From Seleniivibrio woodruffii (GTDB lineage: Bacteria > Chrysiogenota > Deferribacteres > Deferribacterales > Geovibrionaceae): a stretch of DNA of 64,000 nucleotides. A program made the position numbers and the translations under genes. The stretch is from NCBI RefSeq assembly GCF_004339245.1, contig NZ_SMGG01000003.1, forward strand, positions 337,106 to 401,105. Reading direction: 5' to 3'. A model generated the notes under the pieces. That model saw only the letters and a program-made list of their open reading frames with translations, had not been told where the DNA came from and did no database searches. This document shows, piece by piece, positions 1 through 64,000 of this stretch. Within the stretch, counting starts at the first letter, position 1. Every line of letters starts with the position of its first letter.

Positions 1-2268
1 GCTTCTGCCGAACTGCCTGTATTCGGCTATGTCCGACTGCCAGAGTTCTATCATATGTGTGATTTTCTGTGTCCAGTCCACATAGTCACTGGCCTTTGCA
101 ACAAAACCTGTGACCCTGTCCTCGATTATCTCTTTGGGGCCGCCCATGTCCGAGACTATGGCGGGAATGCCGCATGCCTGAGATTCCAGAACCACCATGC
201 CGAATGTGTCGGTGTTGCTGGGGAAAACGAAAAGATCGCTCTGAGCATACACCTCCGGCATTTTCGAATGGTCTATCTCGCCTTTGATGATAACGTTGTC
301 CCTGTCCTTTGCAAAGGCTTCCACTCTTGGGCTGTAGGGGCCGTGTCCTGCGACTATCAGGCGCAGTTTGTACTTCTGCTCCAGCTCGGCAAAGAGGTTC
401 AGCAGAAAGTCTATGTTTTTGTCCTGTGAAACCCTTCCGGCGTAGCACAGGGTGAATACGTTGTCAGGCCGCTTGTCCATGGGGCAGAACAGACGTGCGT
501 CTATCCCCCGCCTGAATACAGACATCTTGCTCCTGCTTATTCCTCTCTCTTCGAGATAGTCGAGGTACTGAGCTGATGTTGTCTTAAGCTCGGTGACGCT
601 GTCGAAGAACCATCTGGTATAGGCCTCAACAAGGTTCGTCAGCGAGTCGTTATGGGTTATCTCTTTTGCCTCTTTGGTGAAGTCGGTGTGGTAGATGCCT
701 GTGGATTTCACAGACAGAAGCCTCGAGGCGAGTAACCCTAAAAGTCCCACAGGACCGGGCGTAGATATAAAAACCTCGTCCGGTTCAAAGTCGTAAATTT
801 CTTCAAGGGCACGGATCACCGAGGGCACTTTGACGGTGATCTTTTCGTAATAAGGAAGTTTGAAGCTCTCTATGGGTGTCAGGTTTATGAGGTTCGGAGG
901 GAGCCGGTGGTCTATCTCCTCCGGAGTGAGGCACGAGACTATTTTCAGATCATACCCTTTGTCGTGCGCCATTTTGCCGATGGTGCGCAGGGTTACGGAT
1001 ACTCCGTTCAGATCGTTTATTGTGTCTGTGAACCAGAGTATGCGCTTGCGGACGGGTGCCGAGCCGTAGCTGTAGCTCTCGTTGAGGCTGTTGATTAGCT
1101 CCCTGTCCTTGTAGATCTGCCTGAAGGAGCTGAAAAACGGTATGGAGAGGAAGATTGCCGGAAGAGCGGTTGTAACACTCTTGTAGATATCCTCCATGTT
1201 TATCTTCTCTATGTCCTTTGACATGTGGGAGATCATCATGCGGAAATATTCATCGGATATATCAGAGGCCTTGTGGTAGACCTTGTTCAGCTTGCGCTCT
1301 ATGTTGATGAAAGACTCGTTCTGCATCTCCTGAATAAGCTCCACTATAAGCTGATTTATCCTGCCGGGATTCTTCATTTTGAAGCCTTTCAGCTTTATGC
1401 GCTCCATCAGGGAAGGTTTATCCTGTTCGAAGATGTAGTTGGTTATCTTGCTGAACAGGCCGCCCGCAAAATTAACGCTGTTCTTTGTGCGGCTGAAATC
1501 GTGGGCTATCTTGTAGACTGTGAAGGCGAGAGAGTGGAAATCGCTGTATCGCCCTGCATGGCGGCACTCTTTGTGGCGGATGCTTTCAACAAACTCCTGC
1601 GGGGTCGCCGCTCTGGCGAGGGTGTAGGTTTTGCCGAGGAAAAGCCCTGCGTGGTCGTCGGAACCTGCCGTGAAACCCTTTATCCATGGCGTATCGCTGA
1701 ACGGCTCTATGCGGTAGCGGGAATAGAGGTTCTCCAGTGCCAGCGGAGTGAGGCTTTCAAGTGTTTTGACCCATGTGGTGTTGTGGAGCTTGCCCCGTCC
1801 GCCGTTTATACCTTCGAACACGTCGAACAGAAGCATCAGCTTCTCAAGATGGTGCAGAGCCAGCCTGCCGTTAACGCTGAAAGTGGCGTGCGCCACCGAA
1901 TAGGCGAGTTTTTGTTCCTTTATGTAGTCGCGGAACTGATAAATGTCCCGTCTGACCTTCTGAATCATGTCGAACTGTTTATGGTTCAGGCCATAGACCA
2001 GAATGTGCATCTTGCAGCCGTCCTCAGGAAAATAGACTGTGGATTCCACTCCGGTAAAGGTGTCGTCAGGGTGCTTTTCGTTCAGGTAAACGGAGGCGTC
2101 TATGCAGTTATGGTCGGTCACCGTCACAAAGTCCATGCCCCTGCTCTTCGCAGTTTCATAGATGAAATCAGGTTCGGTGTATGATTCCGCCGTGCCGATG
2201 CGCTGGAGAAACCATTCTGAAGGATGTTTGGAGAATTTCGAGTGACAGTGTAAGTCCGCCTGAGCCAT
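1..2268 (-). CDS. PHP-domain phosphoesterase fused to GT4 glycosyltransferase (3' end cut by window)
   Basis: Reading leftwards from an ATG at 2268, preceded by AGAGGT, the frame stays open for 756 codons to base 1, so the C-terminus is missing. The N-terminal ~230 residues are a PHP metal-dependent phosphoesterase: HCHSKFS near residue 7, TDHNC near 54, VAHAT, and SDDHAG near 200, which together supply the family's metal ligands. After a linker, residues from ~405 form a family 4 glycosyltransferase with an N-terminal FTDTINDLNGVS loop and, near 690, the donor-site region FPSNTDTFGMVVLE that carries the family E-x7-E motif. The substrate cannot be read from sequence. It is divergent from an ornithine-lipid operon and shares its upstream region, so a role in glycolipid synthesis is a reasonable inference. 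An exopolysaccharide or glycoprotein enzyme is the alternative. Confidence 0.85.
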   Translation of the reverse strand, partial: MAQADLHCHSKFSKHPSEWFLQRIGTAESYTEPDFIYETAKSRGMDFVTVTDHNCIDASVYLNEKHPDDTFTGVESTVYFPEDGCKMHILVYGLNHKQFDMIQKVRRDIYQFRDYIKEQKLAYSVAHATFSVNGRLALHHLEKLMLLFDVFEGINGGRGKLHNTTWVKTLESLTPLALENLYSRYRIEPFSDTPWIKGFTAGSDDHAGLFLGKTYTLARAATPQEFVESIRHKECRHAGRYSDFHSLAFTVYKIAHDFSRTKNSVNFAGGLFSKITNYIFEQDKPSLMERIKLKGFKMKNPGRINQLIVELIQEMQNESFINIERKLNKVYHKASDISDEYFRMMISHMSKDIEKINMEDIYKSVTTALPAIFLSIPFFSSFRQIYKDRELINSLNESYSYGSAPVRKRILWFTDTINDLNGVSVTLRTIGKMAHDKGYDLKIVSCLTPEEIDHRLPPNLINLTPIESFKLPYYEKITVKVPSVIRALEEIYDFEPDEVFISTPGPVGLLGLLASRLLSVKSTGIYHTDFTKEAKEITHNDSLTNLVEAYTRWFFDSVTELKTTSAQYLDYLEERGISRSKMSVFRRGIDARLFCPMDKRPDNVFTLCYAGRVSQDKNIDFLLNLFAELEQKYKLRLIVAGHGPYSPRVEAFAKDRDNVIIKGEIDHSKMPEVYAQSDLFVFPSNTDTFGMVVLESQACGIPAIVSDMGGPKEIIEDRVTGFVAKASDYVDWTQKITHMIELWQSDIAEYRQFGRS

Positions 2269-2313
2269 GCGCCGACCTCTCATTAGATTATGGACTTACA
2301 TATACGCCCGCTC

Positions 2314-2351
2314 TGTCAGCTTAATTTCCGGATAATGTCATAATGTTGTCA
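2314..2351. promoter_or_regulatory. Putative PHO box array (PhoB-type TGTCA repeats, 11-bp period)
   Basis: TGTCA occurs at 2314, 2336 and 2347, exactly 22 and 11 bp apart, and a degenerate TTTCC sits at the skipped 11-bp position (2325). The last two units read TGTCATAATGT then TGTCATAAAT, close to the enterobacterial PHO box of two 11-bp direct repeats built on CTGTCAT. The array lies between divergent genes. A T/A-rich stretch at 2371-2385 (TATTTT, TATAGA) could supply a -10 for the rightward olsBA operon. Binding by PhoB is inferred; no phoB gene is in the window. Confidence 0.6.
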
Positions 2352-2453
2352 TAAATAGCTGCTGTTGTGAAATATTTTATAGATATATGGCAAAATTCGC
2401 ACCGTGTTCTGACATTTGGTTGCTACTTTTCATACATACCATGCGAGGTGTCT

Positions 2454-3326
2454 ATGAACGCTTTAAAAGAAAAATTCACCCCGAAAACAGTAAAAAAAGC
2501 CGTGGGAGCCATCAGGGATATATCAAAAACCCTGCGCTTCCGGATCCGCACCTACAGACCGAATACCGAATACTGCGAGGACAACAGCCGTTTCATCATC
2601 AAGATAATCGAGAACGGAACTGAGCTTATGGACGTTCTTCGCCTGCGCTATCAGGTGTTTTACGGCGAATATGCATACAAGACCGACCTCTACGGCATAG
2701 ATGTGGACAAATTTGACACTTTTTTCGACCATCTGGCCATAATTGACAAAAAAACAAACAAACCCATCGGCACATACAGGCTGAACAGCACAAGATTCAA
2801 CAAAAAATTCTATTCCGAAAAGGAATTTCATATGGATGAGATAAAGGATCTCTCCGGCCACAAGATTGAGCTGGGGCGTGCCTGCGTTCATCCTGACTAC
2901 CGCAACGGAGCAACCATCGCCGCCCTCTGGAAAGGGCTTGGTGCATATATGTCCATCACCGATTCCAGATATATGTTCGGCTGTTCGTCCATCCATTCTG
3001 ACGACACTTTTCAGACGGCACTCATACACCACTGGCTGAAAGGCAGCGGATATCTGCCTAAAGAGTACGACTGCATAACGCCCAGAGGCAAATTCAAGGA
3101 TAAAAAGTTCGAAAAGATGGTGGAGAAGACAGCTGACGAGCGTTTTGCCCCGTTCCGTGAGGCAGCGGTCAATCTTGTTCCTCCGCTTCTTCTGTCATAT
3201 ATGAAGGCGGGCGGGTTTGTTTGCGGAACTCCCGCATACGACAAGGCTTTCAAATGCTATGACTACCTGACGCTCATCGACCGCAAAAAGATGGATCCTT
3301 CGTTTGTCAGGAAGTTTTTGAAATAA
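2454..3326 (+). CDS. olsB: OlsB-family ornithine N-acyltransferase
   Basis: This 290-residue GNAT-fold protein matches the OlsB/hemolysin-like acyltransferase family. It has an N-terminal RLRYQVFYGEYAYK block (63-76) and the hallmark ELGRACVHPDYR block (139-150) followed by a conserved Trp-containing helix. OlsB transfers a 3-hydroxyacyl group from acyl-ACP to the alpha-amine of ornithine, making lyso-ornithine lipid at the inner membrane face. An in-frame upstream start at 2367 exists, but the ATG at 2454 has GCGAGGTG in front and fits the family N-terminus. The next gene is an acyltransferase one base downstream, the classical olsBA pair. Other acyl-accepting amino acids are possible, since relatives make glycine or glutamine lipids. 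Confidence 0.8.
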   Translation: MNALKEKFTPKTVKKAVGAIRDISKTLRFRIRTYRPNTEYCEDNSRFIIKIIENGTELMDVLRLRYQVFYGEYAYKTDLYGIDVDKFDTFFDHLAIIDKKTNKPIGTYRLNSTRFNKKFYSEKEFHMDEIKDLSGHKIELGRACVHPDYRNGATIAALWKGLGAYMSITDSRYMFGCSSIHSDDTFQTALIHHWLKGSGYLPKEYDCITPRGKFKDKKFEKMVEKTADERFAPFREAAVNLVPPLLLSYMKAGGFVCGTPAYDKAFKCYDYLTLIDRKKMDPSFVRKFLK

Positions 3327-3327
3327 C

Positions 3328-4092
3328 ATGTTCAGATTATACAGATTTGCGGGCGTTTTGTTCCTGTTCTGCGTATTTATCATCGGCGCCGTTGTCCTGC
3401 GGTTCTATGCAGTGACGGATGTCAACCGCCGCAGGGTGTCTGTCTGGTGGACATCGAAAATGTGCAGGGTGGGATGCCGTTTTCTGGGCATCAGGGTCAA
3501 AGCCGAAGGGCTTGGCAGTCTGCCCTCAGGCGGCAGTCTAATCGTTGCCAACCATATGTCCTATCTGGATATTATGGCTTTCGCATCCGTCAGGCGTGCG
3601 GTATTTATTTCGTCAGTCGAGATGGAGCAGACGTTTTTTCTGGGATTTCTTGCCCGTATCGGCGGCACATTTTTTGTGGAGCGGCGAAACGTCCGAAACA
3701 TAAAGGGTGAGCTGGACGGCATAACCGATATAATCGCTCAGGGGTTCGATGTGGTGCTGTTTCCGGAGGGAACATCAACCGACGGCTCAAAAATTCTGCC
3801 CTTCCGTTCATCCTTTCTGGCTGGAGCCACAGATACGGGAGCGGACGTTGTGCCCGCCTGCATACGCTACGAATACATAGACGGCGAACAGTTTTCGGCT
3901 GAGAACTGTGATTTTGTCTGCTGGTACGGCGATATGAGTTTTCTGCCTCACTTCGTGCGTTTTGCAGGCATCGGGAGAACAGAGGTCAGCATCAGGTATA
4001 TGGACGGCTTAAGCAGTCTGGAACTGGACAGAAAGCAGATAACCCGAATGGCGCATGAACTCATCACCACGCATTATTTTGCCGCATCCTGA
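3328..4092 (+). CDS. olsA: PlsC-family O-acyltransferase (OlsA-like)
   Basis: This 254-residue protein has an N-terminal transmembrane segment (about 8-27) and the PlsC signatures NHMSYLD (75-81, the H-x4-D acyl-transfer motif) and FPEGTS (145-150, phosphate/glycerol binding). Lyso-lipid acyltransferases of this family transfer an acyl chain to a free hydroxyl. Next to olsB, the expected acceptor is lyso-ornithine lipid. It could also or instead acylate lysophosphatidic acid. The ATG follows the olsB stop by one base, so the two genes are almost certainly cotranscribed and translationally coupled. Confidence 0.85.
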   Translation: MFRLYRFAGVLFLFCVFIIGAVVLRFYAVTDVNRRRVSVWWTSKMCRVGCRFLGIRVKAEGLGSLPSGGSLIVANHMSYLDIMAFASVRRAVFISSVEMEQTFFLGFLARIGGTFFVERRNVRNIKGELDGITDIIAQGFDVVLFPEGTSTDGSKILPFRSSFLAGATDTGADVVPACIRYEYIDGEQFSAENCDFVCWYGDMSFLPHFVRFAGIGRTEVSIRYMDGLSSLELDRKQITRMAHELITTHYFAAS

Positions 4093-4107
4093 AATTCTTT
4101 TTAACTC

Positions 4108-4135
4108 TTCACATTTAACGGCTATACTGTATAAT
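4108..4135 (+). promoter_or_regulatory. Sigma-70-type promoter for the DsrE-like gene
   Basis: TTCACA at 4108-4113, a 16-bp spacer, and a perfect TATAAT at 4130-4135 lie 24 bases before the GTG start at 4159. Confidence 0.55.
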
Positions 4136-4158
4136 AACTTTTATTGCGGAGGAGTGCC

Positions 4159-4521
4159 GTGTCCGAAAAAATTATTATTGCGCATCTCACATCAAACGAC
4201 CCTGTAACAGCCGGAAAAGCTCTCAGGTTTTCAAAATCTGCGCTGTCATATTCATCAACAGTAATTCTGCTTCTCTCCGCCCACGGTGTTTCCGTTGCGG
4301 ACAAAACAAAGGAATCTTTCACTGTGCCCACAACTCAGGAGAACGCACTGGACACCATTCGCCAGTTTCTGAAAGACGGCGGACGTGTTTTTGTGGGGCT
4401 GGACGATATGAAGAGTCTGGGCATCAGTGCGGCGGATATAATCGCCGGATGCGAACAGGCCGAAACCGGATATCTGTTTAATATTCTGCTGTCTGATCAG
4501 GCAGTTATAATGTCGTGGTAG
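4159..4521 (+). CDS. DsrE/DsrF-like small protein
   Basis: This 120-residue soluble protein resembles the DsrE/YchN fold. It has an N-terminal strand (KIIIAHLTSND), then a small-residue helix, a hydrophobic strand followed by HGV (VILLLSAHGVSV), and a second strand RVFVGL before a C-terminal ADIIAGCEQAE segment. DsrE relatives carry sulfur on a cysteine; the only cysteine here is the one in AGCEQAE. The start is taken as GTG 4159 because GGAGG lies about 6 bases before it; a TTG further upstream would overlap that site. The stop is one base before the next ATG, so it forms an operon with the following deacetylase. The function is unknown. Confidence 0.6.
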   Translation: MSEKIIIAHLTSNDPVTAGKALRFSKSALSYSSTVILLLSAHGVSVADKTKESFTVPTTQENALDTIRQFLKDGGRVFVGLDDMKSLGISAADIIAGCEQAETGYLFNILLSDQAVIMSW

Positions 4522-4522
4522 C

Positions 4523-5890
4523 ATGCCCCCCAGAAAGAGCGTAAAAAAGCCCGCACCCAGACCCAGACGGGCGCAAAGAAGCGGAAAAAGCAATAAACAG
4601 CTGCCTGTGGGTGTGCTGATAATCTTTCTGCCCCTTATCATTGCGTCTCTTTTCTATATTTTCAAAGACGATGAAAAATCTCCCGCCAAAAAGCCTGCCG
4701 TGCCGAAGCAGGAGACCGTTCAGGCTCCGAAAGCCGAGAAGAAGCCTGAGGTCAGGATAGTCGAAAAAACGGTTGAAAAAACCGTGGAAAAGACGGTCGA
4801 AAAGCCTGTTGAGGTCATCAGTGCGGTGAACGCCGTAAAACTCTTCATGTTTGACAGAGGCCTCAGTCAGGACAGAATAGACAGGGCAGACGGAAAGATA
4901 ACCATTGAGGCTGAAAGCGAAGCCGAAGCGAAAAAGCTGGCGGCCGACCTTGCCCAGTATCTGAATGACAACGGACTTGAAGTAGTTTCTAAAAAGCCTC
5001 TGATGGTGAAGGATACTCATGGCGAGATTTCTGTTGGTTTTTCGGTGATAAAAAAACCTGAAATCGCAAAACCGGAGCCCGAAAAGCCGAAACCTGCGGA
5101 AAAACCCAAGCAGGAAGTGAAAAAACCTGTGGTGAAACAGCCTGAACCTCCCAAAAAAGAGGAAAAACCCGCTGTTATTATTAAAAAACCGATAAAATAC
5201 ACGGCAAAAATGGCCGTTGTAATAGATGATTGCGGATACAGCGTTCCCCTTGCGAAACAGCTTGCGGCAGTGGGCTATCCCGTAACGTTTGCCGTTATCC
5301 CCTATACTCCCTATGGTATAGAGACGGCAAAAATAGCCAGAAACAGTTCAAACGTACTTTTCATACACTTTCCCATGCAGCCGAAGAACTATCCGGATTT
5401 TGACCCCGGAAAGGGTGCACTGCTTCTCAGCATGCCCGATGCGCTCATAGGTGCGATCACAAAGGCCAACTTCGACTGGTTCGGAATGCAGCTTGACGGA
5501 GCAAACAACCACACTGGTTCAGCCTTCACAGAGGACGCAGAGAAGATGTCTCAGGCTCTAAGCTACATCAAAAACTACACCGGAAGATTCCTCGACAGCC
5601 ACACCTCACCTGCATCAAAAGCATACGATGAATGCCGTAAAGCGGGGATGAAATGCGGAACCAATAATATTTTTCTTGATAACGAAGAACCGGGACTGGT
5701 CACTAAGACCGACAAAGAGAACCATGTCCGTGTCCAGCTTGTTCAGGCAGCACGCCTTGCCCTGTCCAGAGGGAGCGCAATTGCCATCGGTCATCTGAGA
5801 GATGGCACTGTTGCGGCACTGCCGGAGGCTCTGGCGGAGATTGAGAAGATGGGAGTGAAAGTCGTACCCGTAACCGACCTTATGCCTTGA
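4523..5890 (+). CDS. Divergent polysaccharide deacetylase family protein (YibQ/DUF610-like), membrane anchored
   Basis: This 455-residue protein has a basic N-terminus, one transmembrane helix (about 30-47), a long Lys/Pro/Glu-rich linker with a VEKT tandem repeat, a small globular segment (about 95-175), a second Pro-rich linker and a C-terminal divergent polysaccharide deacetylase domain (about 230-455). That domain shows the VIDDCGY strand, the FIHFPMQP segment and LDSHTSP, typical of the YibQ group. The domain would sit in the periplasm. Members are thought to act in envelope or peptidoglycan processes, but the substrate is not established. The C-terminus abuts a large DNA palindrome. Confidence 0.8.
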   Translation: MPPRKSVKKPAPRPRRAQRSGKSNKQLPVGVLIIFLPLIIASLFYIFKDDEKSPAKKPAVPKQETVQAPKAEKKPEVRIVEKTVEKTVEKTVEKPVEVISAVNAVKLFMFDRGLSQDRIDRADGKITIEAESEAEAKKLAADLAQYLNDNGLEVVSKKPLMVKDTHGEISVGFSVIKKPEIAKPEPEKPKPAEKPKQEVKKPVVKQPEPPKKEEKPAVIIKKPIKYTAKMAVVIDDCGYSVPLAKQLAAVGYPVTFAVIPYTPYGIETAKIARNSSNVLFIHFPMQPKNYPDFDPGKGALLLSMPDALIGAITKANFDWFGMQLDGANNHTGSAFTEDAEKMSQALSYIKNYTGRFLDSHTSPASKAYDECRKAGMKCGTNNIFLDNEEPGLVTKTDKENHVRVQLVQAARLALSRGSAIAIGHLRDGTVAALPEALAEIEKMGVKVVPVTDLMP

Positions 5891-6010
5891 TTGGCGGTTA
5901 TAACACTTCGCACTTCTGCGTTGCCGTTTAAAAAATAATGCTCATGTACAGGGCGTACACTGCGCTTATTTTTTAAACTTCGCCTTGAATTGCTCGGTTC
6001 TAACCACCAA
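5891..6010. repeat. 120-bp imperfect palindrome (MITE/REP-like)
   Basis: The outer arms are TTGGCGGTTATAAC (5891-5904) and GTTCTAACCACCAA (5997-6010). The inner arms are a perfect 13-bp pair, GTTTAAAAAATAA (5926-5938) and TTATTTTTTAAAC (5966-5978). The centre near 5950 holds GTAC on both sides. The element begins immediately after the stop codon of the deacetylase gene. No coding capacity is seen. It could be a mobile palindromic element or a very large transcription-ending hairpin. Confidence 0.7.
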
Positions 6011-6022
6011 GTGGAGACAGGC

Positions 6023-6234
6023 AGTCACTCTGAGGCGCTAGCCGAAGAGTCTCACCTTTCCCGTCACTGCGAACCGATGTAATCGGTGCGGCAGTCTCAT
6101 AACGTCTGGTTTGTGGTTGATCCGGATTCAGATGATGTTTTAATATGTGAGTTTGCCACGTCAGCCTGACGGCCTCCTCGCAAAGACGGAGACACTGAAA
6201 ACCGTCACTCTGAGGCGGCAGCCGAAGAGTCTCA
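6023..6234. repeat. Cluster of short dispersed repeats in a gene-free stretch
   Basis: Two near-identical 32-bp units, GTCACTCTGAGGCG..AGCCGAAGAGTCTCA, lie at 6023-6054 and 6203-6234 in the same orientation. A related unit starting GTCACTGCGAA and ending GCAGTCTCAT is at 6063-6100. On the minus strand 6150-6193 reads GTCTCCGTCTTTGCGAGGAG..GACGTGGCAAACT. These resemble the GTCATTGCGAGG...GTGGCAATCTC type of interspersed repeat seen in many bacteria. Nothing in 5891-6263 looks protein coding. Confidence 0.75.
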
Positions 6235-6263
6235 TTAATGAAAACAGGATGTTGGTTTTTTGC

Positions 6264-6707
6264 CTAACCTTTCTGACACTTCGGGCAGATGCCGTAGAGG
6301 TTGAGAGAGTGATCAACCAGTTTATAGCCGTATTTGTTCACTATCCTGTTCTGGAGTGTTTCTATCTCTTCATCAAGAAATTCGATGTTTTCGCCGCATT
6401 TAACGCAGACAAGGTGGTCGTGGTGTTCTTTTGCCGTGTCGGGCTCATAGCGCACTGAACCCTCGCCAAAGTTAAGCTCCCTTGCTATTCCTGCTTCGGT
6501 GAGCAGTTTCATGGTGCGGTAGACGGTGGCATGGCCGATGGTAGGGTCGATCTTCTTAAGGATCTCATAAAGCTGTTCGGCGGTGACGTGCTTTTTCTGC
6601 TTGCAGAAAGTTTTCAAAATGAGTTCCCGCTGGGTGGTCATCCTCAGATTCTGCTCGCTCAGATATTTTGTGAAAATACCGTAAATATCCTTTTGGTTTA
6701 AAGTCAT
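6264..6707 (-). CDS. fur: Fur-family metal-responsive repressor
   Basis: This 147-residue protein has an N-terminal winged helix (about 10-85, with HATVYRTMKLL as recognition helix), the metal-site HHDH (95-98), and two zinc CxxC pairs, C101/C104 and C141/C144, as in Fur/PerR proteins. The start at ATG 6707 has TTGAGG about 8 bases upstream; an ATG six bases earlier would be too close. It is divergent from a FeoA-like gene whose promoter carries a Fur-box-like sequence, which favours iron (Fur) over peroxide (PerR) or zinc (Zur) sensing, though the family cannot be split with certainty by eye. Confidence 0.85.
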   Translation of the reverse strand: MTLNQKDIYGIFTKYLSEQNLRMTTQRELILKTFCKQKKHVTAEQLYEILKKIDPTIGHATVYRTMKLLTEAGIARELNFGEGSVRYEPDTAKEHHDHLVCVKCGENIEFLDEEIETLQNRIVNKYGYKLVDHSLNLYGICPKCQKG

Positions 6708-6828
6708 GACCATCCTCAACAGTTTTCTTTTGCTACCGAATAATAACCCGATAATTAACAATCTTCCATATCTTTTTATTGTCTGAAACAATTTTAGGTA
6801 TAAAAAAGTTGATTACGGGTACTGATTT

Positions 6829-6861
6829 GATATTGATAATGAATTTCATTAGCTGTATAGT
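6829..6861 (+). promoter_or_regulatory. Promoter overlapped by a Fur box
   Basis: The 19-mer GATATTGATAATGAATTTC (6829-6847) matches the classical Fur box GATAATGATAATCATTATC at 15 of 19 positions. It overlaps a promoter with TTGATA at 6833-6838, a 17-bp spacer, and TATAGT at 6856-6861. Repressor bound here would block RNA polymerase on the rightward FeoA-like gene. The site lies between fur and that gene, so fur could also be autoregulated. Confidence 0.7.
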
Positions 6862-6881
6862 CATGTTAAGGAGAAATGCCC

Positions 6882-7226
6882 GTGACAAACGCATGTTGTG
6901 AAAAAACAGCTGATACGGTTCAGCTTTCAATGATGAAAGCCGGCAGCAGAGGCGTCATTCAGAACCTTGTGATCGACTGCGAAGACAAGGAGCACTGCCG
7001 CTTTGCCCGCCGTCTGAAAGAGATGGGCATATACGAGGGCGCAAAGATCGAGGTTTCCGGCAACGACGGAGACGGAGAGATAATCGCCATCTGCGAAGGC
7101 ACAAAGATAGTTCTCGGCCGTGGAATGGCCGGAAAGATCCGTGTTCAGATGCATGCGGGTGCCCTTCTGGACGACACTCCTTTCGGCAGAATATGCCGCA
7201 AGTTCGGAATCGGCTGCCGCATCTGA
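6882..7226 (+). CDS. feoA: FeoA-domain protein (no FeoB partner adjacent)
   Basis: This ~114-residue protein has a Cys-containing N-terminal tail and a FeoA (SH3-like beta-barrel) domain from about residue 20: GSRGVIQNL, ARRLKEMGIYEGAKIEV, then GTKIVLGRGMAGKIRV. FeoA normally binds FeoB and supports ferrous iron uptake. No feoB follows; lnt is next. AAGGAG at 6868-6873 is only 2 bases from the ATG at 6876 but 8 bases from the GTG at 6882, so the GTG start is preferred. Given the Fur box upstream it is probably induced in iron shortage. It may pair with a FeoB elsewhere or have another role. Confidence 0.75.
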   Translation: MTNACCEKTADTVQLSMMKAGSRGVIQNLVIDCEDKEHCRFARRLKEMGIYEGAKIEVSGNDGDGEIIAICEGTKIVLGRGMAGKIRVQMHAGALLDDTPFGRICRKFGIGCRI

Positions 7227-7273
7227 TCTTTCTTTAGATTGCCGAAATCCCCTTCTTGTATTATCATCTCCCC

Positions 7274-8737
7274 ATGAAAAAACTACTGATTCCCTATCTT
7301 CTTGCCGCAGTTTCGGCATTTCTGCTCACACTTGCATCCCCCGGGATAGACCTGTGGTTTCTGGCTTATTTCGCTCTGGTTCCCGTTCTTATCGGTGCAT
7401 CCGGAAACAGGCGGCCATGGCTTGTCTTCTTTACTTTCGCTTTCCTTTATTACAGTTATAACCTTAGATGGGTCGAAACGTCCGTTTCCTACTTCGGCGG
7501 TGCGCCCTCTGTGGTCGGTTATCTTCTGGTGGGAGTCTTTTCTGCGGTTCTTGCCCTTTTCTGGGCGGGTTTCGGCTGGATATATGCCAGACGTCCCTCT
7601 GCAAGCATCCTTGCCGCAACGGTGATAGTTGCTCTTGAGGTGCTCAGGGCGAACGTTTTCACAGGGTTTCCCTGGCTGTATCTGGGACACACTCAGACGT
7701 CGTTTCTGCCTGCCTTTCAGGCGGCGGATCTGGGCGGAGAATATCTGATAACCCTTGTTGTTGCCTATTTCAACCTTGCCTTGGCGGCTTTTGTCAGAGA
7801 CAGGAACACAAATTCCATCTCCATTGCCTTTGTTCTGGTTGTGGCTGTTTTTTCATACGGCTTTCTGGCCAAAGGCAGGGAATATAACCACGAGATCCTT
7901 AAAACCAGAATAATCCAGCCCGCCTACAAACAGACGGACAAATGGAACAAGGATAAGGAGGCCGAGGTTATTCTGCAGGTGAGCGAGATGATACGCAACT
8001 CGGCTCCCCAGAATTATGATCTTCTGGTGCTGCCGGAGAGCGTGTATCCCAACATGATGAACAGGGATTTCGCCGGATACAGGCTTATGAGCATTGTCTC
8101 GGAGATAACTCCGGTTCTGGCGGGCGTGATACGCAACAACGGAAAGGTTGAGGACAGGGAATATTTTAACAGCGTCTATCTGTTTGACGGAAAAGACGTT
8201 CAGACATATGATAAAAGGAAACTGGTTCCCTTCGGCGAATATTTTCCGATGGGTTCGCTGTTTAAGCCTATAGATTATTATTTTTTCAAGGGTGCCGAAG
8301 ACTTTTCGGCGGGCAGAGAGCCCACGGTCTTCAGCCATGAAAAGATAAAGGCTGCGCCGATGGTCTGCTATGAGAGTGCATACAGTAATCTTGTCCGTCC
8401 GCAGATAGATGCGGGTGCGAACATGATAGCCGTTGTCACAAACGACAGCTGGTTTGGCGACACTCAGGGACCCTATCAGCATATGGCTGTTGACATTATG
8501 CGTGCGGTGGAGTACAGACGCAGTGTGGTAAGGGCTGCCCAGACCGGTGTGTCGGCCTGTATCGATCCTGATGGAACTATTCAGGCGGAGCTTGGTCTAA
8601 ACAAAGCGGGGTATCTTGACTGCGAAGTGAAGACCGTTACAGCAAAGAGCATATTTTCCGTAACAGGCTACCTGTGGCTTGTTCTGCTTATAGCGGGGAT
8701 ATTTATTTATGAACGCAGGCAACGTCTTATCAAATAA
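7274..8737 (+). CDS. lnt: Apolipoprotein N-acyltransferase
   Basis: This 487-residue inner-membrane enzyme adds the third acyl chain to lipoproteins, the last step before Lol export. The N-terminal ~200 residues hold multiple transmembrane helices, then a nitrilase-fold periplasmic domain follows. The catalytic triad is visible: Glu255 in LPESVYP, Lys314 in YDKRKLVPFGE and Cys365 in MVCYES, matching E. coli Glu267/Lys335/Cys387. The start is the first ATG of MKKLLIPYLL; no clear Shine-Dalgarno precedes it. Its presence supports a diderm host that matures triacylated lipoproteins. Confidence 0.95.
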   Translation: MKKLLIPYLLAAVSAFLLTLASPGIDLWFLAYFALVPVLIGASGNRRPWLVFFTFAFLYYSYNLRWVETSVSYFGGAPSVVGYLLVGVFSAVLALFWAGFGWIYARRPSASILAATVIVALEVLRANVFTGFPWLYLGHTQTSFLPAFQAADLGGEYLITLVVAYFNLALAAFVRDRNTNSISIAFVLVVAVFSYGFLAKGREYNHEILKTRIIQPAYKQTDKWNKDKEAEVILQVSEMIRNSAPQNYDLLVLPESVYPNMMNRDFAGYRLMSIVSEITPVLAGVIRNNGKVEDREYFNSVYLFDGKDVQTYDKRKLVPFGEYFPMGSLFKPIDYYFFKGAEDFSAGREPTVFSHEKIKAAPMVCYESAYSNLVRPQIDAGANMIAVVTNDSWFGDTQGPYQHMAVDIMRAVEYRRSVVRAAQTGVSACIDPDGTIQAELGLNKAGYLDCEVKTVTAKSIFSVTGYLWLVLLIAGIFIYERRQRLIK

Positions 8738-8740
8738 ACA

Positions 8741-8769
8741 TTGAGTTTTTCCATTATTGTATATATTAG
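8741..8769 (+). promoter_or_regulatory. Candidate promoter for tatA
   Basis: TTGAGT (8741-8746), a 17-bp spacer and TATTAG (8764-8769) lie directly after the lnt stop codon and about 22 bases before the tatA start. Confidence 0.45.
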
Positions 8770-8791
8770 TGGAGAACAACGGAGGAGACAC

Positions 8792-9004
8792 ATGTTCGGA
8801 CTTGGTTCTACAGAAATTGTTGTTATTTTAGTTATCGCACTTGTTGTATTCGGTGCAGGCAAACTTCCCCAGATCGGTGAAGGAATGGGAAAAGCCATCA
8901 AAAACTTTAAGAAAGCCGCTAACGAAGTGGACACCAGCGATGTAGTGGATATCACACCTAAATCACAAAAAAAGATCGCTGACGACGAAGAAAAGAAAGC
9001 CTGA
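8792..9004 (+). CDS. tatA: Sec-independent translocase subunit TatA
   Basis: This 70-residue protein has the TatA/E layout: a short N-terminus MFGLGSTE, one hydrophobic helix (about 8-22), the FGAGKLPQIGEGMGKAIKNFKKA hinge and amphipathic helix, and a charged tail. It forms the pore of the twin-arginine pathway for folded proteins. A strong GGAGGAG (8781-8787) sits before the ATG. No tatB or tatC is adjacent, so the rest of the system must lie elsewhere. Confidence 0.93.
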   Translation: MFGLGSTEIVVILVIALVVFGAGKLPQIGEGMGKAIKNFKKAANEVDTSDVVDITPKSQKKIADDEEKKA

Positions 9005-9016
9005 GAATAAATCAAC

Positions 9017-9709
9017 ATGGCAGCAGGCGTTAAGACTGCTGCCGGTTCCGTTCTCTACGAGCTGAATCCGGCGGTTAAGCTGATCATATTTCTGAGTATA
9101 ATCCAGATGGTCGGCATGTCCGGTTCGGTATTGTCATATTCGCTGATAACCATTCCCGCAATACTGGTGCAGTTTTTTGCAAGGATACATCCCATCGATG
9201 TGTTCTATAAGATTAAACCGTTCATAACAGTGCTTATTGTCACATTTGCGGTGAATTTTTTCTTTGCGGCGGGACTTAAAAGCTCTGCGGTTTTGACATA
9301 TCGCTTTTTTCTGATTATATATTATTCAATCCTGCTTACTGCCGTCACCGACACCAGGGCGCTGGTTGCCCTGCTCTCTCTGCCTGTGCGGGGTAAGGCG
9401 GGAAAAAACCTGCGAGTGGTGATGATGGTGGCTCTGGAGTTTATCCCGATTTTCATTGACGATGCCAAAAGAACAGTTAAAAAGATCACTCTTTCGCCCG
9501 AATACAGCGGAAAGGCTTATAAGGTTTTTCTGCGCCCCAACGAATATATTAAACCTCTGATGCACAGCCTGCTGAACCATGCGGATACTGTGGCGAAGAA
9601 GGTCGAGGCGGGGGAATATGCGGCTGTTCCGCTCAGGATGCCTGGGATGTATGAGATGCTTCTGGGAGCCTGCGCAGTGGCTTTTGCGGTGCTTTATGCA
9701 GTTATATAA
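9017..9709 (+). CDS. EcfT/CbiQ-like transporter transmembrane protein, orphan
   Basis: This 230-residue protein has five or six hydrophobic segments and the overall plan of EcfT/CbiQ, the membrane coupling subunit of energy-coupling factor vitamin/metal transporters. Genuine EcfT carries two Ala-Arg-Gly/Ser coupling motifs that dock on the ATPases. Here the equivalent places read SPEYSGKAY and VAKKVEAGEY, so the motifs look lost. No ATPase or substrate-binding gene is nearby. It overlaps truA by 14 bases; an ecfT-truA linkage is also familiar from Firmicutes ecfAA'T-truA operons. It may be a repurposed EcfT or use distant ATPases. Confidence 0.6.
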   Translation: MAAGVKTAAGSVLYELNPAVKLIIFLSIIQMVGMSGSVLSYSLITIPAILVQFFARIHPIDVFYKIKPFITVLIVTFAVNFFFAAGLKSSAVLTYRFFLIIYYSILLTAVTDTRALVALLSLPVRGKAGKNLRVVMMVALEFIPIFIDDAKRTVKKITLSPEYSGKAYKVFLRPNEYIKPLMHSLLNHADTVAKKVEAGEYAAVPLRMPGMYEMLLGACAVAFAVLYAVI

Positions 9710-10436
9710 CAAAGCGGTCATCATCCAGTACGACGGAACAAACTATTCCGGCTGGCAGTGGCAGACCCACTCCCCTTCTATTCAGGAGGAACTGCAAAAG
9801 GCGCTGAAAGTGGTTTACAAAAGGGATGTTAATGCTGTCGGCTCAGGCAGGACAGATTCGGGAGTGCACTCCATAGGCCAGACTGCAAATTTTATCACCG
9901 ATACCTATATCCCCGATGAAGCGGTGGTGCTGGGGCTGAACAGTATTCTGCCGATGGACATTTCAATTACGAAGGCATGGGATGTTCCTCTGGAGTTTCA
10001 TGCTCAGAAATCAGCAAAATCCAAAACATATTTGTATCGAATGTACCCTTCCAGAGTGCGCAGCGCTTTCATGCATAACAGAGCATGGTGGGTCAAGGGG
10101 CGTCTGGACTTATCCGGAGCGGCGGAGATTCTTTCTGCGTTTGAGGGTACCCACGATTTCACAGCCTGCTGTGCGGCGGAGAGCCTGCGGGAAAACTGCG
10201 TCAGAACAATATATTTCACAAAGTTTTATAAAGAGGGTGATGTCTGGTGTCTGGAGGTGAACGGAAGCGGATTCCTCCACAACATGGTGCGGATAATCAC
10301 CGGAACGGTGGTGAAGTTCTGCCGTGACGGTCACGGACCTGAAAGGGTCAGGCAGATGCTTGAAACAAAAAACAGAAAGCTCGGCGGTCCGACGGCACCC
10401 GCCGAGGGCTTATATCTTAAAGAAGTCTTCTATTAA
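9696..10436 (+). CDS. truA: tRNA pseudouridine(38-40) synthase
   Basis: This 246-residue enzyme isomerises uridines 38-40 in the anticodon arm of tRNAs. The N-terminus VIIQYDGTNYSGWQWQ and the active-site GSGRTDSGVHS (catalytic Asp54) are diagnostic; the usual GVHA is GVHS here. The C-terminal NGSGFLHNMVRIITGT block is also typical. The start at ATG 9696 lies inside the end of the EcfT-like gene, so translation is probably coupled. Confidence 0.95.
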   Translation: MQLYNKAVIIQYDGTNYSGWQWQTHSPSIQEELQKALKVVYKRDVNAVGSGRTDSGVHSIGQTANFITDTYIPDEAVVLGLNSILPMDISITKAWDVPLEFHAQKSAKSKTYLYRMYPSRVRSAFMHNRAWWVKGRLDLSGAAEILSAFEGTHDFTACCAAESLRENCVRTIYFTKFYKEGDVWCLEVNGSGFLHNMVRIITGTVVKFCRDGHGPERVRQMLETKNRKLGGPTAPAEGLYLKEVFY

Positions 10437-10438
10437 TA

Positions 10439-10675
10439 TCAGCAGCCTTCGCCGGGCTTGATGAATATCTTTGTTTCAACATCAAGATACATCGCATACC
10501 ACTCCGAGAAGGCGTTGTCATACCACTGTCTGTCAGCATCGTTCAGGGCGTTGTAAAGCTCGTCGTGCTTTTCCTGAAGTTTGCTGAGTTCCTCCTGCTC
10601 GTGCGGCTCAAGTTCTTCAAAGGTGTCCTTAAGGGGGAGAATCTTTTTTCTGATCTTAAGAGCTTCCTCTTTCAT
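10439..10675 (-). CDS. Small acidic hypothetical protein
   Basis: This 78-residue protein is mostly charged helix, with an N-terminal MKEEALKIRKKILPLKDTFEEL and a heptad-like Glu/Leu stretch, then an aromatic segment RQWYDNAFSEWYAMYLD and a short tail ending GEGC. CGAGGT sits 7-8 bases before the ATG, which supports real translation. It is convergent with truA, with only two bases between the stops. I do not recognise the family. Confidence 0.6.
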   Translation of the reverse strand: MKEEALKIRKKILPLKDTFEELEPHEQEELSKLQEKHDELYNALNDADRQWYDNAFSEWYAMYLDVETKIFIKPGEGC

Positions 10676-10727
10676 AATGCACCTCGGTTTTTAATCTTAT
10701 AATCACACTATAAAGGTCTCAATTGAT

Positions 10728-10747
10728 ATTGTCAAGCAGATGACAAT
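10728..10747. promoter_or_regulatory. Perfect inverted repeat, possible operator
   Basis: ATTGTCA (10728-10734) and TGACAAT (10741-10747) form perfect 7-bp arms around AGCAGA. It sits between a leftward small gene and a rightward phospholipase gene and overlaps a possible TTGATA (10723-10728) -35, as expected for a repressor site. The regulator is unknown. Confidence 0.45.
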
Positions 10748-10802
10748 AATTATCCTCATGTTTCCCCTTGTTTTCGGTCATTATTTTTATAGATTAAATG
10801 TT

Positions 10803-11651
10803 ATGCCCTTTCTGGTAATCATAGCAGTGTTTGCTCTGCCGGACGTTTCGTTTGCATGGGGATTTGAAACCCATATAAATATCGGCATGCAGATACTGCA
10901 GAGCAGTAAAATAAGTGTTATCGCCAACAACCCGCAGTTCTTTCTGTGCGGGAACATATTCCCCGATCTTTTCAACCTTTTCAAGGATTTCTCCAAATTT
11001 AAGAAGGAGCTGCCCACCCACAGCTGGCAGACGGTCTCAAAATTGTTCAACGACGTCCGGGGTGATGAGGAGCAGGCGTTTGCCTATGGCTACAGTGCCC
11101 ATCTCTCGGCGGATATAATCGCCCACAACCACATGGTTCCTCAGCATATTGCATATGTTGACGAAGGGCGCATGCGCTCCCACCTTCTGTTTGAAATGGC
11201 CGAGGAATCGGTTCATAACAACCGCTATTCGAATATGCTGATGATGCTTCTGCGTTTTTCGCCCAAATACGGCAATATATTCCTCAGAAACATGGGGATA
11301 AAGCAGGAGTGGTTCGAAACGGAGACAAAAGCCATCAGATTCGGCGTAATGTCGCAGAAGACCCTGAAACTCCACGCCATTTCAAGGGCGATTAAAAAGT
11401 CCGCCCAGCCGGGATTTGAAGAGCGGGTGGGCTATTTTCGTGAGGCCGCAATAAAGCAGGCCATAGAGGCTGTCGAGCAGGGATTTGCACATCTGGAACA
11501 GAGAGATCCGTCGGGCAAAGACAGCATGGAGTCCGCCCGCAGAATGCGCAGAGAGATGCTGAAAACCAATTCAAAAAAAGAACTTCGGGACGAATATCAC
11601 AACCACATCGATCAGAAACTGTTCCCTCTGAACGAAAACGACGCATCCTGA
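10803..11651 (+). CDS. Exported zinc-dependent phospholipase C family protein
   Basis: This 282-residue protein starts with a signal peptide (MPFLVIIAVFALPDVSFA). Cleavage after Ala would leave Trp as the mature N-terminus (WGFETHINIG), as in bacterial zinc phospholipase C, where that Trp ligates zinc. Further likely ligands are in IFPDLFN, THSWQ and HLSADIIAHNHMVP. The family hydrolyses phospholipid headgroups, but many environmental members have unknown substrates. An upstream ATG at 10740 was not used because it would bury the signal peptide. A C-terminal ~60-residue charged helical extension is unusual. Confidence 0.75.
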   Translation: MPFLVIIAVFALPDVSFAWGFETHINIGMQILQSSKISVIANNPQFFLCGNIFPDLFNLFKDFSKFKKELPTHSWQTVSKLFNDVRGDEEQAFAYGYSAHLSADIIAHNHMVPQHIAYVDEGRMRSHLLFEMAEESVHNNRYSNMLMMLLRFSPKYGNIFLRNMGIKQEWFETETKAIRFGVMSQKTLKLHAISRAIKKSAQPGFEERVGYFREAAIKQAIEAVEQGFAHLEQRDPSGKDSMESARRMRREMLKTNSKKELRDEYHNHIDQKLFPLNENDAS

Positions 11652-11663
11652 CCTTTTCATTTG

Positions 11664-11692
11664 TTTACTTTATATGTCAGTTTTTTTATAAT
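11664..11692 (+). promoter_or_regulatory. Promoter for the crotonase pair
   Basis: TTTACT (11664-11669), a 17-bp spacer and a perfect TATAAT (11687-11692). The predicted leader would begin with a small hairpin, ACCTGC/GCAGGT at 11699-11716. Confidence 0.5.
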
Positions 11693-11738
11693 AAAAGAAC
11701 CTGCTTTCGGGCAGGTATGATTATTTTCAGAGGTTGAT

Positions 11739-12536
11739 ATGAGCAGTATTTCCCATTCAGTCAAAGACGGAGCCTGTTTCATAACTGTTTCATGTGAAAA
11801 CTCAGGCAATCCGTTCTATATGGAGACACTTCAGGAGCTTTTTTCGGCACTTGATGCCGCAGAGGGCGACAAAGACGTCAATCTGGCCGTAATCAGAAGC
11901 GGTCAGGCGGGTGTTTTTTCAAAAGGACACGACATCGAAAGACTTTCAAAGGCGGACACGGCGGTCATAAAACAATATAACCTTCTGGGTCAGCGTCTTA
12001 TCTCTTATATCAGAAAGATGAAAAAGCCTGTGCTGGCCGCTGTCGACGGCGACTGCTTCGGCCCCGCATTCGAGCTTATCCTTGCCTGCGACATAGTGTA
12101 TGCTTCGGCAAAGAGCCGTTTCGGATTCAATGAGACTGAGTATGGTTTCGTTCCGGGCTTCGGCGGCACTCAGCTTGCCGCCAGAAAGGCTTATGAGACG
12201 TTCGCAAAATATCTTGTTTTCACAGGTGAGCCTGTCGGAGCGGCAGAACTTTTTGCGAAGGGCATGGTCACAAAAATAACCGACTGCGCCGATTCACTGG
12301 AAAAAGCGGTGACAGAAACCGCACAGCTGATGAGCAAACGCAGCTCTTTTGCGGTGGGGCTGGCCAAAGAGACGATTAACAGCACGATAGATATGGATTT
12401 CGACAAGGGGCTTCTGCTGGAGCAGAATGCGTTCACCTTCTCATTTTCGACCTTCGACAAGACCGAGGGCACAAAGGCCTTTGTTGAGAAGCGTGAACCG
12501 CAGTTCAGAGACAGATGGGAAGATTACAGGTTCTGA
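11739..12536 (+). CDS. Enoyl-CoA hydratase/isomerase (crotonase) family protein
   Basis: This 265-residue crotonase-fold protein has an SKGHDIERL segment that forms part of the CoA site and oxyanion hole. Glu112 (AFEL) and Glu132 (FNETEYG) are 20 residues apart, as are catalytic Glu144/Glu164 of rat enoyl-CoA hydratase, so hydratase chemistry is plausible. The PGFGGTQ turn is conserved. The acyl substrate is unknown. A second crotonase starts two bases after its stop, so the two may act together. Dehydrogenase or thiolase genes are absent nearby, which argues against a simple beta-oxidation operon. Confidence 0.8.
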   Translation: MSSISHSVKDGACFITVSCENSGNPFYMETLQELFSALDAAEGDKDVNLAVIRSGQAGVFSKGHDIERLSKADTAVIKQYNLLGQRLISYIRKMKKPVLAAVDGDCFGPAFELILACDIVYASAKSRFGFNETEYGFVPGFGGTQLAARKAYETFAKYLVFTGEPVGAAELFAKGMVTKITDCADSLEKAVTETAQLMSKRSSFAVGLAKETINSTIDMDFDKGLLLEQNAFTFSFSTFDKTEGTKAFVEKREPQFRDRWEDYRF

Positions 12537-12537
12537 T

Positions 12538-13188
12538 ATGGTAGAAACACGCATAGAAGGGCTGACCGCCCATATCAGGCTTATTCCCCAGACAGGGCAG
12601 TTCACTCTGCTGGATGTTGAGACCATTAAAGAGATAATAAAGAACCTGCGAATGGTGAAGGAGAGCCCTGCCAAATGTCTGCGGATATACGGCGAGGGCG
12701 GATGTTTTGCCGTGGGTGCCGATCTCAGAACACTGAGCACCTATGACGGGTTTGATGCCAAATGGTTTTCAATGCTCGGCAACACAATGTTCGGCACGAT
12801 GCGGACAATGCCTCAGGTCGTCATAGCTGAGATAGACGGTTTCTGCATGGGCGGCGGAATGGATTTTGCGGCGGCGTGCGATTTCCGATATGCCACAGGC
12901 AAAAGTAAGTTCGCACATCCGGGGTCGAAACTGGGGATCATAACCGGATTCGGCGGCACACAGGCGATACCCAGACTGATGAAGTCGGCCTGTGCTTCGG
13001 AGTTTCTCATAACCGGAAACGCATTTGACACGGATTATATGCTGAAAGGCGGATTTCTGAAAGGTGTTGCGCACAACACGGAAGAGCTGATGCATATGAC
13101 CGGCATTCTTTGTGAGAAGATAAACCGCAAGAGCAGAACCCTGCTCTCAGGTTTCAAGCTTTCGCTGAACGGTTCGGCGGGGATATAA
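12538..13188 (+). CDS. Crotonase-fold protein lacking both catalytic glutamates
   Basis: This 216-residue protein has the crotonase core, with the oxyanion-hole GFCMGGG and GFGGTQ turns, but the hydratase glutamates are replaced: Asp109 in GGGMDFA and Gly129 in AHPGSKLG. It is also about 45 residues shorter than its neighbour at the C-terminus. It may be an isomerase, a decarboxylase-like enzyme, or a non-catalytic partner of the preceding crotonase. The ATG at 12538 follows the upstream stop by one base. Confidence 0.7.
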   Translation: MVETRIEGLTAHIRLIPQTGQFTLLDVETIKEIIKNLRMVKESPAKCLRIYGEGGCFAVGADLRTLSTYDGFDAKWFSMLGNTMFGTMRTMPQVVIAEIDGFCMGGGMDFAAACDFRYATGKSKFAHPGSKLGIITGFGGTQAIPRLMKSACASEFLITGNAFDTDYMLKGGFLKGVAHNTEELMHMTGILCEKINRKSRTLLSGFKLSLNGSAGI

Positions 13189-13255
13189 ATTTTCCTTTAT
13201 TTTTTCAGTGGCAGGCGTAAATTTAAAACTACCATTTAATTAAGTGAGGCAGACT

Positions 13256-14320
13256 TTGGGAAAGATATTTTTGGCCGCAGCGCTTATTGTTGTTGTAGTG
13301 TTTGCTACATATGAGAAAAAAGCTGTTTATGCATCGGAGAACTTCAGGGACGGAAAGTTCCACAACCTGACAGAAACTCCCACGGGGATATCAGGGAACA
13401 AACTCGGCTCCATTTACAGGATCCTTTTTCAGAGCGGAAAATTCTCCCCGAAAGAGACCATCAAGGCTCACAGGATAAATCCCGCATATGCTGTGTCAAA
13501 CACCGAAGGACAGCTTCAGGCTGTGTGGCTCGGTCATGCCAGCGTAATGCTTAAATATGACAACCTCAAGATAATAACAGACCCCGTATTTTCGGAAAGG
13601 GTTTCGCCCTTCAGCTTTATGGGGCCTAAAAGATTCAGCGATATAAACCCCATCGAGGGAACCGACATGGGCTTTATCGATGCGGTGATAATCTCTCACA
13701 ACCATTACGACCACCTTGACGAAAAGGCTGTGAAAGCCCTTAAAGACAGAGTGGGAATGTTCGTTGTTCCCCTTGGTGTCGGCGAATATCTGAAAGAGTG
13801 GGGAGTCGATCCACTGCATATTGTTGAGTTGGACTGGTTCGGTTCGCTCTCCATGCCCGACATTAAGATAACTGCAACTCCCGCACAGCACAGATCAGGC
13901 AGGGGCTATTTTGACGGCAACAAGACATTCTGGGCTTCGTGGGTTATTGAGCTGGGCGGAAAGAGAGTGTATTTCAGCGGCGATTCAGGCTACACGGATA
14001 TATTCGGCAACATAGGACAAACTTACGGTCCTTTTGATCTGGCTCTTATGGATATCGGGGCATACAACAGCAAATGGCCGTATAGCCATATGACACCGGA
14101 ACAGGCTGTTCAGGCCTCTGTGGAGCTTGGCGCAGGACTTGTTCTGCCAATCCACTGGGGAACGTTCACCCTTTCGGAGTTCCACTGGAAAGAACCCGCA
14201 GACAGGTTTACCGCTGAGGCCGAAAAGAGCGGTTTGAAATATGTTGTCCCTGAGATAGGACAGCCATTCACCGTGGGCGGATATAACCCCACTGCCAGAT
14301 GGTGGGACAACTATAAATGA
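13256..14320 (+). CDS. Metallo-beta-lactamase-fold hydrolase (NAPE-PLD/UlaG-like), membrane anchored
   Basis: This ~354-residue protein has an N-terminal hydrophobic anchor or uncleaved signal (about 3-20). An MBL-fold domain follows with a VWLGHASVML entry, the zinc motif HNHYDHLD, AQHRSGRG, SGDSGYTD and a final PIHWGTF histidine. This pattern is that of the COG2220 group containing N-acyl-phosphatidylethanolamine phospholipase D. The substrate here is not known. GAGG at 13247-13250 is well placed for the TTG at 13256; a GTG at 13244 is the alternative start but has no Shine-Dalgarno. Confidence 0.75.
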   Translation: MGKIFLAAALIVVVVFATYEKKAVYASENFRDGKFHNLTETPTGISGNKLGSIYRILFQSGKFSPKETIKAHRINPAYAVSNTEGQLQAVWLGHASVMLKYDNLKIITDPVFSERVSPFSFMGPKRFSDINPIEGTDMGFIDAVIISHNHYDHLDEKAVKALKDRVGMFVVPLGVGEYLKEWGVDPLHIVELDWFGSLSMPDIKITATPAQHRSGRGYFDGNKTFWASWVIELGGKRVYFSGDSGYTDIFGNIGQTYGPFDLALMDIGAYNSKWPYSHMTPEQAVQASVELGAGLVLPIHWGTFTLSEFHWKEPADRFTAEAEKSGLKYVVPEIGQPFTVGGYNPTARWWDNYK

Positions 14321-15012
14321 AAAAACAGCCTGAGTTCAAAGGATTTTCCGAAAAGTCGCTGGCGTTTCTGGCGGGAATGCGTGAGAACAATGAACACGAA
14401 TGGTACGAAGCTCATAAAGATGAGTATGTGAAATACGTTCAGGAACCGATGAAGGCTCTCTCATTCGAGCTTTCGGACGTCATGCTCTCTGTTGACGAAT
14501 ATTTTGTCACCGGAGGCAGAACAGTTTCCCGTATACGCAGGGATACCCGCTTTTCCAGAAATAAGTTGCCGTACAAGTCAGTCAGCTGGCTTGTTTTCAA
14601 ACGGCCGAACAAAGACTGGATCTCACTTCCGGCGTTCTTTTTCGAGCTGAATCCGGAAGGATATATGTACGGAATGGGATTTTACAGCGCAGAGCCTTCG
14701 ACTATGAAGAGCTTCCGCAATATCATAGATTCCCAGAGGAAGAGATTTGACGAGGCGGTGGATTTTTACTATACGGATAAAACCCAGCCCTTCACTTTGG
14801 TGGGTGATAAGTACAAAAGAATACTGGACGCATCAAAGGATGAGCGCACCATGGATTGGTATCAGAGAAAAAACCTTTGCCTGCTGGCGGAAAGGCCTGT
14901 GGAACCTGTTCTGTTCAACAGCAGTCTGGCCGGAACGCTCCTTGAGGACTTTTTCAGGGCTGCGCCTTTATATCGTCTTTTTCTGGAGGCATCAAGAACT
15001 CCGGCCGAGTGA
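14317..15012 (+). CDS. DUF2461 family protein
   Basis: This 231-residue soluble protein matches the DUF2461/TIGR02453 family: FLAGMRENNEHEWYEAHKDEY near the N-terminus, then SRIRRDTRFSRNKLPYKS and a YGMGFYSAEP segment. The biochemical function is unknown. Its ATG overlaps the stop of the MBL-fold gene by four bases, so the two are coupled. It ends six bases before the convergent rrf2 gene. Confidence 0.8.
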   Translation: MKKQPEFKGFSEKSLAFLAGMRENNEHEWYEAHKDEYVKYVQEPMKALSFELSDVMLSVDEYFVTGGRTVSRIRRDTRFSRNKLPYKSVSWLVFKRPNKDWISLPAFFFELNPEGYMYGMGFYSAEPSTMKSFRNIIDSQRKRFDEAVDFYYTDKTQPFTLVGDKYKRILDASKDERTMDWYQRKNLCLLAERPVEPVLFNSSLAGTLLEDFFRAAPLYRLFLEASRTPAE

Positions 15013-15018
15013 CAAAAC

Positions 15019-15456
15019 CTATCCCGCAGGTTTTAAATTCTTCATCCAGCTTCCGTCGGAGAGGCTTATATCAAGCATTTCCGATATCTTTCTTTTTCTC
15101 AGTTCATTCAGAAACATGGCTTTCGCAGAGCTGAAAGCATCGCTCAGGCCGCATCTTCCGGCCAATCCGCACTTTCTGGATCTGCTTTCGCATTTGTAGA
15201 AAGTATCCCCTTCAACAGCGTTGAAAATGTCTTCCAGAGTAATGCAGTCCGAAGGCTTGGCTAAAACATATCCTCCATTTACCCCCACGGAGGACTTCAA
15301 TATTCCGCTCTTTGTGAGCAGACGCATCACCTTCGCCAGATACTCTCTGGAAATTCCCTGCGCAGAAAGTTCATCCAACAGAACTGTCCGGTCTTTGTAA
15401 TAGGTAATATAGAGCACACTGTGCACAGCGTACTCGGTTTTCTTGGATATTCGCAT
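15019..15456 (-). CDS. Rrf2-family transcriptional regulator with three cysteines
   Basis: This 145-residue protein begins with the family signature MRISKKTEYAVHSVLYI. It has a winged helix with the NGGYVLAKP wing (60-68) and three cysteines, Cys89, Cys96 and Cys102 (C-x6-C-x5-C), in the region where IscR/NsrR-type members bind an Fe-S cluster. It probably senses Fe-S status, NO or redox. A TATAAT lies only five bases before the ATG and two palindromes lie just upstream, so the mRNA is likely leaderless and autoregulated. No isc/suf genes are adjacent. Confidence 0.85.
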   Translation of the reverse strand: MRISKKTEYAVHSVLYITYYKDRTVLLDELSAQGISREYLAKVMRLLTKSGILKSSVGVNGGYVLAKPSDCITLEDIFNAVEGDTFYKCESRSRKCGLAGRCGLSDAFSSAKAMFLNELRKRKISEMLDISLSDGSWMKNLKPAG

Positions 15457-15461
15457 GAGTA

Positions 15462-15514
15462 ATTATATCATGATTGTCTAATCATGTGATAGAAAATGTA
15501 AAAAAAATTTACAT
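15462..15514 (-). promoter_or_regulatory. rrf2 promoter with two palindromic operators
   Basis: Read on the minus strand, TATAAT (15467-15462) ends five bases before the rrf2 ATG. Directly upstream is ATGATT-GTCT-AATCAT on the plus strand (15470-15485), inside the -35/-10 spacer. Farther up is ATGTAAA-N5-TTTACAT (15496-15514). The first is positioned to act as a repressor site. Confidence 0.6.
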
Positions 15515-15528
15515 ATAAATGAAAATAG

Positions 15529-17049
15529 TTAGTCCTGTATCAGGCGATATTGAAGAGCTTCCAGAAGATGTCTGGATTCTATGTCGGGTGCGCCTGCCAG
15601 ATCGGCAATTGTGCGTGCGGTCTTCAGAACTTTCGAATAGCTTCTGGCGGAGAGATGGTATTTTTTTGCGGCGGTCTCCAGCAGTTTTTCAGATGCGGTG
15701 TCGAGTTTACAGAATTTTCTGGTCTCCTTTTCACTCATGCGGCTGTTGAACCGGGTGGATGATTTTTTGAACCGTTCAGACTGAATCCTGTGTGCGGCCT
15801 CAACCCTTTTCCTTATCTCCGAAGAGGGCTCTCCCTCGTTCATTGCGGAGAGTTCGGATATGTCTGCGGAGCTGACCTCAACGTGCATGTCTATTCTGTC
15901 CATGAGGGGGCCGGACATTCTGGAGCGGTATTTGTGAATCTGTGTGGGCGTGCAGGTGCATTCCTTCTGTTTATCCCCCATATATCCGCAGGGGCAGGGA
16001 TTGGCCGCCGCCACAAGCATGAAGTTTGCAGGATATACTACAGTTCTGCCGGCTCTGGCCACTGTGACCTCTCTGTCCTCAAGGGGCTGGCGAAGGGTTT
16101 CCAGCACGTTTCGGGGAAACTCCAGAAGTTCATCGAGGAAAAGAACTCCGTTGGATGCCAGACTCACCTGACCGGGGATGGCCTTCGATGTTCCGCCTAT
16201 GAGCGAAACACTGCTGCTTGTGTGGTGGGGACTGCAAAAGGGGCGGTGAACCGCAAGGTCCCTGCCGTTCTTTATCAGTCCTGCGACAGAATATATCTTT
16301 GTGGTTTCAATGGCCTCTGTGATGGTCATATCCGGAAGGATTGTGGGTATCCTGCGGGCTATCATTGTCTTTCCGCTGCCTGGGGATCCTATCATGAAAA
16401 GGTTGTGCATTCCCGCCGCCGCTATCTCGGCACATCTGCGGGCGGAGAACTGCCCCTTAACATCGGAAAAGTCCACTTCGTATTCCTTTACGGATGCGAA
16501 AAGTTTTGTGCGGTTTATGGCGTAGGGAGTTCCGACGCATCCGCCGTTGATGAACTCGACCACGGATGAAAGGTCTTCGAAGGGATATATCTCTATGCCG
16601 TCTATAACAGCGGCCTCGTCTGCGTTGTCTGCTGGCACTACCAGTTTGGTGAAGCCCGCCAGTTTTGCGCCCTCCGCAATGGGCAGTATCCCGCCCACAG
16701 CTCTCAGCCTGCCGTCCAGCGAAAGCTCTCCGGCGAACATGCAGTCCTCAGGAACTGATTTGACCATCCCTGCGGAGCATGTCAGTCCCACAGCCACCGG
16801 AAGGTCGAAGTGGGTTCCCTCTTTTTTTATGTCGGCGGGTGCAAGGTTGATGGTTATAGGATGGGAGAAAACGTTCAGATTCATGTTCTTCATGGCGGAT
16901 TTTACACGGTCACGGCTCTCTTTAACGGCGGTTTCCGCCAGCCCCACCATGTTAAACGTTGGAAGCCCCACGGAGCTTATATCCGTCTCAACTTCCACTA
17001 TCTCCGCCTGAATACCGTTCACCAGCGCACTGAACACTTTTGAAAACAT
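15529..17049 (-). CDS. comM: YifB/ComM family Mg-chelatase-like AAA ATPase
   Basis: This 506-residue protein has an N-terminal Lon-like domain (about 1-170, with LPTFNMVGLAETAVKESRDRV), then an AAA+ module with Walker A GSPGSGKTM, Walker B GVLFLDELLEF and the family Cys cluster NPCPCGYMGDKQKECTC, and a C-terminal helical lid. ComM-type proteins are helicases that promote branch migration during natural transformation. The ATG at 17049 has GGCGG upstream. An in-frame ATG eight codons earlier is less likely, as the family starts MFSKV. A comF-like gene lies at 36 kb. Confidence 0.9.
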   Translation of the reverse strand: MFSKVFSALVNGIQAEIVEVETDISSVGLPTFNMVGLAETAVKESRDRVKSAMKNMNLNVFSHPITINLAPADIKKEGTHFDLPVAVGLTCSAGMVKSVPEDCMFAGELSLDGRLRAVGGILPIAEGAKLAGFTKLVVPADNADEAAVIDGIEIYPFEDLSSVVEFINGGCVGTPYAINRTKLFASVKEYEVDFSDVKGQFSARRCAEIAAAGMHNLFMIGSPGSGKTMIARRIPTILPDMTITEAIETTKIYSVAGLIKNGRDLAVHRPFCSPHHTSSSVSLIGGTSKAIPGQVSLASNGVLFLDELLEFPRNVLETLRQPLEDREVTVARAGRTVVYPANFMLVAAANPCPCGYMGDKQKECTCTPTQIHKYRSRMSGPLMDRIDMHVEVSSADISELSAMNEGEPSSEIRKRVEAAHRIQSERFKKSSTRFNSRMSEKETRKFCKLDTASEKLLETAAKKYHLSARSYSKVLKTARTIADLAGAPDIESRHLLEALQYRLIQD

Positions 17050-17071
17050 TTTCACCGCCTGCAATACGTTC

Positions 17072-17099
17072 ATTATAAATGTTTTGGCGGCATGTGCAA
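17072..17099 (-). promoter_or_regulatory. Promoter for yifB/comM
   Basis: On the minus strand TTGCAC (17099-17094), a 16-bp spacer and a perfect TATAAT (17077-17072) lie 22 bases before the ATG. Confidence 0.6.
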
Positions 17100-17154
17100 A
17101 CTGTTTTGCAATTTCCCCTTGCAGAAATCAAAACGGGATACATATTAAGGGTAT

Positions 17155-17340
17155 AGTTACAGCTTAAGCAGTAACAAATACACTTCCCGAACGAAGAAAA
17201 GGTATCCGAAAGAAGTTAAGGCGGACTGAAGATTTCTGAAGAGAGTTCGGGACAGGAGAAAGTCCAATGGGTTCTGAGGTGACACCACCCAACTCGTAAA
17301 GCCCCGTAAATCGGCAAAGATTACGGGGCTTTATATTTTT
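17155..17340 (+). ncRNA. Unassigned structured small RNA with its own terminator
   Basis: This gene-free stretch shows several helices in order: GTTAC/GTAAC (17156-17175), CCCGAAC/GTTCGGG (17186-17192 with 17245-17251), GGAC/GTCC (17250-17265), TGGGT/ACCCA (17268-17291) and a strong terminator stem. A promoter-like TTGCAG (17119-17124) and TATTAA (17143-17148) precede it. The predicted length is about 185 nt. I could not match it to RNase P RNA, tmRNA, SRP RNA or a riboswitch, and no gene follows on the same strand. The exact 5' end is a guess. Confidence 0.5.
17298..17340 (+). terminator. Rho-independent terminator, also inside the end of the opposing gene
   Basis: There is a perfect 12-bp stem, AAAGCCCCGTAA (17298-17309) and TTACGGGGCTTT (17321-17332), with an 11-nt loop and ATATTTTT after it on the plus strand. 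The right arm also encodes the last codons and stop of the acetolactate decarboxylase gene on the other strand. Confidence 0.8.
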
Positions 17341-18088
17341 CAACCCTGTGAAGCTCGTCGCTTCTGTCTTTTGCCAGATCAAGCTCCTCAAGCCCCTTTT
17401 CGGGCAGAATCATCCTGAATTTGTTCTGTTTATCTATTGAAACCGTGCCGCCGGTCATCTCAAACGCCAGAATGTGGCCTCCGTAGGTCTTTGAACTGTC
17501 TATGAAATGCAGGTGATACCCTGCCACGTTTATACCTTTGACATAAGCCGGAAGGCGGTAGCCTACTATTGTTCCCTCTATGTCCTTATACTCAAAAACA
17601 GGCTGTGTTCTGACAACTTCCGCAAGAGGTCTGTAGGGCTTTGACTGAGCAGGAACCGAACGGACTGTCATAGCCTTGAATTTCCCTTCAGCTTTTACGG
17701 CATAGAAAAGGTTATCGTCTTTTATGAGGCTGTCGGCGAACATCTCAAATGCTTTGAAGTCAACAGGCGAACCGAGCTTCATGGTGATGTCCGGTCTGAA
17801 AAGCGACACCGATGCAAAGGGTGTTGTGCCCTGTCCGACCTTATATATCCTGCCGTCGGCCTTTGCCTGATATACCTGCCCGTCAAGGATTATCATCTCC
17901 CCTTCGAGTCTGTCAAAAGTACCTATGCCGAAATCCCCGTAGGATTTAAGGTTTTTTATCTGTGCAGAACCGTCATAGCCTCCGGCCAAGAGAGCGTCTA
18001 TGGTTGATATCTGGGTTACGGTGTTTTCGTTGTGGGCACAGCCGAAAAGCAGCAGTGCGAACAGAAGAAAAGAGGATGTGCGCATCAT
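17321..18088 (-). CDS. budA: Acetolactate decarboxylase, predicted lipoprotein
   Basis: This 255-residue protein converts 2-acetolactate to acetoin. The family zinc histidines are exact in spacing: His192, His194 and His205 in GYHLHFIDSSKTYGGH, as 194/196/207 in the Brevibacillus enzyme. The N-terminal IDALLAGGYDG and FGIGTFDRLEGEM blocks also match. It starts with a lipoprotein signal ending LLLFGC (Cys17), so the enzyme is probably tethered outside the cytoplasm, which is unusual for a fermentation enzyme though secreted members exist. No acetolactate synthase is nearby. It overlaps the upstream small lipoprotein gene by four bases. Confidence 0.85.
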   Translation of the reverse strand: MMRTSSFLLFALLLFGCAHNENTVTQISTIDALLAGGYDGSAQIKNLKSYGDFGIGTFDRLEGEMIILDGQVYQAKADGRIYKVGQGTTPFASVSLFRPDITMKLGSPVDFKAFEMFADSLIKDDNLFYAVKAEGKFKAMTVRSVPAQSKPYRPLAEVVRTQPVFEYKDIEGTIVGYRLPAYVKGINVAGYHLHFIDSSKTYGGHILAFEMTGGTVSIDKQNKFRMILPEKGLEELDLAKDRSDELHRVEKYKAP

Positions 18089-18273
18089 TTGAGGTTTTCC
18101 TGATATTTATCGTAGCTCATGCCGCCCTTTTGCAGGCACTTTTCACGGGCATCGCCCTCAAGATTTCCGCACTGATAGTTATGTCCCGACTTAAATCCGT
18201 TATACCATGCCCTTTTGGAGCATCCGGCGGTGAGTGTCAGAACGGTGAGCAGAAGAAGTAACATTTTTTGCAT
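18085..18273 (-). CDS. Small cysteine-containing lipoprotein
   Basis: This 62-residue precursor has a lipoprotein signal peptide with lipobox LTAGC (Cys18), leaving about 45 residues with a YNGFKSGHNYQC...REKCLQKGGMSYDKYQENL pattern and two further cysteines that could form a disulfide. Similar tiny lipoproteins occur in proteobacteria without known function. GAGGGC lies before the ATG. It is sandwiched between a LysR gene and the acetolactate decarboxylase gene and overlaps the latter, so all three are probably one transcript. Confidence 0.7.
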   Translation of the reverse strand: MQKMLLLLLTVLTLTAGCSKRAWYNGFKSGHNYQCGNLEGDAREKCLQKGGMSYDKYQENLK

Positions 18274-18274
18274 G

Positions 18275-19150
18275 TCAGCCCTCGTAAACGGACAGGATTG
18301 TGTTAAGCGCAGTGTCTATGAGCGGTTCGTCCTTTCTCTCTTTAAGGCAGGAGATGCAGACAGGAACGGTTATTGTTCTGTCGTGGAGGATATCAACATA
18401 TCCCTGCTCCGCCAGCCATACTGCGTCATCTTCACGAAGTACGCACACGCCTGAGCCTGTCTTCACCAGTTCAATCATGAGGTACTCATCGGACGCAACG
18501 ATTATCTTTTTCGGATTTTTTATGTCCGGCAGCGATTTTATGAGTTCCGTGCGGAAGGGGCAGTCCTCGCTTCCCCATACCCATGGAATTTCCGCCAGAG
18601 TGTTCCATGAAACGTTCTCTGCGGTTTCAAGTATGCCCTTGGATACCACCATGCATATCTGAACGGGGAATATGTCTATAGTGTGGATGTCCTTTTCGGC
18701 GTATCTGCCGTAGGAAAATCCGAGGTCAAGCTCGCCAGAGCGGAGCATCTGGGGTGTTTTGCCGGATTCACTCAGGGCAAACCTCAGAGATATCTCAGGA
18801 AGGCATTTAAGGATTGCGGCGTTGATGCTCTGCACCCGCAGAAAGACCGGATTGGTGTTCACGCCGATGGTGATGCTCCCTTTTATCTCTTTCTGCATGC
18901 GCATAGCCTGCCGCTTTATGCTTTGTACCGTGTCGTTGACTGCTATGGCACTTTCAAGCAGAGCCGCCCCCTCCTGAGTAAGCTCAACGCCTCTGGCCTG
19001 CCTTGAGAACAGGGTGACGTTCAGCTCCTCCTCAAGGAGTTTTATCTGTGTGGAGAGCGCAGAAAGGCTGAGATTCAGCTTCTGTGCCGCCTTGGTCATA
19101 TTTTTCAGTTCCGCCGTAGCGGCAAATGCCGCCAGCTGTGCCAGTTCCAT
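18275..19150 (-). CDS. LysR-family transcriptional regulator
   Basis: This 291-residue protein has an N-terminal winged helix-turn-helix (residues 1-60, AAFAATAELKNMTKAAQKLNLSLSALS) and a two-lobed substrate-binding domain. It is in the same direction as, and immediately upstream of, the lipoprotein and acetolactate decarboxylase genes. In Bacillus the acetoin operon is also controlled by a LysR protein (AlsR), which makes it a candidate regulator here, but the co-directional arrangement differs from the usual divergent one. The ligand is unknown. Confidence 0.85.
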   Translation of the reverse strand: MELAQLAAFAATAELKNMTKAAQKLNLSLSALSTQIKLLEEELNVTLFSRQARGVELTQEGAALLESAIAVNDTVQSIKRQAMRMQKEIKGSITIGVNTNPVFLRVQSINAAILKCLPEISLRFALSESGKTPQMLRSGELDLGFSYGRYAEKDIHTIDIFPVQICMVVSKGILETAENVSWNTLAEIPWVWGSEDCPFRTELIKSLPDIKNPKKIIVASDEYLMIELVKTGSGVCVLREDDAVWLAEQGYVDILHDRTITVPVCISCLKERKDEPLIDTALNTILSVYEG

Positions 19151-19153
19151 GGA

Positions 19154-20020
19154 TCAAAATCCGGGCCTGTAGAGGTAATAGATCCCTCCGTCGACACCCT
19201 TAGACTGTGTTATGCTCTTTGCCTGTGAAAGAAGGGTTCTTATGAGGCTCTGTTCAGGCTCGTAGAACTCCTCAATTGCGATGTCGGGCATATCCAGCTG
19301 TTTTTTCATGGCGTTTTCGGCCTCCTCACGGGTGCCGATGGTGTCTATAAGGTCATACTGCTTCGCCTGACGGCCGCTGAAAACACGTCCGTCCGCAAGC
19401 TCACGCAGTTTTTTCTCATCTATCTTTCTGCGTTTCAGGATATCCCGCAGAAACTGCTCGTAAAAATCGTTGATGTTGCTCTGAAGGTACTTCTGTTCCT
19501 CTTCGGTCAGCTCTCTGGTGGGCGAGGGCACGTCCTTCATCTTTCCGCTTTTGATAACCACGCTCTGAACGCCGAACTTGTCCATCAGCCCTCTGAAATT
19601 GGTATATTCCATGATAACGCCGATGCTTCCGGTTATGGTGCTCTCCATGGCAAATATTTTGTCACAGGCTGCGGCGGTGTAATATCCGCCGGATGCGGCT
19701 ACGGATTCCATAACGGCATAGACAGGCTTGTGCATCTTCATTATGCGCAGATAGAGCTGCTGGGTTGGGGCTATGGCTCCGCCTGGAGAGTTTATCTCAA
19801 GGATAACGCCTTTGATCTTTTCGTTTTCATCCAGAGACTTGAGCTTTTCGTCAAGGTATCTGGTGTCCATTATGACACCCTCAAGACGGACAACTGCGAT
19901 GGTGTCCTCCATCAGAAGGTCCTCACCGGTTGCACCCATGACTGTGATGATGCGTACGATCACTGCGAAAATAAGGACAAAAAGGATAGCTTTACCGAAG
20001 AATCTGAAGAATTTACTCAT
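19154..20020 (-). CDS. sppA: Signal peptide peptidase SppA, short form
   Basis: This 288-residue membrane protease of the S49 family degrades cleaved signal peptides. It has one N-terminal transmembrane helix (about 10-28), INSPGG (77-82), the nucleophile Ser110 in SVAASGGYY and the catalytic Lys region KSGKMKD (157-163). It is the single-domain short form, which assembles as an octamer. It lies downstream of rpsA in the same direction but behind a terminator and repeats, so it is probably transcribed separately. Confidence 0.93.
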   Translation of the reverse strand: MSKFFRFFGKAILFVLIFAVIVRIITVMGATGEDLLMEDTIAVVRLEGVIMDTRYLDEKLKSLDENEKIKGVILEINSPGGAIAPTQQLYLRIMKMHKPVYAVMESVAASGGYYTAAACDKIFAMESTITGSIGVIMEYTNFRGLMDKFGVQSVVIKSGKMKDVPSPTRELTEEEQKYLQSNINDFYEQFLRDILKRRKIDEKKLRELADGRVFSGRQAKQYDLIDTIGTREEAENAMKKQLDMPDIAIEEFYEPEQSLIRTLLSQAKSITQSKGVDGGIYYLYRPGF

Positions 20021-20065
20021 AAAACCTCACAAAGAACATGTAAGGAAAAACAGGCTGATGGCAAA

Positions 20066-20160
20066 ATTCTTAGCCTCCCTTTAATAAAGGGAGGTCTGGA
20101 GGGATTTTCTTATACAGCAGGGAAATCCACCCCTACCCTCCTTTCCCAAAGGAGGGTGAA
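20066..20160. repeat. Dispersed repeat, two copies head to head
   Basis: The right half (20123-20160) reads AAATCCACCCCTACCCTCC then TTTCCCAAAGGAGGGTGAA. The left half (20066-20110), read on the minus strand, is a related unit AAAATCCCTCCAGACCTCCC then TTTATTAAAGGGAGG. A third copy sits at 40273-40309. It is non-coding and lies between sppA and rpsA. Confidence 0.7.
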
Positions 20161-20170
20161 AAGAACATGC

Positions 20171-20202
20171 AAAAGCCAAAAAGCCGCCCCGTTTGGGGCG
20201 GC
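20171..20202 (-). terminator. Rho-independent terminator of the rpsA operon
   Basis: On the minus strand, GCCGCCCC, a 4-nt AAAC loop and GGGGCGGC (20202-20183) are followed by TTTTTGGCTTTT, about 14 bases after the rpsA stop. Confidence 0.85.
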
Positions 20203-20215
20203 GTTGCTGTTTATG

Positions 20216-21907
20216 TTACTGCAGTTTGCCTTTAAGGATGTTTCCGAGGCTGAAGCTGCTGTCGTCTGACTGCTCCAGTTTTCTGAGGTATTCTTTAACC
20301 TCACGTTTTTCGGAATCCTGCTGGAATCTGCGGACTGAAAGGAGAACGTTTCTTTCTTTCGCATCGTTGCGGAAAACAACCGCTTTAATGGTGTCGCCCA
20401 CTGCAAATTTGCTGGCGGGGTCGATTCTTTCCACATCAAGCTCGTTTTCGGGGATGAAGCCCACAAGCTCTCTGGGGAGTTCAACTTCCAGACCGTCTTT
20501 GCGAACGGAAAGAACTTTGACCTCGACAACTTTGCCCTGAGGCAGGAGTTTGCCGATCTCTCTCCAGGGGTTTGTCTCCATCTGCTTGATACCAAGGCTG
20601 ATGCGCTCTCTTTCGGGGTCTATTTTAAGGACTTTTGCCTCAATGCTGTCGCCCTCTTTGTAAAGAGCGTGCAGATCCTGAGGTTCTTCAGTCCATGAGA
20701 TGTCCTTTTTGCGGATGAGACCGTCAAGGAACTCGCCGAAATCGACAAACAGGCCGAACTCTGTGATGGACTTTATGGTTCCGGATACGACAGAGCCTTC
20801 GGGGTGGTTGTTCTTAAGAGCTGACCAGGGGTTTTCCTGAAGAGCTTTCAGAGAGATAACCAGTTTTTTCTTTTCGTTGTCAACGTCGGTCACTCTGCCG
20901 AGGACTGCGTCTTTAGGCTCGATGGATATCTTGGCGTTTTTGAGCCATGAGATTTCCTCAAGGGGAATGAAACCGTCCACTCCCTGCTCGATCTCCATTA
21001 CGAATCCTTTATTTTTTCTGGCAACAACTGTGCCTTTAACTTCTGAGCCAACGGGATATTTGTCTGCGGCTTTATCCCAGGGATCGTTATCCATCTGCTT
21101 CAGGCCAACTTCAAGTTTCTCATTTTCGAGGTCAATGCTGAGAACTTTGACTTCAAGCTCGTCGCCTTCTTCAAGATATTGGTTGGGGTGTTTTACGACT
21201 CCCCATGCTATGTTGTTTTTGCGGAGGAAGCCGTCAACTGCGCCGAAGTTCATGAATGCGCCGTAATGCTTAATGGTCTTAACTTTACCTTTAAGCACCT
21301 GACCTTCGGAGATCTCATCGAAGAAGCCTTTTTTGTTCTTTTCGATGGACTGGATCATGTGCAGTTTGCGGGAAGCGAGGAATGAGCGCTGTTTTTTGTT
21401 TGACTTAAGAACCTTGCAGTCGAAGGTCTTGCCGATGTACTCCTCGGGTTTAAGGGTTGCGTTTTTGAAATCCATGTGGTTTTCGGGGATGAAACACTCG
21501 ATTTCGCCGTATTTTCCGAGAAAACCTTTATCTACAGCAGCAGTGATCTTAACGCTGAGGGGAGTTCCGTTGTCCAGAGCTTTGTCAACGTCTATCCAGT
21601 CAGTCTCTTTCTCGATGGCTTTTCTGGACAGCTTGAGATATCCGCCGCCGCCTGAAACGCCGAGAAAAAGAACTTCGATTTCATCGCCGACTTTAATGGA
21701 GAGTTTCCCGTCTTTGAGAAATTCGGAGCTGGGGACGACGCCCTCAGTTTTGTACCCGATATTCACCAGCACATCGCTGTCGTTTATCTGGGCCACGGTT
21801 CCTTTTACGATGGAGTTCTTTTCAGGCTGCTGGAGAGATTCCTCAAGCATCGCTTCAAAGTCTTCCATACGCATGTTGTCGCCGCCGTTTTCGTTAATCC
21901 TGCTCAT
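20216..21907 (-). CDS. rpsA: 30S ribosomal protein S1
   Basis: This 563-residue protein has six S1 RNA-binding domains in tandem, each with the G-x-V-x-G-x-V entry and a GFLP/GLI-like core. It binds mRNA on the small subunit. Start ATG 21907 has AGAGGT upstream; a second possible start is the Met at residue 12. The gene overlaps ispH by 14 bases in another frame. In Firmicutes IspH and S1 are sometimes fused; here they are separate but coupled. The order cmk-ispH-rpsA is a widely conserved neighbourhood. Confidence 0.95.
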   Translation of the reverse strand: MSRINENGGDNMRMEDFEAMLEESLQQPEKNSIVKGTVAQINDSDVLVNIGYKTEGVVPSSEFLKDGKLSIKVGDEIEVLFLGVSGGGGYLKLSRKAIEKETDWIDVDKALDNGTPLSVKITAAVDKGFLGKYGEIECFIPENHMDFKNATLKPEEYIGKTFDCKVLKSNKKQRSFLASRKLHMIQSIEKNKKGFFDEISEGQVLKGKVKTIKHYGAFMNFGAVDGFLRKNNIAWGVVKHPNQYLEEGDELEVKVLSIDLENEKLEVGLKQMDNDPWDKAADKYPVGSEVKGTVVARKNKGFVMEIEQGVDGFIPLEEISWLKNAKISIEPKDAVLGRVTDVDNEKKKLVISLKALQENPWSALKNNHPEGSVVSGTIKSITEFGLFVDFGEFLDGLIRKKDISWTEEPQDLHALYKEGDSIEAKVLKIDPERERISLGIKQMETNPWREIGKLLPQGKVVEVKVLSVRKDGLEVELPRELVGFIPENELDVERIDPASKFAVGDTIKAVVFRNDAKERNVLLSVRRFQQDSEKREVKEYLRKLEQSDDSSFSLGNILKGKLQ

Positions 21908-22742
21908 TAGTGACCTCTTTTAAAAATTCTATTACTTCGTCCACCAGATAACCGGGGGTACTGGCTCCCGCAGTGATGCCAACCTTCCGGCTGTCTTTGA
22001 ACAACTCTTTGCAGAGCTCATCCTTCGTTTCAATATGCATGGTTCTGGGGCATATCCCTTTGCAGATTTCATAAAGACGGGTGGTGTTCCCGCTGTTTTT
22101 TCCGCCGATGACCAGCATTGTGTCCACCTGTCCTGCGAGACTGATGGCCGCTGCCTGCCTGAGATTTGTTGCGTTGCATATCGTATTGCTGACGGTGAGA
22201 CCGCTGCATTTAGTTTTAAGTATTTCTGCAATTTTGTCAAATGATTCCGAATTCTGAGTTGTCTGCGCTATGAGCGCATATTGCTCACGGAAGGGAAGAG
22301 CATTTGCCTCCGCTTCTCCGGAAACTATGAAATATTCTGAATCTATAAAGCTGACAATGCTTTGTACTTCGGGGTGATTGTTCTCCCCGTAGACTACCAC
22401 ACTGGCGCCGCCCTGTCCGAGCTTCTGTGCGGAATTCTGCGCTTTTTTCACGAAAGGGCATGTGGCATCTACCACATTGACCGATTTTTCGCTTAAGTCG
22501 CCGTATGTTTGCTTTGGAACGCCATGGGAGCGTATGACAACCGTGTTTTCATTGCTGAAGTTATCTGTGTCTTCGCATACGCCGACACCCTGTTCGGCGA
22601 ATTTTCTGACTATCTGCGGGTTGTGAATGATAGGCCCTAGGGTATAAACACCCGTGTGTTTTCTGGATGTCTCCTCCACCAGACCCACGGCTCTTTCCAC
22701 ACCGAAACAGAATCCGGCATGGTCAGCTATTATTATTTCCAC
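21894..22742 (-). CDS. ispH: 4-hydroxy-3-methylbut-2-enyl diphosphate reductase
   Basis: This 282-residue Fe-S enzyme makes IPP and DMAPP in the last step of the MEP pathway. The three cluster cysteines are visible in AGFCFGVERA, DATCPFVKKA and NTICNAT, together with the THNPQIV-like segment IIHNPQIV and the E-x-HGV region RSHGVPK. It sits between cmk and rpsA on the same strand and overlaps rpsA. Confidence 0.96.
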   Translation of the reverse strand: MEIIIADHAGFCFGVERAVGLVEETSRKHTGVYTLGPIIHNPQIVRKFAEQGVGVCEDTDNFSNENTVVIRSHGVPKQTYGDLSEKSVNVVDATCPFVKKAQNSAQKLGQGGASVVVYGENNHPEVQSIVSFIDSEYFIVSGEAEANALPFREQYALIAQTTQNSESFDKIAEILKTKCSGLTVSNTICNATNLRQAAAISLAGQVDTMLVIGGKNSGNTTRLYEICKGICPRTMHIETKDELCKELFKDSRKVGITAGASTPGYLVDEVIEFLKEVTNEQD

Positions 22743-22803
22743 CTACACTCCGTAAGTATTCTTTAAAGAATCAGACCGCCAGGCTTTGACTGGGCGTTCT
22801 ATT

Positions 22804-23454
22804 TTATTTGTTGGAAGCTGTCTCGGTTATTATTGATATAACTTGCTCTATTGTCAAGTTAGTTGTGTCGATTTCGAGGGCATCGGCCGCCTTTTTCAAA
22901 GGCGCATGCTCCCTTTCGGAGTCCTGTTTGTCCCTCTTTATGATTTCCGCCTCGATATCGTCAATGGTTTTATTGAACCCCATAGCCTCGAAATCCTTCA
23001 TTCTGCGCCTTGCCCGCTCACGGGGAGAGGCCACAAGAAAGAATTTGTATTCGGCATCGGGAAAAACGTGTGTGCCTATATCACGTCCGTCCATTATGAC
23101 GGATGTTTTTGAGGCCATCTTGCGCAGTTTGTCGGTTACCAGCGTGCGGATATCCTCCATGGCGGCAACGGCGCTTACCTTTGCGGCTATTTCGGGTGTT
23201 CTTATCACAGTAGAGATGTCCTCGGTTTTGCCGTTCAGAGTGAGAAAGAGTTTTCCTGCGGTGTCGAACTCAAGCTCCGCATGGGAAACGGCCTCAACAA
23301 GTTCCGCACCGTCTTTTCCTGTTACTGTGCCTATGTATGCGCAGGCTCTGTAGAGTGCGCCTGAATCCAGATATGTTATCCCTAGGTTTTTCGCAACAAC
23401 CTTGCTGACGGTGCTTTTGCCGCTTCCTGCGGGTCCGTCCACTGCTATCTTCAT
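22804..23454 (-). CDS. cmk: Cytidylate kinase
   Basis: This 216-residue P-loop kinase phosphorylates CMP and dCMP. It has Walker A GPAGSGKST, a DSGALYRA CMP-binding stretch, DGRDIGTHVFP and the RARRR lid. The ATG at 23454 has GGAGG five bases upstream and shares one base with the aroA stop (TGATG), so translation is coupled to aroA. Confidence 0.96.
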   Translation of the reverse strand: MKIAVDGPAGSGKSTVSKVVAKNLGITYLDSGALYRACAYIGTVTGKDGAELVEAVSHAELEFDTAGKLFLTLNGKTEDISTVIRTPEIAAKVSAVAAMEDIRTLVTDKLRKMASKTSVIMDGRDIGTHVFPDAEYKFFLVASPRERARRRMKDFEAMGFNKTIDDIEAEIIKRDKQDSEREHAPLKKAADALEIDTTNLTIEQVISIITETASNK

Positions 23455-24734
23455 CAATCCTCCAGACTTTTAAAGGTCTCCATAAACGTGGGGAATGATA
23501 CATCGACACACTCTATGTTGTCCACAGTGATTTCACCGCCGAAACGCTTGGCAAGCATAATGGCCACCATGGCGATCCTGTGGTCTTCGAATGATTTTAA
23601 AGCGGCTTTGGTGTTTATGTTTTTAATGGGATAGACTTTCATGCCGTCTTCGTACTCCTCGGTCTCCGCTCCCAGAGCGTTGAGGTTGTAAAGTGTTGCG
23701 GCGATCCGGTCGCTCTCCTTAACCCTAAGTTCCTTTGCATTGCGGATGGTCACGGGGCTGTCGGCAAAAAGTCCCAGAGTGGCTATCATGGGGAGTTCGT
23801 CTATTATGTTGGGGATTATGTCCCCTTCAACTGTACATCCGCTGAAAGACTGTGAGGAGATTATGATATCCCCTAGCTTTTCTGCTCCGCCCCTTTCGTT
23901 TTCGATGGTGTATTTAACGCCCATATCGTCCAGAATCTTGAGCATTCCGCTTCTGGTGGGGTTAAGCCCGACGTTTTCAAGCATCAGTTCCGAGCCTTCG
24001 AACATGAGAGCCGCACCGAGAAAGAAAGCCGCAGAGGAGAAGTCGCCTGGAACAACAATGTCGATTGCGTTCAGTTCCGCCGCACCCTCAACGGTTATTT
24101 TAAGCCCTTCGGTGGTTATCTTCGCACCCAGTGCCGAAAGCATTATCTCCGTGTGGTTTCTGGTGACTGCTTTTTCGGTGTAGGTTGTGATGCCCTCCGC
24201 CTGAACGCCAGCCAGAAGAATTGCACTCTTCACCTGTGCGCTCTTTGTTTCGGCGATGATATCTGCCGAATGGAGCTTTGAAGGCATGATGGTGAGGGGC
24301 AGGCATCTGCCGTTGTCCCTTGCCGCAAACTTTGCGCCCATCTGTGACAGAGGGATTATCACCCTGTCCATGGGGCGGCGGCGCAGTGATGCGTCACCTG
24401 TCAGAACGATATATTTGCCGGATGGTGCATAGACCCCTGTCAGAAGTCTTGCAGTTGTTCCGGAGTTCATACAGTCGATAACGTTTTCAGGTTCCTTAAA
24501 GTCTTTATAGCCCTGAGATGTCACCACGAAACCGTTTACAGTCTCCTCAAAGGTGACACCCATAGCTTGCATGGCCGCCATTGTTGCCTTTGTGTCGGCG
24601 GACAGAAGCGGATCTATGATACGCCCCCTTCCCTTTGCCATTGAAAGGAACATGAACGAGCGATGGCTGATGGACTTGTCCGAGGGAACACGGACAGTAC
24701 CTTTGAGGCTTTTAACCTGTTTGAATGCGGTCAT
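23454..24734 (-). CDS. aroA: 3-phosphoshikimate 1-carboxyvinyltransferase (EPSP synthase)
   Basis: This 426-residue enzyme joins PEP to shikimate-3-phosphate. It shows the SDKSISHRS shikimate-phosphate loop near residue 20, the NSGTTARLLTG loop near 90, and R-x-KESDR (ELRVKESDRI) near 340. The frame continues upstream into tyrA, but the ATG at 24734, overlapping the tyrA stop as ATGA, is the natural start. It is part of the pheA-hisC-aroF-tyrA-aroA-cmk run. Confidence 0.96.
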   Translation of the reverse strand: MTAFKQVKSLKGTVRVPSDKSISHRSFMFLSMAKGRGRIIDPLLSADTKATMAAMQAMGVTFEETVNGFVVTSQGYKDFKEPENVIDCMNSGTTARLLTGVYAPSGKYIVLTGDASLRRRPMDRVIIPLSQMGAKFAARDNGRCLPLTIMPSKLHSADIIAETKSAQVKSAILLAGVQAEGITTYTEKAVTRNHTEIMLSALGAKITTEGLKITVEGAAELNAIDIVVPGDFSSAAFFLGAALMFEGSELMLENVGLNPTRSGMLKILDDMGVKYTIENERGGAEKLGDIIISSQSFSGCTVEGDIIPNIIDELPMIATLGLFADSPVTIRNAKELRVKESDRIAATLYNLNALGAETEEYEDGMKVYPIKNINTKAALKSFEDHRIAMVAIMLAKRFGGEITVDNIECVDVSFPTFMETFKSLED

Positions 24735-25558
24735 TTCAAGGCTCTCCTGATACCCGCCGCCTTCTCGATCATTGAGTATACGGCTTCGGTATCTCTGTTC
24801 TTTATTGCCTCCCGCCAGACGTTGAGGGAGGAGATGTAATCGTCTATCATTGCAAGCATATTCTTGTCGTTTTCCATAAAGATGTCCGTCCACATGCGGG
24901 GGTCGCTTGCCGCTATCCGTGTGAAGTCACGGAATCCGCCGCCCGTGTAGTTCAGGGCATCCTTGTCTATGTGGAACACGGACTGCACCAGCGCAAATGC
25001 GGATATGTGGGGCAGATGGCTTATCAGCCCGAAGACCCTGTCGTGGGTCTCGCCGTCCATAACGCATACACGCATTCCGATGGATTCGTGCAACTCCTTC
25101 AGGTCTGCGCAGTCAAATCCGCCCTCGATGGGGGTCAGGATGTGATACGCTCCGCCGAAAAGTCCGCTTATTGCATTTGAAAATCCGGAGACCTCTTTTC
25201 CTGCTATGGGATGTCCGCCGCAGAAATTCAGCCCCGCCGCTTTTGCCGCCCCGACTATTGCGCTCTTTGTGCTTCCGCCGTCGGTCACAGGCCTTTTAAA
25301 CCCTTTGGCTCCGAGATATTCTATAAACTCAACTGCCGAACGAACCGGCAGGCAGATATAGAGCAGGTCGAAGTCAAGTGACAGAAGGGTATCCGCATCA
25401 TCTGTGACATACTCGAAAAGTCCCGTTTCCGCTGCCTTTGCAAGGGTGTCGGTGTTTTTGTCGTATGCGATGAGACGGATGTTCTTTTCGGCGAATGAAA
25501 GAGCCAGAGAACCGCCGATGAGTCCCAGACCCGCAAAAGCTATGGTGTTTATCTTCAT
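24731..25558 (-). CDS. tyrA: Prephenate dehydrogenase
   Basis: This 275-residue NAD(P)-dependent enzyme oxidatively decarboxylates prephenate (or arogenate) toward tyrosine. It has an N-terminal Rossmann motif GLGLIGGSLA, the LPVR segment, GGHPIAGKE (active-site His) and the SHLPH motif. It overlaps aroF upstream and aroA downstream by four bases each. No ACT domain is present, so feedback control probably acts elsewhere. Confidence 0.95.
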   Translation of the reverse strand: MKINTIAFAGLGLIGGSLALSFAEKNIRLIAYDKNTDTLAKAAETGLFEYVTDDADTLLSLDFDLLYICLPVRSAVEFIEYLGAKGFKRPVTDGGSTKSAIVGAAKAAGLNFCGGHPIAGKEVSGFSNAISGLFGGAYHILTPIEGGFDCADLKELHESIGMRVCVMDGETHDRVFGLISHLPHISAFALVQSVFHIDKDALNYTGGGFRDFTRIAASDPRMWTDIFMENDKNMLAMIDDYISSLNVWREAIKNRDTEAVYSMIEKAAGIRRALK

Positions 25559-26577
25559 TCGGTTATCAGTTTTCTTCCGATGGTCTCTGCAATGATGTTC
25601 AGACGCTTCATCAGAACGTCGAAATCATCAGGCAGAATGGACTGGTCGCCGTCGCTGAACGCCTCTTCGGGGCAGTTATGCACCTCGACCATAAGTCCGT
25701 CGGCACCCGCCGCAACCGCCGCCTGCGACATGGGCAGAATGCAGTCTCTTCGTCCTGTGCCGTGGCTGGGGTCTGCCACAACGGGCAGATGGCTCATGCT
25801 CTTAAGCACGGGAATTGCGGAGAGATCCAGAGTGTTTCTTGTCTCGGTTTCAAAGGTTCTGATGCCCCTTTCGCAGAGGATTATCTCATCGTTACCGCCC
25901 GCCGCAACGTATTCCGCCGCCATGAGCAGTTCCTTCATTGTTGCGGACAAACCCCTTTTAAGCATAACGGGTTTGCGCACTGTGCCGAGATCTTTCAGCA
26001 GACGGAAATTCTGCATGTTCCGTGCGCCTATCTGGATTATGTCTGTATACTCACAGATGAGATCCATATCTCTGGGATCCATCAGCTCAGTGATAACGAG
26101 CATTCCGTTGGCGTCCGCCGCCTCACGCAGATATTTCAGCCCCTCCTCCCCGAGTCCCTGAAAGACATAAGGGGATGTGCGGGGTTTGAAAGCTCCGCCC
26201 CTGAGGATCTTCGCTCCGGCCTTGCGTGTGCGCTCGGCAAGATACATAAGCATCTCACGGTTTTCAACGGAACAGGGGCCTGCCATGACCACGACGTTTC
26301 CGCCGCCAATTTTGACCCCTTTTATATCGATAACGGTTTCAGTCTTTTTAAAGTCGGAGCTCACCAGCTTGTATGGCTTTGAAATAGGTACGACCTTTTC
26401 AACGCCGGGCATGGCGAACAGCGGCTTCTCACGCAGGATACGCTCGTCGCCTATTGCGCCGAGGATTGTTCTGTCCTGCGTTTCGGACATGCTGGTTTTA
26501 AAGCCGAATTGCTCCAGCCTGTTCTTCACATGTTCGATGTCCTGTTTTGCCGCATCCTTCTTAAATACGATTATCAT
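25555..26577 (-). CDS. aroF: 3-deoxy-7-phosphoheptulonate (DAHP) synthase, type I-beta with ferredoxin-like N-terminal domain
   Basis: This 340-residue enzyme makes the first shikimate-pathway intermediate from PEP and erythrose-4-phosphate. Residues 1-70 form the ferredoxin-like regulatory domain known from Thermotoga-type enzymes, which binds tyrosine or phenylalanine. The barrel follows with MAGPCSVEN, LRGGAFKPRTSPY, LMLKRG-type VMLKRGLS and ADPSHGTGRR. Four-base overlaps link it to hisC and tyrA. Confidence 0.95.
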   Translation of the reverse strand: MIIVFKKDAAKQDIEHVKNRLEQFGFKTSMSETQDRTILGAIGDERILREKPLFAMPGVEKVVPISKPYKLVSSDFKKTETVIDIKGVKIGGGNVVVMAGPCSVENREMLMYLAERTRKAGAKILRGGAFKPRTSPYVFQGLGEEGLKYLREAADANGMLVITELMDPRDMDLICEYTDIIQIGARNMQNFRLLKDLGTVRKPVMLKRGLSATMKELLMAAEYVAAGGNDEIILCERGIRTFETETRNTLDLSAIPVLKSMSHLPVVADPSHGTGRRDCILPMSQAAVAAGADGLMVEVHNCPEEAFSDGDQSILPDDFDVLMKRLNIIAETIGRKLITE

Positions 26578-27671
26578 TTGCCGAGAACCTTTTTAAGCTG
26601 TTCGATGAAGGCTTCGTTCTCTGGCATTGTGCCTACGGACACACGGATATATTTTGCGAGGCCGGGGCCGAGATAGCGGACGATTATTCCCTTTTTCAGA
26701 AGTTCGTTGAAAACCTTTTCGCCATCGCCGACTTCAACAAGTATGAAGTTCGCCTGAGACTTTACGAAATCAAGCCCAAGCTTTTTGAACTCCTTCTGGA
26801 GATAGTTTCTGCCCTTCTTATTCTTTTTGATGACCTTGTCCAGATATGCAGCGTCTTCCACAGCCGCTTCTGCCGCAACCTGTGCCGCCATGTTTGTGTT
26901 GAAGGGCTGGCGCACACGGTTCATCATGTCGATGGCCATTGCGTCCGCAACAACGTATCCGCAGCGGAGAGCCGCCAGACCGTATGCCTTGGAGAAGGTG
27001 CGCATTATGAACACGTTGTGGAACGCATCCAGATATTTCATAGTGTCGGGGAAGTCCTTTGCGTCGGCAAACTCAACGTATGCCTCGTCAAACACGACTA
27101 TAACGTCGGAAGGGACTTTCTCCATGAACGCACGGAGTTTTTTGTCGCCTGTGTAGCCCCCTGTGGGGTTGTTGGGGTTTGCGATGAATATCATGCGTGT
27201 TTTTTCGTCCACAGCGGCAAGAACCGCATCAAGGTCGAAAGAGAAATCCTTTTTACAGGGTATCCACTTGCATGTTTTTCCCGCCGCCTGAGCTATTGAT
27301 GAATACACCGAAAAGCTGGGCGCAGGGCTTATTACATGCTCGCCGTCTTTCAGGAAAGTGCGGATGGCGAGTTCGATTATTTCGTTTGAACCTGTGCCGA
27401 AAAGGAGCATATCTGCGGGGACTTCCAGTTTCGCCGCAAGTTTTGTGCGGAGATAATGGGCATCGCCGTAGGGATAGCGTGATATTTCGGGAAAGAAGTT
27501 TTTAAGAGCGGTTTTAACCTTCGGCGAAGGACCGAAAGGGTTTTCGTTTGAGGCGAGTTTGATGGCCTCTTTAATGCCGAGCTCTCTCTCAAGCTCTTTT
27601 ACGGGCTTGCCGGGTTTGTAGGGAACGATGTCTGCTATTTCTTTTCCGGCGAGTTTCTTGAAATCTGTCAT
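26574..27671 (-). CDS. hisC: Histidinol-phosphate/aromatic aminotransferase
   Basis: This 365-residue PLP enzyme has fold type I motifs: SNENPFGPSP at the N-terminus, NPNNPTG, VFDEAYVEF and the PLP lysine in TFSKAYGLAALR. HisC acts in histidine synthesis, but family members also transaminate phenylpyruvate and hydroxyphenylpyruvate. Its place between pheA and aroF/tyrA suggests it provides the final step to Phe and Tyr here. Overlaps with both neighbours indicate coupling. Confidence 0.92.
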   Translation of the reverse strand: MTDFKKLAGKEIADIVPYKPGKPVKELERELGIKEAIKLASNENPFGPSPKVKTALKNFFPEISRYPYGDAHYLRTKLAAKLEVPADMLLFGTGSNEIIELAIRTFLKDGEHVISPAPSFSVYSSIAQAAGKTCKWIPCKKDFSFDLDAVLAAVDEKTRMIFIANPNNPTGGYTGDKKLRAFMEKVPSDVIVVFDEAYVEFADAKDFPDTMKYLDAFHNVFIMRTFSKAYGLAALRCGYVVADAMAIDMMNRVRQPFNTNMAAQVAAEAAVEDAAYLDKVIKKNKKGRNYLQKEFKKLGLDFVKSQANFILVEVGDGEKVFNELLKKGIIVRYLGPGLAKYIRVSVGTMPENEAFIEQLKKVLGK

Positions 27672-28738
27672 TTTTCCCCCTTAGGATAGGAACCGAGCAC
27701 TTTGAAAAATGCCGTATGTTCGCTTAAGCCGCTGAGTGCGGTTTTAAGTCTGTTATCTGCTATATGTCCCTCCACGTCAACAAAAAAGACGTATTCCCAC
27801 GCCTTTTGGCGGGACGGACGGGACTCGATTTTGGTCATGTTTATGTCAGCATTTGCAAGCACCGACAGAGCTTCATAAAGGGAGCCTGCCTTGTGCGCCA
27901 CAGAGAAAACTATGGATGTCTTGTCGTTGCCTGTGGGCAGGGGTTCGTAGTTTCCGATGAGCAGAAAGCGGGTGAAGTTGTTGGGGTTGTCCTCTATGGA
28001 TTTCTCCACAACGCGCAGGTTATATTTCAACTGTGCCATCTCGCTTGAAATTGCGGCTACGGTTTCGTCCTTCGATGCCAGCTCCGCCGCTTTTGCAGTT
28101 GAGTCAATTTCGTGGACGGGGATGTCCGGACAGTTGGCCGCAAGCCATTTGCGGCACTGGCCAATGGCCTGATAGTGGCTGTATATCACCTGAACGTCTT
28201 CAAAGTTTCCGGTTCTGTTCATAAGGTTGTGGCTTATTTCAAGGAATATTTCGCCGCATATCTTAAGATTGCTGGTGGTGAAGGTGTCCAGTGTGTGGTT
28301 GACGATGCCTTCCAGAGAGTTTTCCACAGGCACGATGCCGAATGCCAGCCTGCCCCGCTCAACGCTGTCGAACACCTCGGGGATGTTGCGGATGGGGATG
28401 AGCGTTGCGGAGAGTCCGAACTGCTTTATGGCGGCCATGTTTGTGAACGTGCCTTCGGGGCCCAGATATCCCACCTTCTGCACCTCTTCCAGAGAGAGGG
28501 ACGCGGAGATTATCTCACGGTAGACCGAGCGCAGGGCATCGTTGGGAAACGGTCCTTTGTTCAGCCCTGTAAGACGCTCAAAAATCTTCTTCTCTCTGGA
28601 CGGAACATAAAGAGGCTGTCCGGCGGCCTTCTTTATCTCGCCGATGTGCATTGCCTCGTTCGCCCTTCTGTTCAGAAGATCGAGAATCTGCTGGTCGATG
28701 TCGTCAATGTTTTGTCTGTGTTTATCAAGTTCATCCAT
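27668..28738 (-). CDS. pheA: Bifunctional chorismate mutase/prephenate dehydratase (P-protein)
   Basis: This 356-residue protein has an N-terminal AroQ chorismate mutase (about 1-85, RQNIDDIDQQILDLLNRR), a prephenate dehydratase domain (about 90-265, GYLGPEGTFTNMAA; NSLEGIVNHTLD; NNFTRFLLIG) and a C-terminal ACT domain (about 275-356, ESRPSRQKAWEYVFFVDVEGH) that binds phenylalanine. The start is taken at ATG 28738 because the AroQ helix begins there. It is the first gene of the aromatic operon. Confidence 0.95.
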   Translation of the reverse strand: MDELDKHRQNIDDIDQQILDLLNRRANEAMHIGEIKKAAGQPLYVPSREKKIFERLTGLNKGPFPNDALRSVYREIISASLSLEEVQKVGYLGPEGTFTNMAAIKQFGLSATLIPIRNIPEVFDSVERGRLAFGIVPVENSLEGIVNHTLDTFTTSNLKICGEIFLEISHNLMNRTGNFEDVQVIYSHYQAIGQCRKWLAANCPDIPVHEIDSTAKAAELASKDETVAAISSEMAQLKYNLRVVEKSIEDNPNNFTRFLLIGNYEPLPTGNDKTSIVFSVAHKAGSLYEALSVLANADINMTKIESRPSRQKAWEYVFFVDVEGHIADNRLKTALSGLSEHTAFFKVLGSYPKGEK

Positions 28739-28955
28739 AAAAGGGAAGATAGCAGACAAACACCCGTTGCGCAAGAGTTTGAAGCGTGTTCAAAGCAAAA
28801 AAATTTATGTGCTATATTATATGCGGGTTTGAACGGCTTATGATTAGTATTGCAATTAATTCGAAACAGATTGATTTCATATGCGGCAGTCTGTATATTT
28901 TGGGAAAATAACTGCATAGGGTTTTGTTCCCCTCTTTGACAAATAGGTGCTTAAC

Positions 28956-29990
28956 TTGAAAATATTAATCTTTAACCCGTCATTCCTCGGCGACAGCGTG
29001 CTCACAACGCCGCTGATAAAAGCCGTAAAATTAAAACATCCCGATGCGGAGATATCCTTCTGTGTCCGTCCTGAATACGCACCCCTTTTTGAGGGACTCG
29101 ATGAAATTTCAGAGGTTATCCCTTTTGACAAGCGAAAGAGCTATTCCGGTCTGTCGGGTATCTTCCGCTTTGCCGAAGAGCTTAAGAGCAGAGGATTCGA
29201 TATGGTGCTAGCTCCCCATAAGTCTTTCCGCACCAATCTCACCCTGTTTCTGGCGAAGATCCCCGTGCGTATCGGCTTCGTTGAGAGTGCGTTCTCCACA
29301 CTGCTGACAGCCACCCGCTCAAGAGATATGGATCTCCACGAGGTTCAGCGCAATATGCTCCTTTATGAGGCCGCATTCGGCGAACTGCCCCCGAAACTTC
29401 CCTTGAGCGTATATATAGATGAAGAGGCGAAATCAAAATTCGCCGCACTGGGCAAAAATCTTGTGGGGATTGCGCCGGGCAGTGTATGGGCTACAAAGAT
29501 GTGGCCTGCGGAGAACTTTGCCGCCGTTGCCGACTGGCTTAAGGACAACGGATACACCCCTGTGATAATCGGTGCGCCTGACGACGTTCCCGCTGCCGAA
29601 AAACTAATGCACTCATCAAAATATGAGCATATCAACATGTGCGGAAAAACTTCTCTGAAGGAACTTCCGGCACTGATAGCTAATTTTGAGTTTCTGGTGA
29701 CCAACGATTCAGGCCCCATGCATATCGCCGTTGCGACTGGTGTGCGCTGTGTGGCTGTGTTCGGCCCAACTGTAAAGGAGCTTGGCTTCACCCCCTACGA
29801 TGAGAACAGCAGAGTTGCCGAGGTGGAGGGTCTCTCCTGCCGCCCCTGCGGACTGCACGGCAGCAACAAATGTCCTAAGAAGCATTTCCGGTGTATGCTG
29901 GAGATACTGCCTGAAGACGTTATAAAGCTCATTGACAAAGAGGAGGCGGTCACCCGCACGGAAAAATACGAAACGGTTAAGGCGAACTGA
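28956..29990 (+). CDS. waaF: GT9 heptosyltransferase (LPS core)
   Basis: This 344-residue family 9 glycosyltransferase has FNPSFLGDSVLTTPLIKA at the N-terminus, the donor-site GIAPGSVWATKMWP and NDSGPMHIA, and a C-terminal Cys cluster (CRPCGLHGSNKCPKKHFRC) common in this family. It adds heptose to the inner LPS core at the cytoplasmic membrane face. TTG 28956 is chosen as start because AGGTG (28945-28949) is 6 bases before it; an in-frame GTG at 28947 overlaps that site. It overlaps the next GT9 gene by one base. Confidence 0.88.
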   Translation: MKILIFNPSFLGDSVLTTPLIKAVKLKHPDAEISFCVRPEYAPLFEGLDEISEVIPFDKRKSYSGLSGIFRFAEELKSRGFDMVLAPHKSFRTNLTLFLAKIPVRIGFVESAFSTLLTATRSRDMDLHEVQRNMLLYEAAFGELPPKLPLSVYIDEEAKSKFAALGKNLVGIAPGSVWATKMWPAENFAAVADWLKDNGYTPVIIGAPDDVPAAEKLMHSSKYEHINMCGKTSLKELPALIANFEFLVTNDSGPMHIAVATGVRCVAVFGPTVKELGFTPYDENSRVAEVEGLSCRPCGLHGSNKCPKKHFRCMLEILPEDVIKLIDKEEAVTRTEKYETVKAN

Positions 29991-30922
29991 TGAAAGTTCT
30001 TTTTGTCCGTTTCAGCTCGCTGGGGGATATAATCCTCACCACCGGAGTTATAAGAAAGTTTAAGGAACTGTTTCCGGACGCTCAGGCGGACGTGCTCACC
30101 TATGCGCCGTTTGCCGAGGTCTATAAAGGCCTGCCGTTCGTAAACAGGGTGCTTTCATATGATAAGAAAGACGGAATAATAGCATATTTCAGCCTTATCC
30201 AGAAGGAGGCAGAGGAGTATGACCACATCTTCGACCTCCACGGAAAGCTTCTGTCAATGTTTCTCCGCTTTCATGCACAGGCTGACTATCATAAATATAT
30301 GAAGGATTCCGCCGCCCGTCGCAGATTCGTCAAAACCGGAAAGCGTGACCCCAGACTTGATATACATGTGGTTCAGAAATATTTTGAGCCGGTTGCAGAG
30401 ACTTTTAATGTTCCCATGCCGGAGCTTGAAGAACTGCGCCCTGTTCTGGCATCCAAGGCCGAACCCGTTAAAGGACACATTCTGGTGCACCCGTTCGCCA
30501 GTAAATATACGAAGACCTACCCGTTTGCAGGGGAGCTTGCGGAACTGCTTCTGCAAAACGGTTATACCCCTGTGTTTGTCGGAGACGGCAAAGCTCCGGA
30601 CGTTGACGGCATAATCAATAAAACGGGTAAAACGACCATCAGAGAGCTTTTCGATAATATAGCCGCATGCGAAAAGGTGATATCCACCGATTCGGGGCCT
30701 CTGCACATCGCAACGGCTCTGGGCAGGCCGACTGTGGCTGTTTTCGGTTCAACCACAAAGGATTTCGGGTTCTATCCGTCATTCGGCGGGGTCAGGGTTG
30801 TGGAGGACAACTCCGTTTCGTGCCGCCCATGCCATGTCCACGGTCAGGATGCCTGTCCGAAAGGCCATTTCGACTGCATGATGCACCTCACGCCTGAAAA
30901 GGTTCTGGAAGCCCTTTCGTAA
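29990..30922 (+). CDS. GT9 heptosyltransferase (LPS core), second copy
   Basis: This 310-residue protein is a paralogue of the preceding one, with RFSSLGDIILTTGVIRKFK, a HPFASKYTKTYPF donor loop, STDSGPLHIA and the C-terminal CRPCHVHGQDACPKGHFDC cluster. It may act as heptosyltransferase I or III, or on another core sugar. TGATG overlap with the first gene implies coupled translation. Confidence 0.87.
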   Translation: MKVLFVRFSSLGDIILTTGVIRKFKELFPDAQADVLTYAPFAEVYKGLPFVNRVLSYDKKDGIIAYFSLIQKEAEEYDHIFDLHGKLLSMFLRFHAQADYHKYMKDSAARRRFVKTGKRDPRLDIHVVQKYFEPVAETFNVPMPELEELRPVLASKAEPVKGHILVHPFASKYTKTYPFAGELAELLLQNGYTPVFVGDGKAPDVDGIINKTGKTTIRELFDNIAACEKVISTDSGPLHIATALGRPTVAVFGSTTKDFGFYPSFGGVRVVEDNSVSCRPCHVHGQDACPKGHFDCMMHLTPEKVLEALS

Positions 30923-30934
30923 GCCTTATCTTTG

Positions 30935-30963
30935 TTGACACTTCAAAGTATACGTTATATAAA
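30935..30963 (+). promoter_or_regulatory. Strong sigma-70-type promoter for tkt
   Basis: A perfect TTGACA (30935-30940), a 17-bp spacer and TATAAA (30958-30963) lie about 47 bases before the tkt start. Confidence 0.75.
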
Positions 30964-31010
30964 GCCAAAGCCTGATACAGGTCTATGCATAGAAAACTGA
31001 GGTATTATAT

Positions 31011-32921
31011 ATGAGAAACTGTGGATTTGACGTGGATTTCACCCCGAAAGACATGCAGGAACTTGCTGAAACGGCAAAACTCTGCCGCGGCGATATTCTG
31101 AAAATGACAACGCTGGCTGGCAGCGGACACCCCGGCGGTTCCATGTCGTCTATAGATATGTATCTGACAGTGTACAGATATGCCAACATCACCCCCGAAA
31201 ACGTTAAATCCCCTTCAAGGGACAGGGTTTTCGTGTCCCACGGACACACAAGCCCCGGTGTATACTCCGCCCTTGCACGCAACGGATTTTTCGATATAGA
31301 CCAGGCTGTTGCCGAGTTTCGTCTGGCCGGAAGCATCTATGAAGGCCACATCGAAAGGATGGTTAACGGTGTCGAGTGGACAACGGGCAACCTCGGACAG
31401 GGACTCTCTGCCGCATGCGGAGCCGCTATGGCTGGCGAGATAGCAGGCGAGGAGTTCAGCGTATTCTGCTTCATGGGCGACGGCGAACAGCAGAAGGGTC
31501 AGCAGGCTGAGGCGAGACGCTTTGCCGCAATGCACGGCCTTAACAACATCACCGCTTTCATCGACTATAACAAGCTTCAGATAAGCGGCAACATTGAAGA
31601 CGTAATGTATCAGAACATAAAGGACGACTACACTGCAGACGGCTGGTTCGTTATCACTGTTGACGGCCATGACTTCGAAAAACTTTTCACAGCCATCAAA
31701 TATGGTCAGAAGATAGAACAGCCCGTGCTTATCCTTGCTGAAACAGTGATGAGCAAAGGCGTATCCTTCATGGAGAACATCCACGGATACCACGGAAAGC
31801 CCCTTACAGACGAGCAGCTTGACAAAGCTCTTGCGGAGCTTGGTCTGGAAAACGACATCGCAAGATACAGAGAGATGCGTAAGGCGTTCGTGTTCGACCC
31901 CTCACACCACGAGCTTGAGATCCCCGAAGTTAAGGTGGCCTACGACAGAAACAAGGAATACGGACTGGACGTTAAGACCGACTGCCGTTCGGCGTTCGGC
32001 GATGCGATATACGATATAGTTAAGAACTCTCAGGAAGAGGGAATGACCCCCGTTGCAGTTTTCGACTGCGACCTCGCCAGCTCTGTTAAAACAGACAAGG
32101 TTGAGAAAGAGTTTCCCGATAACTTCGTTCAGGCGGGCATTCAGGAGCACCACGCATGTGTTGCCGGCGGTTCGGCCAGCGTTAACGGCGTTCTGGCTTT
32201 CTTCGCCGACTTCGGCGTATTCGGAGTGGACGAGGTTTACAACCAGCAGAGACTTAACGACATCAACGGCGCAAGCCTTAAGACCGTCACAACCCACATA
32301 GGTATCGACGTGGGCGAGGACGGCAAGACTCACCAGTGCATCGACTACCTCGGAACACTGCGCAACCTGTTCGGATTCAGAGTCATCATCCCCGCCGATC
32401 CCAACCAGACCTATAAGGCTGTTGGCTTTGCGGCTGAGAACCCCGGAAACTTCCTTGTGGGTATGGGTCGTTCAAAACTCGCAGTGATAGCTGACGGCGA
32501 CAAGCCTTTCTTCGGCAAGGGATACGACTTCAAATACGGTCAGGTGGACGTTCTGCGTGACGGCGATTTCGCCATCGCAACCTACGGCAGCATGACTGCC
32601 CGTGCGTTGAAAGTTGCCGAAATTCTGGAAAAACAGGGTATCAAGGCGGCAGTGCTCAACTGCTCATGCCCTCTGCATCCTGATATGGAAGCATTTGAGA
32701 AATATACGGATAAACCCGTTTTTGTATATGAGGATCACAACGAATTCACAGGTCTGGCGGCCACTCTGGCAAACAAATTTGCAGACGACGGCGAGCCTGT
32801 GCGCATAGTCCGTTTCGGCGTGAGAGGCTATGCCTTCTCCGGTACTCCCGAGGACATTTTCAAACTCTTAGGCCTCGACCCCGAAACAGTGGCAGAGAGC
32901 ATTAAAGCGGAGCTTGCATGA
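31011..32921 (+). CDS. tkt: Transketolase
   Basis: This 636-residue thiamine-diphosphate enzyme interconverts C2 units in the pentose phosphate pathway and supplies erythrose-4-phosphate for the shikimate operon next door. It has GSGHPGGSMSSIDMY, HGHTSPGVYSALA, the ThDP-Mg motif GDGEQQKGQ...NNITAFIDYN, and a pyrimidine-domain ending EHHACVAGGSA. It is a full-length single-chain form. The ATG overlaps nothing upstream and has its own promoter. Confidence 0.95.
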   Translation: MRNCGFDVDFTPKDMQELAETAKLCRGDILKMTTLAGSGHPGGSMSSIDMYLTVYRYANITPENVKSPSRDRVFVSHGHTSPGVYSALARNGFFDIDQAVAEFRLAGSIYEGHIERMVNGVEWTTGNLGQGLSAACGAAMAGEIAGEEFSVFCFMGDGEQQKGQQAEARRFAAMHGLNNITAFIDYNKLQISGNIEDVMYQNIKDDYTADGWFVITVDGHDFEKLFTAIKYGQKIEQPVLILAETVMSKGVSFMENIHGYHGKPLTDEQLDKALAELGLENDIARYREMRKAFVFDPSHHELEIPEVKVAYDRNKEYGLDVKTDCRSAFGDAIYDIVKNSQEEGMTPVAVFDCDLASSVKTDKVEKEFPDNFVQAGIQEHHACVAGGSASVNGVLAFFADFGVFGVDEVYNQQRLNDINGASLKTVTTHIGIDVGEDGKTHQCIDYLGTLRNLFGFRVIIPADPNQTYKAVGFAAENPGNFLVGMGRSKLAVIADGDKPFFGKGYDFKYGQVDVLRDGDFAIATYGSMTARALKVAEILEKQGIKAAVLNCSCPLHPDMEAFEKYTDKPVFVYEDHNEFTGLAATLANKFADDGEPVRIVRFGVRGYAFSGTPEDIFKLLGLDPETVAESIKAELA

Positions 32922-33601
32922 TAATACACGGAAGAAACACTGTCGAGGAAGCACTCAAGCTGGATATAGTTAAACTGCTCCATGTGAAGGTTAACTCGAC
33001 CTTTGACCCTAAGAAATATAAAGTTGAATGCCGCACCTACGGCTCTAAGGAGTTCGAACACTTTTTCGGACAGGAGGCGCAGGGAGTTGCGGCGGAGATA
33101 AGAGACCTTGAGCCGAAGTTTTTCGATAAGGTCTTTGATAAGATACTTGAAAACGGTCCCGTTGTTATTCTCGACAGGATTTTTGACCCCCATAACTACG
33201 GGGCGATAATAAGAGCGGCCAACTGCTTCGGCATAAAGACCGTTCTGGTGGGCTTCGATAAGCAGGCTCCTATCACTGCGGCGGTCTGCAAGGCTTCCAG
33301 CGGAACAATATTCCACACTCTGGTGGCGGGCGCAGGAAACACTGCAACAGCATTGAAAAAACTTCAGGATGCCGGATACAAGGCCTATGCGGCGGACGTC
33401 CACGGGCAGACAGCCCTTAAGGACGTTGTTTTCGACCATAAATCCGTCATTATTATGGGTTCCGAAGGTAAAGGCATACGCCCCGCACTTCTGGAGCTTG
33501 CGAACACACATGTGAAAATTCCCATGAGGGGCGATATCGACTCTCTGAACGTAGCTCAGAGTGCGGCGGTCATCATGTACGAGTTCACACGGGGGCTATA
33601 A
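32918..33601 (+). CDS. rlmB: 23S rRNA (guanosine-2251-2'-O)-methyltransferase (SpoU family)
   Basis: This 227-residue SPOUT methyltransferase has a substrate-binding N-terminal domain starting IIHGRNTVEEAL and the three SpoU motifs: RIFDPHNYGAIIRAA, IIMGSEGKGI and IPMRGDIDSLNVAQSAAV. The HGRNTVEEAL start is typical of RlmB, although a related TrmH-like rRNA or tRNA target is possible. ATGA overlap with tkt. Confidence 0.88.
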   Translation: MIIHGRNTVEEALKLDIVKLLHVKVNSTFDPKKYKVECRTYGSKEFEHFFGQEAQGVAAEIRDLEPKFFDKVFDKILENGPVVILDRIFDPHNYGAIIRAANCFGIKTVLVGFDKQAPITAAVCKASSGTIFHTLVAGAGNTATALKKLQDAGYKAYAADVHGQTALKDVVFDHKSVIIMGSEGKGIRPALLELANTHVKIPMRGDIDSLNVAQSAAVIMYEFTRGL

Positions 33602-33625
33602 AAGCGCAAAAAGCTCCGAAAATTG

Positions 33626-33654
33626 TTGACATAGTAGAACTCATTCTATATTTT
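33626..33654 (+). promoter_or_regulatory. Promoter for rlmH
   Basis: A perfect TTGACA (33626-33631) is followed by TATATT (33647-33652, 15-bp spacer) or TATTTT (33649-33654, 17-bp spacer), just before the rlmH ATG. Confidence 0.55.
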
Positions 33655-33667
33655 ACGAGCAATTCCG

Positions 33668-34075
33668 ATGCTGATAAAAATTGTTATGGCATCCAAGATC
33701 AAAGAGCCTGAAATAAAGGCGTTGGTTGACAGATATATAAAGATGTCCAACGGATTTATGCCTGTTTCGGTCGAGGTCGACAAGAACAGGCAGGGAGCCC
33801 AGCAGAAGGGACTTCTGGTGGGAATGGATCCCAAAGGGACAAAATTCACCAGTGAGAGTTTTGCCGCATGGCTTAACAAACGGGTGGAAACCTACGGCGA
33901 CATCACTTTTTATATAGGTGAGGCCGAAGGGCTTCCGGCGGATGTCAGGGCTTCGGCTAAAGAATTCATTTCATTGTCCGAAATGACAATGGCACACAGG
34001 GTTAGCCTGTTGGTTCTTGCGGAGCAGGTTTATAGGGCGCTGACCATTATCAACGGTCATCCGTATCATAAATAG
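33668..34075 (+). CDS. rlmH: 23S rRNA (pseudouridine-1915-N3)-methyltransferase
   Basis: This 135-residue SPOUT protein matches RlmH (formerly YbeA/OrfX). It has FYIGEAEGLP with the knot glycine, LSEMTMAHRVSLLVLAEQVYRA, and the C-terminal NGHPYHK tail essential in the family. It is about 20 residues shorter than E. coli RlmH, mainly in the N-terminal half. It methylates a pseudouridine in helix 69 of 23S rRNA. RlmB and RlmH being adjacent gives a small rRNA-modification pair. Confidence 0.9.
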   Translation: MLIKIVMASKIKEPEIKALVDRYIKMSNGFMPVSVEVDKNRQGAQQKGLLVGMDPKGTKFTSESFAAWLNKRVETYGDITFYIGEAEGLPADVRASAKEFISLSEMTMAHRVSLLVLAEQVYRALTIINGHPYHK

Positions 34076-34083
34076 AAACTGCG

Positions 34084-34108
34084 TGTAAAAGGCTTTTCTG
34101 CTTTTACA
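34084..34108 (+). other. Hairpin between rlmH and dksA
   Basis: TGTAAAAG (34084-34091) and CTTTTACA (34101-34108) form an 8-bp stem with a 9-nt loop, 24 bases before the dksA start. No U-run follows, so it is not a standard terminator; it may be an mRNA 5' stabiliser. Confidence 0.4.
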
Positions 34109-34131
34109 TCTGGCTTGTAAGGAGGGCTGGT

Positions 34132-34494
34132 ATGGACAGGGAAAAACTGAAATACCACAGGGACAAACTGCTGAAGATGAGACGTGAGCTCATCGATAAG
34201 CTCAATGAGAGATATCACGATGCTATGAGCCTCGGCGAAGACGGAACACAGGACGCCGCAGACGAAGCATATAATCTCTATAACAAAAACCTTATGCTTG
34301 GCCGTGTTGAGACGGATGCTCTTAAGCTCCGCCTTATCGAGCAGGCTCTGGTTCGAATCGACAACGGAACCTACGGCGTCTGTATCGAGTGTGAAGAGGA
34401 TATTGAGGAAAAACGCCTCGAATACGTTCCTTTCGCCAGATACTGCACCGACTGTAAGACCGAACTGGAAAAGAAAGGCCTCATCAAGATGTAA
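34132..34494 (+). CDS. dksA: DksA/TraR family zinc-finger transcription factor
   Basis: This 120-residue protein binds RNA polymerase's secondary channel and, with ppGpp, tunes rRNA promoters. The coiled-coil tip motif D-x2-D-x-A is present as Asp41, Asp44 and Ala46 (DAADEA). The zinc finger has Cys84, Cys87, Cys105 and Cys108. It is shorter than E. coli DksA (151 residues). AAGGAGGG precedes the ATG, and a terminator follows. Confidence 0.88.
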   Translation: MDREKLKYHRDKLLKMRRELIDKLNERYHDAMSLGEDGTQDAADEAYNLYNKNLMLGRVETDALKLRLIEQALVRIDNGTYGVCIECEEDIEEKRLEYVPFARYCTDCKTELEKKGLIKM

Positions 34495-34499
34495 TCCCG

Positions 34500-34531
34500 A
34501 GCCCCGTCGCTATGGCGGGGCTTTCGTTTTT
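34500..34531 (+). terminator. Rho-independent terminator after dksA
   Basis: AGCCCCG (34500-34506) and CGGGGCT (34516-34522) form a stem, followed by TTCGTTTTT. Confidence 0.85.
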
Positions 34532-34575
34532 GTGCTACAATCCCCTCAACTTACCAATCATCTTTGGAGAATGTC

Positions 34576-36093
34576 ATGTCTGAACGCAAAACCGTACTTC
34601 TCATCCTTGACGGCTGGGGTCTGAGAGACGAAGAGGACTTCAACGCTGTCAGAATCAGCAAAGCACCCAATTTCCATAAACTGATGGCCGAGTGCCCCCA
34701 CACAAGGCTGAACGCCAGTGAGGAATATGTCGGTCTGCCCAAGGGGCAGATGGGCAACTCCGAGGTTGGACACACAAACATCGGAGCCGGAAGAGTGGTT
34801 TATCAGGAGCTTCTCAGGGTCACATTGGCCATCAAAGACGGCAGCATGGCAAAGAACCCTGACTTTGCGGCGTTTCTGAACACAGTTAAGGCGGACAGCG
34901 GCAGACTACACCTTTTCGGACTTCTGTCCGACGGCGGCGTACACAGCCACATCGAACATCTCAAAGGAATCATAGGCATAGCGAAACAGTTCGGCATTCC
35001 GGAAGTATACGTCCATGCGTTCATGGACGGGCGTGACACTCCCCCCAAGAGCGGTCTGGGATATATGAAGGAACTGACTGAATACATGAAAAATACGGAG
35101 TGCGGACAGGTGGCAACGGTTGCCGGCCGCTACTATCCCATGGACAGGGACAAAAGGTGGGACAGAACAAAGCTGGGCTACGATGCTGTCAGAAACGGAG
35201 TCGGCCTTGAGTCTGCGGACGCATGCAGTGCTGTTCAGGAGGCTTACGACAGAGGCGAAACGGACGAGTTCATCAAGCCCACAATCATAGCCGGAGTTGA
35301 CGGCAGGGTCAAAAACGGCGACGGAGTGTTCTTTTTCAACTTCCGTGCCGACAGAGCCAGACAGCTCACAACTGTTTTCACAGACAGAGCCTTCCGTGAG
35401 TTCGAGCGTGACATGCCCGAAGTCCATTTCATGACACTGACCCAGTATGACAGTAAATATGACTGCCCCTATGCCTTCGGGCCAGAGGGGCTGAACAATA
35501 TATTCGGCGAGGTTATCAGCCGCAAAGGCTTAAAACAGCTGAGAATAGCCGAAACAGAGAAATATGCCCACGTTACATACTTTTTTAACGGCGGTGCGGA
35601 GACGGTTTTTGAAGGGGAAAAACGTGCCCTTCTGGAATCCCCCCGTGACGTTGCAACCTATGACCTCAAGCCTCAGATGAGTATTCACGAGGTTGTGAAA
35701 AGGTTCAAAGAGGAGATAGACTCAGTTGACGTGGTCATCATGAACTTCGCCAACCCCGACATGGTTGGGCACTCAGGAATACTGGAGGCGGCGGTTAAGG
35801 CATGCCTTGCGGTGGATGAGTGTCTGGGCGAGGTTATGAAGGTGATAAAAGAGAAAGGAGCGGTTCTGGCAGTGACAGCCGACCACGGAAACGCCGAACA
35901 GATGTGGGACTATGAGAACAACCAGCCCCACACTGCGCACACCCTGAACCCTGTGCCTTTTATAATATATAACCTTGACTGCAAACTTACAGAAAAGACC
36001 GGCAAACTGGCGGACATAGCCCCCACCCTGCTTGATATCATGGGTATCGAAAAGCCTGCGGAGATGACCGGAGAGAGTCTGCTGGTCAGGTGA
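34576..36093 (+). CDS. gpmI: 2,3-bisphosphoglycerate-independent phosphoglycerate mutase
   Basis: This 505-residue Mn-dependent enzyme interconverts 3- and 2-phosphoglycerate. It has LLILDGWG at the N-terminus, the nucleophile Ser in KGQMGNSEVGHTNIGAGR, HAFMDGRDTPP, and the metal-site NFANPDMVGHSG and TADHGNAEQM. The ATG at 34576 has TTTGGAG upstream; an in-frame TTG at 34564 is part of that site. It overlaps comF by one base. Confidence 0.95.
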   Translation: MSERKTVLLILDGWGLRDEEDFNAVRISKAPNFHKLMAECPHTRLNASEEYVGLPKGQMGNSEVGHTNIGAGRVVYQELLRVTLAIKDGSMAKNPDFAAFLNTVKADSGRLHLFGLLSDGGVHSHIEHLKGIIGIAKQFGIPEVYVHAFMDGRDTPPKSGLGYMKELTEYMKNTECGQVATVAGRYYPMDRDKRWDRTKLGYDAVRNGVGLESADACSAVQEAYDRGETDEFIKPTIIAGVDGRVKNGDGVFFFNFRADRARQLTTVFTDRAFREFERDMPEVHFMTLTQYDSKYDCPYAFGPEGLNNIFGEVISRKGLKQLRIAETEKYAHVTYFFNGGAETVFEGEKRALLESPRDVATYDLKPQMSIHEVVKRFKEEIDSVDVVIMNFANPDMVGHSGILEAAVKACLAVDECLGEVMKVIKEKGAVLAVTADHGNAEQMWDYENNQPHTAHTLNPVPFIIYNLDCKLTEKTGKLADIAPTLLDIMGIEKPAEMTGESLLVR

Positions 36094-36752
36094 TGCTGAG
36101 GGAGATATTTGCTCCTGTCTGCGCAGGATGCGGCGGGGCATGCGAAGGCAGACTGCCCGTTTGCAGTGATTGTCAGAAAGGGCTTTCAGGCTACGGTCAT
36201 TTCTGCGAAAACTGCGGCTTCCCGCTCAAGGTGCATGCAAAGGTCTGCGGACAGTGCCTTTCCGGAGCTGGGTGGGACAGGATATACATCGACTATAAAT
36301 ACACTGGCGCACTGAGAAATCTGCTGGTGCAGATCAAGTTCGGATACCGCATTGCAGGTGCGGGAAAGCTCGGCGAGCTGGTGCGTGCTGATTTTCTGCA
36401 GAAATATGATATCATCACCGACGTACCGTCCCATTTCACCAGAAGATTCAGAAGACTGGCGCATCCTGCACACAGTCTTGCGGAATTTATCGCCGCAAAG
36501 ACATCCGGCAGGTATGAGAAGGTTCTGGTCAGAAACAGAAAAACCGAGTATCAATATAAACTTAGGCGAAGAATGAGAGCTCTCAACGTTAAAGGAGCTT
36601 TTTTGTGTGACAGAGATTTAAGTGGTTTGAAAATTCTGCTGGTTGATGATATCATAACCACAGGCGCAACTGTTAAAGAGTGCTGCAGGGTACTGAAAAA
36701 GGCGAATGCGGAAAGGGTCGACGTTTATGTTCTGTCGGGCGGACATGTATGA
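36093..36752 (+). CDS. comF: ComF-family phosphoribosyltransferase-like protein
   Basis: This 219-residue protein has an N-terminal zinc-ribbon region with four CxxC pairs (CAGC, CSDC, CENC, CGQC) and a C-terminal type I PRTase domain with the PRPP loop ILLVDDIITTGAT. ComF proteins take part in DNA uptake during natural transformation in several bacteria. A comM-type gene at 15.5 kb is consistent with competence, but many non-competent species carry both. The ATG shares its A with the gpmI stop (TGATG). Confidence 0.88.
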   Translation: MLREIFAPVCAGCGGACEGRLPVCSDCQKGLSGYGHFCENCGFPLKVHAKVCGQCLSGAGWDRIYIDYKYTGALRNLLVQIKFGYRIAGAGKLGELVRADFLQKYDIITDVPSHFTRRFRRLAHPAHSLAEFIAAKTSGRYEKVLVRNRKTEYQYKLRRRMRALNVKGAFLCDRDLSGLKILLVDDIITTGATVKECCRVLKKANAERVDVYVLSGGHV

Positions 36753-36789
36753 TACTTTTGTTCTTTTCGTGTTTTCGTGAGGGTTTTTA

Positions 36790-37971
36790 ATGAATACGCT
36801 GATTTCCAGAATTTCTGTATTGTTCAGAGAGTGCTCGTTTCCTGTTTATGTTTACCTGCCTGATTCAGGTGATTTCTATCAGGTAGTGGCAGGACAGCAT
36901 GAAAAAGTGCCCGTTCCCGTCACAATGCGGGGCTATCTGGACACGGAAGATATGTATTTTCAGTCTTTCAAAAAGGGCGACAACCTGATGTCTTTCTACT
37001 TCCTGCGCTCAGTGCAGGAGGGTCAGCGTGTCGTTGTCATGATAAACTCCGACAAAAACAGATATAACCTGAACGCTGTCGCCCGTTCGTTTAACAGTGT
37101 TGTGGTTGAGGCTCAGGAATCTGTAAGGGTTCTGCGCCACAGCCGTATGAAGATGATGAAACTGCTGGACGGCCTTAAAATGCCCCTGTTCAGCGTTTCC
37201 GGCGAATATCAGATAATAAACGTGAACAAGGCTCTGGCCGATTTCCTCGGCATTGCGAATATTCCTGAGATAATAGGCAAAAAATGTTATGAAGTGATCC
37301 ACGGCCGCACCGAACCCTGTGCTTTCTGCCGCATGGCGGAGCTTATGACGGGCGAATCTGTGGGTACGCAGAATATCAGAATAGAGAAGAACGGCGGAAC
37401 ACGCCATTTTGAGCATCATATGTTTCCGGTCTATGACCAGACCGGTGAACTGAATGAGTTCGGCGAGTTTATGTTCGACATAACGGAGAACTTCCAACTC
37501 GTTCAGTCCATCGAAAAGTATAAGGAGCGGGTGAAGAGCTTTCAGAAGGCCGAAGTCGACAAGATGAACGAGATCGGCGACCTGAAAAAGGCTTACAAAG
37601 ACCTTGAAAAGAACTATGACGAGGTCTTTCTGAAAAACCGCAAGATGAGCAAGGCTCTTGAAAAGCTGTTCAGCGACGACAACATCAACGAACTGCTTAA
37701 GCTGAGGCAGGAGAACAAGGATATCAAAAACAAACTTGTACGCTCCGCAACGGCACTCAAGAACTTTCAGAGCACACTGGAGCTTCAGCAGGAGAAATAC
37801 AACGACCTGAGCAAAAGGACGGTGTACCAGCTGGAAAGGCTCATCAACACTGTTAACAAGAAATCGGTGGTCACTGATAAGGAACTGGGAACATTGCTGA
37901 AGATGGTGACGGACGAGATCAAGTCCATCAGACGCCATCTTAAGCTTGAGGCTCCTCCGGAGCAGGACTGA
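36790..37971 (+). CDS. PAS-domain and coiled-coil protein without output domain
   Basis: This 393-residue protein has a weakly defined N-terminal domain (1-115), a PAS domain (about 120-240, LLDGLKMPLFSVSGEYQIINVN) and a long coiled coil (about 240-390). The PAS domain has the C-x-EVIHGRTEPCAFC motif often seen in environmental PAS sensors, which may bind a cofactor or respond to redox. It has no kinase, cyclase or DNA-binding domain, so it probably works by dimerising with a partner. GTGAGGGT precedes the ATG. It lies between comF and gapA on the same strand. Confidence 0.7.
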   Translation: MNTLISRISVLFRECSFPVYVYLPDSGDFYQVVAGQHEKVPVPVTMRGYLDTEDMYFQSFKKGDNLMSFYFLRSVQEGQRVVVMINSDKNRYNLNAVARSFNSVVVEAQESVRVLRHSRMKMMKLLDGLKMPLFSVSGEYQIINVNKALADFLGIANIPEIIGKKCYEVIHGRTEPCAFCRMAELMTGESVGTQNIRIEKNGGTRHFEHHMFPVYDQTGELNEFGEFMFDITENFQLVQSIEKYKERVKSFQKAEVDKMNEIGDLKKAYKDLEKNYDEVFLKNRKMSKALEKLFSDDNINELLKLRQENKDIKNKLVRSATALKNFQSTLELQQEKYNDLSKRTVYQLERLINTVNKKSVVTDKELGTLLKMVTDEIKSIRRHLKLEAPPEQD

Positions 37972-38012
37972 ATAAAGAAAGATATCATAAATGAATCAAC
38001 TCGGAGGTTATA

Positions 38013-39011
38013 ATGGGTGTTAAACTTGGAATCAACGGTTTTGGCCGCATTGGCCGCTGTACTCTCAGAGCCATCCTTCAGCGTGGACTGGACATTGAAA
38101 TAGTGGCTATCAACGACCTGACAGATACCAAAACTCTTGCGCATCTGCTCAAGTATGACTCTGTTCACGGTGTTGCTAAGTTTGATGTTGAGGCGGCTGC
38201 CGACGGAATCATAATCAACGGCAAAAAAGTGAAGATTTGCGCCGAAAAAGACCCCGCCCAGCTTCCCTGGAAAGAGCTTGGTGTTGAAGTTGTTCTGGAA
38301 TCCACAGGCAGATTCACCAAGAGAGAGCTTGCCCAGAAACACATCGATGCCGGAGCTAAAAAGGTTATCATCTCCGCTCCCGGTGAAGAGGTTGACCTTA
38401 CCCTCGTTCTCGGCGTTAACGACAGCCAGTACGACAAAACGAAGCACCATGTTATTTCAAATGCTTCATGCACCACAAACTGCCTTGCCCCCGTGGCAAA
38501 GGTTCTCAACGACACTTTCGGACTGAAAAAAGGCATCATGACCACAGTCCATGCATATACAAACGACCAGAACGTTCTGGATCTGCCCCATAAAGACCTG
38601 CGCCGTGCAAGAGCATGTGCAGTCAGCATGATCCCCACTTCAACAGGCGCAGCAAAAGCTGTGGGTCTGGTTCTGCCCGAGCTTAAAGGCAGGCTGACAG
38701 GCTTCTCCGTCCGTGTTCCCACACCCAACGTTTCTCTGGTCGACCTTACGGCCGAACTGGAAAGAAACGCAACCAAAGAGGAGATCAACGCCGCTATGAA
38801 GGCAGCAGCAGAAGGCCCCATGAAGGGGATTCTCCGCTACACCGATGAACCCCTTGTGTCCATCGACCTGAACGGCGAACCCGCATCCTCAACCCTCGAT
38901 TCTCAGCTCACCATGGTGCTTGAGGGCAACATGGCGAAGATAATCAGCTGGTACGACAACGAATGGGGCTACTCAAACCGTTGCGCCGAGCTTATCACTA
39001 AAGTGCTGTAA
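38013..39011 (+). CDS. gapA: Glyceraldehyde-3-phosphate dehydrogenase
   Basis: This 332-residue enzyme has the Rossmann start [10 protein letters not shown], the catalytic Cys in [12 protein letters not shown], and [11 protein letters not shown] at the C-terminus. CGGAGG precedes the ATG. Residue Asp at the end of the second strand (INDLTD) suggests NAD use. It is followed by pgk after nine bases, a common glycolytic pair. Confidence 0.96.
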
Positions 39012-39020
39012 GGGAAGGAC

Positions 39021-40187
39021 ATGGCGAAGAGCATTAAAGACTTAAACCTGAAAGGAAAAAGAGTTTTCATCCGTGTGGATTTCAACGTGCCCGTAAAGGG
39101 CGGCGTTGTTAAGGACGACACCCGAATCGTGGAGGCGATGAAAACTATAAACTATGCCAAAGGACAGGGAGCAAAGGTTATCCTTGCGTCCCATCTTGGC
39201 AGACCCAAAGGCGAGAAGAATCCCGATTACTCTCTCGCTCCCGTTGCGCAGTATGTTTCCGAAAAATTCTTTCCTGTGCTGTTCGTTTCCGACTGCATAG
39301 GCGAAACCGTTGCAGATGCAGTGGCTGAAATGAAAGACGGCGAAGTGGCTCTCCTTGAAAACCTGAGATTCTACAAGGGCGAGGAGAAGAACGACCCCGA
39401 ATTTGTGAAAGCGCTGGCGGCAAATGCGGATGTATACATAAACGATGCATTCGGCACATGCCACCGCAAACACGCATCCACATACGGAATGGCGGAGCTT
39501 ATCGCTGACAAGGCGGCGGGCTTCCTCGTTGAAAAAGAGATTCAGTATTTCAGCCAGCTTGTTAAGAACCCCGCAAGACCCTTCGGCGCAATCGTCGGCG
39601 GTGCGAAGGTTTCAGACAAGATAGGCGTTATAAAGTCCCTTCTGGAGCTTGCCGACAATATTTTTGTGGGCGGCGCAATGGCCTATACATTCCTGAAATA
39701 TCAGGGATTCACAGTGGGCACTTCTCTGGTGGAGGACGATCAGCTGAACGTGGTTGAGGAGATCCTTGCCGTAGCGAAAAAGAAGCAGGTGAAGATATTC
39801 CTCCCTCTGGATCATGTTGTTGCGGCTGAGTTCAACGGTGCTCCGGTTGCTTGCGACGGACAGAACATTGCCGACGGCTTCATGGGGCTGGATATAGGTC
39901 CTAAAACAGCGGAGCTGTACATCCATGAGCTTAACAGATGTAAAACCATCCTCTGGAACGGCCCCATGGGCGTTTTCGAGAACCCGTCCTTCGCTGAAGG
40001 AACCTTCTCGATAGCCCGTGCGCTTGGTGCGGCTGAGGGAATTGTCGTTGTGGGCGGAGGAGACTCTGTTGCGGCGGTGAATCAGGCCGGAGTGGCGAAT
40101 ATGATAGATCATATCTCCACCGGAGGCGGTGCTTCGCTGGAGTTTATAGAGTTCGGATCACTGCCGGGAATAGATATTCTCGGATAA
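39021..40187 (+). CDS. pgk: Phosphoglycerate kinase
   Basis: This 388-residue monomeric kinase has RVDFNVPVKGG, ILASHLGRPKG, the hinge NDAFGTCHRKHAS, GGAKVSDKIGV, and the nucleotide-site GGGDSVAAVN and STGGGASLE. It makes ATP from 1,3-bisphosphoglycerate and is cotranscribed with gapA. A clear terminator follows. Confidence 0.96.
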   Translation: MAKSIKDLNLKGKRVFIRVDFNVPVKGGVVKDDTRIVEAMKTINYAKGQGAKVILASHLGRPKGEKNPDYSLAPVAQYVSEKFFPVLFVSDCIGETVADAVAEMKDGEVALLENLRFYKGEEKNDPEFVKALAANADVYINDAFGTCHRKHASTYGMAELIADKAAGFLVEKEIQYFSQLVKNPARPFGAIVGGAKVSDKIGVIKSLLELADNIFVGGAMAYTFLKYQGFTVGTSLVEDDQLNVVEEILAVAKKKQVKIFLPLDHVVAAEFNGAPVACDGQNIADGFMGLDIGPKTAELYIHELNRCKTILWNGPMGVFENPSFAEGTFSIARALGAAEGIVVVGGGDSVAAVNQAGVANMIDHISTGGGASLEFIEFGSLPGIDILG

Positions 40188-40198
40188 AGGATTTAGCA

Positions 40199-40226
40199 AG
40201 GCGGGGCATCAACCCCGCCTTTTTGT
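40199..40226 (+). terminator. Rho-independent terminator after pgk
   Basis: GGCGGGG (40200-40206) and CCCCGCC (40213-40219) with a 6-nt loop, followed by TTTTTG. Confidence 0.9.
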
Positions 40227-40239
40227 TGTTAAAATATTT

Positions 40240-40310
40240 TCAAACCTCCTCATGAGAATAGGAGGATTATTCTCGCCCTCCTTTTACAAAAGAGGGTCAG
40301 GGTGGATTTA
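40240..40310 (-). repeat. Dispersed repeat (same family as at 20.1 kb)
   Basis: On the minus strand 40309-40273 reads AAATCCACCCTGACCCTC then TTTTGTAAAAGGAGGGCGA, clearly the same element as 20123-20160 in the opposite orientation. Next to it is CCTCCTCATGAGAATAGGAGG (40246-40266), a further inverted repeat. It is non-coding, between pgk and the Nudix gene. Confidence 0.7.
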
Positions 40311-40344
40311 CATTATTAAGTCCATATCAGGAAGAGGAGTATAA

Positions 40345-40722
40345 ATGAAAGAGATCAACGTTGTTGCCGCAGTTCTCCACAGAGATGGAAAATATTTTAT
40401 AGCCCGCAGACCTCTGGATAAACAGCTTGGCGGTCTCTGGGAGTTCCCCGGAGGTAAGGTCGAAGATGGCGAATCTCACGAGGACGCTTTAGTGAGAGAG
40501 ATGCTCGAAGAGTTCGATGCCGAGATAAAAGTGTGCAGCTTTGTTGTTTCAACAGAACATATTACAGACGACAAAAAATTGACTTTGCATTTTTATAAAG
40601 CGGAGATGATTTCGACAAGATTCGAAATGAGGGAGCACATTGACATGTTCTGGGGAACCCTGGACGAGCTCAAAACTAAAGAACTCGCCCCTGGTGATAT
40701 GGAAATACTGAGTTATCTGTAA
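40345..40722 (+). CDS. mutT: MutT-like Nudix hydrolase
   Basis: This 125-residue protein has the MutT start VVAAVLHRDGKYFIARRP and LWEFPGGKVEDGESHEDALVREMLEEFD-type Nudix box (G-x5-E-x7-REUxEE). The glycine normally following the EE-x position is Asp here. MutT removes 8-oxo-dGTP to prevent mutation; related enzymes act on other nucleotides. GAGGAG lies before the ATG. Its 3' end overlaps the convergent DUF815 gene by ten bases. Confidence 0.82.
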   Translation: MKEINVVAAVLHRDGKYFIARRPLDKQLGGLWEFPGGKVEDGESHEDALVREMLEEFDAEIKVCSFVVSTEHITDDKKLTLHFYKAEMISTRFEMREHIDMFWGTLDELKTKELAPGDMEILSYL

Positions 40723-41447
40723 ATATTCTTATAAATGGCGAATTGTTTTGCGATTCTGCCGCTTCTTCCGCCTCTGTCCATGGCATAGGCTTCTGCTTCG
40801 ATTTCCCATTTGTCATAAGCACCTATGTTAAATTTCTCAAGATAAGCTTTAACAATTTGCTTGTAGTCTTTAGGGTTCAGCGGGTAGAAACCGATGGCCA
40901 GTCCGAACCTTGCGAAGAGAGATGCCTTCTCGTTTATCTCGTCCCTGTCGTAAACATCGCCGAAGGTCTGTGCGGACTCGGTTATCATGTGTCTTTTGTT
41001 GGAAGTGGCCACAAAAATGCAGTTTTTCGGCTTCTCCTCCAGTCCCCCTTCGAGGATGGATTTGAAGAGTCTGTAGACGGAATCACCTGCATCAAACGAG
41101 ATATCGTCCATATAGATAAGGACGTATCTGTCTGGCATCTTACGGATTTCGGCATAGAGACCGTAGAGGTCATTTATGTCGGTGTGGCGGAACTCCACCG
41201 CAGTCAGTCCCTTCTCGCCGTATTCGGTGAGGAGCATTTTTATCATGGTGGACTTGCCCAGTCCCTTTTCGCCCCAGAGGAGCATATTGAGAGCGGGGAT
41301 ACCGCTTATGAACGCTTCTATATTTCTGACTGCCAGCTCGACCTGTCTGTCGATGGCTACAAGTTCGCCTCTGAAAACCTTTTCAACGTGGTCAATCTGG
41401 ACTAATTCGCCTTCAGACCATCTGTAAGCATTTGTTTTATTTCCCAA
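40713..41447 (-). CDS. DUF815 AAA+ ATPase
   Basis: This 244-residue protein is an AAA+ ATPase of the DUF815 family: [14 protein letters not shown] at the N-terminus, Walker [12 protein letters not shown], Walker [13 protein letters not shown], sensor-like FVATSNKRH and the [11 protein letters not shown] tail. The start is TTG 41447, which overlaps the hemB end by 11 bases; no ATG or GTG is available near the family N-terminus. The function is unknown. It is the last gene of the haem operon. Confidence 0.8.
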
Positions 41448-42408
41448 GAGCTTTCGCCGCTTCCTTAGCGTAATAGGTTATGATTATATCGGCTCCGGCA
41501 CGCTTGATGGATGTGAGTGCTTCCATCATGGCTCTGTGTCCGTCCATCCAGCCCAGTTTGTCCGCAGCCATGACCATTGCGTACTCGCCGCTGACATGGT
41601 AGGCCGCAACGGGTCTGTCGAAGTTCTGCTTAAGGTCGCTGATTATGTCCAGATAGGGGAGAGCGGGCTTAACCATAATGATGTCAGCACCCTCCTGAAT
41701 ATCCAGAGCCGCTTCCTTAAGGCCTTCGGTACGGTTTGCGGGATCCATCTGATATGTCTTTCTGTCGCCGAACTTGGGCGTGGATTCTGCAGCTTCACGG
41801 AAAGGACCGTAGAAAGCGGAGCAGTATTTAACGGAATAGCTCATGATCGGCACGTTATGGTAGCCGTGTTCGTCCAGTATCTCACGCATAACTTCCACAC
41901 GGCCGTCCATCATGTCGCTGGGAGCGACTATATCTGCGCCGGCTTTGACGTGTGTAAGTGTTTCAAGGGCGAGGTAGCGGAGTGTTTCGTCGTTGTCCAC
42001 TTCGCCGTTTTTTATGACCCCGCAGTGACCGTGGTCTGTATATTCGCACATGCAGACGTCGGTTATCACCAGCAGGTCTTTAACGTTCTCTTTGATGGCC
42101 TTTACCGCTTTCTGGATTATTCCGTGCTCGTTGTATGCCTCTGAGCCCATTTCGTCCTTATATGCGGGTATACCGAAAAGGATTACGCCGGGGATTCCCA
42201 GAGCTTTTACCTCTTCGCACTCTTTAACGATGTTGTCTATGGACATCTGGAATACGCCGGGCATGGAGGAGACGGGATTTTTGATGTTCTCGCCTTCACA
42301 CACGAACAGCGGATAGATGAAATCGTTGGCTGAAAGTATTGTTTCACGAACCAGTCTTCTCATTGTTTCGCTGGTTCTGAGTCTTCTGGGTCTGTCGATG
42401 GGGAACAT
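41437..42408 (-). CDS. hemB: Delta-aminolevulinic acid dehydratase (porphobilinogen synthase)
   Basis: This 323-residue enzyme condenses two ALA molecules to porphobilinogen. It has the metal-site stretch [14 protein letters not shown], which carries the three zinc cysteines of the Zn-dependent class, and the Schiff-base lysines in [13 protein letters not shown] and [11 protein letters not shown]. It lies downstream of hemD on the minus strand. Confidence 0.96.
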
Positions 42409-42422
42409 ATGCCACCTCTTTG

Positions 42423-43100
42423 TTAAAGCGTGTTTATTATATCTGTCATTGCCTCAAGGGTGAATTCCTTTGGAGTGAGGCATTTTTTATTGAAGTTAGC
42501 AACGGCTGCCGCAGTTGTCCGGCCTATTACGACAATGGTTTTGTCAGTGTCCGTCACCGCGAAGAAAGCTCTTACGGCAGATGGGGATGCGAAAGTGACA
42601 ACGTCTATGGCGTTCTTTGCCAGATAGGCGTCAACCTCCTCTTTCGTTCTCTCAACTGCTTCCGTTCTGTATATAGTGACAACTTCGGCACTGCATTGGT
42701 TCGCTTTCAGCCATTCGTGGAAATCTCCGGCACGGGTTTCTGCCCCTGCCATGAGAAAGGTTTTCCCCGTGAGGTCGAAATCCTGAAAAAGCTTTACCAG
42801 CCCCACGGCTGAAAACTCTTCAGGCATCAGGTCTACACGGTAGCCTGCCTTTTCCATTGCGGCCTTTGTTGCGGAGCCCACAGCGGCTATTTTGCCGAAG
42901 CGGACGGAGTTCTTATATTTTTCAAAGTATTTGACGGCATTAAGGCTGGTGAAGATACCGAAGTCGTAGTATCCGCCGATTTCGGCATCAACGGGAACGC
43001 ACTCTATCATGGGCAGGATGAACGGGGTGTGCCCCGCCTGCGAAAGCAGTTCTGCGAATTTCTGAGACTTATCGGCTTCCCGTGTGACCAGAACGTTCAT
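42423..43100 (-). CDS. hemD: Uroporphyrinogen-III synthase
   Basis: This 225-residue protein has the low-conservation two-domain HemD fold: [17 protein letters not shown] at the N-terminus, [20 protein letters not shown] and the [14 protein letters not shown] block. It cyclises hydroxymethylbilane with D-ring inversion. Its position directly after hemC, with a one-base TAATG overlap, supports the assignment. Confidence 0.9.
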
Positions 43101-44023
43101 TATGCGTCTTTGTAAATCTCGTCCAGTATCTCTTTTCCGCCGTTGGCCAGAATCTTGTCTGCAAGAGCTTTGCCAAGTGCTTCGGCGTCACGGATGTCGC
43201 CGTTTATGCTCTCTTCGATGAAAACTGAGCCTTCGATGTCGGAAACGATTCCCTTCATGGAGATAACATTGCCGCTGATGACGGAGTGTCCGGCGATGGG
43301 AGCCTGACAGCCGCCTTCGAGTCTGCGCAAGAATGCACGTTCGCATTTGACACGGGTCTCTGTCTCTTCGTGGCGAAGGAAGTTCAGCAGGTTCATCATT
43401 TCGGTGTCGTTCTCACGGATCTCTATGCCGAGGATTCCCTGACAGCATGCGGGGAGCATGAGGTCGACGTTGAAAGTTTCACGGACTCTCTCCTCGAAAC
43501 CGAGGCGGACAAGTCCGGCCTTTGCAAGGATGATACAGTCGTATTCGCCCTTCTCAAGTTTGGCAAGACGGGTGTTGACGTTGCCTCTCAGGTCTTTAAT
43601 GACCAGATCGGGGCGTACTTTTTTAAGCTGAACCTTTCTGCGGAGGCTGCTTGTGCCGACGATTGCGCCTTCGGGCAGTTCTGCAAGGTTGTTGTATTTA
43701 ACTGAAACGAAGCAGTCGTAGGGAGTTTCGCCGATGGGGCTTGCATAGAGCGTCAGACCTTCGGGAAGTTCCATGGGAACGTCCTTCATGCTGTGGACGG
43801 CGATGTCTGCCGTGTTGTCCAGAAGCGCCTGCTCGATCTCTTTAACGAACAGACCTTTTCCGCCGATCTTTGCCAGCGGAACGTCGAGGATGATGTCCCC
43901 TTTGGTCTTTATTACGTTAAGCTCAACCTCAACTCCGTGTCTTTCCATGAGCAGAGCCTTAATGTGTTCTGCCTGCCAGAGTGCGAGGTTGCTGCCTCTT
44001 GTTGCGATGACTACTTTTTTCAT
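43100..44023 (-). CDS. hemC: Hydroxymethylbilane synthase (porphobilinogen deaminase)
   Basis: This 307-residue enzyme polymerises four porphobilinogens. It has ATRGSNLALWQAEHIK, AVHSMKDVP, TSSLRRKVQL, LRGNVNTRL and the cofactor-binding Cys in RRLEGGCQAPI. The ATG overlaps the hemA stop by four bases. Confidence 0.96.
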   Translation of the reverse strand: MKKVVIATRGSNLALWQAEHIKALLMERHGVEVELNVIKTKGDIILDVPLAKIGGKGLFVKEIEQALLDNTADIAVHSMKDVPMELPEGLTLYASPIGETPYDCFVSVKYNNLAELPEGAIVGTSSLRRKVQLKKVRPDLVIKDLRGNVNTRLAKLEKGEYDCIILAKAGLVRLGFEERVRETFNVDLMLPACCQGILGIEIRENDTEMMNLLNFLRHEETETRVKCERAFLRRLEGGCQAPIAGHSVISGNVISMKGIVSDIEGSVFIEESINGDIRDAEALGKALADKILANGGKEILDEIYKDA

Positions 44024-45291
44024 TTCACATCCTCAAGTTCGAATAAGATTTTAAGTGCCTCATCCAGTGAATATTTTCCTTTAACGGCGGAGGCGTTTTT
44101 AAGGTTCTTAAGGGGGGTGTGCAGCACTTTGTTCATGTATGCCGACACGAGGTACTCTATTTTCGCAAGTTCGTTCTTGTCTTCAATTTTGAATTTTGAG
44201 GAGAAGCGTTTCAGTTCCTCCTCTTTTTTGTCCTCAAACTGCTGACGCAGGGATTTGATGACAGGGATTATCTTCATTGATTCCAGCCAGTCATAGAAAG
44301 CTGTAAGGCCGTCCTCGATGTATTCCATGGCCTTTACGGCCTCTTTCTCCCGCTGTTTGCGGTTTGCGTCAACAACGGCCTTAAGGTCGTCTATGCTGTA
44401 AACGTAGGCGTTTTCAAGCTCGTCGATCTTAGGGTCGATGTCTCTGGGAACTGCGATGTCTATGAAGAACATGGGGCGGCGTTTGCGCACCACCATAGCC
44501 TCTTTGACGTCTGCGGCTGTAACCAGCAGGTCGGTTGCGCCTGTGGAGCTTATGACAATGTCCGAATCCGCAAGGCAGGCTTTGAAGCTGCTGAAATCGA
44601 CGGCTGAACCGCCTACCTCGGAGGCCAGCTTCTGGGCTTTTTCAAAAGTTCTGTTGGTAACGGTTATTCCGCCTATTCCGGCGGTGACAAGGTGCTTGGA
44701 TGCCAGTTCGCACATCTCGCCCGCACCGATTATCAGTGCGTGCTTGTCGGAAAGGCTGCCGAAAATCTTTGAAGCCAGTTCCACGGCGGCGTAGCTGACA
44801 GACACGGGGTTTTCGCCTATGCCTGTATAGGTGCGCACCTTTTTAGTGGTTTTGATGGTGTATTCTTCCAGTTTTTTCATGAAGGTTCCGGCTCCGCCGT
44901 AGAGACGGCAGTTTTCGAAGGAATCCTTCACCTGACCGAAGATCTGTGGCTCGCCCATAACGAGGGAATCCAGACCGCTGGCCACACGGAAGATATGGCG
45001 CACGGAGTCCTCTCCGCAGTGGATATAGGTATATTTGCGGAGTTCCGACCTGTCCATTTTGCAGTGTTCGGAGACTATCTCCAGAACGCTCTCAATGTTG
45101 CACAGGAAGTCATCCGTAACAATGTAATATTCCACCCTGTTGCAGGTGGAGATTATCATCGCCTCGTATATCCTGTCGTTATTCATTATCTCCGAATATA
45201 TTTCGGCTAGTTCCGACCCGTCAACGGCAAGGGTTTCCCTTACGCCGACAGGGGCGGTGTTGTGGTTAAGACCTAAAACTGCAAGCTGCAT
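44020..45291 (-). CDS. hemA: Glutamyl-tRNA reductase
   Basis: This 423-residue NADPH-dependent enzyme starts the C5 pathway of tetrapyrrole synthesis from glutamyl-tRNA. It has LNHNTAPVGVRE, the active-site Cys in IISTCNRVEYY, the nucleotide motif GAGEMCELASKHL and a long C-terminal dimerisation helix. It overlaps hemC and lies four bases after the hemX-like gene. Confidence 0.96.
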   Translation of the reverse strand: MQLAVLGLNHNTAPVGVRETLAVDGSELAEIYSEIMNNDRIYEAMIISTCNRVEYYIVTDDFLCNIESVLEIVSEHCKMDRSELRKYTYIHCGEDSVRHIFRVASGLDSLVMGEPQIFGQVKDSFENCRLYGGAGTFMKKLEEYTIKTTKKVRTYTGIGENPVSVSYAAVELASKIFGSLSDKHALIIGAGEMCELASKHLVTAGIGGITVTNRTFEKAQKLASEVGGSAVDFSSFKACLADSDIVISSTGATDLLVTAADVKEAMVVRKRRPMFFIDIAVPRDIDPKIDELENAYVYSIDDLKAVVDANRKQREKEAVKAMEYIEDGLTAFYDWLESMKIIPVIKSLRQQFEDKKEEELKRFSSKFKIEDKNELAKIEYLVSAYMNKVLHTPLKNLKNASAVKGKYSLDEALKILFELEDVK

Positions 45292-45295
45292 TTGT

Positions 45296-46087
45296 TCATC
45301 CCATTACAAAAAAAGCCACACCGACATAAGTGATCAGTACGGAAATAAAACCTATTATGGTTGACAGAGCGGTATGCTTGGGCGAGAGCCCTTTGAGCTG
45401 TTTGTAGAAGGTGATACCGCTGTAGATTATCCATGTTATGATTGCGAAGACCAGCTTAGGGCTGTAGATGTTGATAACGCCGTTGGCATACATCATCCAT
45501 ACAAGACCGGAGAGAAGCCCTATGGTGAAGGTGTAAAATCCGATATAGAGTGTGGTGTTTATCAGTTTGTCGATTGTATCCAGAGGCGGGAAACTGCGGA
45601 AGATTATTCCGAATTTCTTGTTTTTAAGCTGGCGTTCCTGAATGAAATACATTATGCCGCAGACTGTGGACACCATGAAAAAAGCCGTACCGATTATTGT
45701 GAACGGCAGGTGGATATACAGCCAGAAACTTGCGGCGTTGGGGTTTACATACTCAGGCATGCCCCCGGCCAGGCGGGATATCATTATGAAAAGCACGGTC
45801 AGAGGGAAGATGAAAAGACCCAGCGAGACCCGCTTGTATTTGACATACATAAGAACATAAACCAGAAGAAGAGCCAGCGACAGGAACAGAAAAAGACCGC
45901 TCAGAGAGCCGAAGGGGAGCATATGTCTGTCCTTCCAGAGATCGATGAACTGGATGGAGGCAAACACAAGACCAAGAACCGCAAAGGTATTGGTTATTAT
46001 CACCAGCCGCTGATGACCCATGAATATGTATAGTGTGACGTGCAGAAGTGCGAGCACGGCACAGAGGATAGTAAGGTCAAAAAACAT
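45296..46087 (-). CDS. hemX: HemX/CcsA-like integral membrane protein
   Basis: This 263-residue protein has about eight transmembrane helices and the layout of the cytochrome c assembly (CcsA/HemX) family, including a conserved His in the LYIHLPFTIIGTAFF region. The tryptophan-rich WWD motif that defines CcsA haem export is not visible; the corresponding loop reads MMYANGVINIYSPK. This fits HemX, which in Bacillus sits in the hemAXCDBL operon and lowers HemA levels. It is the first gene of the haem operon here. Confidence 0.75.
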   Translation of the reverse strand: MFFDLTILCAVLALLHVTLYIFMGHQRLVIITNTFAVLGLVFASIQFIDLWKDRHMLPFGSLSGLFLFLSLALLLVYVLMYVKYKRVSLGLFIFPLTVLFIMISRLAGGMPEYVNPNAASFWLYIHLPFTIIGTAFFMVSTVCGIMYFIQERQLKNKKFGIIFRSFPPLDTIDKLINTTLYIGFYTFTIGLLSGLVWMMYANGVINIYSPKLVFAIITWIIYSGITFYKQLKGLSPKHTALSTIIGFISVLITYVGVAFFVMG

Positions 46088-46367
46088 TAAACATTGCTCC
46101 GGTGGGGCACGATAAACGCCCGGTTTGTCTTGAGGGGGCTTTGAAACCCCGCAAACTAAATTATATATATCACAGGTATTTTTGAAAGGGAAAAATTATT
46201 AAGTTTTTGAGTAAAAATATTTCATAGCGGCATTTTCTGAGGAAAAGAGGCTCAGAAGGATGAATTTCTTTTTGGTTATCAGCTAAATCCGTCTTATCAA
46301 AAATATTAATGAAGTTTAATCTTGATTTTAATTTAATTTGGACAAAATTCATGTAATGGTATATTTT
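46088..46367. other. Divergent intergenic region, hemX to DUF2156 gene
   Basis: About 280 bases without a gene. It is A/T-rich on the right side. A possible rightward promoter is TTGGAC (46338-46343), a 16-bp spacer and TATATT (46360-46365), which would place the transcript start at or next to the ATG at 46368. GGGGCTTTGAAACCCC (46136-46151) is an imperfect palindrome near hemX. No RNA gene is recognised. Confidence 0.4.
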
Positions 46368-47234
46368 ATGACGGATATGATTGGCACACCTATATCTTTG
46401 GAACAAAAGCCTCTGCTTGAGCCTAAGCTTAAATCGGTTAATATCCCTGTATCTGAATACAGCTTTCAGAACCTTTACCTGTTCAGGGGCAACCATGACT
46501 ACCATGTATTCGATTTCGAAGGCTTCACCTTCATTCAGGGAACAACCTACGACAGTAAAACCCATATAATGCCCGCCTGCGATCTGCGGGATGTACCGGT
46601 TGAAACTCTGAAAAAACTTCAGGAGAGATGCGATTTCTTCTTTCCGGTGTTTGAGGAGTGGGCTGAGTTTTTCAGACAGCACGGAGTGGAGCTGACCTAT
46701 CAGGACGGCGACACGGACTACATATACACCAGCGTAAAGATGTCCACCTATGCCGGACGGAAACTGCATAAGAAGCGCAATCTGCTTAAGCAGTTCACCG
46801 AGAGATATTCGGCAACGGCATTCATGATCACCAAGGACAATATAAAGGATGCGTTCTACATTCTTGACGAATGGCAGAATCAGGCCGACCTGCCCAAGGA
46901 ACAGACCGACTATAAGGCCTGCCACGAGGCGCTGACGCTTTACAAAGAGCTGGGCATCTGCGGCGGAATTTATTATGCGGACAAACAGCCCGCAGGCTTC
47001 ATCCTCGGCGAGGAGCTTACGGACAACACATATGTGATGCATTTTGCCAAGGGCATCACAAAATATAAGGGTATCTATCAGTTTCTCTATAACGACTTTG
47101 CATCAATTCTGCCGAAACGCTATGAATTCATAAACTTTGAGCAGGATCTGGGCAGCACAGCCCTTCGGGTTGCAAAGACCAGCTATGTTCCCGACGTTCT
47201 GGTGAAAAAATACAGGATGCGTTTCATCCCGTAA
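46368..47234 (+). CDS. DUF2156 (phosphatidylglycerol lysyltransferase C-terminal-like) protein
   Basis: This 288-residue soluble protein has the tandem-GNAT plan of the DUF2156/LPG-synthase C-terminal family: FQNLYLFRGNHDYHV, GRKLHKKRNLLKQF, a GGIYYADKQPAGFILGEEL acyl/aminoacyl core and FINFEQDLGSTALRVAKTSYVP. In MprF this domain moves an aminoacyl group from tRNA to a lipid. Stand-alone copies without the flippase are common and mostly uncharacterised. No Shine-Dalgarno is visible before any candidate ATG (46368 or 46377), so the start is uncertain and the mRNA may be leaderless. Confidence 0.72.
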   Translation: MTDMIGTPISLEQKPLLEPKLKSVNIPVSEYSFQNLYLFRGNHDYHVFDFEGFTFIQGTTYDSKTHIMPACDLRDVPVETLKKLQERCDFFFPVFEEWAEFFRQHGVELTYQDGDTDYIYTSVKMSTYAGRKLHKKRNLLKQFTERYSATAFMITKDNIKDAFYILDEWQNQADLPKEQTDYKACHEALTLYKELGICGGIYYADKQPAGFILGEELTDNTYVMHFAKGITKYKGIYQFLYNDFASILPKRYEFINFEQDLGSTALRVAKTSYVPDVLVKKYRMRFIP

Positions 47235-47979
47235 TAAGAAGCAGAACGGCGAACACTATCACCGTTGCGGATACGAACCTCTTCACAAAAACATTTCCGG
47301 CTTTAATCGAGAATTTCACTGATATTATTGCGCCTAGCGCCATTCCTCCGCCAAGAAGTATCCCGTCCAGCCAGACAACTTTGCCGTGATAGATGAACAC
47401 TGCAAGGGAAAAGACTGCGGTTGTGATGTTCATGAACATCTTTATTGAATTTCCCCTGATGTAGTCCAGACCGGACATGACACAGCATGCGAGGATCAGA
47501 AATCCCACTCCCGCCTGAATGAATCCGCTGTATATCCCCATCAGAAAATAGAGAACGGAGAGCAGAGCCACCGTTGAAGGGGTAGTTTCTATATCTTCCA
47601 GCTTTTTGTCCGAAACGGGCTTGAAAAAGGTTACAAGGGTCATGATGACCATAAAGAATGCGAGATATTTCCTGAAAGCATCCTCCGCAATCACCGTTGC
47701 CAGATATGAACCAAGCAGTGCGCCGGCAATGGATGGCAGAAAGGATACCTTTGCCATTTTAACGGGGAAATAGCCCATGGTGCGGAACTTATTGAATCCG
47801 AACACCGACTGGATGAAAATGCCCAGCCTGTTGGTTCCGTTGGCTATTGTGGGGTCAAGCCCTGTGAAGATCAGCAGTGGGGTGGTCAGAAATGAGCCGC
47901 CGCCCGCCATGGTGTTTATAAATCCGGCGAAAGCCCCGAAAAGAGGTAGAATGATATATTTCAGTAATTCCATGTCCAT
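47224..47979 (-). CDS. TauE/SafE family (DUF81) membrane permease
   Basis: This 251-residue protein has seven or eight hydrophobic helices and the two family repeats, seen as GAFAGFINTMAGGGSFLTTPLLIF and IYSGFIQAGVGFLILACC. Characterised members export sulfite, sulfoacetate or other organosulfur anions. The substrate is unknown here. It is convergent with the DUF2156 gene (11-base overlap of ends) and divergent from nth. Confidence 0.85.
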   Translation of the reverse strand: MDMELLKYIILPLFGAFAGFINTMAGGGSFLTTPLLIFTGLDPTIANGTNRLGIFIQSVFGFNKFRTMGYFPVKMAKVSFLPSIAGALLGSYLATVIAEDAFRKYLAFFMVIMTLVTFFKPVSDKKLEDIETTPSTVALLSVLYFLMGIYSGFIQAGVGFLILACCVMSGLDYIRGNSIKMFMNITTAVFSLAVFIYHGKVVWLDGILLGGGMALGAIISVKFSIKAGNVFVKRFVSATVIVFAVLLLITG

Positions 47980-48040
47980 ATTGGATTTTACGCAAAAAAA
48001 CTCTTTAAACGCAAATATAAAAAGAATAAATTATAAGCTT

Positions 48041-48673
48041 ATGGATAAACAGCAGCTCTCACAAATCTTCGAAAACTATCTGGCCGGGAACTGGGCACAC
48101 GCAAGGTGCTCTCTTAACTATGAAAATCCTTTTCAGCTTATCTGCGCCACGGCTCTTTCGGCGCAGTGCACCGACAAGCGGGTGAACGAAATAACTCCGA
48201 ATCTTTTCAGGGCTTATCCCGACGCATTCGCCCTTGCCAATGCGGACTATGACAGCGTAGCCGCCATTGTGAAGAGTGCGGGGCTGTATCAGACCAAGGC
48301 GAAGAACCTCATAAGCATGGCGAAAGCGCTTGTTGAGCGGCACGGCGGAGAGGTTCCTGACACAATGGAGGAGCTTACGGCTCTGGCGGGAGTGGGCAGA
48401 AAGACCGCAAATGTTATCCTCGGCAACATCTGGCACAGGCCGGGGGTTGTTGTGGATACACATGTTAAAAGGATTTCAAACAGGCTGGGACTGGTGAACA
48501 GCGACGACCCTGTTAAGATAGAAAGAGAGCTGGAACAGCTCATCGATGGCGAAAATCACTGTATCTGGGGACACAGATGCATCAGCTTCGGGCGGGAGAT
48601 ATGCACCGCCAAAAGTCCAAAATGCACAATATGCGGGGTAAAGGATGTCTGCAAATACTACGCTTCACTTTGA
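48041..48673 (+). CDS. nth: Endonuclease III
   Basis: This 210-residue DNA glycosylase/AP lyase removes oxidised pyrimidines. It has the helix-hairpin-helix LAGVGRKTANVIL with the catalytic Lys, the catalytic Asp in VVDTHVKRISNRLG, and the [4Fe-4S] cysteines spaced C-x6-C-x2-C-x5-C at the C-terminus. The ATG at 48041 fits the family start. Its 3' end overlaps larC by 29 bases. Confidence 0.95.
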   Translation: MDKQQLSQIFENYLAGNWAHARCSLNYENPFQLICATALSAQCTDKRVNEITPNLFRAYPDAFALANADYDSVAAIVKSAGLYQTKAKNLISMAKALVERHGGEVPDTMEELTALAGVGRKTANVILGNIWHRPGVVVDTHVKRISNRLGLVNSDDPVKIERELEQLIDGENHCIWGHRCISFGREICTAKSPKCTICGVKDVCKYYASL

Positions 48674-49796
48674 TATAGTTTCGGGAATTTCAGGGGATAT
48701 GTCCGTGGGGGTGCTCTGCGGGCTGGGACTGGATATTTCAGAAGGCGCAAAACTGGTTTCGGATATGACAGGGGTCAGCATAGGCGCATGGGTTGAGCAG
48801 GCGGACGTTTCCGGCGTTATGTGCGGACGGCTGAAGCTTGATCTGCCCCATGAGCATGCACACAGAACCATGAAGGACATACGGGAGATGCTCGGAAGGT
48901 CGGCATTTTCCGAACAGGTTAAAAAGGATGCCGTAGGGATCTTTCAGATAATTGCGGATGCCGAGGGAGCTGTCCACGGGATGGATCCTGAGAAGGTGCA
49001 TTTCCACGAGGTGGGCGCACTGGATTCAATATTCGACATTGCCGTGTTTGCATACGGAGTGGAGAAGCTGGGGATAAAGCGGATAACTTCGTCGCTGCCT
49101 GTTCTGGGCTGCGGATTTGTTAAAATGGCTCACGGAACCATGCCTGTGCCCGCACCTGCGGTTCTGAAAATTCTGGAAGGAGTGGCAATAGCCCCCTCTT
49201 CCGAGCAGACGGAGATGACGACACCTACCGGAGCCGCCATCCTGAAATATTATGTGAAAGACTATGGCACTTTCGCCGGAAAGATAATAAACACCGCCTT
49301 TTCAACAGGCACGAAAACATTCATGACAGTGCCGAATATGCTGAGGGGCATTTTGCTTGAGAGAGTTTCTCAGAGCGACCTTGTTATGGCGGAGACCAGC
49401 ATCGACGACTGCACAGGGGAGATGATGGGGCGGCTGTATGAACTTTTTAAAGGCATCGCACACGATGTCACCCTCACTCAGTCCATAGGCAAGAAGAACA
49501 GACCCGTTTATCTGCTGAACGTTCTCTGCTCTCGCCCAAATCTGGAGAAGGTTGCCGAGATACTCTTTGCCAACACCTCAACCGCCGGACTGCGCCACTA
49601 TCCAGTGGACAGGATAATCATGGACAGACACATGGAAGAGACGGAGGTTTTGGGGGAAAAGGTGGCTGTGAAGGTTCTGGAATACGGGGATATAAAAAAA
49701 TTCAGCCCCGAATGGGACGACTGCGTGCGTGTGTCTGAAAAACTGGGGATGCCTGCATCAAAAATCTATGAAATGGCCAAAGCCATGTATTATTGA
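48645..49796 (+). CDS. larC: Nickel-pincer cofactor biosynthesis protein LarC
   Basis: This 383-residue protein matches LarC, the CTP-dependent cyclometallase that inserts nickel to complete the pincer cofactor of lactate racemase-type enzymes. It has FDIVSGISGDM, a PHEHAHR histidine segment, VHFHEVGALDSIFD, GTMPVPAPAVLKIL and TTPTGAAILK. In the Lactobacillus system LarC is split by a frameshift; here it is a single chain. LarB, LarE and a LarA-like enzyme are not in the window. The ATG lies inside the end of nth, so expression is coupled. Confidence 0.87.
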   Translation: MSANTTLHFDIVSGISGDMSVGVLCGLGLDISEGAKLVSDMTGVSIGAWVEQADVSGVMCGRLKLDLPHEHAHRTMKDIREMLGRSAFSEQVKKDAVGIFQIIADAEGAVHGMDPEKVHFHEVGALDSIFDIAVFAYGVEKLGIKRITSSLPVLGCGFVKMAHGTMPVPAPAVLKILEGVAIAPSSEQTEMTTPTGAAILKYYVKDYGTFAGKIINTAFSTGTKTFMTVPNMLRGILLERVSQSDLVMAETSIDDCTGEMMGRLYELFKGIAHDVTLTQSIGKKNRPVYLLNVLCSRPNLEKVAEILFANTSTAGLRHYPVDRIIMDRHMEETEVLGEKVAVKVLEYGDIKKFSPEWDDCVRVSEKLGMPASKIYEMAKAMYY

Positions 49797-52675
49797 TAAA
49801 GAGTGCGGCCGCTTAAAAGAAGCTCCATAAAAGCATCGCAGGACAGCGGTCTGCTGAAGAAATATCCCTGAATGCCGTCGCAGCCGTGCTCACGGCAGAA
49901 ATCAAGCTGTTCCTGCGTTTCCACTCCCTCTGCAACGACCTGAAGGTTAAGACCTTTCGCCAGATTTATGATGGCGGTGGAAATGGCTATGTCGTCCGTA
50001 TCGTCGGGGATATCCTTAATGAACTGTCTGTCGACCTTAAGAACGTGTATGGGGAATTTTTTCAGATAACTGAGAGATGAATAGCCTGTGCCGAAATCAT
50101 CGATGGATATCTTAACCCCCCTCTGAACCAGATGCGCCAGAGCGATTATTGTCGTCTGAATATCCTCCATCATGGTGTTCTCGGTTATTTCAAGCCCCAG
50201 AAGGCGGGGGTCTATCCCTGTTGAATCTATTATTCCGCAGACGCTGTCTATGAGGTTCTCGTCCCTGAACTGTCTTGCGGAGAGGTTTACCGCTACGTCT
50301 AAGTCTTTAAATCCGAGTTTGTGCCATTTTACGGCATCTTCGCAGGCTTTGTTAAGAACGAACCTGCCTATGGCGATAATGTGTCCGGTCTCTTCCGCAA
50401 CGGGTATGAAATCCTGCGGGGAAACTATCCGTCCATCCTTGTTCCAGCGGATGAGTGCTTCCGCTCCGGTGACCCTGCCGGTGGACAGGCTTACCTTCGG
50501 CTGATACACGAGGTCGAACTCTCCCTGCTGAACGGCTCTGCGCAGTTCCCTTTCCAGACTTACACGGGTCTGCACCTTTTCGTTCATATTCTTGGTGAAG
50601 AGCTGATATCCGTTCTTGCCCGTCTCTTTAACACGGTACATGGCGAGGTCGGCGTTCTTCACCATGGTGAGAACGTCCTCTCCGTCGTCAGGATACATTG
50701 TGATTCCCAGACTTGCGTTTATGAAAAACTCATTGCCGCCCACAGATATGGGGCGTGCAAATTCGGCGAGGATGCGTCTTGCTGTTTCAACGGCGTTGGC
50801 TTCGGTCAGGATGTCCTGAAGGATGAGCATGAACTCGTCTCCGCCCAGCCTTGCCACTGTGTCCTCCTGACGGACGCACTTTTTCAGGATGTCTGCAACC
50901 TTCTGAAGCAGAATATCGCCCACATGGTGTCCCATGGTGTCGTTAACGTTCTTGAAGTTGTCAAGATCGATGAAAATTACCGCAACCCTCTGGTTGTGGC
51001 GTTTTGCGAATGCAATGGCCATCTCCAGACGGTCGTTGAAGAGCTGGCGGTTCGGAAGTCCTGTCAGGGTGTCGTGATGAGCCTGATATTTCAGCTTCTC
51101 CTCCCCCTGCTTAACCTCCGATATGTCGTGGAACACTGCCACAAAATGGGTTATGTTGCCGAATTCGTCCCTTATGGCGTTAATTGAGAGCCATTCGGGG
51201 TAGGCATCGCCGTTTTTGCGGCGGTTCCATATTTCGCCAGACCATGTCCCCTTGGTTATGAGGTTTCCCCACATTATCTTGTAGAAGTCCTCGTCGTGTT
51301 TGTCGGATTTCAGTATTCTGGGAGTCTTGCCGATGACCTCTTCCGGCTCGTAGCCCGTTATCTCCGTGAAAGCCGGATTAACCTTCTGGATGGTTCCGAA
51401 GCAGTCGGTGACCGTTATCCCCTCTATGGTATTCTCTATGACGCTGGCGGCCAGAAGAAGCTGACGCTCCTTCTCGATACGCTCGTCGATCTCGTTCATA
51501 AGCTGCATGTTGACCTTGTTCAGCTCGTCGGTTCTCTTGTCCACGAGGATCTCAAGGTGGTTGCGGTACTTTTCAAGTTCGCTTTCCGAGCGTTTGCGGT
51601 CGGTGATGTCCAGTGCGTATTCTATCATCTGAACCAGTTCACCCTTTTCGTTGAAAACCGGCTGTCCGTGTATCTCGTAATACTTGCGCTGGTTATCGCT
51701 GTCGAAGTGTATATGGACGCAGCTGAAAGGCTGTTTTGTCTTTTTAACTGTGTGCAGAGGACATTCGAAGTCCTCCATAAAGCAGGGATAGTTGCTTTTG
51801 CGCAGAAGCTCGTGGCATTTCACTCCCGTGCGGTAGCCGGATGCGCTGTTGGCTATCACAACCTCCATGGTTTTAACGTTAATAACGAAGAAGGGGTGGG
51901 AGATTGATTCGAGGATATGGTGGAGGAAGTTAAGCTGTTTCGAGAGCGCATCATGGGCAAGTTTTTTGTCGGTGACATCGGTTATTGAGCAGATGAAGCC
52001 CTTTATCCTCTCTTTTCCATCTCTGACATAGCTCCATGCAAACTCGACGTGGATAACACTGCCGTCTTTTTTGTGGTGTCTGTGGGTAAATTTTGTGGGC
52101 AGAGCCTCTGTCTGCGCCGCAAGCTGAAGATTGTTCACAACGAATCTGCCGCTCTGCTCATCCATGAGAATGGCGAGACTCCGGCCTTTCAGTTCCTCAG
52201 GTTTATAGCCGTATATCTCCTGAATGGCTTTGTTTGCTGAGAGGATGCGGCATTCGGTGTCCAGCTCGATAACCCCGCCTGGCAGGGTGGAAAGTATGGT
52301 TTCCAGACGGCTCTCGGATTCGGCGTTGGCCGATATGTCGGTGAGGTAGCCGGTTATCTGCATTGATTCATTGTATATACTGAAAAAAGCCTGAGCGGTG
52401 ATTATCTTGCCTGATTTGCAGATCAGCCGGAACTCGTGCAGATAACAGCGTCCGGTGGTGCTTTCCAGTCCGGCTATAACGTCTGGCAGATCAGATTTAT
52501 GGATGATATCGGTGAGAAAAAGCCCGTGTTTAAGATCGTCCTGAGTGTATCCGGTGACAGATTCGGAGCTTGAGGAAAGATAGTCAAAAGGATATCCTGC
52601 TTCCAGACGGATGCCGAAAAAAACGATATTTCCTTTGCTGAAGAGATCAATGAAGCAACTGTCCATATTTTCCAT
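49790..52675 (-). CDS. Multi-PAS GGDEF-EAL protein (c-di-GMP turnover)
   Basis: This 961-residue protein has four PAS-type sensor domains in the first ~560 residues (starts near residues 15, 125, 255 and 415, the last with PAC-like WNRRKNGDAYPEW), then a diguanylate cyclase domain with intact GGDEF (RLGGDEFML) and a phosphodiesterase domain with intact EALIRW, EITENTM and DDFGTGYSSL motifs. Both activities look possible. The third PAS has a CHELLRKSNYPC..C cysteine pattern. There are no transmembrane segments. The start at 52675 has AGGA about 9 bases upstream. It is the last gene of the chemosensory cluster and may be its output. Confidence 0.88.
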   Translation of the reverse strand: MENMDSCFIDLFSKGNIVFFGIRLEAGYPFDYLSSSSESVTGYTQDDLKHGLFLTDIIHKSDLPDVIAGLESTTGRCYLHEFRLICKSGKIITAQAFFSIYNESMQITGYLTDISANAESESRLETILSTLPGGVIELDTECRILSANKAIQEIYGYKPEELKGRSLAILMDEQSGRFVVNNLQLAAQTEALPTKFTHRHHKKDGSVIHVEFAWSYVRDGKERIKGFICSITDVTDKKLAHDALSKQLNFLHHILESISHPFFVINVKTMEVVIANSASGYRTGVKCHELLRKSNYPCFMEDFECPLHTVKKTKQPFSCVHIHFDSDNQRKYYEIHGQPVFNEKGELVQMIEYALDITDRKRSESELEKYRNHLEILVDKRTDELNKVNMQLMNEIDERIEKERQLLLAASVIENTIEGITVTDCFGTIQKVNPAFTEITGYEPEEVIGKTPRILKSDKHDEDFYKIMWGNLITKGTWSGEIWNRRKNGDAYPEWLSINAIRDEFGNITHFVAVFHDISEVKQGEEKLKYQAHHDTLTGLPNRQLFNDRLEMAIAFAKRHNQRVAVIFIDLDNFKNVNDTMGHHVGDILLQKVADILKKCVRQEDTVARLGGDEFMLILQDILTEANAVETARRILAEFARPISVGGNEFFINASLGITMYPDDGEDVLTMVKNADLAMYRVKETGKNGYQLFTKNMNEKVQTRVSLERELRRAVQQGEFDLVYQPKVSLSTGRVTGAEALIRWNKDGRIVSPQDFIPVAEETGHIIAIGRFVLNKACEDAVKWHKLGFKDLDVAVNLSARQFRDENLIDSVCGIIDSTGIDPRLLGLEITENTMMEDIQTTIIALAHLVQRGVKISIDDFGTGYSSLSYLKKFPIHVLKVDRQFIKDIPDDTDDIAISTAIINLAKGLNLQVVAEGVETQEQLDFCREHGCDGIQGYFFSRPLSCDAFMELLLSGRTLYQ

Positions 52676-52726
52676 CAGAATAATCCTATTTGAATCTATC
52701 AGAAAGGCAGAGCCGCCGCAAGCCAA

Positions 52727-53416
52727 TCACTTTGTGAATAATCCCCGAAATCGGCTGAAACAACAGCCAATTTGAACAAGCAGCAGTCGGACGAGCCTGA
52801 TATCCGATTTATTGACGTTCTGCATTTCAGAGCAGAGGTTTCTGAGGTTTTCCACCATCATCCCCGCCGCCGCACCCTTCATTTTGTGGGCAACGTGGGT
52901 GATCATGTCGCTGTTTCTTTCCGCAACAGCTTTTTTGAGGTTTTCAAGTTCTTCTGTCATAACGGAAAAGAACTCGTCCATAAGCATCTGCATGGTCTCT
53001 CTGTCAAGCCCTATGATCCTTATGACCTCTTCGAAGTCATAGGACATTTCCGATTTCAGGGCTGAGGTCAGGGCATCCAGCAGGTCTCTTATTTCATCCG
53101 TGTTAAAGGGTTTCAGCAGAAAATAATCGAACATGGAGGTCTCAGGACCTTTTTCATCAGCCGAAATGCAGACCAGAAGGGGTTTTCTGTCGGGAGCTAT
53201 ACGGATTATCTCCGAGGCGCACTCGGGGCCTGACATAACGGGCATATTGATGTCCAGAAACACTGCGTCGAAATGGGACAATTCGAACACTGACAGTGCC
53301 TCGGAACCGTTTGGTGCAGTTTCGCACTCAACTCCGAACTTCTGAATAAGCTTCGAAAGGAGGATGCGGTTCAGGTTGTCGTCGTCTGCAATCAGTATCT
53401 TAAGAGGATCGTTCAT
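52727..53416 (-). CDS. Response regulator fused to HPt domain
   Basis: This 229-residue protein has an N-terminal receiver (acidic DDD at 11-13, phospho-acceptor Asp55 in FLDINMP, Ser85, Lys102) and a C-terminal histidine phosphotransfer domain with His177 in HVAHKMKGAAAGM. Such a protein can relay phosphate from CheA or a hybrid kinase to another receiver, or act as a phosphate sink. The stop of this gene lies 51 bases before the start of the GGDEF-EAL gene, and it overlaps the preceding gene by one base. Confidence 0.85.
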   Translation of the reverse strand: MNDPLKILIADDDNLNRILLSKLIQKFGVECETAPNGSEALSVFELSHFDAVFLDINMPVMSGPECASEIIRIAPDRKPLLVCISADEKGPETSMFDYFLLKPFNTDEIRDLLDALTSALKSEMSYDFEEVIRIIGLDRETMQMLMDEFFSVMTEELENLKKAVAERNSDMITHVAHKMKGAAAGMMVENLRNLCSEMQNVNKSDIRLVRLLLVQIGCCFSRFRGLFTK

Positions 53417-54888
53417 CAGAAAAACTCAATACTGGACTGGTCGTCCTCTGAAGCCAGAATATCTTTCAGTTCAGATTCTGCCCGTCCTCTGGTGAACTCT
53501 TCGTCCGACAGGATCGCCGGAGTGAGCCTTGAGCTGAACACTTCAAACTCATCGTTGACCGTCAGGTTGAACTCGCCGAAAAGGGATATCAGTATTTCGG
53601 TGTTTCTGTCGAAATATCTGAGATATTTCTCTCCGGTGAATATCTTGCGGAACTCCGTGAGCTGTTTTTCAAGCTCGTAGGTGCTTTGCAGCATGTCGTC
53701 CCTCTCTCCGGAGAGCGAAGGGTCGCAGACAGACTTAAGATGCATTCCGGCATCTTTGAAAGTGAAGCTGAAATCCTTCTGAAGAGCCTGCCATTTGTCT
53801 ATGTTGTCTTCAAGCTGGCTTATGAGCTTGTGCAGTTCCTGCTCGGTGCTCAGCATCGAGGCGACCACACTTCTGAGATCTTCATCGTTTATGCGGGCAA
53901 CCTCTATGGCTGTTACCACAACGAGGTTTTTAAACGTTTTTGACTGCTTGCCCAGCAGGGTCAGTTTTGATGCGGCGTTGTTTATGGACTTCTGTGAGTT
54001 CGCCGTTTTCTTCTGCAGGTCGGAGATGGTCATGCAGATGGTCTTTGAAACGTTGTGCACGCTTATCAGTTCTTCACGCAGTATGTTGGTCTTGCTCACG
54101 ATGTTCTGAAGGTCGGTGTTGAAGGTATAAAGGAAATCCTTCATAACGTCCTTAATGGTATAGAGTCTGCTCTGGAGTTCGTTTTTTACATATTCCAGCT
54201 TTGCGCCGGCTTTTTCGTATATTCCGAATATCTTTCCGGCCTCGTAGGGGTCGCTGTAGCGTGTGTGGCCGATGGCGTTGTTGATTATTTCAAGTTCCTG
54301 AGAGAATATATCGTGGAACTGTGAGTTTTCTATAAGCACGGAAACGTCGGAGCTGATGACGATATTATCGGTGTCGTCCAGCCTGAGTGTCTCTGTCGAT
54401 GTGCTCATGTCGCTGTTTATTATGTTGTCCGCTATATACTTGAATTCTTCATAAACTGCGCTGAAATCTTTCGTTATTTCGTCCAGAAGGGCTTTGACCG
54501 TTGTGGAGTATTTTTTGATCTCCTTGCTTATGTGGGTGATGGTTGCGCCCTTGTCGCCCAGTGCCATTGTGCGGCATATGGTGTTATATGACAGCAGTTC
54601 AAGCTCTTCGGTTATGGAAAGGAAGGTTTTTGTGGCGTCGTTCAGCTCGCCACGCATCTTCTCCATGTTCAGATTTTCTATTTTTGAATTTATGTCGGCA
54701 GATATCCGGCGCACAAGAACGTCGGTCTCCCCGACAAAAACGTCGGATTCCCTTTGTATCTTCTCACCCACGTCGAGCATCTGTGAGAAGCTCTCGCTGC
54801 GGTGTTCGATTATTTCGTTAATGATGCCCACTATGTGATAGAAGCATTCATTGATTTCGTCTTTGAGCCTGTCGTATGTGTTACTCAT
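53416..54888 (-). CDS. Cytoplasmic coiled-coil chemotaxis-like protein with MCP-tip-like and CheZ-like motifs
   Basis: This 490-residue all-helical protein has no transmembrane segment. Residues 91-135 (SITEELELLSYNTICRTMALG...ISKEIKKYS) resemble the signalling hairpin tip of chemoreceptors, but degenerate. Residues 317-350 (FKNLVVVTAIEVARI...VASMLS) look like a second tip. Between them QFHDIFSQELEIINNAI contains D193-x3-Q197, the arrangement of the CheZ phosphatase active site (Asp143/Gln147 in E. coli). It sits between a receiver gene and the REC-HPt gene in the che cluster. The role is unknown; a soluble receptor-array adaptor or CheY phosphatase is inferred. Confidence 0.6.
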   Translation of the reverse strand: MSNTYDRLKDEINECFYHIVGIINEIIEHRSESFSQMLDVGEKIQRESDVFVGETDVLVRRISADINSKIENLNMEKMRGELNDATKTFLSITEELELLSYNTICRTMALGDKGATITHISKEIKKYSTTVKALLDEITKDFSAVYEEFKYIADNIINSDMSTSTETLRLDDTDNIVISSDVSVLIENSQFHDIFSQELEIINNAIGHTRYSDPYEAGKIFGIYEKAGAKLEYVKNELQSRLYTIKDVMKDFLYTFNTDLQNIVSKTNILREELISVHNVSKTICMTISDLQKKTANSQKSINNAASKLTLLGKQSKTFKNLVVVTAIEVARINDEDLRSVVASMLSTEQELHKLISQLEDNIDKWQALQKDFSFTFKDAGMHLKSVCDPSLSGERDDMLQSTYELEKQLTEFRKIFTGEKYLRYFDRNTEILISLFGEFNLTVNDEFEVFSSRLTPAILSDEEFTRGRAESELKDILASEDDQSSIEFF

Positions 54889-55237
54889 ATTTCCTTAATA
54901 TTTCCGCCAGCAGTTCTTCGGTTACGGGTTTGAAAATGATATCGTCAAATCCCGCTCCGTCCAGATGACCCTTTTCGGCCACGTCTGCCGTCAAAGCGAT
55001 GTATTTTGTCATTCTCCATTTGGTGTCTTTTCTGAGAAGGTTAAGAACATCCACTCCGGTGATGCCCGGTTCCAGTCTGAAATCCACCAAAGCCACACGA
55101 GGTTCTTTGATGGAGGCCAGTCTGTTTTTGAGCGCAGAGAAAGAATCAACAGTTTCAACCGAATGTTTCAGCTTCTCCAATAGGATCCTGCACATTTTCA
55201 GGTGCAGGGAATTATCATCAATAATAAGTATATCCAT
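54881..55237 (-). CDS. Stand-alone response regulator receiver (divergent)
   Basis: This 118-residue receiver has Asp7/Asp8, the phospho-acceptor Asp52 in LVDFRLEPG, a Thr in ALTAD and Lys in IFKPV. It is less CheY-like than the two other single-domain receivers in this cluster, lacking the usual NMP after the Asp. It overlaps the MCP/CheZ-like gene by eight bases, which suggests the two work together. Confidence 0.85.
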   Translation of the reverse strand: MDILIIDDNSLHLKMCRILLEKLKHSVETVDSFSALKNRLASIKEPRVALVDFRLEPGITGVDVLNLLRKDTKWRMTKYIALTADVAEKGHLDGAGFDDIIFKPVTEELLAEILRKYE

Positions 55238-55249
55238 TTTTTCCCGCCG

Positions 55250-58189
55250 TCATAATAATTTATTGACATTAAGGACAAGAACGGCCTTGCCATCGCCGAG
55301 TATTGTTACGCCTCCGATGTAGTTAAGGTGTGCGAAGTATTCGGGAACGGGTTTGATCGCGATGTCCATTCTGTTCAGGAGTTCATCGACTATTATACCC
55401 GTTTTTCCGTTATCTGTAACAGTTATTACGATGTTGACCTCTTCGGGCAGCTCTTTTTCTTTTTCGCCCAGAAGTTTTGACAGGTGAACCAGCGGCAGAA
55501 CGTTTCCTCTGTAATAGATTCCGTTGCCGAAATGCAGGTCTTTCACCTGCTTTCTGTCAACCTTTATGGTCTCCGCCACGTTCTCAATGGGGAACGCATA
55601 GTGCTCGTCGGCTGCCATGCGTACCAGAAGCGATGTGGACATGCCTATGGTGACAGGTATTTTCATGATCATGCGGGTTCCGTCGCCCACAGAGGACTGA
55701 ACGTCTATGTTGCCGCCCACGCTGGTTATGGAGCTTTTAACAACGTCCATACCTACGCCCCGTCCAGAGATGTCTGTGACTGTCTCCGCTGTGGAGAATC
55801 CCGGAGCAAGGATGAACTGGATTATCTCGTTGTCGGGCATGACGGCATCTTCGGGAGCCAGACCTTTGTTTATTGCTTTTGCAAGAATCTTTTTGGGGTC
55901 AATTCCTCGTCCGTCGTCGATAACCTCTATGTAGACAAAGCTGCCTTCATTGTAGGCCTTGAGGATAAGATGTCCCTCCTCAGGCTTGGAGGCGGCCGAT
56001 CTTTCCGGCGGTGTCTCTATTCCGTGGTCACAGGAGTTGCGCACCAGATGCACCAGCGGGTCGGAGAGTATGTCGGCGATCTTTTTGTCGATCTCGGTGT
56101 CCTCGCCTATTATCCGCAGGTCTATCTGCTTGTTCTGCTTGCGTGCGATATCCCTTACCACTCTTGGGAACTTGTTGAAGATCTGCTTTATGGGAACCAT
56201 CCGCAGAGACATGATATCCCTCTGGAGATCCTGCGCAATGCGGGAGATAAGGTTTGAGTTGTCTTTGAAGTCTTTAAGCAGGCTCGTGGGCAGATCGAAC
56301 TCACGGATGAGCTTCTGCACCATATATTCGTAGGCGTTCTTTGCGACCACCAGTTCGCCTATAGTGTTGGTGAATTTGTCTATTTTCTCCTGGTCCACCT
56401 TCATGGACTGGGAATATTTTTCTTTGGATGCGCCGTCCTTCTCCTCCTGTTCCTCTTTTGTAAGGGCGGAGGCAAGGGATATGTTGCTGGTGTCGTCCGG
56501 CGAAACCGCCTTCATTATCACCTGTTTTTTTAGTGCAATCTCAAGGTCCTGCTTGTTCAGCTTGCCCTGATCCACCAGAATCTCGCCTATCTTCTTCTGC
56601 TGAGCCTTCGCCTCTTCAATCTCTTTCGGGGTCACTTTGCCCGATTCGATCAGCAGTTCACCCAACTTTTTGGCGGGTGATTTCAGTGCGGCGATATATT
56701 TTTCGATGTTTACGAGTTCCGATGAGAAATCCGCTCCGGAGCCTGCCTTCTGGCCGAATTTCTGCGCCAGATCGTTCAGGTCGGCGAATCCGATGTATTT
56801 AGCGGCATTGGCAAGCCCTGCGGCGGCACGTTTCAGCATGCCGTGGTTATTGTTGTTTGCCTTTGCCAGAGAGATTATCTCCAGAAACTGATCCACCTGC
56901 GACAGGAAAACCTTGATGTCGCCTGTGACAGCCGGAGTTTTCTCCTCCATGGTCAGCATGGATTCCTGCAGGTTGTTCAGCTGTTTATAGGTGCGGGGCA
57001 TTTCGGGTGCGTTGTTAATAAGGATGGATTTCATCAGTGCTTTAACATCTGAAATGACGTTAAGGATGAACTCCGCCGCTTTTTTATCGAAGACGATTGA
57101 ACCTGAACGGACTTTGTCCAGCATGTTTTCAACGAGGTGGGCGTATTTTTCGAGGAACTTAAAGCCCACATAGCCGCAGTCACCCTTGATATTGTGGAAA
57201 ACCCTGAAAATATTGTCCAGTGCGTCTTTGGAGCCTTCGCCCGTTTTTTCTATGGTTATCAGGAAGTTCTCTATGGATTCGAAATAATCCTCAATGCCGC
57301 TGGCAAGCTCGGCCAGAAGCTCATTCTGGATGCCTTCTGTGTCCACGGTGTCGGGGATGTGGTCATATTCGTCATCATCTGTAATGTTGTGTGCTGATTC
57401 CGGAATAAACGTTTCCGCCGTTTCCTCCGGCTCATCCTCAAGTGAAACTTCTGTGATGGTCATGAGTTCTGGGTCAAAAGCCAGATCGGCTATCTCCTCT
57501 TTCGCCGCATCGGAGATTATGTAAACCTTCGGGCGCAGATGGAGCTTATACGGTTCGTGGGCGCTAAGCATATCTATTGAGGAGGTATCGGTGTCTGCAA
57601 AGTAGAACTCGGATATCTCTTTCAGATTTGAGAGAAGGGTCACGGGGTCGTAGCCGTTCTCAAGCATATCGTCGGTGAAGTTGAGGTCTATTTTATATGC
57701 CCTGCCGAAACCTGGGTTGTTCTGTTTAAGAATGGACGCTACGTTTCTGTCCGCTCTGGCAAGCGGGGAAGCTTCCTCCGTTTTTTCGGCAACGGCAGGA
57801 GCTGTGGCTCCGTCGGCCGCTGCGAACATTGCCAGAATACCGGATAGGTCACGGTCGTATTCTTTTTTGTTTCTTGCATATTCTATCATCTCAAACAGCA
57901 CGTCAACGCCCTTAAGCAGAAGGTCGGTGATGTCGCCGTCGATGGTCAGCTGTCCGTTTCTGAGTTTGTCCAGAAGGGATTCGAGGTGGTGTGCGAAATC
58001 CGACATATTGTCGAATCCGAATCCGCCTGCACTGCCCTTTATAGTGTGTATGTTGCGGAAAACGGCGTTGAAAAGCTCCGTATCACCTTCGGATTCGGCC
58101 TTAAGGATGCTTTCGTTCGCATTTTCGAGCAGGTCTGTCGCCTCCTCAAGGAACTCCATTCTGAATTTTTCCATATCGATGTGAGTCAT
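55250..58189 (-). CDS. cheA: Large chemotaxis histidine kinase CheA with multiple HPt modules
   Basis: This 979-residue kinase has: HPt 1 (His48 in NIHTIKGSAGGFGF), a P2-like receiver-binding domain (about 163-250), HPt 2 (His332 in FHNIKGDCGYVGF), a degenerate HPt-like helical bundle without His (about 425-505), a duplicated ~25-residue module KLGELLIESGKV / KIGEILVDQGKL (508-555) like the N-terminal domain of type II secretion ATPases, the dimerisation helix (597-660), the ATPase domain with HLVRNSCDHGIE (714-725) and DDGRGID (758-764), and a C-terminal CheW-like domain. It is unusually complex beside E. coli CheA (654 residues). Confidence 0.93.
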   Translation of the reverse strand: MTHIDMEKFRMEFLEEATDLLENANESILKAESEGDTELFNAVFRNIHTIKGSAGGFGFDNMSDFAHHLESLLDKLRNGQLTIDGDITDLLLKGVDVLFEMIEYARNKKEYDRDLSGILAMFAAADGATAPAVAEKTEEASPLARADRNVASILKQNNPGFGRAYKIDLNFTDDMLENGYDPVTLLSNLKEISEFYFADTDTSSIDMLSAHEPYKLHLRPKVYIISDAAKEEIADLAFDPELMTITEVSLEDEPEETAETFIPESAHNITDDDEYDHIPDTVDTEGIQNELLAELASGIEDYFESIENFLITIEKTGEGSKDALDNIFRVFHNIKGDCGYVGFKFLEKYAHLVENMLDKVRSGSIVFDKKAAEFILNVISDVKALMKSILINNAPEMPRTYKQLNNLQESMLTMEEKTPAVTGDIKVFLSQVDQFLEIISLAKANNNNHGMLKRAAAGLANAAKYIGFADLNDLAQKFGQKAGSGADFSSELVNIEKYIAALKSPAKKLGELLIESGKVTPKEIEEAKAQQKKIGEILVDQGKLNKQDLEIALKKQVIMKAVSPDDTSNISLASALTKEEQEEKDGASKEKYSQSMKVDQEKIDKFTNTIGELVVAKNAYEYMVQKLIREFDLPTSLLKDFKDNSNLISRIAQDLQRDIMSLRMVPIKQIFNKFPRVVRDIARKQNKQIDLRIIGEDTEIDKKIADILSDPLVHLVRNSCDHGIETPPERSAASKPEEGHLILKAYNEGSFVYIEVIDDGRGIDPKKILAKAINKGLAPEDAVMPDNEIIQFILAPGFSTAETVTDISGRGVGMDVVKSSITSVGGNIDVQSSVGDGTRMIMKIPVTIGMSTSLLVRMAADEHYAFPIENVAETIKVDRKQVKDLHFGNGIYYRGNVLPLVHLSKLLGEKEKELPEEVNIVITVTDNGKTGIIVDELLNRMDIAIKPVPEYFAHLNYIGGVTILGDGKAVLVLNVNKLL

Positions 58190-58204
58190 ATTTGGCTCCG
58201 CTTA

Positions 58205-58570
58205 TCAGATAATGCCGAGAAGCATTTTGATGTTAAGTATCAGGTCGTCGGGTTTAACGGGTTTCGTTATATAAAGGTTTGCACCGGATTCGTAGCCCAT
58301 CCGGCGGTTTTCCAGCTCTTCCTGTGTGGTTATTATGATTATTGGCGTCTCTTTGCCCGTTTTTCTGTATTCTTTTATAAAGGTTATGCCGTCCATCCGG
58401 GGCATGTTAAGGTCGCACAGCATCAGCGCATAGTTGTTCTGGACGGCTTTTTCCAGAGCATCCATGCCGTCTATTGCGCCGTCTGCCTCGAATCCCGAAG
58501 ACTTCAGTATGTTTCCGTGAAAATGTCTCACCATGTCCGAGTCATCGATAACAAGTACCTTAATAGCCAT
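58205..58570 (-). CDS. cheY: CheY-like response regulator
   Basis: This 121-residue receiver has Asp9/Asp10, the phospho-acceptor Asp53 in LCDLNMPRMDG, a Thr in IITTQ and Lys in ITKPV. It is placed immediately upstream of cheA in transcription order and after cheR. It likely accepts phosphate from CheA. Whether it binds a flagellar motor is unknown, as no flagellar genes are in the window. Confidence 0.9.
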   Translation of the reverse strand: MAIKVLVIDDSDMVRHFHGNILKSSGFEADGAIDGMDALEKAVQNNYALMLCDLNMPRMDGITFIKEYRKTGKETPIIIITTQEELENRRMGYESGANLYITKPVKPDDLILNIKMLLGII

Positions 58571-58572
58571 AA

Positions 58573-59400
58573 CTACCCCTTATAATATACGACACTGCTG
58601 CCCATCCGCTTCATGCTGAATGCAGTGGTTATCCTGCCAACGGATTCGCTGTGACCCAGAAAAATGTATCCGCCCTTGTTCATGGCGATGTAGTAGTGAT
58701 CCACCACCTGTTTTCTGGACAGGTCGTCAAAGTATATCAGCACGTTTCGGCAGAAGATGAAATCGAAGCCACGCTTGCGTCTCATGGCCTCTTTGTCCAT
58801 GAGGTTCAGGTGTTCGAAACTGACCATGTTCCGCACCTCCTTTACGGGGGTGTGGTAGCCGTCCGACCGGATGAAGTATTTTGAGTAATACTCATCGGGC
58901 ATATCTTTCAGGCTTCTGTCGTCGTACCTTGCGTTCTGCGCCTTAGCCAGAACGTTCTCATCTATGTCGCTGGCCAGAATGCGCACATCCCAGCCGGAAA
59001 GATTATCGAGCATCTCCCTGACGATTATCGCCAGAGTGTAGGGTTCCTCGCCTGTGGAGCATCCCGCAGACCAGATGCGGATGCTTTTGTCGCCTGAGGC
59101 GGCCTTGCGTTCGGCTATCTCCTGCAGGCAGTGCTCGGCGAAGGTTTCCAGAGTGGAAAACTCCCTGAAAAAATATGTCTCGTTAACGGTCAGCAGGTTC
59201 ATAAGAGACTGAAACTCGTCCCCGTTGTCCTTGAACTTGAGAAAACGCAGGTAATCCCGCACATTGTCAATGTTCATTTCGATAAGCCGCTTCTCAACCC
59301 GCTTGTTGATGAAGTACCTTTTCTTATCTTCAAATTTTATGCCTGACTTTTTATAAATAAACGCTGTCAGGTCGATGTAGTCATCGTTGTTGATGAACAT
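58573..59400 (-). CDS. cheR: Chemoreceptor glutamate methyltransferase CheR
   Basis: This 275-residue SAM-dependent enzyme has the CheR N-terminal helical domain (RYFINKRVEKRLIEMNI), LTVNETYFFRE, the SAM-binding WSAGCSTGEEPYTLA and DIDENVLAKAQ, and FDFIFCRNVLIYF. The ATG at 59400 fits the family; AGGAG lies a rather long 13 bases upstream. It ends two bases before the CheY stop region and follows the HEAT-repeat gene. Confidence 0.94.
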   Translation of the reverse strand: MFINNDDYIDLTAFIYKKSGIKFEDKKRYFINKRVEKRLIEMNIDNVRDYLRFLKFKDNGDEFQSLMNLLTVNETYFFREFSTLETFAEHCLQEIAERKAASGDKSIRIWSAGCSTGEEPYTLAIIVREMLDNLSGWDVRILASDIDENVLAKAQNARYDDRSLKDMPDEYYSKYFIRSDGYHTPVKEVRNMVSFEHLNLMDKEAMRRKRGFDFIFCRNVLIYFDDLSRKQVVDHYYIAMNKGGYIFLGHSESVGRITTAFSMKRMGSSVVYYKG

Positions 59401-59416
59401 TAAAGCTGTGCCGCTC

Positions 59417-60472
59417 CTATAAGATTTCCAGAAGGCCCTGCAGCATCCTCCGGAATTCACCGTCCGCCATTTTCAGTTTTTTCTCGGTCAGTCTGATAGC
59501 TCTGTCCCTGTTGGTCACAGCCAGATGCTCCAGTGCCGTAAGGCTTATGTTCTCGTTTGCATCCGACGCCAGCTCCTCATAGAGCGAGGCCTTGTCCGGG
59601 ATATCAAGGTGCGACACGATCTGCAGAAAAGTCAGCCTCTCCTCCGGATATCCGTCCAGATTTCTGAGGTTGTTCAGCATAAATTTTGTATGTTCCTCGT
59701 CCAGTTTGTGTATGTCGTTTCTGGATACGATCTTCAGCACGGCGTTGGCTATCTCTCTGAAATACATAGTGTTCTTGTTGTTCAGAAACGACAGCAGAAA
59801 ATCCAGATGGCGTGTTGAGCCCTTTTCGCCCACCAGTCTGAGCACGGTCGGCTTGTAGAGACTCTCCATGTTTTTTCCGCCCACCACCGAAAGCACCCTG
59901 TCAACTGTCTGTGGCTTGCCCATTATCGTCAGCGTCTCAAGACAGGAGATGCGTATCATCGGCTCAGCGGTCTGCTCGAATATGGTCATGATGTCTTCCA
60001 GAGAGTCCTCGTCGTATATTTTTCCGAGGTATTCGACTGCGGTCATCATAACGTTGGGCGCCTTGTCGTTCAGTCCGGCACGCAGTGCGGGTATTGAATA
60101 TTTTGAGCTGGTGGCCACCAGACTGTCCAGTATCAGCTTTCTGACCTCACGGTTGGGATGATCCATTATAGATGTCAGATAGGGTACTGCGTCCTCGCCT
60201 TTGGAACCGAAGATCTCTATGGCGCAGTTTCTGATATAGGCATCGGAGGATTCGAAGTAACTGGCTATCTCGCCGAAATACGGCGATACATCAAGCACTT
60301 TGAACGCTTCGACAATAAGCTCTCTCACAAGTCTGCTCTGCTCGCTGTACATATGGCTGATCAGCACGGGATAGAGCGACTCGTCCTTTTCCGAAAGGAC
60401 GTCCTCAACGGTGTAGATACGCTCTGTTTCGTCCGTGTTTTTCAGCTTCTCTATGAGAGTCTGCCTGTCCAC
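59417..60472 (-). CDS. HEAT-repeat protein of the chemosensory cluster
   Basis: This 351-residue protein is built entirely of about eight to ten HEAT-like helix pairs, for example AYIRNCAIEIFGSKGEDAV, REVRKLILDSLVATS, PMIRISCLETLTIMG and ENISLTALEHLAVTN. It has no signal peptide. HEAT proteins occur in some chemosensory operons of delta-proteobacteria and relatives and probably act as scaffolds. It lies between cheY and cheR on the same strand. Confidence 0.8.
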   Translation of the reverse strand: MDRQTLIEKLKNTDETERIYTVEDVLSEKDESLYPVLISHMYSEQSRLVRELIVEAFKVLDVSPYFGEIASYFESSDAYIRNCAIEIFGSKGEDAVPYLTSIMDHPNREVRKLILDSLVATSSKYSIPALRAGLNDKAPNVMMTAVEYLGKIYDEDSLEDIMTIFEQTAEPMIRISCLETLTIMGKPQTVDRVLSVVGGKNMESLYKPTVLRLVGEKGSTRHLDFLLSFLNNKNTMYFREIANAVLKIVSRNDIHKLDEEHTKFMLNNLRNLDGYPEERLTFLQIVSHLDIPDKASLYEELASDANENISLTALEHLAVTNRDRAIRLTEKKLKMADGEFRRMLQGLLEIL

Positions 60473-60492
60473 TGCGTTTCTCCTTCGGGTTT

Positions 60493-60855
60493 CTAGCCGA
60501 TTATCTTTTTGATAACGGTCAGAAGGTCATTGGGTTTGAAAGGCTTGACTATCCACGCCTTGGCACCCGCCAGTCGCCCCTCCTCCTTGATGGAGGCCTG
60601 AGATTCCGTCGTAAGCATTATCACCGGGGTGAATTTATGGGTGGGGTTCTTTTTCATCTCTTTCAGGAAGGTTATGCCGTCCATATTGGGCATGTTCACG
60701 TCTGAAACCACCAGATTGAAACGTCCGGTCTCCAGTTTTTTCAGAGCATCAACGCCGTCTCTGGCATCCACAACCTCATATCCCGCTGACTTGAGTGTAG
60801 CCGCAACCAACTGACGCATGGTTATGGCATCGTCAACAATAAGAATCCGTTTCAT
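60493..60855 (-). CDS. cheY: CheY-like response regulator
   Basis: This 120-residue receiver is close to classical CheY: VDDAITMRQLV with Asp8/Asp9, the phospho-acceptor Asp52 in VVSDVNMPNMDG, Thr82-Thr83 and Lys104 in IVKPFKP. The ATG shares its A with the STAS stop region, so expression is coupled. Of the receivers in this cluster it is the most CheY-like. Confidence 0.92.
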   Translation of the reverse strand: MKRILIVDDAITMRQLVAATLKSAGYEVVDARDGVDALKKLETGRFNLVVSDVNMPNMDGITFLKEMKKNPTHKFTPVIMLTTESQASIKEEGRLAGAKAWIVKPFKPNDLLTVIKKIIG

Positions 60856-61151
60856 TAATTACCTCCGACTGCATCTTGAATAGGCAGTCCGTATATATCT
60901 GTAAGTTTGTCCAGCTGTTCGCAGGACTTCAATGTTATCTTAGAACCTTCAGCTCTGGCGGTTTTGAAAAGAGAGAGTGCAATCTGCAGAAAAACAGTGT
61001 CCATTGAGGTCACTTTCGAAAAGTCGGCCTCAAGCTCTTTTCCGCCAAAGGAAATTTCGCCGAACAGGGATAGAAATTCCTCTGCCATGAATATTTCCGA
61101 TTCAGCGGGAAAGGTCACTTTTATTTTGTTTTTCAGTTCTTTAACTTCCAT
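60855..61151 (-). CDS. STAS-domain protein (anti-sigma-antagonist-like) of the chemosensory cluster
   Basis: This 98-residue protein is a single STAS domain with the conserved loop SMDTVFLQIALSLF, where Asp-Thr occupies the place of the phosphorylatable Asp-Ser of SpoIIAA-type proteins. The ATG at 61151 has GGGGGTGG upstream; an earlier in-frame ATG overlaps cheB. STAS proteins of this kind are found in many delta-proteobacterial che clusters, perhaps linking the kinase to other outputs. It lies between cheB and cheY. Confidence 0.82.
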   Translation of the reverse strand: MEVKELKNKIKVTFPAESEIFMAEEFLSLFGEISFGGKELEADFSKVTSMDTVFLQIALSLFKTARAEGSKITLKSCEQLDKLTDIYGLPIQDAVGGN

Positions 61152-61153
61152 TC

Positions 61154-62218
61154 TTACCACCCCCTGCCGACTTTGCGGCATATTTCAGCGGCTATTTTGT
61201 AGCTGGGCAGAACAATGTCCGTACAGCCTCTGTTGACAGCCTCTTTGGGCATTCCGTATACCACTGCTGTCTCTTCGGATTCGGCGATGGTGTATCCGCC
61301 GGCCTTTTTTATCAGACACATGGAGGCTGCGCCGTCGTTGCCCATTCCTGTCATGAGCACACCGAGGGTTTTGCTTCCGTATACGCCGGATGCGGATTCC
61401 ATCATTATATCAACGCTGGGGATGAACGCATGGTCGGGGGTTTTGCCCAGACGGAGCGTAACATCGCCGTTCATTTTTTTGTACATCGTCATGTGGTTGC
61501 CCGCCCTGCCCACATAGCATACACCGGGGGTGACAATGTCTCCGGCCTCCGCCTCCTTCACAGTGATGCGGCAGGATTCGTTCAGCCTTCTGGCATAGGA
61601 TTCTGTGAACCCCACAGGCATGTGCTGAACCATGAAGATGGCGGCATTTATATCCTGCGGAATGTGGGGCAGAACCTCAAAAATGGTTTTAGGCCCCCCT
61701 GTGGATATCCCTATGCAGACCACCTTGAAATCGGCAGAGCTGAGGGAGGATTCCGGAACCTCTATCATATGCTTTTCTATCACTGCTCTGTCGGTTCTTC
61801 GGGTGAGTTTTGAGAGTCCCATTCCGGCGGCTGCCTTAACCTTTATGGCCAGCTCCCTTTTAACGGTCTCAATATCTCTGGAAACGGTTCCGCTGGGCTT
61901 TGCCACAAAGTCGAAAGCCCCCAGTTCCAACGCCTGAAAGGTGGTGTTTGCACCCTCCTGCGTCAGGGAACTGAGCATTATCACGGGGCATATCTTCTTC
62001 TCGTGGATAATCCGGAGTGCCGTCAGTCCGTCCATAACGGGCATGTTGACGTCCAGAGTTATCACGTCGGGTTTGAGTGCCTCCGCCTTTGCTATTGCGT
62101 CTTCGCCGTTTCTTGCGGTGTCGATGACCTCAATGCCGAACGATTCGTCCAGCATCTCCTTTATCTTCTTCCGCATCAGTGCGGAATCATCGACAACCAG
62201 TACCCTTACTTTTTTCAT
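61154..62218 (-). CDS. cheB: Chemotaxis protein-glutamate methylesterase CheB
   Basis: This 354-residue protein has an N-terminal receiver (VVDDSALMRKKI; Asp in TLDVNMPVMDG; KPSG) and a C-terminal methylesterase with the catalytic Ser in CIGISTGGPK, His in MVQHMPVGF and Asp in MTGMGNDGA. It removes methyl groups from receptors and is activated by CheA. It overlaps the triple-CheW gene by four bases. Confidence 0.95.
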   Translation of the reverse strand: MKKVRVLVVDDSALMRKKIKEMLDESFGIEVIDTARNGEDAIAKAEALKPDVITLDVNMPVMDGLTALRIIHEKKICPVIMLSSLTQEGANTTFQALELGAFDFVAKPSGTVSRDIETVKRELAIKVKAAAGMGLSKLTRRTDRAVIEKHMIEVPESSLSSADFKVVCIGISTGGPKTIFEVLPHIPQDINAAIFMVQHMPVGFTESYARRLNESCRITVKEAEAGDIVTPGVCYVGRAGNHMTMYKKMNGDVTLRLGKTPDHAFIPSVDIMMESASGVYGSKTLGVLMTGMGNDGAASMCLIKKAGGYTIAESEETAVVYGMPKEAVNRGCTDIVLPSYKIAAEICRKVGRGW

Positions 62219-63726
62219 TCCTGCTTCATCTTCTCCAGTTTTGTCATTTCGGATCTGGAAAACAGGTCTTCTATGTTCAGAAGGAGTATCATTCTCTGTT
62301 TGCTTGTGATGTTCACCACGCCGCCGATAAACTCGGAACTTACAGTTGCCGAAAGAACGGGGGGAACAGGTTCGATGTCGTCCTTTTTAATTCGCAGAAC
62401 CTCGTCCACCTCGTCAACAACGAAACCAACCTTCATGTTTTTAAGGTTGACTATTATCACTCGGGTGAACTCGTCACGCTCTTTTGCGTTCAGGTCGAAA
62501 CGGGAGCGAAGATCAATAAGGGGGATGACCTCGCCTCTCAGGTTTATTATCCCTTCCACAAATTTGGGCGTTTTCGGAACCTTGGTTACGTTGGTGTAGC
62601 GGTTTATCTCCTGCACCTTTTCAATGAGGATTCCGTACTGCTCGTTCTCTATGCGGAAAGTTACTATCTGTTTCTCTTCATCCTTTGCGGAGGTGTTCAG
62701 GTCTGCCATCGTAAGGTTACCTCCGGACTGGTCGGCCACTCTGGAAAGTGCCTCCAACTCCGTTTTGTTCACTATATTCTTTGTTTCAAGCGCCATAACG
62801 AGTCTTTCGCCCTTATCAAGCTTTAAAACTGCGGATATCTCGCTCTCCTCGTCGGAGAACGACTTGGGCGGTTCTTCGATAAGGGATTCGTCAACACTGA
62901 GAACAGCGTTCACCTTGTCTGCGGCGAAGGCCACAAGAACGTTGTTGATGTCCACAATGATAACTCTGCTGTTCTCGTTGTGGCCGTTGTGCCTTTTGCC
63001 GAATTTGTCGTGGAGCGAAAGCAGGGGGATAACCTTGCCTCTGAGCGAAAAAATGCCCATGACATAGTCCGGCAGGCCGGGGATTGCCGTCACTTCCGGC
63101 ATCCAGATTATCTCGTTTATACGGTGTATCTCCACCGCATATTCCTGAGTTGTTATGTTGAAGCTGATGAAACGCTTGACCCGCATGTTCGCCGCTGCGG
63201 CCTCTTCCGCCCGCTCAACGGTGTTTCTGCGGAATCCCTGTTTCTCTATCTGAGCCTTAAGGGCTGTAATGTCTATCACTTCATCGGTGTTCAGAATCTG
63301 AACCAGAATTACGCTGCCGCCCTGATTCACCTTCATGATCCCTTTTACGTATCTTTTATCCACCTCTGCGTTAAGCATTTCGGGGAATGCATCCAGCTGA
63401 TGTACCTCGGTGGATTTCACCTCGCTGACGGATTCCACAACGAAACCGTTCAGAGTTCCCTCTTTTTCAACGACGATGACCCTCGTGTCGTCCGTGTTCT
63501 CACACGGATGGGCATAGCCCAGCCTGAGCGAAAGGTCGGTAAGAGGAATGACCTCGCCCCTCAGGTTGCTCATTCCCACCACATAGGGGGGCATTTTGGG
63601 CACACGGGTGATGTGTGGCAGACGTATTATCTGCTTAACATCGTCGATACCTATGCCGTACGTCTCCTGCCCCAGGCGGAACGATACATATATACTGTCC
63701 TGCGGACTTTCAACTGCTGATGCCAT
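62215..63726 (-). CDS. cheW: Adaptor with three CheW domains
   Basis: This 503-residue protein is three CheW-like domains in a row (about 10-150, 180-320 and 350-495). Each has the EEYG-type first strand (QETYGIGIDDVKQI; TQEYAVEIHRINEI; NEQYGILIEKVQEI) and the NLRGEVIPL or SLRGKVIPL core that contacts receptor and kinase. A typical CheW has one domain of about 150 residues. A trimeric adaptor could cross-link several CheA or receptor units in the array. Confidence 0.92.
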   Translation of the reverse strand: MASAVESPQDSIYVSFRLGQETYGIGIDDVKQIIRLPHITRVPKMPPYVVGMSNLRGEVIPLTDLSLRLGYAHPCENTDDTRVIVVEKEGTLNGFVVESVSEVKSTEVHQLDAFPEMLNAEVDKRYVKGIMKVNQGGSVILVQILNTDEVIDITALKAQIEKQGFRRNTVERAEEAAAANMRVKRFISFNITTQEYAVEIHRINEIIWMPEVTAIPGLPDYVMGIFSLRGKVIPLLSLHDKFGKRHNGHNENSRVIIVDINNVLVAFAADKVNAVLSVDESLIEEPPKSFSDEESEISAVLKLDKGERLVMALETKNIVNKTELEALSRVADQSGGNLTMADLNTSAKDEEKQIVTFRIENEQYGILIEKVQEINRYTNVTKVPKTPKFVEGIINLRGEVIPLIDLRSRFDLNAKERDEFTRVIIVNLKNMKVGFVVDEVDEVLRIKKDDIEPVPPVLSATVSSEFIGGVVNITSKQRMILLLNIEDLFSRSEMTKLEKMKQE

Positions 63727-63764
63727 TTTTGCTCTCCTTGCCGATATGCCTTAAAAGAGCAATA

Positions 63765-64000
63765 TCAGAACGACTGCATTTCGTCTGCGAGGGATGCAAC
63801 CTCTTCTGCCGCCGCCGCTATCTCGCGCAGGCCTTTGACCTGTTCTTCTGCGGCGTTCTTGGCCTCTTCGGAGAGTGATTTCAGGTTGTCTGCGGCCTCT
63901 CTTCCCTCCTGACATGCTCCGTTGACCTGTTCGACCTTATGCTCTGCGGCGTCCACATGGTCGCAGCATCTTGTGTAGAGCTCTTTAAGGTGTTTGCGTA
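63765..64000 (-). CDS. C-terminal end of a chemoreceptor-like protein (5' part beyond window)
   Basis: Read on the minus strand from the window edge, 78 residues are open to a stop at 63765. The sequence is helical, with RKHLKELYTRCCDHVDAAEHK and KGLREIAAAAEEVASLADEMQSF, the second like the distal part of a methyl-accepting chemotaxis protein. It does not end in the NWETF-type CheR-binding pentapeptide. It lies 38 bases upstream of the CheW gene and is likely the receptor of this cluster. Confidence 0.65.
   Translation of the reverse strand, partial: RKHLKELYTRCCDHVDAAEHKVEQVNGACQEGREAADNLKSLSEEAKNAAEEQVKGLREIAAAAEEVASLADEMQSF

Follow-up and report, generated by a model that had tools for sequence, protein, structure and literature searches.

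That membrane lipids are replaced when phosphate runs short is well established for Proteobacteria and for some other bacteria. Low phosphate induces the formation of ornithine lipids in several bacteria (PMC12186959, PMC7937720). In Pseudomonas aeruginosa, the PlcP-Agt lipid renovation system (PA3219/PA3218/PA0842) operates under Pho-box control and combines a phosphoesterase with a lipid glycosyltransferase, alongside ornithine lipids (PMC8528852). The anaerobe Desulfovibrio alaskensis G20 replaces phospholipids with glycolipids and ornithine lipids when phosphate is limiting, and encodes an Agt (Dde_3613) and an OlsF (Dde_3661); Dde_3613 is named there only as an Agt homologue, and a PHP domain goes unmentioned (PMC5193443). 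The PHO box itself consists of tandem 11-nt direct repeats beside a promoter, with units such as CTGTCAT in E. coli and GTTCACC in Streptomyces (PMC4415409). Pho-controlled synthesis of ornithine lipid and of glycolipid is known. A PHP-glycosyltransferase fusion belonging to a Pho regulon was not found in the open-licence literature; within that literature, the predicted role of the PHP-GT4 fusion described here as a Pho-regulon enzyme of many phyla would be new.

The window analyzed here is a 64-kb stretch of DNA (G000:C3:337106-401105) from inside a 2.9 Mb genome (G000), to which Seleniivibrio and, after it, Denitrovibrio come nearest among named genera; positions are given in window numbering unless a G or L locus label is attached. 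Its left end carries a gene for the PHP-GT4 fusion and, diverging from it, an olsB-olsA pair:

1..2268, minus strand: PHP-GT4 gene, codons 1-756 of 794 (open reading frame; GT4 by Pfam, PHP by motifs and fold)
2299..2304, minus strand: predicted -10 of the PHP-GT4 promoter, TATATG (9 nt downstream of the last array unit; equal spacing peak in other phyla)
2314..2351, minus strand: Pho-type array facing PHP-GT4 (pstS-trained model; conservation in 12/12 family genomes)
2377..2414, plus strand: weaker Pho-type array facing olsB (pstS-trained model; conserved last unit)
2424..2429, plus strand: predicted -10 of the olsB promoter, TACTTT (9 nt downstream of the last array unit)
2454..3326, plus strand: olsB, ornithine N-acyltransferase-like, 290 aa (best NCBIfam name, below equivalog cut-off)
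3328..4092, plus strand: olsA, lyso-ornithine lipid acyltransferase-like, 254 aa (best NCBIfam name, below equivalog cut-off)

The PHP-GT4 gene starts at an ATG (2268-2266), yielding a protein that begins MAQADLHCHS, and is cut by the window edge; the complete gene occupies G000:C3:336989-339373. A radical SAM gene outside the window (G000:C3:335733-336989; L069:5734-6990) overlaps its end; relatives of this gene follow PHP-GT4 or lie near it within the family, elsewhere in the phylum and also in Desulfobacterota. On the other side, neither acyltransferase reaches its NCBIfam equivalog cut-off (124 versus 350 bits for OlsB, 121 versus 300 bits for OlsA), and we call the proteins OlsB-like and OlsA-like because of their best matches, their gene order and their GNAT and acyltransferase domains. 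The pair resembles the known OlsBA pathway in its olsB-olsA order and best family matches, but departs from it in these low scores and in lying divergent to, or clustered with, PHP-GT4. D. alaskensis G20, in turn, has OlsF in place of OlsBA. Further into the window (6264-8737), a Fur-family regulator diverges from a FeoA-like small gene that is followed by an apolipoprotein N-acyltransferase-like gene; all of these names except Fur were assigned by eye, and the content is ordinary.

Our preferred reading, to which we give a probability of roughly 0.6 from sequence and predicted structure, is that this locus comprises two divergent PhoB-activated promoters and that PHP-GT4 is a membrane-associated enzyme that cuts a phosphate ester and glycosylates a lipid. 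Under low phosphate, active PhoB would bind the TTNACA-type 11-bp units next to each -10 and, from there, recruit RNA polymerase; rightward, olsBA would be switched on to make ornithine lipid, and leftward, a PHP-GT4/radical SAM operon would be expressed. The phosphate ester cut by the PHP domain would, at our best guess, belong to a phospholipid head group or to a phosphatidate-type intermediate; the freed lipid would then receive a sugar from the GT4 domain to give a phosphate-free glycolipid, such that PHP-GT4 would stand in for the separate PlcP and Agt of Proteobacteria. We infer both the lipid substrate and this order of reactions; the analogy with PlcP plus Agt suggests that the PHP domain of the fused protein may free diacylglycerol for its GT4 partner. 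Of the functions considered for the locus, lipid remodelling fits best. A more specific proposal, in which PHP-GT4 is a widespread one-protein converter of phospholipid to glycolipid within the Pho regulon, with a phospholipase C-type PHP domain passing diacylglycerol to the GT4 domain, we hold tentatively and at somewhat worse than even odds.

PHP-GT4 is a 794-residue protein in which a PHP domain (about residues 1-240) is joined through a helical linker to a GT4 domain (about residues 405-794). The PHP domain falls under the Pfam cut-off (E=0.13), yet it has the metal-ligand motifs (HxH, DH, E, H, H, DxH) and the predicted fold of the PHP superfamily: in an alignment of 66 sequences, H7, H9, D52, H53, H127 and D205 never vary, and E75, H88, D204 and H206 are almost invariant. 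The GT4 domain is recognized both by Pfam (Glycos_transf_1) and by its fold, and the GT4 residues checked are likewise invariant or nearly so in the same 66 sequences. With these caveats (a sub-cut-off PHP domain, and OlsB and OlsA scores short of equivalog level), the identities that the initial annotation had given to olsBA and the fusion hold. The predicted model has a mean pLDDT of 88.6 (96.0 for the PHP part alone); Foldseek matches its PHP part to RNase AM and other PHP phosphoesterases, and its GT part to the GT4 enzymes BshA, MshA, PimB' and PimA. Folds and key motifs are held in common with RNase AM, TM0559 and the AMP/phosphate-bound enzyme of C. violaceum on the one hand, and with BshA, MshA, PimA and PimB' on the other; unlike any of these, PHP-GT4 carries both domains in one chain, connected by a hydrophobic helical linker. 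The joining helix, SALPGxFLSxPFFSS, is conserved, and the hydrophobic stretch (364-382), which the family retains, may sit in the membrane. PlcP-Agt differs in being a separate phospholipase, PlcP, working with Agt, whereas PHP-GT4 is a single predicted enzyme with a PHP-fold domain fused to GT4. A PHP domain acting on lipids would, as far as we know, be the first of its fold to do so.

A link between olsBA and PHP-GT4, as the initial annotation had proposed, is borne out by genome comparisons. The divergent layout is present in 12/12 genomes of a family set spanning four genera of the Seleniivibrio/Denitrovibrio group. In a genome from another class of the phylum (G012), olsB-olsA-PHP-GT4 form a single same-strand cluster, preceded at olsB by a three-unit array, TGACG-N6-TAACA-N6-TCACC-N9-TATGCT; in G014, olsB and PHP-GT4 lie apart, and each has such an array as judged by eye. 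PHP-GT4 occurs in 21 of the 51 genomes of the phylum, comprising 15/16 of those with OlsB versus 6/35 of the others (Fisher p = 2e-7 by genome, a value that ignores kinship, and 0.02 by genus). PHP-GT4 is also often found without olsBA, which counts against the preferred reading. OlsB/OlsA-like matches near PHP-GT4 in L131, L169, L183 and L184 proved weak or attributable to other acyltransferases, and were left out of these counts. In one family of the phylum (f7, G034-G048), all 15 genomes are without OlsB and without PHP-GT4, as if the two had been lost together.

The linkage and co-occurrence with ornithine-lipid genes, including the olsB-olsA-PHP-GT4 cluster, bear on the most serious competing account, which we consider unlikely though far from negligible. 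Here Pho control would hold, but PHP-GT4 would build a phosphate-free surface polysaccharide or glycan in place of a membrane glycolipid, with the PHP domain trimming a sugar phosphate or recycling a nucleotide by-product. Teichuronic acid in Bacillus is such a phosphate-free surface polysaccharide, and TuaC and EpsE stand next to lipid enzymes among the NCBIfam near-matches of PHP-GT4. Among solved PHP domains whose function is known, the nearest have nucleic acids or nucleotides as substrates rather than lipids, and an uncharacterized 573-aa protein or a GMC oxidoreductase lies downstream in several other phyla. Against our preferred reading, the top structural matches of the GT part, BshA and MshA, use soluble acceptors, and GT4 names do not fix the substrate. 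Besides the genomic association with olsBA, the hydrophobic linker helix argues against a glycan product, as does the best NCBIfam match of the protein, a phosphatidylglycerol glycosyltransferase, though this match is far below cut-off.

Having favored a lipid-glycosylating role for PHP-GT4, we turn to the promoters. The initial annotation had read TGTCA at 2314, 2336 and 2347, with a degenerate unit at 2325, as a tandem PHO box; the positions are correct, the degenerate unit being TTTCC (3/5 match) in the 11-bp register. Read on the minus strand, the units are TGACA (2347-2351), TGACA (2336-2340), GGAAA (2325-2329) and TGACA (2314-2318), and the PHP-GT4 strand runs TGACA-N6-TGACA-N6-GGAAA-N6-TGACA-N9-TATATG. 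A unit model built from family pstS promoters only, and used to rank four-unit arrays, places this array first of about 128,000 window positions on both strands (14.8 bits; next 11.4); three sites from genus g2 were anchored one unit downstream in training, and since the period is the same the ranking should hold. This array is conserved in 12/12 family genomes, and in each of them a TAT-type -10 follows after 9 nt. The 11-bp array, its first rank and its conservation all favor the PHO-box interpretation, and the loss of the repeats from orthologous loci that the initial annotation had named as grounds for rejecting it is not observed.

A second, weaker array of the same geometry, overlooked in the initial annotation, faces olsB, with units TTATA (2377-2381), TGGCA (2388-2392), GCACC (2399-2403) and TGACA (2410-2414), such that the olsB strand reads TTATA-N6-TGGCA-N6-GCACC-N6-TGACA-N9-TACTTT. 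The pstS-trained model ranks an olsB-facing array 4th among four-unit arrays of the window, and the last unit (TGACA/TAACA) and the -10 are kept in 12/12 family genomes. Two of its units, TTATA and GCACC, are poor, which counts against our preferred explanation. The intergenic region is predicted to be two divergent promoters rather than the one bidirectional switch first envisaged, as olsB has its own array and -10; the predicted box at 2314-2351 is that of the PHP-GT4 gene on the minus strand and not of olsBA. The accompanying proposal of Pho control over both genes finds support in their sequences.

A single shared box used in the E. coli sense (TGTCA on the plus strand), activating olsB and perhaps both genes, is quite improbable. 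Its appeal is that TGTCATAATGTTGTCA resembles the E. coli/Pseudomonas consensus CTGTCATNNNNCTGTCAT (consensus: PMC8528852). However, the 12 genomes have no clear -10-like element at a fixed distance from 2314-2351 towards olsB, and nearer to olsB lies an array of its own whose -10 follows after 9 nt. In G000, moreover, the promoters of pstS and phoU have the form with TNACA on the coding strand. The box described here has a coding-strand unit, TTNACA, that differs from the E. coli PHO box, and is followed by a -10 after 9 nt.

With two divergent promoters as the preferred architecture, the next issue is the regulator. G000 encodes phoU-phoB-phoR and pstSCAB, and so possesses a Pho system; its best match to TIGR02154 (PhoB) scores 219 bits, under the 296-bit cut-off, with the phoU-phoB-phoR cluster present. 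Upstream of that cluster lies TTACA-N6-TGACA-N6-TCACA-N6-TTACA-N9-TATTGT, and the same type of box, with a weaker -10, precedes pstS; across the 12 family genomes, pstS promoters read TGACA-N6-TNACA-N6-TNACA on the coding strand, the middle unit being weaker in genera g3 and g4. Several marks of a Pho-regulon member are found here: tandem 11-bp direct repeats beside a -10, a motif shared with the pst/pho genes of the same genome (pstS, phoU-phoB-phoR), and its conservation at orthologous loci (12/12 in the family, and relatives in other phyla). Pho control of PHP-GT4 and olsB is well supported by these promoter sequences, and PhoB would be the protein that binds the arrays. OmpR/PhoB-family regulators commonly use 11-bp-type tandem repeats, and several OmpR-type regulators are encoded in G000; nevertheless, that the arrays bind another member of this family, unrelated to phosphate, is very improbable given the same array and -10 spacing before phoU-phoB-phoR (and, with the weaker -10, before pstS) and the linkage of PHP-GT4 to pst/phoU in other phyla.

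Pho-type arrays also recur beyond the family. The genome collection contains 293 loci encoding a PHP-GT4 relative, of which 80 were kept; the contigs concerned carry the labels of more than 15 phyla (Spirochaetes, Cloacimonadota, KSB1, FCPU426, Desulfobacteria, Chitinivibrionales, Firestonebacteria, Acidobacteriota, Omnitrophota and others), the contig and MAG labels being taken as given. Because the search pattern for the family sites of both arrays contained the -10, it is the other phyla that provide an independent test of spacing. There, 11-bp TTNACA arrays precede PHP-GT4 and have a -10 placed 9 nt downstream: a spacing of 11 is best for four units in 59.5% of 72 PHP-GT4 upstream regions. 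The share is 18.5% among 222 upstream regions taken from other genes of those contigs, and 56% among 14 from pst/pho genes. In the 44 loci with clear arrays, 9 nt is the one distance at which the -10 score peaks. PstS, PstC/A or PhoU is encoded within 8.5 kb in 13/73 loci outside the family, where we estimate from operon and genome sizes that chance would give well under two; further neighbors include PhoB-like regulators, alkaline phosphatase and PPX/GppA genes. Other recurrent neighbors are a protein of about 570 aa with no Pfam match, directly after PHP-GT4 in seven loci from several phyla (L177:3781-5499; relatives in L132, L135, L146, L148, L162 and L169), a PhoU domain fused to a phosphotransferase-like (APH) domain (L121:906-2549; relatives in L120, L125 and L130), and a GMC-type oxidoreductase directly downstream (L138, L143, L149, L157, L163 and L173), with a short-chain dehydrogenase nearby or following in 5/6 cases.

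When up to 3 mismatches are allowed, the four-unit 11-bp pattern matches once in the 64-kb window and in none of 100 dinucleotide shuffles; the array at 2314-2351 is not expected by chance. Two perfect TGTCA units alone are expected 0.14 times per window and appear in 13/100 shuffles; genome-wide, two perfect units give 9 matches versus 1 for the reversed control pattern, and two-unit patterns alone are not enriched in G000 (16 versus 17 for the reversed control). Because two-unit patterns do not exceed the control, only arrays, geometry and conservation carry weight. A pattern search of the 2.9 Mb genome for three units plus a -10 (up to 2 mismatches) returned 15 matches versus 10 for the reversed control, indicating that many are chance; the few intergenic, right-strand matches include phoU-phoB-phoR, pstS, PHP-GT4 and an arsenate reductase-like gene, and those in L214, L223 and L224 were rejected as coding sequence of a large repeat protein. 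That the repeats are functionless accidents can be dismissed. In favor of this account, chance alone would yield a two-unit TGTCA match in roughly every seventh window; it is contradicted by conservation over four genera and by the arrays that precede PHP-GT4 relatives in other phyla. Elsewhere in the genomes, a perfect TGTCA pair lies upstream of an arginine decarboxylase (L003), and a Pho-type array stands 27 nt before an arsenate reductase-like gene (L215, G000:C9:9307-9344), from which phosphate and arsenate responses may be linked in G000.

PHP-GT4 probably helps many bacterial phyla to swap phospholipids for phosphate-free lipids. If PHP-GT4 is Pho-controlled in lineages that are anaerobic or uncultured (Spirochaetota, Cloacimonadota, Fibrobacterota, Desulfobacterota and others), this would suggest that lipid replacement is far more widespread, and the fused gene would serve as a genetic marker for it. 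PHP-GT4 would also be a candidate source of the phosphate-free glycolipids seen in anoxic waters, and the proposed role would give a concrete, testable function to a fused enzyme that has no name in curated families.

Follow-up and report, generated by a model that had tools for sequence, protein, structure and literature searches.

A probable small RNA gene next to comM, with a conserved start site and mini-ORF, in two genera of Deferribacterota

The locus in Seleniivibrio woodruffii

The window analyzed here, a 64,000-nucleotide stretch of the Seleniivibrio woodruffii genome, includes a short region between two minus-strand genes in which a promoter, several potential helices and an intrinsic terminator can be read on the plus strand. 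One flank is comM, which encodes an Mg-chelatase-like ATPase, and the other is a gene for an alpha-acetolactate decarboxylase whose N-terminus resembles that of a lipoprotein (MMRTSSFLLFALLLFGCAH). The features of the locus, in window positions, are the following.

15529-17073, minus strand: comM
17119-17148, plus strand: promoter, TTGCAG (17119-17124), 18-nt spacer, TATTAA (17143-17148)
17156-17340, plus strand: predicted transcript of about 185 nt with its own promoter and terminator
17156-17175, plus strand: 5' hairpin P0, GTTAC-A-GCT-TA-AGC-A-GTAAC
17185-17192, plus strand: 5' strand of the closing stem P1, TCCCGAAC, pairing with 17245-17252
17193-17244, plus strand: hypervariable loop closed by P1, 52 nt in the window
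17245-17252, plus strand: 3' strand of P1, GTTCGGGA, pairing with 17185-17192
17254-17258, plus strand: Shine-Dalgarno sequence AGGAG, invariant in nine copies
17267-17299, plus strand: mini-ORF of 10 codons (MGSEVTPPNS) with the stop codon TAA; its ATGGGT is invariant
17298-17340, plus strand: intrinsic terminator, stem 17298-17309 with 17321-17332 and a T-rich tail, overlapping the stop codon of the mini-ORF
17321-18088, minus strand: alpha-acetolactate decarboxylase gene

A first-pass annotation of this DNA had proposed a structured RNA in a gene-free stretch between two minus-strand genes. The position between these genes stands, but the stretch is not wholly gene-free: the RNA shares its final 20 nt with the 3' end of the decarboxylase gene, so that the terminator sits partly inside that gene. 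The match to this gene in three other Seleniivibrio genomes holds one TAG. The CCCGAAC/GTTCGGG stem, the GGAC/GTCC hairpin and the terminator are all present where that annotation had placed them, and the promoter-like sequence that it saw in front of the RNA is conserved across both genera that carry the element (see below). A generic promoter and terminator scan of the window listed neither of these plus-strand signals; the support for both comes from their conservation.

The predicted transcript as a whole folds better than dinucleotide shuffles (z = -3.7), whereas the transcript minus the terminator is unremarkable (z = -0.6). Almost all of the apparent stability thus stems from the terminator, and folding energy is no proof of a structured RNA, for which comparison is needed.

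No family of Rfam 15 reaches its gathering threshold in the window, and under permissive thresholds the locus and its homologs yield only chance-level matches. The opinion that it matches none of the major housekeeping RNAs is borne out by these searches, as is the specific remark that it is not 6S RNA despite a similar length: the 6S RNA model (RF00013) has no match at the locus and finds the genome's 6S RNA at C3:1140106-1140285 (80 bits), and the tmRNA model (RF00023), likewise without a match at the locus, finds the tmRNA at C3:883952-884300 (196 bits).

Distribution and conserved architecture

The 60 genomes closest to that of the window were searched for the element. By DNA similarity, it is found in all five Seleniivibrio genomes and in none of the others. 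When the sequence upstream of comM was read in the remaining family members, the three genomes of a second genus, including that of Denitrovibrio acetiphilus, all proved to have this layout; in the other two genera of the family (three genomes of one and a single genome of the other), no copy was found upstream of comM. Altogether, a pattern search and a covariance model recover nine copies in eight genomes of the two genera, with two copies in tandem in one second-genus genome (G011). The covariance model scores the nine copies at 66.9 to 100.7 bits, against 30.8 bits for the next match among the 60 relatives; those of the lower-scoring matches that were inspected are ordinary terminators, and one match (in G050) apparently lies inside a reading frame. 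Phage and plasmid records showed no DNA similarity to the element, and a scan of viral contigs for the AGGAG/ATGGGT pattern gave two matches, both of which read as ordinary gene starts. Searches of the literature found no small RNA described in these bacteria.

The promoter is conserved as TTGC..TATTAA in the Seleniivibrio copies and takes the forms TTGCAG-18-TATTAG, TTGCGA-18-TACTAA and TTGCAA-18-TATTAA in the second genus, where one of the tandem copies (G011a) has a less exact version of the TTGC-18-TATTAA type. The terminator is present in 9/9 copies, its stem being preserved via compensatory changes, and in each of them this stem begins at the stop codon of the mini-ORF. At the loci examined in both genera, the gene 3' of the RNA is convergent and no plus-strand gene comes next. 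In D. acetiphilus, a dispersed-looking repeat of about 300 nt, in two near-identical copies, lies 3' of the RNA terminator, and the comM match contains one in-frame TAA within the matched stretch, which may be a true stop or an effect of the alignment end (L018).

Comparison separates the helices of the first-pass annotation, which had counted four in addition to the terminator: the closing stem is supported, as is the terminator, and a 5' hairpin joins them, but the GGAC/GTCC stem is weak. P1 occupies the same position in all lineages. It reads CCCGAAC/GTTCGGG in the Seleniivibrio copies; the second genus has GCTGCGG/CCGCAGC and, through a compensatory change within that genus, GCTACGG/CCGTAGC in G009. 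It ends 0-2 nt 5' of AGGAG in every copy except that of one Seleniivibrio genome (G002), in which P1 is interrupted by an internal loop and AGGAG lies further off. When the leaders are shuffled, a stem of the length of P1 arises beside AGGAG in 1-3% of cases for the window, D. acetiphilus and G009, and in 44% for G002. The 5' hairpin P0 is kept in 5/5 Seleniivibrio copies and is absent from the second-genus copies; it has one compensatory pair, which occurs as T-A, C-G or T-G, and G002 has its stem in a rebuilt form. The GGAC/GTCC stem, which encloses the Shine-Dalgarno sequence, is reduced to GG/CC in two species. A further possible hairpin, formed by the Seleniivibrio ORF, is partly broken by G-to-T and A-to-G changes in two species. 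The counts of compensatory changes are small, and a covariation control on four Seleniivibrio sequences, in which 127 of 500 shuffles were equally good, had no power; the structural case accordingly rests on the independent rebuilding of stems.

The loop closed by P1 measures 52-55 nt in Seleniivibrio, whereas the second-genus loops have lengths of 46, 216, 281 and 499 nt. The longest of them, in one of the G011 copies, holds about 11 tandem copies of a 35-nt unit (GAGATTYAGACTCAGATCCRRTTTCAGTTTCCRAA). The two G011 copies (L043, C11, 259904 and 259339, reverse strand) differ in their loop repeats, with 35-nt units in one and units of roughly 8 nt in the other, and both have the promoter, closing stem, mini-ORF and terminator. 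The longer loops are predicted to fold into irregular rods; the possibility that they are selected as unstructured is not supported, since their predicted folding equals or slightly exceeds that of shuffles (z -0.9 to -2.6).

The start site, the mini-ORF and competing explanations

The best-conserved segment of the nine copies is AGGAG-N8/9-ATGGGT, and AGGAG and AATGGGT are the longest blocks that are invariant across the genera. The reading frame that starts here comprises 10 codons in Seleniivibrio and 11 codons in the second genus, with no frame-breaking indel in any of the nine copies. Its product is MGSEVTPPNS in the window and MGHEVTPPNS, MGNELTPPNV (two genomes) and MGFEVTPPNV in the other Seleniivibrio genomes, against MGFEEESELFQ in D. 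acetiphilus and MGSVEDSELLS, MGSVEDLESIF and MGLEEDSELFS in the remaining second-genus copies; beyond MG, the peptide is nearly wholly different between the genera. Despite these differences in length and sequence, the stop codon falls on the terminator in 9/9 copies, an arrangement seen, for any single sequence, in 6-12% of shuffles. The second-genus copies vary at 2, 5 and 7 sites in codon positions 1, 2 and 3, respectively, so that third positions vary most, whereas the small Seleniivibrio sample has no such bias (3, 2 and 2). Given that the copies represent only two lineages, these statistics are thin.

Taken together, the sequence comparisons indicate that window positions 17156-17340 (plus strand) probably represent a genuine, lineage-specific small RNA gene distinct from both 6S RNA and tmRNA. 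The first-pass view of an unassigned structured RNA is very probably right in the light of Rfam and of the comparison among relatives, but a purely structural, non-coding character does not fit well with the start site and ORF being the best-conserved parts. What the comparison shows is the layout with its conservation, the stem pairing and the lack of a same-strand gene 3' of the RNA. We somewhat favor the interpretation that the RNA is a mini-mRNA or a dual-function sRNA of which the ribosome-binding site and the 10-11-codon ORF are the working part. Under this scenario, in which transcription, translation and any role of the peptide or of loading ribosomes are all inferred, the RNA would run divergently from comM, between a promoter and a terminator of its own, as a molecule of about 185 nt; ribosomes would bind AGGAG just 3' of P1, translate the short ORF and terminate at its stop codon, on the terminator stem. 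P1 with its expendable, fast-evolving loop, which together make up the 5' domain, would probably serve as a protective or spacing structure beside the start site. As the peptide is less well conserved than the start site, the binding of ribosomes may be as important as what they make. In most copies, the predicted folds engage GGA of the Shine-Dalgarno motif in pairing, so that translation may be inefficient, or the element may instead be a hairpin motif.

A stricter version of this interpretation, which we consider unlikely, is that the function is ribosome loading as such, on a minimal frame of 10-11 codons whose end lies within the RNA's terminator. The peptide would then be under little constraint, and the attached closed loop could grow from 46 to 499 nt by tandem duplication. 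To our knowledge, no described bacterial regulatory RNA has this layout.

The strongest competitor, which nonetheless appears rather doubtful to us, is a purely non-coding regulatory RNA, probably Hfq-assisted, that would pair with other mRNAs and contain the short ORF only incidentally. Such an RNA would be expected to look like this one in being a free-standing, terminator-ended transcript of typical size, and the Seleniivibrio loop does contain a conserved stretch, GGTATCYG..AAGAAGTT. However, with its length ranging over an order of magnitude, the loop is not conserved between the genera and no shared pairing seed is seen in it, and the segment that the genera do share has the Shine-Dalgarno sense, whereas a seed directed against start sites would be anti-Shine-Dalgarno; this favors ribosome binding over pairing with start sites. 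Canonical Hfq and a two-domain Hfq protein, which fit this explanation, are encoded in 12/12 genomes of the family. The frame with two Hfq domains in tandem measures about 171-200 aa (G000:C3:268476-268907 and its equivalents in all 12 genomes).

CsrA, too, is encoded in 12/12 family genomes, and the window's GGAC-AGGAGAAA-GTCC can place AGGA in the loop of a small hairpin, as in a CsrA site, which would allow the RNA to titrate CsrA or CsrA to control the RNA. This appears improbable to us. RNAs known to titrate CsrA, of the CsrB/RsmZ type, carry many GGA motifs in hairpin loops, whereas here, besides AGGAG, there are 1-2 in the copies with short loops, 5-6 in the two with middle-sized loops and 1 in that with the 499-nt loop, too few for an RNA of this type; moreover, the hairpin is degraded in the two species with GG/CC, and CsrA is equally present in the genera where the RNA was not found. 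Since Hfq and CsrA are both family-wide, their presence neither supports nor excludes a role for either protein with this RNA.

Finally, it is very improbable that there is no functional RNA at all and that the conservation reflects a divergent comM promoter region together with the terminator of the convergent gene: the window's terminator does run into the 3' end of the decarboxylase gene, but the comM promoter-like site (17072-17100) is separate from the promoter of the RNA, the element is kept with different downstream neighbors in G002 and in the second genus, and neither the compensatory stem changes nor the tandem duplicate would be expected.

Comparison with known systems

The gene, which seems to be confined to two genera of Deferribacterota, could provide a clean case in which to study how sRNAs are combined with very short reading frames. 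Its nine natural variants, including two divergent tandem copies in one genome, distinguish the start site, the closing stem and the terminator, which are kept, from the peptide and the loop, which can change. As a small structured RNA with a frame of roughly 10 codons it resembles tmRNA, but it has its own ATG and Shine-Dalgarno sequence and matches no tmRNA model. Leader peptides with attenuators also have a very short ORF directly 5' of a terminator, and here, too, the position of the ribosome could affect the terminator; attenuation is nevertheless rejected, the loci examined having a convergent next gene and no same-strand downstream gene to regulate.

The closest likeness is to dual-function sRNAs. 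SgrS/SgrT, RNAIII/delta-haemolysin and Spot 42/SpfP are free-standing, terminator-ended sRNAs in which a short ORF is preceded by a Shine-Dalgarno sequence of its own. RyhB/RyhP is of the same kind (PMC5331693). The RNA described here likewise appears to be free-standing and terminator-ended, with a short ORF and a Shine-Dalgarno sequence. No sequence relationship to these RNAs was found (no Rfam match), and the present RNA differs from them in that its ORF is shorter, at 10-11 codons, runs into the terminator and has the start site as its best-conserved part.
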